This document shows positions 1 to 17,149 of a stretch of 17,149 bases of DNA, piece by piece. The DNA is taken from NCBI GenBank assembly GCA_014860725.1, contig JACZJD010000739.1, positions 1 to 17,149 of the forward strand, written 5' to 3'. The stretch comes from Aquamicrobium sp. GTDB lineage: Bacteria; Pseudomonadota; Alphaproteobacteria; Rhizobiales; Rhizobiaceae. The position numbers and the translations under genes are program-made. The notes under the pieces are model-generated. The model made no database searches. It was not told the origin of the DNA and saw nothing but the letters and a program-made list of their open reading frames with translations. Position 1 is the first letter of the stretch. Every line of letters starts with the position of its first letter.

Positions 1-711
1 GTCGAGGCCGGCGCGGCTGTCGGAGCCCAGCAGATCGAGCTCGTCCTGCGTTTGCGCGGCGGCCGCCTGCCGCAGGCTTCGCCCGAGCTCGGCGACGGTC
101 TCGGAAAGCTCGCCGATCCGCTCATAGGCGAAGAAGTCGCGGTCGGCGAGGCGGTCGAGGCCGGCCCGCGTCGCGGCGTCCGGGGCGGTGTAGAGTTCGG
201 AGATGCCGGCGGTGATCCGCAGCCGCGCCAGATCGTTCTGCGCCGCGACGATGGCCGCCAGACGCAGCGTCGCGGCCTCCGTGCGTTCCGCCTCCGCGCG
301 AAGCGCGGCGCGGATCGAATGGGCGTCGAGGGCGTTCGCCCGCATCCTCGCGGCATGGCCGCGCGACCGCGCCGCCTCCTCCTGCGCCCCGCTTTCGGGG
401 AAGCGCAGCCGCAGCTCGCCGACGCCCGCCTCGATGCCGTCGATGAAGCCCGTCAGCTGGCCGGCGGCGGATTCGATCTGCTCCTCATTGTCGGCCGCGC
501 GCAGCCGGTCGGCCGCACCCCACGCCAGCTCCGCGTCGGCCCCCACCCGCTCGGCGAGCTGGACCGCCGGCATGGCGTCGCCCAAAAGCTCGCGGTGCGT
601 GTTGATAAGGTGGCGATTCACCCCCATAGAGGTGAGGCCCACCACGAGCGTGAGGGCGGAGAGAGCAGTGAAGACGAACTGCAGTTGCGTGTCGAAGCGC
701 CGTGGACGCAT
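1..711 (-). CDS. torS: TorS-like hybrid sensor kinase, N-terminal part (cut at window edge)
   Basis: Only the first 237 codons are present; the gene runs off the left edge. The product begins MRPRRFDTQLQFVF, followed by one hydrophobic segment (about residues 13-33) and then a long, Ala/Glu/Arg-rich helical region typical of a four-helix periplasmic sensor domain. The stretch around residues 50-75 (AMPAVQLAERV, then RLRAADNEEQ) resembles the sensor domain of E. coli TorS, where IPTMNMARQLSE and a SADNEK motif occupy the same place. The divergent neighbour encodes a TorT-like protein, TorS's known partner, which makes the call much stronger. TorS is an inner-membrane kinase that, with TorT, detects trimethylamine N-oxide and phosphorylates TorR. 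No kinase, receiver or Hpt domain is visible because the C-terminus is missing, and the ligand in this organism is unproven. Confidence 0.72.
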   Translation of the reverse strand, partial: MRPRRFDTQLQFVFTALSALTLVVGLTSMGVNRHLINTHRELLGDAMPAVQLAERVGADAELAWGAADRLRAADNEEQIESAAGQLTGFIDGIEAGVGELRLRFPESGAQEEAARSRGHAARMRANALDAHSIRAALRAEAERTEAATLRLAAIVAAQNDLARLRITAGISELYTAPDAATRAGLDRLADRDFFAYERIGELSETVAELGRSLRQAAAAQTQDELDLLGSDSRAGLD

Positions 712-736
712 GGCTGAGCTTTACCTGCGGGCGGGA

Positions 737-1693
737 ATGCGCGCAATTCTGTACGCTGCGACGTTCGGTCTGTCGTGTTTGGCAAGCGTTCCCGCCGGCG
801 CGCAGGAGCGGAGCTTCTGCGTTCTGGTTCCCCATTTCAAGGACGAGTACTGGCTCAGCGTCGCCTACGGCATCGAGCAGGCGTCGCGGCAGCACGATGT
901 GGCGCCGCGCTTCTTCGAGGCGGGCGGCTACCGCGCCCGCGAGCAGCAGCTTCGCCAGCTCGAGACCTGCGAGCGCTTGGGCGTCGAGGCGATCCTGATC
1001 GGCGCCGTCACCTCCGATCATCCCGACCTGCTGGCGGCGATCGAACGCGCGGCCCGCGCCGTGCCGGTGATCGCCCTCGTCAACGAGCTGCATTCCGACG
1101 CGCTCAGCGCCCGTGTTGGCGTCGACTGGCGCGACATGGGCCTCGAGCTCGGCCGGTTCCTGACGGAGCTGCATCCGCAGGGAACGCCGCCGCAGACCGC
1201 GGTGCTGCTTTCGGGACCCGAGGAATCCGGGTGGGTCGCGCCGGTCGAATTGGGGCTGAAAGCCGGCCTTGCCGATGCGGCCATTCAGATAGCGGCGGTC
1301 TTCCGGGCGGATACCGGCCAGAGCGAGCAGCTCGACGCGCTCGAACGCGCGCTCAGGGCCTATCCCGCCCCGGACTACATAATCGGCCCGGCGCCGGCGA
1401 TCGAGGCGGCGATGGGACTGATCGACGCCGGCAGCGCGGCGAAAGCCCCGAAGCTCGTGGCGACCTATGTCAGCCACAGCGTCCGGCGGGGGCTGGTGAA
1501 CGGCCGCGTACTCGTCGCGCCGAACGACGATCCGCAGGCGCAGGGGACGATGGCCGTCGAGGTGATGCTGCGGGTGCTGTCCGGCGAGAAGATCGGCGGG
1601 CTCGCCGGCCCGGACATACGGCTCGTCACGCGCGTCACGTCGCTGGAGGGGGTGAGACTCTCTCCGGCCGACTATTTTCCCTATATAGAATAG
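737..1693 (+). CDS. torT: TorT-like periplasmic sensor protein
   Basis: A 318-residue exported protein of the periplasmic-binding-protein (LacI/ribose-binding) fold. Residues 1-22 are a signal peptide ending in a PAGA-QE cleavage site. The mature N-terminus reads LVPHFKDEYWLSVAYGIEQA and then FFEAGGY, closely matching E. coli TorT (LYPSLKDSYWLSLNYGMQEA, LEAGGY). Later motifs also match: EAILIGA, VALVNEL-like, RVGVDWRDMG, IEAAMG and TYVSHSVRRGLVNGRV. TorT binds trimethylamine N-oxide or a related compound and presents it to the TorS sensor domain. The start at 737 gives a standard signal peptide. An in-frame ATG at 710 adds nine residues and cannot be excluded, as neither has a good ribosome site. 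The torS/torT divergent arrangement matches E. coli, but no torR or torCAD reductase genes are in view. An ordinary sugar-type binding protein is the alternative. Confidence 0.82.
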   Translation: MRAILYAATFGLSCLASVPAGAQERSFCVLVPHFKDEYWLSVAYGIEQASRQHDVAPRFFEAGGYRAREQQLRQLETCERLGVEAILIGAVTSDHPDLLAAIERAARAVPVIALVNELHSDALSARVGVDWRDMGLELGRFLTELHPQGTPPQTAVLLSGPEESGWVAPVELGLKAGLADAAIQIAAVFRADTGQSEQLDALERALRAYPAPDYIIGPAPAIEAAMGLIDAGSAAKAPKLVATYVSHSVRRGLVNGRVLVAPNDDPQAQGTMAVEVMLRVLSGEKIGGLAGPDIRLVTRVTSLEGVRLSPADYFPYIE

Positions 1694-1694
1694 T

Positions 1695-1726
1695 CCTGCG
1701 AGCGGCAGGCCGGCTACCGGTAGCCG
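1695..1726. terminator. Possible bidirectional terminator between torT and the IclR gene
   Basis: The convergent torT and IclR genes are separated by only 20 bases. Two dyads sit here: CCTGC-GAGCG-GCAGG at 1695-1709, and a perfect 16-base palindrome CGGCTACCGGTAGCCG at 1711-1726 that includes the IclR stop codon. Neither has a T-tract, so if they terminate transcription they are weak or factor-assisted. Confidence 0.35.
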
Positions 1727-2496
1727 AGCTGGCCGCGGATGCGGCTCGCGACCTCCTGGAGGCGTTCCAGGTGGACGGGCTTGCCGTTCTTGACCAGCTG
1801 CGGGGTGAGGCCGGCGATCGAGACCGCGCATACCGGCTTGCCGTCGCGGTCGAGCACCGGCACGGCCAGCGCGGTCAGGCCCAGCGCGACGTCGTCGACC
1901 GCGCATTCCCAGCCGCGCTCGCGGATGAGGGCGAGGCGCTTGCGCAGCTCCTTCTTCGAGGTGATGGATTTCTCGCTCAGCTGCTCCATCGGCTCGGAGA
2001 GCAGGCGCTCGATCTCCTCTTCCGGCTGGTAGGCCAGAAGCAGCTTCGGCGCGCCGCCGCAGTTGAGCGGCAGGGTGCCGCCGACCTGCCACCAGTGGAC
2101 CTCGAGGCCGCGCATGTCGTGGACGCGGTCGAGGCAGACGGCGGCGCCGTCCTTGAAGATCGACAGGAAGGCCGTGACGCTGAGCTCGCTGGCGAGCTCC
2201 AGCAGGGCAGGCTGGGCGATCGCCCGCAAATCCTGCGTGTCGCCGACATTCGACGCGAGATCGCGGATCGCCCGCCCGAGGCGGTAGTGATGGGTCAGCG
2301 GGTCCTGGGCGATGTAGTTGCTCTGCATCAGGGTGAGCAGAAGGCGGCGGGTCGTGCCCTTGTCCAGCCCCGTCGAGCCGCTCACCTCGGCGAGCGTCTG
2401 CAGGTCCTTCCCCGCGAAGGAGTTAAGCACCAGGAGCGCGCGGGTGACCGCGCGTACGTTCTGGACCGATGAGCCGCTGGTTTGCTTCCCCGCCAT
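1714..2496 (-). CDS. IclR-family transcriptional regulator
   Basis: The 260-residue product has the usual IclR length and architecture. An N-terminal winged helix-turn-helix covers residues about 13-75 (RALLVLNSFAG, LAEVSGSTGLDKGTTRRLLLTL, Y-DP-THHYRLG). It is followed by the IclR effector domain at about 90-255 (LRAIAQPALLELASE, TAFLSIFKDG, APKLLLAY, ERGWECAVDD, ALAVPVLDRDGKPVCAVSIAG). The start is supported by a purine-rich AAGAAGAGAAAG just upstream. IclR proteins usually control adjacent catabolic operons in response to a pathway metabolite. This gene sits directly downstream of the FAD oxidase and near the transport and catabolic operons, so it is the best candidate for their regulator (inference). 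The ATGTC-N7-GACAT dyad at 2541-2557, about 45 bases upstream of the start, suggests autoregulation or control by another factor. Ligand unknown. Confidence 0.93.
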   Translation of the reverse strand: MAGKQTSGSSVQNVRAVTRALLVLNSFAGKDLQTLAEVSGSTGLDKGTTRRLLLTLMQSNYIAQDPLTHHYRLGRAIRDLASNVGDTQDLRAIAQPALLELASELSVTAFLSIFKDGAAVCLDRVHDMRGLEVHWWQVGGTLPLNCGGAPKLLLAYQPEEEIERLLSEPMEQLSEKSITSKKELRKRLALIRERGWECAVDDVALGLTALAVPVLDRDGKPVCAVSIAGLTPQLVKNGKPVHLERLQEVASRIRGQLGYR

Positions 2497-2540
2497 CTTT
2501 CTCTTCTTCTTGCCAGTTCATTCCCGGTGCCGGGCCCGCG

Positions 2541-2557
2541 ATGTCGGATGCCGACAT
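2541..2557. promoter_or_regulatory. Dyad ATGTC-N7-GACAT upstream of the IclR gene (candidate operator)
   Basis: ATGTCGGATGCCGACAT is a perfect inverted repeat with seven-base arms around ATG. It lies 45 bases upstream of the IclR start codon, just downstream (in gene orientation) of a TTGATC that could act as a -35. The same outer pattern, ATGTC-N7-GACAT, recurs at 4525-4541 upstream of the transporter operon. Binding protein unknown; IclR autoregulation is one possibility. Confidence 0.5.
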
Positions 2558-2762
2558 GTCGATCAAAGGGCGATACGATCCGCTATCTCAACTCCACCAT
2601 GTCGCCGTTCGTCAAGTGCTCGCAGGTCGATAGAGCCACCACCTAACAGAAAGCTGCTGCAGAGCCAAAGGTGACATCGATGCGCGCAAGTCTCGGTCGT
2701 CGGTTTGCCGGCCATCCACGGCTGCTGAACTGCGCGCGGGCCGGCCTGCGCCTTTTGGAAGA

Positions 2763-4358
2763 CTATCCCGTGAGCCCGAGCGAGCCCGGGTTCATCAGCG
2801 TCCGCGGATCGACGGCCTTCTTGATGTCGCACAGCAGCGACCACGTGCCGTCGCTGAGGATTTCGCGGAAGGGATAGTCGCGCGCCACCTGCCAGCTTAC
2901 GCCGCCGAGCGACGCGTAGAGCTCCTGGGTGCCGCGGCGCAGCCTCGCCACGGCCTCGCGCGCCTGCGGGTTGGCGGCGCGGTCGCGCCACGGCTTCACC
3001 ACCTCCGCGCCGAGGCTGTTTTCGTGCAGCGGCGTGATCTCGTCCATCCAGTAGAAGGCGGGCTCGATGAAGAACTCGTTGCCCACGGTCATGGTCATGA
3101 CGGTGTAGACGATGCCGTGCTCCTTCATCTCGGCGGCGCGCTCGGCGAAGTAGACCTCGTTGGCGTCCACGACGCGCCCGGCGTCGCCGAGCGGAAAGAC
3201 GGCATGGATCGGCACCCAGCGCTCGCCGTTCAGCCCGAGCATGCCGCGCACCGGCGAGAACGGCCTGGCACGCATCACCTTCGGCACGCTGTTGGCGAGG
3301 CTCTTGCCGGTGCGCTCGCCGATCTCCTTCAGCGTCGCGACATTGACCTTCAGCTCCGCCGCGTTGCGCGCCTCGGTGACGATATGAAGCGTGTAGGGGT
3401 GCTTCATCAGGAATGCCGAGCCGGACGCCGCGATGTCGACCGCGTTCTTCACGCCTTCGAACAAAGATTTGCCAGCGCTGGCGACGTTGCCCAAGGTCTT
3501 CAGGCCGTCCGACAGGCGATTGACGCTCGCCGAATGCTGCGCCTTGGCGCGGTCGATGCCGAAGCCCTCGGAAACCATGCGCGTCCTCGCCATCGCGGTC
3601 TGGGCGAGCGCCATGTCCTTCAGCGTCTCGAAGCCGAAGGTGAGGTAGTCGACCTCGACCGGCTGCGGCCACAGCCTGAGCGTCGCGGCCGCCTTGATGC
3701 CCATCGCGCCGCTGTCGCCGAGGAAGAGGCCGGTCAGGTCCGGTCCGCCGTAGCGGGTGAAGGGCCGGGCGCCCTTGCGGCCACCGGAGCCTGTGGTGAC
3801 GATGCGGCCGTCGGCGAGGACGACGGTGACGCCCAGCACGCTCTCCGCCACGGTGCCGTTGAGCGCCGAGCCGAAGAAGGCGCTGTTCTGCGACAGCGCG
3901 CCGCCGACCGTGGCGCGGATGCCCGACAGCGGCCCCCAGTAGCCGGTGCGCAGGCCGGTTCCCTCGAGCGCCGCGTTGACCGCTTCCCAGGTCACGCCGG
4001 CCTCGACCGTGACATACTGGTCGGCGGCGTTGACCTCGACGATGCGGTTCATGTCGCGGGCGTCGACCACGATCGAGTCCGAGCGCTCCGGCAGGTAGCC
4101 CTTGGTGTAGGACATGCCGCCGCCGCGCGGCACGACCGAAATGCCGGCCTCGGTGGCGATGCGCACGGCCGCCGACAGCTCCTCGGCGGTGGACGGCATA
4201 ACGACAGCCAGCGGCGCGATGCCCGGCTGCCAGAAGATGTCGTTGGCGTAGAAGGTGCGCGTCTCGCGGTCGGCCTTGACGCGGTCGTCGCCGAGGCTGT
4301 CGCGCAAGGCGGCAATGACCATCAGGTCGTCGGTTCTGATGTGTTCGCTGATCGACAT
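2763..4358 (-). CDS. FAD-linked oxidase (VAO/PCMH type, GlcD-like)
   Basis: A 531-residue flavoprotein. The N-terminal FAD-binding (PCMH-type) domain covers roughly residues 40-235. It has the entry motif GIAPLAVVMPSTAEELSAAV, the pyrophosphate-binding loop PRGGGMSYTKGY (78-88), the VTVEAGVTWEAVN segment, the VGGALSQNS loop (151-159) and the LFLGDSGAMGI segment (211-221). The C-terminal substrate domain ends with KKAVDPRTLMNPGS, the usual closing motif of glycolate, D-lactate and related flavin oxidases. No signal peptide or membrane segment is seen, so it is likely cytoplasmic. The family oxidises 2-hydroxy acids or phenolic/allylic alcohols; the substrate here cannot be read from sequence. 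The start at 4358 is chosen for the GGAGGATGCG ribosome site directly upstream. It has its own promoter, which carries the operator module shared with the hydrolase-led operon. Confidence 0.9.
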   Translation of the reverse strand: MSISEHIRTDDLMVIAALRDSLGDDRVKADRETRTFYANDIFWQPGIAPLAVVMPSTAEELSAAVRIATEAGISVVPRGGGMSYTKGYLPERSDSIVVDARDMNRIVEVNAADQYVTVEAGVTWEAVNAALEGTGLRTGYWGPLSGIRATVGGALSQNSAFFGSALNGTVAESVLGVTVVLADGRIVTTGSGGRKGARPFTRYGGPDLTGLFLGDSGAMGIKAAATLRLWPQPVEVDYLTFGFETLKDMALAQTAMARTRMVSEGFGIDRAKAQHSASVNRLSDGLKTLGNVASAGKSLFEGVKNAVDIAASGSAFLMKHPYTLHIVTEARNAAELKVNVATLKEIGERTGKSLANSVPKVMRARPFSPVRGMLGLNGERWVPIHAVFPLGDAGRVVDANEVYFAERAAEMKEHGIVYTVMTMTVGNEFFIEPAFYWMDEITPLHENSLGAEVVKPWRDRAANPQAREAVARLRRGTQELYASLGGVSWQVARDYPFREILSDGTWSLLCDIKKAVDPRTLMNPGSLGLTG

Positions 4359-4384
4359 CGCATCCTCCACTGCAGTCCCGCATT

Positions 4385-4413
4385 CGAATAGGAGTTGCAA
4401 GTTCTCGTGTCAA
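4385..4413 (-). promoter_or_regulatory. Candidate promoter of the FAD oxidase gene
   Basis: On the reverse strand TTGACA (4413-4408) is followed after 17 bases by TATTCG (4390-4385), a perfect -35 with a weak -10. This would start transcription about 20 bases before the ATG at 4358, leaving just room for the GGAGG site. A weak -10 next to an upstream operator fits activator-dependent control. The TTGACACG is shared at identical spacing with the promoter at 13038-13043. Confidence 0.5.
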
Positions 4414-4425
4414 CGAATAGCATAG

Positions 4426-4442
4426 ATTTCATATAATGAAAT
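4426..4442. promoter_or_regulatory. Palindromic operator ATTTCAT-N3-ATGAAAT, site 1
   Basis: ATTTCATATAATGAAAT is a perfect inverted repeat with seven-base arms and a three-base spacer, in an AT-rich patch. It lies 13 bases upstream (gene orientation) of the TTGACACG of the FAD oxidase promoter, a typical activator position. The core TTTCAT-N3-ATGAAA recurs at 13057-13071. Short AT-rich palindromes with three-base spacers are plausible IclR-family sites, but the protein that binds here is not shown by the sequence. Confidence 0.7.
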
Positions 4443-4524
4443 ATCTTCTCCCTCCGGCACGGCAAGTCCGGGGGTCGCCGCACCCCGGCAGCGTTCCGGC
4501 ATCGAGGCGTTTCAAACCACGATC

Positions 4525-4541
4525 ATGTCATGGAGCGACAT
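4525..4541. promoter_or_regulatory. Dyad ATGTC-N7-GACAT upstream of the transporter operon (candidate operator)
   Basis: ATGTCATGGAGCGACAT has five-base arms, extended to six by a flanking C and G (CATGTC-N7-GACATG, 4524-4542). It ends 12 bases before the TTGACA of the transporter promoter, a good place for an activator. The arms and spacer length match the dyad at 2541-2557 upstream of the IclR gene. Confidence 0.5.
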
Positions 4542-4553
4542 GAGGATCATGGA

Positions 4554-4581
4554 TTGACAGGCTGCCTCGCCGGTGTATAGG
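4554..4581 (+). promoter_or_regulatory. Candidate promoter of the ABC importer operon
   Basis: TTGACA (4554-4559), a 16-base spacer and TATAGG (4576-4581) form a sigma-70-like promoter facing the transporter genes. It is the best match in the 485-base intergenic region. It implies a leader of about 255 bases before the first start codon. Confidence 0.55.
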
Positions 4582-4588
4582 CTGCCAT

Positions 4589-4843
4589 CGTTGGTGGAGG
4601 CTGACAGGGAGGCACTTCTTCACGCCACTCGTGCGCGCATGCATGGACAGACCGGAAGGCGGACATGTGTGAAGCTACGATCGTTTCCCGCAACGGAACG
4701 AATGGGCCATATCCGCAAGGATGATGGGGGGCTTCGTGCGCCCTCGATCCGGCCGGCGCGACGGAGGTGAGGGTTTCGGCAGCGTCCCGGCGGAGACACC
4801 GCTCGCCACCGCCCGAGGGCGGAAGCTAAGTTGGAGGAAGTTG
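4589..4843 (+). other. Long untranslated leader of the importer operon
   Basis: About 255 bases lie between the candidate promoter and the binding-protein start. Short open frames here lack ribosome sites and I do not call them genes. A small hairpin, CCGCC-CGAG-GGCGG at 4809-4822, sits ten bases before the GGAGG ribosome site (4833-4837) and could influence translation. I recognise no known riboswitch. Confidence 0.35.
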
Positions 4844-5998
4844 ATGATCATGAAGACCAGGAACATGCGCCTCGGGGCAGCCATTGCCGCCGTGACCTTC
4901 GCCATGGCGGGTGCCGCCTGGGCGGACCCCACCCCCGGCCAGTACAATATCGGCATTATCAGCGACGACACCGGCCCCGTCGCCTCGGCCGGCATCTCGT
5001 ATCACCGCGGCGCCGACCTCGCGATCGAGGAGATCAACGCCAAGGGCCTCGCCGGCGAAGGCGTGACCCTGAACATGCTCGTGAAGGACAGCGGCACGGA
5101 TGCGGCCCGCGCCGTGCAGGCGATGACGCAGTTCGCCGCCGACCGCACCGTGCTGGCCACCACCTGCTGCATCATCACCCCCATCGCCGGCGCGCTGGTG
5201 CCGATCGCGATGAACAACAAGCTGCCGCTGGTCATCTACGGCGCAACGCGCGACGGCCTGCCGCAGGAGCCGTATGTGACGTCGGTCGTGGCGCTGCCCG
5301 GGCCGCAGGAGGTCATGATGGCGCGGCGCCTCGCCGAGGAACTGAAGCCCAAGCGCGTCGCCTACTACGTCACCGGCGACAACGACATCTTCCTGACCCG
5401 CGCCCACGCCGTGAAGGCGGTGTTCGAGGAGGCGGGCGCCGAGACCGTCGCCGAGATCTCGACGCTCGCGAACGACACCGACTTCACCGGCCCGGCGACG
5501 CAGGGCATGGGCACCGATCCCGACCTCATCATGGTGATGACCACCCAGCAGCCGGCCGTCGGCATCATCTCGGCGCTGCGCCAGCGCGGCTACGAGGGCG
5601 TCATCGGCACGTCCGAGGTCATCTCGCCGCCCGCCATCTACCAGAAGTCGGGCGAGCTGATCGAGAACATCCCATTCGCGCTGTCGTTCCAGCCGGGCCT
5701 GTCGGACAGCCCGGAGGCCCTGGCCTTCATCGAGGCGTATCAGGCCAAATACAGTGAGCTTCCGGATGTCTATTCCGCCCAGGGCTACACCGCGATCCAC
5801 TACATCGCCCAGGGCATGAAGACGCTCGACGGCGACCCGACGCGCGAGAAGCTGGCCGAGGAGCTGTGGAAGATCACCTCGATCGAGCACAATCTCTATG
5901 GCGGTCAGGAGATCGTCAACGGTCAGGCCCAGATCCCCGAGACGCTGATCGTCAACTGGAACAGCAACGGCGAAGTCGTCCTCTGGGAGAAGCAGTGA
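4844..5998 (+). CDS. Branched-chain-amino-acid-type ABC transporter, substrate-binding protein
   Basis: A 384-residue periplasmic binding protein of the LivJ/LivK (Peripla_BP_6) type and the first gene of a five-gene importer operon. A signal peptide (about residues 7-27, hydrophobic GAAIAAVTFAMAGA) ends in AWA-DP. The mature start reads YNIGIISDDTGPVASAGISYHRGADLAIEEINAKG, the family's first strand and ligand loop. Next come DSGTDAARAVQAMTQF, the central LPLVIYGATRDGL and the YSAQGYTAIHYIAQGM segment near the C-terminus. The loop where many homologues have small hydroxyl residues reads ATTCCIITP, with adjacent cysteines, which may mark an unusual pocket or a disulfide. The start at 4844 has GGAGG six bases upstream; the ATG at 4850 is too far from it. 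The family carries amino acids, amides, urea and aromatic or organic acids; context favours the substrate of the neighbouring catabolic genes. Confidence 0.93.
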   Translation: MIMKTRNMRLGAAIAAVTFAMAGAAWADPTPGQYNIGIISDDTGPVASAGISYHRGADLAIEEINAKGLAGEGVTLNMLVKDSGTDAARAVQAMTQFAADRTVLATTCCIITPIAGALVPIAMNNKLPLVIYGATRDGLPQEPYVTSVVALPGPQEVMMARRLAEELKPKRVAYYVTGDNDIFLTRAHAVKAVFEEAGAETVAEISTLANDTDFTGPATQGMGTDPDLIMVMTTQQPAVGIISALRQRGYEGVIGTSEVISPPAIYQKSGELIENIPFALSFQPGLSDSPEALAFIEAYQAKYSELPDVYSAQGYTAIHYIAQGMKTLDGDPTREKLAEELWKITSIEHNLYGGQEIVNGQAQIPETLIVNWNSNGEVVLWEKQ

Positions 5999-5999
5999 C

Positions 6000-6887
6000 A
6001 TGCAACTGTTCCTCGAGCAGCTGGTGAACGGCATCGCGCTTGGCTCCCTGTATGGATTGTTCGGGATCGGTTTCGGGCTGGTCTTCGCCACGCTCGGAAT
6101 CCTGAACACCGCCCACGGCGCCTATGCCAGCTGGGCGGCCATCATCGGCTACTTCGCGGTGATCTGGTATGACGTATCGTTTCCGGTCGCGATCGCGGCC
6201 GGCGTCATCGGCGGCGGCCTTCTGGCCATCGCCGTCGACCAGATCGGTTTCCAGCCGCTCAGGAACAGAAAGACGGGGATGCTGGGGGCACTGATCACCA
6301 GCATCGCCTTCCTCATCATCCTCGACAGCCTCGCCGGCATGGCGACGAACCATCAGAGCTGGGCCTTCCCGGCGCGCACCTATCCGCGCGGCATGCTCGA
6401 TCTCGGCTTCATGCGCATTCCCTACATGCAGCTCATCATCATCGGCTCCATGCTGTTCTGCGCGACAGGCATCTACCTGCTGATCCAGAAGACGCGGATC
6501 GGCGCGGCCATGCGCGCCGTCGGCTGGAGCGCGGAGGCCGCCTCGCTCGGCGGCGTGAACGCCCGCATGGTCATCCTCCTGACCGCCTTCCTCGCCGGCG
6601 CGACTTCGGGGCTGGCGGGGGTCCTCGGGGGTGCTGCGACCTCCAACATCTCCTACATGCTCGGCGAGGGCCTGCTGCTCAAGGGCTTCGCGGCCGTGGT
6701 CGTCGGCGGCTACGACGACGTGCGCGGCACGGTCCTGGCCGGCATCCTGCTCGGCATCTGCGAGGTGTTCATCGCGCAGTACCTGTCCACGACCTTCCGT
6801 GACGGCTTCACCTACATCCTGCTCCTCACCTTCCTCGTGATGCGGCCCCGCGGCATCTTCGGCAGCGGCAACTTCCTGAGGGCCTGA
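6000..6887 (+). CDS. LivH-type ABC transporter permease
   Basis: A 295-residue inner-membrane permease of the BPD_transp_2 (LivH/LivM) family. The N-terminus is the hallmark LivH start (MQLFLEQLVNGIALGSLYGLFGIGF, then LGILNTAHGAYA). About eight hydrophobic segments follow. The cytoplasmic coupling region includes TRIGAAMRAVGWSAEAASLGGVN, the usual EAA-like loop touching the ATPases. Near the C-terminus, GFAAVVVGGYDDVRGTVLAGILLGICE and VMRPRGIFG are family signatures. It begins one base after the binding-protein stop codon, so it is translated as part of the same operon, and its stop overlaps the next start (TGATG). It forms the membrane channel with the LivM-type permease. Confidence 0.95.
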   Translation: MQLFLEQLVNGIALGSLYGLFGIGFGLVFATLGILNTAHGAYASWAAIIGYFAVIWYDVSFPVAIAAGVIGGGLLAIAVDQIGFQPLRNRKTGMLGALITSIAFLIILDSLAGMATNHQSWAFPARTYPRGMLDLGFMRIPYMQLIIIGSMLFCATGIYLLIQKTRIGAAMRAVGWSAEAASLGGVNARMVILLTAFLAGATSGLAGVLGGAATSNISYMLGEGLLLKGFAAVVVGGYDDVRGTVLAGILLGICEVFIAQYLSTTFRDGFTYILLLTFLVMRPRGIFGSGNFLRA

Positions 6888-7759
6888 TGATGGAAGCCAT
6901 TCTGGATTTCTGGGCGGCCTATTCGGCCACCATCGCCTTCGGCCTCGTCAACTCCTTCATCGCGCTCAGCTGCTATGCCGTGCTCTCGGCCGGCGTGCTC
7001 AGCTTCACGACGGTGATGTTCGCGGCGGTCGGCGGCTTCTTCGCGGCGCAGATGATCGGCATCTTCAACATTCCCGCCATGCTGGCCTTCCTGCTGGCAG
7101 GGGTCGCCGGCGGCGTCGCCGCGGCGGTCATCGCCTTCCTGTTCCTGCGGCTCGAGACCCACTGGATGGCGCTCGCCAGCCTGGCGCTGGTGCTGATCAC
7201 CCGCGTCGTCGTCCTCAACACGCCGGCGCTGACCGGCGGCGTCCAGGGCCTGCTGGTGCCCGTCCGCGTCAGCGTGCTGGAGCTGTTCATCGCGCTGTCG
7301 ATCACGGCATTCGTGTTCTACCGCATGCACAACTCCTGGTACGGGCTGGTGTCGCGCGCCGTGCGCGAGGACCCGGCCGTCGCCTCCACCATGGGCATCA
7401 GCACCTATCGCATCCAGTTCATCGCCTTCCTCATCAGCGGCGCGGTGGGCGGGATCGGCGGCGCGGCGCTGGCGACGACGCTTCAGTTTATCTCGGCCGA
7501 CACCTACTTCCTCGCGCTCGCCTTCACCATGATCGCCTCGACCGTGCTGGGCGGCTCGTTCCACTGGTTCGGGCCGATCGTCGGCGCCTTCGTGTTCACG
7601 GCGCTGCCGACGACGATGCAGGCGGTGGTCCCCGAGATCCAGGACGTGGCGAAGGGCGTCGTGCTCCTCGTCATCATGATCCTGCTGCCGCGCGGGCTCA
7701 TCGATCCGCGCGTGCTCAAGCTGCGCAAGGCGCGCCGCAAGGAGCAGGCCGATGCATGA
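6887..7759 (+). CDS. LivM-type ABC transporter permease
   Basis: A 290-residue permease and partner of the preceding LivH-type protein. Hydrophobic segments span the protein. The family motifs are VNSFIALSCYAVLSAGVLSFTTVMFAAVGGF near the start, the coupling loop SRAVREDPAVASTMGISTYRIQFIAFLISGAVGGIGGA (about residues 150-190), and FTMIASTVLGGSFHWFGPIVGAFVF toward the end. The C-terminus is the usual MILLPRGLIDPRV followed by basic residues in the cytoplasm. The ATG at 6887 overlaps the upstream stop codon. An ATG three bases on (6890) is slightly better spaced from the GAGGG at 6878-6882 and may be the true start. At 290 residues it is on the short side for LivM. Confidence 0.94.
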   Translation: MMEAILDFWAAYSATIAFGLVNSFIALSCYAVLSAGVLSFTTVMFAAVGGFFAAQMIGIFNIPAMLAFLLAGVAGGVAAAVIAFLFLRLETHWMALASLALVLITRVVVLNTPALTGGVQGLLVPVRVSVLELFIALSITAFVFYRMHNSWYGLVSRAVREDPAVASTMGISTYRIQFIAFLISGAVGGIGGAALATTLQFISADTYFLALAFTMIASTVLGGSFHWFGPIVGAFVFTALPTTMQAVVPEIQDVAKGVVLLVIMILLPRGLIDPRVLKLRKARRKEQADA

Positions 7760-8552
7760 GGCGCAGACGCTCCTGGAACTGCGCGGCGTCGTCAAGCACT
7801 TCGGCGGCGTCGCCGCCGTCGGCGGGCTGTCGACCTCGGTCCGCAAGGGCTCGGTCCACGGCCTGATCGGCCCGAACGGCGCCGGCAAGACGACGGTGAT
7901 CAACCTGATCACCGGCCTCTTCCATCCGACCGACGGGGAAATCCTGTTCGAGGGCAACCATCTCGAGACGCGGGCGCCGCACGACATCGCGGCGCTCGGC
8001 ATCAGCCGCACCTATCAGAACGTGCGCCTGTTCAGCGGCATGTCGGCGCTGGAGCAGGTGCTGACCGGCTGCTACCTGCGCCGCGGGTCGAGCCTGTTCG
8101 CCTCCTTCGCGGGCCTGCCGAAGGCGCGGCGGGACTGGGAGGACGCGCGGGCGAAGTCGCTGGCGCTCCTCGCCCGCGTCGGCATGGCCGACAAGGCCGA
8201 CGTGCTCGCCGAGACGCTTTCCTACGGCGAGCAGCGGCGCATCGAGATCGCGCGCGCTCTGGGCTCCGACCCGGCGCTCCTGCTTCTCGACGAGCCGACG
8301 GCCGGCATGAACCACGCCGAGAGCCAGGCGATCGGCCGGCTGGTGCACGAGCTGCGCGACGGCGGTCTCACCATCCTGATGGTCGAGCACAATATGGGGC
8401 TGGTCACGGAGTTCTGCGACAGCTGCACGGTGATGAACTTCGGCAAGCTCCTCGCAGAGGGCACGCCGCGCAGCTGCATCGACGATCCCGAGGTGCAGGC
8501 TGCCTATTTCGGACGGAAGAACGATGCTGCACGTAACCAACCTGTCGGCTAG
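7752..8552 (+). CDS. LivG-type ABC transporter ATPase
   Basis: A 266-residue ATP-binding subunit. It shows Walker A GPNGAGKTT (about residues 37-45), the Q-loop in ISRTYQNVRLF, the signature LSYGEQRRIEIARAL, Walker B LLLLDEPTAGMN and the H-loop in ILMVEHNMGLV. The spacing between Q-loop and signature, with an inserted segment (SSLFASFAGLPKARRDWEDA), and the C-terminal tail after EVQAAYFG, are typical of LivG. Its start overlaps the end of the permease gene by eight bases and its own 3' end overlaps the next ATPase gene by 29 bases, so expression is tightly coupled. It powers uptake together with the LivF-type subunit. Confidence 0.95.
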   Translation: MHEAQTLLELRGVVKHFGGVAAVGGLSTSVRKGSVHGLIGPNGAGKTTVINLITGLFHPTDGEILFEGNHLETRAPHDIAALGISRTYQNVRLFSGMSALEQVLTGCYLRRGSSLFASFAGLPKARRDWEDARAKSLALLARVGMADKADVLAETLSYGEQRRIEIARALGSDPALLLLDEPTAGMNHAESQAIGRLVHELRDGGLTILMVEHNMGLVTEFCDSCTVMNFGKLLAEGTPRSCIDDPEVQAAYFGRKNDAARNQPVG

Positions 8553-9219
8553 CTACGGCGCGATCCGCGCCGTGAGGGGCGTCAGCCTCAAGGTCGCGCC
8601 GGGGTCGCTCTGCGTGGTCCTCGGCTCCAACGGCGCCGGCAAGTCGACCACCCTGCGCAGCATCGCCGGACTCCACCGGCCCGTCGAAGGTTCGATCACC
8701 CTTCAGGACCGCGAGATTTCGCGTCTGCGCGTCCATCAGGTCGTGCGTCAGGGCCTCGCCCTGGTGCCGGAAGGGCGCATGGTCGTCGCGCCGCTGACCG
8801 TCGAGGAGAATCTCGACCTGAGCGGCTTTGCCGGGCGCGGCGGCAATGGCGGCCAGCTCGAGCGCGTCTACGAGCTTTTCCCGCGCCTCAAGGAGCGGCG
8901 CCAGCAGAAGGCGGGCCTGCTTTCCGGCGGCGAGCAGCAGATGCTCGCCATCGGCCGGGCGCTGATGACGCAGCCGCAGGTCCTGGTCCTCGACGAGCCG
9001 TCCATGGGGCTGGCGCCGTCGATCGTCGACCTCGTGTTCGACGCCATCGTGGCGCTGCACAGGCAGGGCCAGTCGATCCTGCTCGTCGAGCAGAACGCGG
9101 CGATCGCGCTCTCGGTCTGCGACTACGGCTACGTCATGCGGCGCGGCGAGATCGTCATCGAGGGCACGGCCGAGATGCTTCGGGAAAGCCCCGAGGTGAT
9201 GAAGGCGTATCTTTCCTGA
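8524..9219 (+). CDS. LivF-type ABC transporter ATPase
   Basis: A 231-residue second ATPase and the last gene of the importer operon. It has Walker A GSNGAGKST (about residues 36-44), the LivF-typical ALVPEGRMVVAPLTVEENL, the signature LSGGEQQMLAIGRAL, Walker B VLVLDEPSMGLAP and the H-loop SILLVEQNAAIAL. It ends EVMKAYLS, as most LivF proteins do. A GGACGGAAG ribosome site precedes the ATG. The 29-base overlap with the LivG-type gene is longer than usual for this operon type. A strong stem-loop lies downstream at 9258-9305. Confidence 0.95.
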   Translation: MLHVTNLSASYGAIRAVRGVSLKVAPGSLCVVLGSNGAGKSTTLRSIAGLHRPVEGSITLQDREISRLRVHQVVRQGLALVPEGRMVVAPLTVEENLDLSGFAGRGGNGGQLERVYELFPRLKERRQQKAGLLSGGEQQMLAIGRALMTQPQVLVLDEPSMGLAPSIVDLVFDAIVALHRQGQSILLVEQNAAIALSVCDYGYVMRRGEIVIEGTAEMLRESPEVMKAYLS

Positions 9220-9257
9220 CCGGCATGGCCGCCGCGCGGGAAGCGCAGGCGACGGCA

Positions 9258-9305
9258 CCGAACGGAATGCGAAAAGGGCGGTCGTCGGACCGCCCTTTCG
9301 TTCGG
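9258..9305. terminator. Bidirectional terminator between the importer and catabolic operons
   Basis: AAAGGGCGGTC (9273-9283), a GTCG loop and GACCGCCCTTT (9288-9298) form an 11-pair stem. An outer pairing of CCGAACG (9258-9264) with CGTTCGG (9299-9305) extends it. A/T ends on both sides of the stem fit termination from both convergent operons, though the T-tracts are short. Confidence 0.8.
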
Positions 9306-9319
9306 ATGCGCCCGGCGGT

Positions 9320-10210
9320 TCAGGCCGCGTTGCGGCCGGGGCCGTTCTCCAGATATTTGAGCTGCAGCTTCTCGATCTCCTCGAAGCCGATCAGCTCGAC
9401 GAAGTCGTGATGCACCATGCGCTTGTGCGGCAGGTTGCGCGAGTGCTTGTCCCTGACGAGCTGGGCGAGGTTGTCCTGAAGCACCTGCGCCACGCTCATC
9501 AGCGGGACGAGGGGGAAGGTGGCGAGGCCGGCCACGCTCTCGATGTCGGCGGGGGCAAGCTCCTGCTCCAGCCAGCCGAGGACCTGCAGCGAGAGCGGGA
9601 CGCCCGCCTCCTGCCGCAGCGACTTCAGCGCATCGAGGTTGCGGAAGGTGTTGCTGATCGGCTGCACGACATCGGCGCCCGCCGCCACATAGGCCTTGGC
9701 GCGGGCGATCGCCTCGGGCACCGTGGCGGCGTCGGTGCGGGCGACGATGAGCATGTGGGGGTTGCGGCGCGCCTCGACGGCGGCCTCGATCTTCTTCGCG
9801 GCCTCCTCCATCGGAATGGTCTCGACGCCCGCGACGCAGATCGGGCAGCGCTTGGGCGCGACCTGGTCCTCCATGATCACGGCCGCGGCACCCGCATTCT
9901 CGAACTCGCGGATCGCGCGCATGGCGTTGATGGCGTTGCCGTAGGCGGTGTCGATGTCGGCCACCACCGGCACGTCGACCGCGTTGACGACGTTGCGGAC
10001 GACGCCGACATTCTCGGTTAGCGTGTAGAGCTCGGCGTCGGGCATGCCGAGCAGCGACGCCGACACGCCGAAGCCGCTGGTCATGATGCCCTCGAAGCCG
10101 GCGCGCTCGATCATCCTGGCGGAGAAGGCGTCGTAGGCGCCGCCCATCCACACCGTCTTCTGGGCCAGCACCCGCTCCCGGAACTCTGCGCTTGCGCCGC
10201 GATGCATCAT
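9320..10210 (-). CDS. Isocitrate lyase/PEP mutase-superfamily C-C lyase
   Basis: A 296-residue TIM-barrel enzyme of the methylisocitrate lyase/2,3-dimethylmalate lyase/PEP mutase group. Conserved elements in order are GGAYDAFSARMIERAGFE, TSGFGVSASLLGMPD, the metal-binding ADIDTAYGNA (Asp85, Asp87), MEDQ (Glu114) and IVARTDA (157-161). The catalytic loop reads PKRCPIC (119-125). The loop cysteine (Cys122), which separates lyases from PEP mutases, is present, but the usual KKCGH or KRCGH is not: Pro-Ile replaces Gly-His. Such lyases split 2-hydroxy di- or tricarboxylates into pyruvate, glyoxylate or another 2-oxo acid plus a second carboxylate. The ATG at 10210 overlaps the LeuD-like stop (ATGA), with AGGGAG six bases upstream. 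As the last gene of the operon it probably cleaves the product of the LeuC/LeuD-like hydro-lyase. Exact substrate unknown. Confidence 0.88.
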   Translation of the reverse strand: MMHRGASAEFRERVLAQKTVWMGGAYDAFSARMIERAGFEGIMTSGFGVSASLLGMPDAELYTLTENVGVVRNVVNAVDVPVVADIDTAYGNAINAMRAIREFENAGAAAVIMEDQVAPKRCPICVAGVETIPMEEAAKKIEAAVEARRNPHMLIVARTDAATVPEAIARAKAYVAAGADVVQPISNTFRNLDALKSLRQEAGVPLSLQVLGWLEQELAPADIESVAGLATFPLVPLMSVAQVLQDNLAQLVRDKHSRNLPHKRMVHHDFVELIGFEEIEKLQLKYLENGPGRNAA

Positions 10211-10755
10211 GTCGAACTCCCTGTTTCCTGCCCATGGCCGCCGGTGGCGGGGGCATCGCTCTGCTTGATGTAGCCGATGAGGCCGCCGGCCTCGAGCATC
10301 GCCCGGTCGGCCAGCGACAGCGGCTCGATCGGCAGCGACGTTCCCCGTGTCAGGTTGCGGACCTCGTTGGCGTCGTAGTCCACCTCGATCTCGTCCCAGC
10401 GCTCCACCAGCCCGAGGATTCCGGGGCATGTCGCCTGCGGGAAGCCCATGCTGATCTCGCCGCGCCAGTAGCCGGGCGAGAACGACTCGCAGACCACGCC
10501 GGCGATGCCGAGATGGCGCATCGCGCGCATGGGCGGGTAGTGCGGGTGGCCGTAGCCGAAATTGTGGTTGCCGACCAGGATGTCGCCCGGCTTCACCTTG
10601 TCGCGGAAGTCCGGGTCGTAGGCTTCCATCGCCACGGCGGCCAGCTCGTCGATATCGGTGATCTTGATGTTCTTGACGCCGACGATCTGGTCGACGTCGA
10701 AGTTGATCTCGTCGAAGATGAAGGCGACCCGGCCGCGAAGTGTCTTCAGCGTCAT
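10207..10755 (-). CDS. LeuD-like small subunit of an aconitase-superfamily hydro-lyase, divergent active site
   Basis: A 182-residue swivel-domain protein matching the size of 3-isopropylmalate dehydratase small subunits. The N-terminus RGRVAFIFDEINFDVDQIVG corresponds to the family's RG-(x)n-D-N-DTDQI. GDILVGNHNFGYGHPHYPP (58-75) corresponds to the family's GENFGCGSSREHAP loop, and VVCESFSPGYWRGEISMGFP follows as the SFA-IF-RN-(x)n-G-P counterpart. Notably the SSRE part, which carries the catalytic serine and a substrate-binding arginine in aconitase and LeuD, is replaced by GHPH, and no YLRT-type specificity loop is seen. This points to a different substrate or chemistry. It starts seven bases after the LeuC-like stop codon, with GAGG before the ATG, and its stop overlaps the lyase start. 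It almost certainly forms a complex with the LeuC-like subunit. Confidence 0.82.
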   Translation of the reverse strand: MTLKTLRGRVAFIFDEINFDVDQIVGVKNIKITDIDELAAVAMEAYDPDFRDKVKPGDILVGNHNFGYGHPHYPPMRAMRHLGIAGVVCESFSPGYWRGEISMGFPQATCPGILGLVERWDEIEVDYDANEVRNLTRGTSLPIEPLSLADRAMLEAGGLIGYIKQSDAPATGGHGQETGSST

Positions 10756-10761
10756 CGGTCC

Positions 10762-12018
10762 TCACATGTACTTTCTCGGGTCCGCGATCTTCCCCTCGAT
10801 CGCCGAGGCGGCGACCGTGGCGGCGCTGCACAGGTAGATTTCCGAATCCGGGCTGCCCATGCGGCCGCGGACGTTGAGCGTGCCGGTCGAGACGGCGCGC
10901 TGCTTCGCCGTCATCGTGCCGATGCGGCCGTAGCAGTAGTCGCAGGTCGGGGCCGAGACGAAGGCGCCGGCCTCGGTGAGGATCGACAGCAGGCCCTCGC
11001 GGCCGGCGGCGGCCATGATCTCCTGGCTGGTGGGGACGACGTTCAACTGGAAGCCCGGCGCCACCTGACGCCCTTCCAGAATCTTCGCGGCGATCCGCAG
11101 GTCCTCGATGCGGCCGGACGCGCAGGAGCCGAGATAGCCGGCATTGAGCTCCAGCCCGACATAGTCGGTGAGGTTGCGCGAATTGGCCGGCGTCGGCGGC
11201 ACGACCACCAGCGGCTCGAGCTGGTCGAGGTCGATCTCGTAGACGGCGGAATATTCCGCGTCGGGATCGCTGTAGACCGGCTCCAGCGTCTTGCGGGCGC
11301 GCGGCAGCGCATAGGCGAGGCGCTCCTCGTCGGGGTTGACGATGGCGGTGATCGCGCCGGTGAACATCGCCAGCCCGGTGATGGTCTGGAGGCCCTCGGT
11401 CGAAATCTGCGACAGCGCCGGGCCGCCGATCTCCAGCACCTGGAAGCGGCAGGAGGCCGGGCCCATGACGCGCACGAGATGGTGGAAGACGTCGCGCGCC
11501 ATGACGCCCTTGCCCAGCGTGCCGGTCAGGTTGACGCGGACCGTCTTCGGAACCTTGATCGAGATTCGCTCGCGCACCAGCGCCTCGAGCAGGCTGCGGC
11601 GGACGCCCATGGCCAGCGTGCCGAACGTGCCGAGCTGGCTGATGTGGCCGTCGAAGTGGACGACGAAGGCGCCAGGCACGGCATAGCCGACCTCGGCGGC
11701 GACCTGGTGGCCGATGCCCTTGCGCTCGAAGAGGGGGACGTTGTTTTCCGCGCACCAGTTGCGCGTGATGATGTGGAGCTCTTCTTCCTTCGGCGTCGCG
11801 GCGGGCACCATGTGGTCGATGAACATGGCGTAGCGCTCCGGCTCCGCGACCCTGTCGATGCCGAACTCCTCCTTCATCTGCCTGAAGTAGACGTCGGTGT
11901 AGCCGGGGAAGTCGTAGGCGATGACGTAGTCGGGTTTCGCCATCACCTCGTCGCCGGCCTTCACGCGGTCCCTGCCGGACACGCGCGCCAGGATCTTCTC
12001 CGCTATCGTGTAGCCCAT
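10762..12018 (-). CDS. LeuC-like large subunit of an aconitase-superfamily hydro-lyase
   Basis: A 418-residue iron-sulfur protein of the size of archaeal-type 3-isopropylmalate dehydratase large subunits. The start MGYTIAEKILARVSGRDRVKAGDEV is the standard LeuC opening, which fixes the ATG at 12018 although the nearby AGGA is close. FIDHMVP (66-72) matches the family's DH-VP. HFDGHISQLGTFGTLAMG (121-138) stands where HTDSHTTTLGAFGALAFG is usual. The three cluster ligands are present: Cys299 in GSCASGRIEDL, and Cys359 and Cys362 in PTCDYCYGRIG. A [4Fe-4S] cluster is therefore likely. The enzyme would dehydrate and rehydrate a hydroxy-dicarboxylate, moving the hydroxyl. Changes at key positions (DGH for DSH) and the odd partner small subunit argue against a leucine-biosynthesis role; the neighbours are catabolic. 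Dimethylmaleate hydratase is a known relative with similar logic. Confidence 0.87.
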   Translation of the reverse strand: MGYTIAEKILARVSGRDRVKAGDEVMAKPDYVIAYDFPGYTDVYFRQMKEEFGIDRVAEPERYAMFIDHMVPAATPKEEELHIITRNWCAENNVPLFERKGIGHQVAAEVGYAVPGAFVVHFDGHISQLGTFGTLAMGVRRSLLEALVRERISIKVPKTVRVNLTGTLGKGVMARDVFHHLVRVMGPASCRFQVLEIGGPALSQISTEGLQTITGLAMFTGAITAIVNPDEERLAYALPRARKTLEPVYSDPDAEYSAVYEIDLDQLEPLVVVPPTPANSRNLTDYVGLELNAGYLGSCASGRIEDLRIAAKILEGRQVAPGFQLNVVPTSQEIMAAAGREGLLSILTEAGAFVSAPTCDYCYGRIGTMTAKQRAVSTGTLNVRGRMGSPDSEIYLCSAATVAASAIEGKIADPRKYM

Positions 12019-12091
12019 CGTCCTACTCGTCTGGTTTGGCTGGTGCTGTCGCACTGGCAATCCGCAATTCGTTTCGGCTCCCGCTTTCCGC

Positions 12092-12985
12092 TCATGCCGC
12101 CTGTTCCGGCCGGAAGCCGTAGCCGCCGCCGGTGCGGAAGATCCGCCCGGCATGAGGCGCGCCGAAATGCATCGGCATCAGCAGCGCGCCGGTGTCGGCG
12201 CAGTAGTCGAGCAGCCTGCGGCGGGTGGCCTCGGCGAGGTCGACATATTCGCAGAAGCGGCTCGTCACATGCGGCTCGTAGACCTGGACCGGATGGTGGA
12301 TGACGTCGGCCGAGATCACGAAGCCGCCGCCCGGCGCCTCGTACTTGACCATGAGCTGGTTGAGCGTATGGCCGGGCGCGGCCTCCACCCTGAGGCCGGG
12401 GACGATCTCGTCGCCGTCGTCGACGAACTCGGCCTTTCCCGCGGCGACGACCGGCAGCACGCTGTCCTCGATCACGGCGACGTTCTCCGGGAAGACCGCG
12501 GGCCCCTTTCCGTCACCGGTCCAGTGCTCGTACTCCTTGCGGCCGAAGACGTAGCGCGCCTTGGGGAAGGCCGGGACCCACTCGCCGTTCACGTTGTGCG
12601 TGTTCCAGCCGACATGGTCGATGTGAAGGTGGGTGCAGAAGACGACGTCGATGTCCTCCGGCCCGAAGCCCGCGCGCGCGAGATTGTCCATGTAGGGGAA
12701 GTTCAGCATGTGGAAGCGCTGGAAGATCGGCAGCGCGCGCGCCTTGCCGTTTCCCGAGCAGGTGTCGATGAGGATGTTCCGGCCGTCGAGCGTCACGAGC
12801 CAGGAGTGGATGCTGCTCCAGTAGCGGCCGGACTCGCGGTCGATGAAGCCCGGCCCGCCGGCCACCGGATGCCGGTCGAGCATCGAGGCGTCGAAGTCGC
12901 GAAGCATGAACTCCGGCGTGTAACCCAGTTCGATGACCTCCTCGATCCGTCTCACGACGGCGTCGCCGACCCTGAAATGCGTCAC
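12092..12985 (-). CDS. Metallo-beta-lactamase-fold hydrolase (possible lactonase)
   Basis: A 297-residue cytoplasmic MBL-fold protein and the first gene of the catabolic operon. The metal ligands are all visible: THLHIDHVG (His119, His121, Asp123, His124), PGHT (His206), SADVIHH (Asp227) and MPMHFG (His273), which predicts a di-metal site. NILIDTCSGNG is the usual strand before the active site. The overall pattern resembles the quorum-quenching lactonase/methyl parathion hydrolase branch, so an ester or lactone substrate is plausible; a thioester is an alternative. The start codon is GTG at 12985, chosen for the strong AGGAGGAG five bases or so upstream. The gene is followed after 73 bases by the LeuC-like gene, on the same strand and without a visible terminator. 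The shared promoter-operator module lies just upstream. Confidence 0.9.
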   Translation of the reverse strand: MTHFRVGDAVVRRIEEVIELGYTPEFMLRDFDASMLDRHPVAGGPGFIDRESGRYWSSIHSWLVTLDGRNILIDTCSGNGKARALPIFQRFHMLNFPYMDNLARAGFGPEDIDVVFCTHLHIDHVGWNTHNVNGEWVPAFPKARYVFGRKEYEHWTGDGKGPAVFPENVAVIEDSVLPVVAAGKAEFVDDGDEIVPGLRVEAAPGHTLNQLMVKYEAPGGGFVISADVIHHPVQVYEPHVTSRFCEYVDLAEATRRRLLDYCADTGALLMPMHFGAPHAGRIFRTGGGYGFRPEQAA

Positions 12986-13014
12986 GAACTCCTCCTGCTC
13001 CTCGCAGCCCCTAG

Positions 13015-13055
13015 GTCTAAGCCTGCGGCGACGAACGTGTCAATATGCAATTATA
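13015..13055 (-). promoter_or_regulatory. Candidate promoter of the hydrolase-LeuC-LeuD-lyase operon
   Basis: On the reverse strand TTGACA (13043-13038) is followed after 17 bases by a weak -10, TTAGAC (13020-13015), giving a leader of about 23 bases before the GTG at 12985. An alternative perfect TATAAT lies at 13055-13050, directly next to the operator, but with no good -35. The first reading is favoured because the same TTGACACG occurs at identical spacing from the operator upstream of the FAD oxidase. Confidence 0.45.
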
Positions 13056-13056
13056 G

Positions 13057-13071
13057 TTTCATAGAATGAAA
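13057..13071. promoter_or_regulatory. Palindromic operator TTTCAT-N3-ATGAAA, site 2
   Basis: TTTCATAGAATGAAA is a perfect inverted repeat, flanked by an outer TATAG (13052-13056) and CTATA (13073-13077) with one extra T, so the dyad spans about 26 bases. Its core equals that of the site at 4426-4442, and it stands the same 13 bases from a TTGACACG. Confidence 0.7.
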
Positions 13072-13224
13072 TCTATAGGACGACAGACGCTCGCCGGATG
13101 TCGGCAGGCGAATTGAATGTCGTTTGTCGATCCTGTCTGGAGGGCTTCCCGACAATAGGGGTGCAGCGCGGCGGGCGCGTGCCCGCGCGCCGTCATCGCG
13201 CCTCGGGGCGGCCCGAAGCGGAGG

Positions 13225-13240
13225 TGCCGCACCAGCGGCA
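13225..13240 (-). terminator. Weak stem-loop downstream of the AraC-family gene
   Basis: TGCCGC-ACCA-GCGGCA forms a six-pair stem about 22 bases after the AraC-family stop codon. No T-tract follows, so it is at best a weak or factor-dependent terminator. Confidence 0.25.
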
Positions 13241-13261
13241 GGGAACGGAAGAGGGCGGGCG

Positions 13262-14350
13262 CTAGGTCGTCTCGTCGAGCAGTTCGCCGGCCTCGTCGTC
13301 GGAGATCGCGATGCCGGCCTTCTTGCGGTATTCGCGCGGCGTCAGCCCCATCCAGCGCTTGAAGGCGAGGGTGAAGGCCGTGGTCGAGGAGTATTCGAGC
13401 ATGCCGGCGACGCTGGAGATCGGCACGCCGGTCTGGGCGAGCATCCGGCAGGCCATCGACTGCCGCGTCTGGTCGAGCACGTCGGAGAAGGAGGTTCCCT
13501 CATGCGCGAGCAGGCGCTGCAGCTTCTTGGGCGAGGTGCCCATCGAGCTGGCGATGAACTCCTTGGTGCACGAGCCGGTGCCGATCACGCTCTGGATCGC
13601 CATCTCGACGGTCGCGCGCACCGACTGGTCGTAGAGCGGCATGCGCCGGATGCGGTAGCGGATGAAGCTGTCGACGATGGTCTTGAGCGACTTGAGCCGG
13701 CCGTTGGTGGGGCTGTCGAGCAGGCTGCGCGCGAAGACGATGTCGGTATGCTCCGCCTCGAACTGCATGTCGCAGCGGAACGCCTCCTCGTGCAGGCTCG
13801 TGTCCTCGGGCCTCGGATGCCTGAAGCGGACGGCGACCGGGTCCTCGTCGGGAAGCCCCGTGACCACCCGCGCCATGTTGCAGGCATAGGCGATGATGTG
13901 CTCCATCGGCTGGCGCGGCGGAAGGATCAGCGGGCTCTGCCAGAAGCGCATGGTCACGGTGTCCCCAACGCCGTCGTCGAGCAGCTGCACCAGATAGGCG
14001 TTGGTATGATAGCGCCAGTATCGCGCGCCCTGGTCGAGCCATTCCCCGAGCGTGTCGACGAGCTGGGCCATGAACACCACCGGCCCCACATTCGGGAAGT
14101 GCGGCGGTATGCTGAGCGCCCATTCGATGCCGAAGAACGGCCTGTCGAGCTCGGCCGCGGCCAGCTCCATCAGCACGCCCAGCCGCTGCCAGGAGATCAG
14201 CATGTCGGGATCGGTCAGGGCGTCAGGGTCGATGCCCACGCGCTCGACCAGCCGCATGGGGTCGCCTCCCGCCTGTCTCACCATGTCGGAAAACCCGAAA
14301 AACACGGCGGCGCGGATGTATGGGTCTCCATGCACCAGTCCGGTGGTCAT
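13262..14350 (-). CDS. AraC-family regulator with arabinose-binding-type N-terminal domain
   Basis: A 362-residue protein. Residues about 20-210 resemble the N-terminal domain shared by OruR/ArgR-like AraC regulators: RAAVFFGFSDMVRQAGGDPMRLVERVGID, then ISWQRLGVLMELAAAELDRPFFGIEWA. The C-terminal AraC DNA-binding domain covers about 265-350, with FIASSMGTSPKKLQRLLAHEGTSF as the first helix-turn-helix and VAGMLEYSSTTAFTLAFKRWMGLTPREYR as the conserved second. The start at 14350 follows a GGGAAGG site; an upstream in-frame ATG at 14395 is less well placed. A GACATGTC palindrome (14369-14376) lies about 20 bases upstream of the start and shares its half-site with the dyads at 2541 and 4525, so this protein is a second candidate to bind those. 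It is transcribed toward the catabolic operon but separated from it by the promoter at 13015-13071. Its inducer is unknown. Confidence 0.92.
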   Translation of the reverse strand: MTTGLVHGDPYIRAAVFFGFSDMVRQAGGDPMRLVERVGIDPDALTDPDMLISWQRLGVLMELAAAELDRPFFGIEWALSIPPHFPNVGPVVFMAQLVDTLGEWLDQGARYWRYHTNAYLVQLLDDGVGDTVTMRFWQSPLILPPRQPMEHIIAYACNMARVVTGLPDEDPVAVRFRHPRPEDTSLHEEAFRCDMQFEAEHTDIVFARSLLDSPTNGRLKSLKTIVDSFIRYRIRRMPLYDQSVRATVEMAIQSVIGTGSCTKEFIASSMGTSPKKLQRLLAHEGTSFSDVLDQTRQSMACRMLAQTGVPISSVAGMLEYSSTTAFTLAFKRWMGLTPREYRKKAGIAISDDEAGELLDETT

Positions 14351-14988
14351 GCGGCCTTCCCATTTTGAGACATGTCGCAGGGGAAAGGCGCCCATTAGAC
14401 GCCGGGGGTGGTGCCGGCAACCCCTTCCCCTGCGTCGTCTCGGCGCGCCCGCCGGCGGCCCTCAGACCGGCTTTCCGCCGTGATTTTTCGACGTTTTCCG
14501 GCCATTTCGGCCGGAATCGCCGTCTGTGGCGGGGTTCGAGCGGCAATTCCCTCAAGGTGAGGTCGCGCGAAGGGCGGAATCGTCGTCCGTCCTGCTGCGG
14601 AATGGTACTTTTTTCGTGTCCTCAAATATGGATTTCTTCGTCTCGCGATTAATATTTCTGGTAATCCAAAATTATATTCAATCACTGCCCCTTATAATTC
14701 GATGAAACATTTACATTGCGATAATAATTGGCAAGTCAAAGGAAGATCGTCTTTCCACAGGTGGGGTGGAGCGCCGGCAAGCGGACCATCGGCCCGGCGC
14801 GGGGCGAACAGGGGCTGACGACGCCGGCTTAGGCAGCCGGCGGCCGATCGCGCGCGATTGATCCTCGATTTCCGGGACCCGGGCGCGATCCGGAGCCCGG
14901 ATTGCCCGCATCTCCGGAAAGACCAACTGAAACCGGACTTGGCATCCTCGATAAGAAAATCGGCAGGATGGATGCGGGAAAACATAAA
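14351..14988. other. 638-base intergenic region with AT-rich centre
   Basis: This region separates the divergent AraC-family and chemoreceptor genes. I see no gene: the open frames here have no ribosome sites and no family resemblance. The part from about 14600 to 14740 is clearly more AT-rich than the rest of the window (for example AATATTTCTGGTAATCC and TTATAATTCGATG) and probably holds promoters or protein-binding sites. The GACATGTC palindrome at 14369-14376 is near the AraC-family start. Confidence 0.5.
14928..14954 (+). promoter_or_regulatory. Possible flagellar-type (sigma-28) promoter of the chemoreceptor gene
   Basis: TGAAA (14928-14932), 14 bases and CTCGATAA (14947-14954) resemble the sigma-28 consensus TAAA-N15-GCCGATAA, with mismatches. 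It lies 34 bases before the ATG. The position and the chemotaxis product make it reasonable, but the match is imperfect and an ordinary promoter further upstream is equally possible. Confidence 0.3.
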
Positions 14989-17149
14989 ATGACAAAATTT
15001 AGATTTGGAATTTCTTCTCGATTGGGGCTCGGCTTCGGATTTATGCTTATTCTCATGCTGGCGTTGACCTCGGTGTCCGTCGTTGAGGTCAACACGCTCA
15101 ACGCGAACCTGTCGCAGATCAACGAGATCAATTCCGTCAAGCAGCGCTTCGCCATCAACTATCGCGGCAGCGTGCACGACCGCGCGATCGCGATTCGCGA
15201 CGTGACCATGCTTTCCTCCGGGGAACGGGCGGGGGCGGTGGCGCTGATCGGGAAGCTCGCGGCCGACTACGCGCGCAACGAGGCGGCGATGGCGGAGATG
15301 ATCGCCGGCCCGGCGGGCGCCTCGGCCGAGGAGCGCCGCATCCTGGCCGACATTGCCGACATCCAGGCGCGCGCCGATCCCCTCGTGGCGGACATCATCG
15401 CGCTCCAGGAGGCCGGCGACACCGCGTCGGCTCTGGACGGGCTGGCGCTGGTGCGTCCGCTGTTCGACGCATGGCTCGGCGCGATCAACGAGTTCATCGA
15501 CCACCACGAGGCGGTCAACCAGTCGATCGGCGCGGAGGTCAGCGAGGCGGCCGGAAGCTTCCAGACGCTCGCCTTCTGGTCGCTCGCCTTCGCCGTGGCC
15601 CTCGCGCTTGCCGCCGCCGCGCTCGTCAGCCGGTCGATCACCGTTCCGCTCGGCAGGCTCGCGAAGGTCATGCGCGGCATGGCGGAGGGCGACTACGAGG
15701 TCGCGGTTCCCTATGTCAGCCGCCGCGACGAGGTCGGCGACATGGCGGCCACGGTCGAGGTGTTCCGCAAGAACGGCCTGATGGTCGCGCAGATGACGGC
15801 CTCGGAGGCCGAGCGGATCGCCGGCGCCCTGGACGCCAAGGGCCAGATCGACGCCGTGTCCCGATCGCAGGCCGTGATCGAGTTCGAGGTCGACGGCACG
15901 ATCGTCCGCGCCAACGAGAATTTCTGCGCCGTCACCGGCTACAGCCTCGAGGAGATCAGAGGCCGTCATCACAGCATGTTCGTCGAGCCGGCCTTCGCGC
16001 AGAGCGCCGACTATGCCGAGTTCTGGCGCACGCTGCGCGGCGGGGAGTTCGTCGCCGCGGAGTTCAAGCGCATCGGCAAGGGCGGCAGGCAGGTCTGGAT
16101 TCAGGCGTCCTACAATCCGATCCTCGACCCTGACGGCAAGGTGGTGAAGGTCGTCAAGTTCGCCACGGACATCACCGGCCGGGTCCGTGCCGTGACGGAG
16201 ATCGGCTCCGGCCTCGACCGGATGGCGAGCGGCGATCTGGTCTGCGAGATCGCCGAGCCCTTCATTCCGGCGCTCGACAAGCTGCGCCTCGACTTCAACA
16301 ACTCGGTCGAGACCCTGCGCCGCGCCCTGCAGACGGTCGGGCACAAGGCGGCGACGATCAACGCGTCGGCCAACGAGGTCAGGTCGGCCGCCGACGACCT
16401 GTCGCGGCGCACCGAGCAGCAGGCGGCCTCCGTCGAGGAGACCGCGGCCGCGCTCGAGCAGATCACGGTGACGGTGCGGCACTCCGCGCAGAGAGCCGAG
16501 GACGCCGGCGGCCTGGTCGCGCGCACCAGAGGCAGCGCGGAACGATCCGAATCCGTCGTCCAGCAGGCGATCGCCATGATGGGAGAGATCGAGCGTTCCT
16601 CGCGCGAGGTCGGGTCGATCATCGGCGTCATCGACGAGATCGCGTTCCAGACCAGTCTCCTGGCGCTCAACGCCGGGGTGGAGGCCGCGCGGGCGGGCGA
16701 TGCGGGCAGGGGCTTCGCCGTGGTCGCGCAGGAGGTGCGCGGGCTGGCGCAGCGCTCGGCCGAAGCCGCCAAGCAGATCAAGGAGCTCATCACCAAGTCC
16801 GGCGAGGAGGTGAAGACGGGCGTGGCGCTCGTGGGCGACGCCGGCGCGGCCCTGCAGGCGATCATCGGCGACGTCAAGGAGATCAGCGATCATGTCGTGG
16901 CGATCGTGGAAGCCTCGCGCGAGCAGTCCACCAGCCTCGCCGAGATCAACACCGCCGTCGGCGTGATCGACCAGGGCACGCAGCAGAACGCCGCCATGGT
17001 CGAGGAGACCTCGGCCGCAAGCCAGAGCCTGGCTGCCGAGGCGCAGGAGCTCGACCAACTGCTGGGCGGGTTCCAGCTCGGCGATGCCCGGGCGGTGGGG
17101 ACGCAGGCGGCGGGACGCGAGGCCGCGCATGCGCCGACGGCTTTCCCGG
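14989..17149 (+). CDS. Methyl-accepting chemotaxis protein with HAMP and PAS domains (cut at window edge)
   Basis: An open frame of 720 codons that runs off the right edge. Order of parts: first membrane helix at about residues 12-32 ([20 protein letters not shown]); periplasmic helical sensor region to about 190; second helix about 193-214 ([15 protein letters not shown]); HAMP to about 265 ([29 protein letters not shown]). A PAS domain follows at about 288-400 ([35 protein letters not shown]). A second HAMP-like stretch comes next ([12 protein letters not shown]), then the signalling domain. The signalling tip reads [15 protein letters not shown] and [19 protein letters not shown]. Chemoreceptors control the CheA kinase; the periplasmic region senses an outside ligand and the PAS may bind flavin or haem to sense redox. 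The ATG at 14989 is preceded by GGGAAAAC; an in-frame ATG at 14968 is an alternative. Link to the catabolic genes is unproven. Confidence 0.93.

Follow-up and report, generated by a model that had tools for sequence, protein, structure and literature searches.

Does the short sequence that recurs upstream of separate catabolic units in this Aquamicrobium DNA form a common control element, and if so, which regulator would read it and how? The window (the whole analysed stretch of 17,149 nucleotides) encodes the candidate pathway genes, two candidate regulators and three copies of the sequence, which we call modules A, B and C (Table 1). The preliminary description had claimed two identical copies at the same spacing, intergenic and in the same orientation relative to the gene, and unlikely to have arisen by chance. 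All of this holds for modules A and B: the 20 fixed positions of TTTCAT-N3-ATGAAA-N13-TTGACACG are present without mismatch in both, each in intergenic DNA and oriented toward its own gene, with the coordinates of the first copy having been given one too high. With up to three mismatches allowed the window still contains exactly these two matches, and 200 dinucleotide shuffles contain none (mean 0.00, largest 0). A third and weaker copy, module C, reads TGTCATGGAGCGACA-N13-TTGACA, with four mismatches in the palindrome and none in TTGACA; its ortholog in locus L001 has two palindrome mismatches. One module copy stands before each of three units, namely FAD oxidase, transporter and hydrolase/LeuCD/lyase operon, and the proposed small regulon is thus kept as a regulon with a shared module and corrected in its extent from two units to three. 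No match to the DNA of window positions 4340-4860 was found in plasmid records.

Table 1. Genes and module copies in the window, with the boxes of each module.
Feature	Position	Strand	Remarks
IclR-family regulator	1714..2496	-	Pfam HTH_IclR and IclR_C; proposed binder
FAD-binding oxidase, GlcD-like	2763..4358	-	predicted start codon
Module A	4406..4441	-	5' of FAD oxidase
Module A, box 1 TTTCAT	4436-4441	-	
Module A, box 2 ATGAAA	4427-4432	-	
Module A, box 3 CTAT	4417-4420	-	3/4 to TTRY
Module A, box 4 / putative -35 TTGACA	4408-4413	-	
Module C	4526..4559	+	third, weaker copy; 5' of ABC-transporter operon starting near 4844
Module C, box 1 TGTCAT	4526-4531	+	
Module C, box 2 GCGACA	4535-4540	+	
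Module C, box 3 TCAT	4547-4550	+	3/4 to TTRY
Module C, box 4 / putative -35 TTGACA	4554-4559	+	
ABC-transporter operon	4844..9219	+	ORFs, Pfam, translations
Solute-binding protein	4844-5998	+	Pfam Peripla_BP_6
Permeases	6000-6887, 6887-7759	+	role read from translations
ATPases	7752-8552, 8524-9219	+	role read from translations
Hydrolase-led operon	9320..12985	-	
Isocitrate lyase/PEP mutase-family lyase	9320-10210	-	predicted start
LeuD-like protein	10207-10755	-	narrowly under LeuD/DmdB model (101.5 vs 108.95)
LeuC-like protein	10762-12018	-	Aconitase domain; aconitase family
MBL-fold hydrolase	12092-12985	-	lactonase models match below cut-off
Module B	13036..13071	-	5' of hydrolase operon
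Module B, box 1 TTTCAT	13066-13071	-	
Module B, box 2 ATGAAA	13057-13062	-	
Module B, box 3 TTGC	13047-13050	-	4/4 to TTRY
Module B, box 4 / putative -35 TTGACA	13038-13043	-	
AraC-type regulator	13262-14395	-	best NCBIfam model QhpR, below cut-off; directly upstream of module B

The IclR-type protein belongs to that family by its domains (HTH_IclR, 45 bits against a cut-off of 22; IclR_C, 102.2 bits against 24). Its best NCBIfam model is PcaR/PcaU/PobR (TIGR02431), with 122.6 bits against a cut-off of 284.75, followed by BhcR (NF045644), with 107.5 bits against 350, so that neither assignment reaches its cut-off. The pairing of LeuCD with an isocitrate-lyase-family protein is reminiscent of 2,3-dimethylmalate breakdown. 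Adjoining the IclR gene is a gene for a TorT-like periplasmic protein (779-1693, +; among the NCBIfam models PRK10936 above and TIGR02955 below cut-off).

Scanning genome contigs yielded five IclR-bearing loci, one from Mesorhizobium microcysteis (90% identity), one from Microvirga massiliensis and three from Hoeflea; among 397 genomes of the order, 14 carry the gene at E<=1e-60, M. microcysteis among them again. In loci of a split type (the window, L001-L005, L036, L040, L043) the genes form three separate units: FAD oxidase, transporter and hydrolase operon. In those of a compact type (L037-L039, L041, L042, L044-L047) hydrolase, FAD oxidase, LeuCD and lyase are consecutive and divergent from the IclR gene, and a single module lies between that gene and the catabolic row. 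At L048, L095 and L096, where the IclR protein is 40-45% identical, the IclR gene has a module on either side: one is directed toward LeuCD-lyase and the other toward a transporter assigned to the TRAP type by DctP and DctM domains in L095 and by translation likeness in L048 and L096; at L103 the module is upstream of an SBP_bac_5 transporter protein. Since ABC, TRAP and SBP_bac_5 units are all preceded by the module, it accompanies three unrelated transporter types. A second MBL-fold hydrolase gene in M. microcysteis (L001 10948-11763, +; product 42.5% identical to that of the window) is located downstream of the IclR gene, and no module was found upstream of it. At L036 2420-2453 (-), a module-like site adjoins an acyl-CoA synthetase-like gene and is oriented the opposite way.

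The preliminary description had looked to orthologous upstream regions for conservation, and this was found. We examined 41 upstream regions of our own choosing, mostly from loci found via the IclR gene, with L095, L096 and L103 coming from the pattern search described below, and picked the best palindrome in each without use of TTGACA. A TTGACA (at most one mismatch) is placed exactly 13 bases past that palindrome in 35 of the 41, against an average of 0.125 for the other 40 spacings. Of the six misses, the window transporter and the L001 FAD oxidase were cases in which a neighboring unit's palindrome outscored, the FAD oxidases of L040 and L043 have no module, and in L044 and L046 a better palindrome is located elsewhere while the module itself is present with four mismatches. 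The register of the predicted tandem IclR operator to the putative -35 element is thus unusually fixed. In the 39 sites that remain after removal of the L040 and L043 FAD oxidases, the best -10 match falls 16-18 bases past TTGACA in 31, a position that mildly supports a -35 role for TTGACA. The quality of these matches is near that of shuffles (mean 3.26 of 6 vs. about 2.9), and no consensus -10 was found downstream of TTGACA in the 39 sites. If TTGACA is the -35 element, the centers of the distal and the proximal palindrome would by our arithmetic fall near -57 and -38, respectively.

The same 39 sites, in which box 4 was required to be within one mismatch of TTGACA, were used for column counts and a half-site scan. 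The final CG of TTGACACG, previously taken as a fixed part, is variable: its first base is C in 16 sites, T in 16, G in 5 and A in 2, and its second is G in 20, A in 13, T in 4 and C in 2. Positions 21-24, within the supposed 13-base spacer, are conserved (T in 37, T in 36, A or G in 39, C or T in 37). When a half-site matrix derived from boxes 1 and 2 is run along the sites, the best-scoring additional copy in forward orientation lies at +19 (mean 0.26 vs. a background of -16.7, sd 2.0), a result free of selection, and the best-scoring additional copy in reverse orientation, which is TTGACA, lies at +19 as well (4.9 vs. -16.6, sd 1.9), a result partly conditioned by the picking of sites within one mismatch of TTGACA. 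In the unconditioned set, the 35 regions with TTGACA at 13 bases, box 3 is TTRY in 31; in the window the full fit is seen in module B only. Box 3 has T in place of the half-site's conserved C. Box 4 begins with T in all 35, whereas box 2 has A (26) or G (9) at the corresponding position, which suggests a -35 constraint added to the half-site; box 4 looks like a half-site bent toward the -35 consensus. The module is therefore best described, as far as base patterns can tell, as two predicted IclR-type palindromes with centers 19 bp apart and TTGACA as the putative fourth half-site, the N13 "spacer" concealing a predicted third (box 3). Tandem IclR sites have a second palindrome 18-22 nt away, centre to centre, and here one is found at +19, with box 4 partly conditioned. 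Of the earlier picture of an operator followed by a free -35 box, the operator is retained and the free -35 box is not, TTGACA being the last half-site of the second palindrome. We rejected a single operator with a free -35, given that the scan places both extra boxes at +19.

The explanation that we favor as a whole, with moderate confidence, is that each copy acts as a tandem operator-promoter module of 34 bp on which the IclR-family protein works. This protein would occupy the palindrome TKTCAY-N3-RTGAMA and the weaker palindrome TTRY-N3-TTGACA as two adjacent dimers or as a single tetramer, and the last half-site of the weaker palindrome would double as the promoter -35 element. The three units (FAD oxidase, transporter, hydrolase/LeuCD/lyase operon) would be under joint control in response to a pathway substrate or intermediate as the putative ligand, with activation through contact with RNA polymerase and possibly repression without ligand. 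The FAD oxidases of L040 and L043, which lack the module, count against this explanation.

The sign of control had been read as activation from a position just upstream of the -35. That argument is weakened because the second dimer would sit on the -35 itself, and a dimer placed there is equally compatible with repression. Activation is still favored, in that the constant spacing, the T that always opens box 4 and the weak -10 matches together make activation or dual control the somewhat likelier outcome if the protein binds. By analogy we also count for activation BhcR of Paracoccus denitrificans, an IclR-type activator from an alphaproteobacterium, whose potential palindrome lies upstream of a -35 and whose target operon is divergent (passages on BhcR in PMC11323563). 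The same protein on the same tandem sites could instead be a pure repressor, a tetramer covering the -35 and blocking RNA polymerase until the pathway ligand releases it. This is a real, if clearly less likely, possibility: the proximal palindrome includes TTGACA, IclR and AllR are described as repressors released by glyoxylate (in part of PMC11323563), and the family holds repressors, activators and dual regulators (in part of PMC8222616). However, a pure repressor would be free to sit anywhere over its promoters, yet the TTGACA register is identical in 35 of the 41 regions, three transporter kinds included, and the poor -10 matches are as expected of promoters needing help. We give even chances to a further reading, in which the -35 hexamer is itself the fourth half-site, so that at almost all promoters of the regulon one set of six bases would be recognized by both sigma factor and IclR tetramer, and in which this shared-code module would have been moved to each new unit, non-homologous transporters included, upon a pathway split or transporter swap.

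It is improbable that the distal palindrome is the only operator, with the conserved spacer and TTGACA being mere promoter sequence (an A/T tract and the -35). The group-1 IclR consensus is indeed a single palindrome in the parts of PMC8222616 consulted, TTGACA is a consensus -35, and box 3 is without the conserved C. Both extra boxes, however, are at the same +19 offset and in the right orientation, and 19 is within the 18-22 nt published for tandem sites (same parts of PMC8222616). Moreover, M. massiliensis (G005; L062 sites 8216 and 8266, -) has a pair of modules upstream of the hydrolase gene, separated by 50 bp, and the outer, upstream one has ATGACA instead of TTGACA as box 4, a half-site without a -35.

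The preliminary description had proposed that the IclR protein of the window binds the module. For a comparison independent of the IclR gene, we searched the 397 genomes with TKTCAY-N3-RTGAMA-N13-TTGACA (at most one mismatch) and found it at 37 places in 26 genomes, against 2 places for the reversed control. The module is present in 12 of the 14 genomes with the IclR gene vs. 14 of the 383 without (Fisher p = 3e-14, a value that is too optimistic because the genomes are related). The IclR-bearing genomes missed by the pattern, G075 and G111, each have a copy with two mismatches, and among the 14 module genomes without an IclR match, two (G029 and G186) have a distant IclR gene next to their sites. 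Box 3 formed no part of this pattern. It reads TTRY in 19 of the 24 hits whose genomes carry the IclR gene, or a distant copy, and in none of the 13 remaining hits. These 13 are module-like hits from 12 genomes without an IclR match; in the 5 of those 12 loci that were examined, no IclR match above 28% identity was found at E<=1e-8. The loci share the IclR gene as their regulator, in part because of how they were collected. Because the module tracks the IclR gene across the 397 genomes, that protein is very probably the binder, a prediction to which conservation upstream, the fit to the group-1 half-site core and the absence of AraC relatives also contribute. Binding by another regulator, such as the AraC-type protein, whose gene sits directly upstream of module B, is very unlikely, since the module goes together with the IclR gene; that AraC proteins mostly recognize direct repeats counts against it as well. 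We set this protein aside after finding a relative at E<=1e-40 in 0 of 20 module-bearing genomes, a search that shows little in itself as it was run without a positive control. A chance resemblance or a recently copied, functionless stretch, conceivable while the copies were just two sequences of one window, we regard as refuted by the search of the 397 genomes, by 47 matches to the full pattern (at most three mismatches) against 1 for the reversed control in 20 genomes, and by the spacing result for the 41 regions; the shuffles and the retention of the module at loci whose IclR protein is only 40-45% identical speak against it as well.

How does the module compare with described systems? In the parts of the study by Suvorova and Gelfand (2021; PMC8222616) used here, tandem IclR sites 18-22 nt apart are predicted for transcription factors of 94 orthologous groups and three-box sites for 32 groups, and the module is a predicted new instance of such tandem sites. 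Like group-1 sites (subgroup WTT-11-AAW; consensus WTTYCRYW3RYGRAAW, core T-T-Y-C-R-Y), it has an odd-length palindrome with a three-base centre; the core T-Y-C-R-Y is found in the 39 sites (T 39, C 36, A/G 39, C/T 37) and mirrored in box 2, with position 1 being T in 23 and G in 15. Unlike group-1 sites, its centre is mixed and not A/T only, its outer base is A (23), G (15) or C (1), and box 3 departs at the conserved C; unlike the sites of that source as far as consulted, its last half-site coincides with TTGACA. The three-box site (TGRAACA-N1-2-TGTTYCA) does not fit boxes 2 and 3, where by our alignment the gap is N0 and the C of TTYCA is T. The main text of PMC8222616 contains none of the pathway names LeuC, COG0065, COG0277, COG2513, GlcD and PrpB, the string LeuC occurring just within "leucine" of a reference title.

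The regulators closest by model, PcaR/PcaU/PobR, offer partial parallels. PcaU and PobR sites have an extra direct half-site (PMC8222616, in part), and PcaR can act as an activator or as a repressor, according to the promoter and to where its box lies (PMC12455658, in part). They differ from the window protein in having half-sites of the GTTCGAT type and other pathways, and its score is far under their cut-off. BhcR differs in serving the beta-hydroxyaspartate cycle, and a tandem site is absent from the passages on BhcR in PMC11323563. A literature search for an IclR protein with the TTTCAT and ATGAAA motif, or for the pathway, found no paper on the cluster, with relevance partly judged by title.

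What began as a guess from two sites becomes a defined predicted regulon with a 34-bp operator. It would tie an FAD oxidase, a lactonase-like hydrolase, a LeuCD-type dehydratase and an isocitrate-lyase-family lyase to three transporter kinds. The invariant register of tandem operator to TTGACA may offer a clean system for IclR-family activation and repression where the regulator would touch the -35; the dual-function mechanism of such regulators is called unclear in PMC12455658 (in the part consulted).

The preliminary description had also suggested a genome-wide motif scan, which we ran in relatives. By our count, 38 of the 47 full-pattern matches precede units of the cluster (G164:C1:920574 by position only), and 9 are elsewhere. 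Among the latter, G032:C1:170419 is directed away from the nearest clear gene, another G032 site is read backwards, G005:C4:418554 has no clear downstream gene, and one more is at G003:C7:101015. Others precede the binding-protein gene of another transporter (G070) and, both in G103, a second gene for an ABC binding protein and a further FAD-oxidase gene. M. microcysteis has four sites within 19 kb, and its outside match, at a distance of about 8 kb from the hydrolase module, precedes a gene for an enoyl-CoA hydratase/3-hydroxyacyl-CoA dehydrogenase. Finally, in Hoeflea marina the module precedes an SMP-30/gluconolactonase-like gene (L104 3113-4156, -) far from the cluster, hinting at a lactone as a pathway intermediate.
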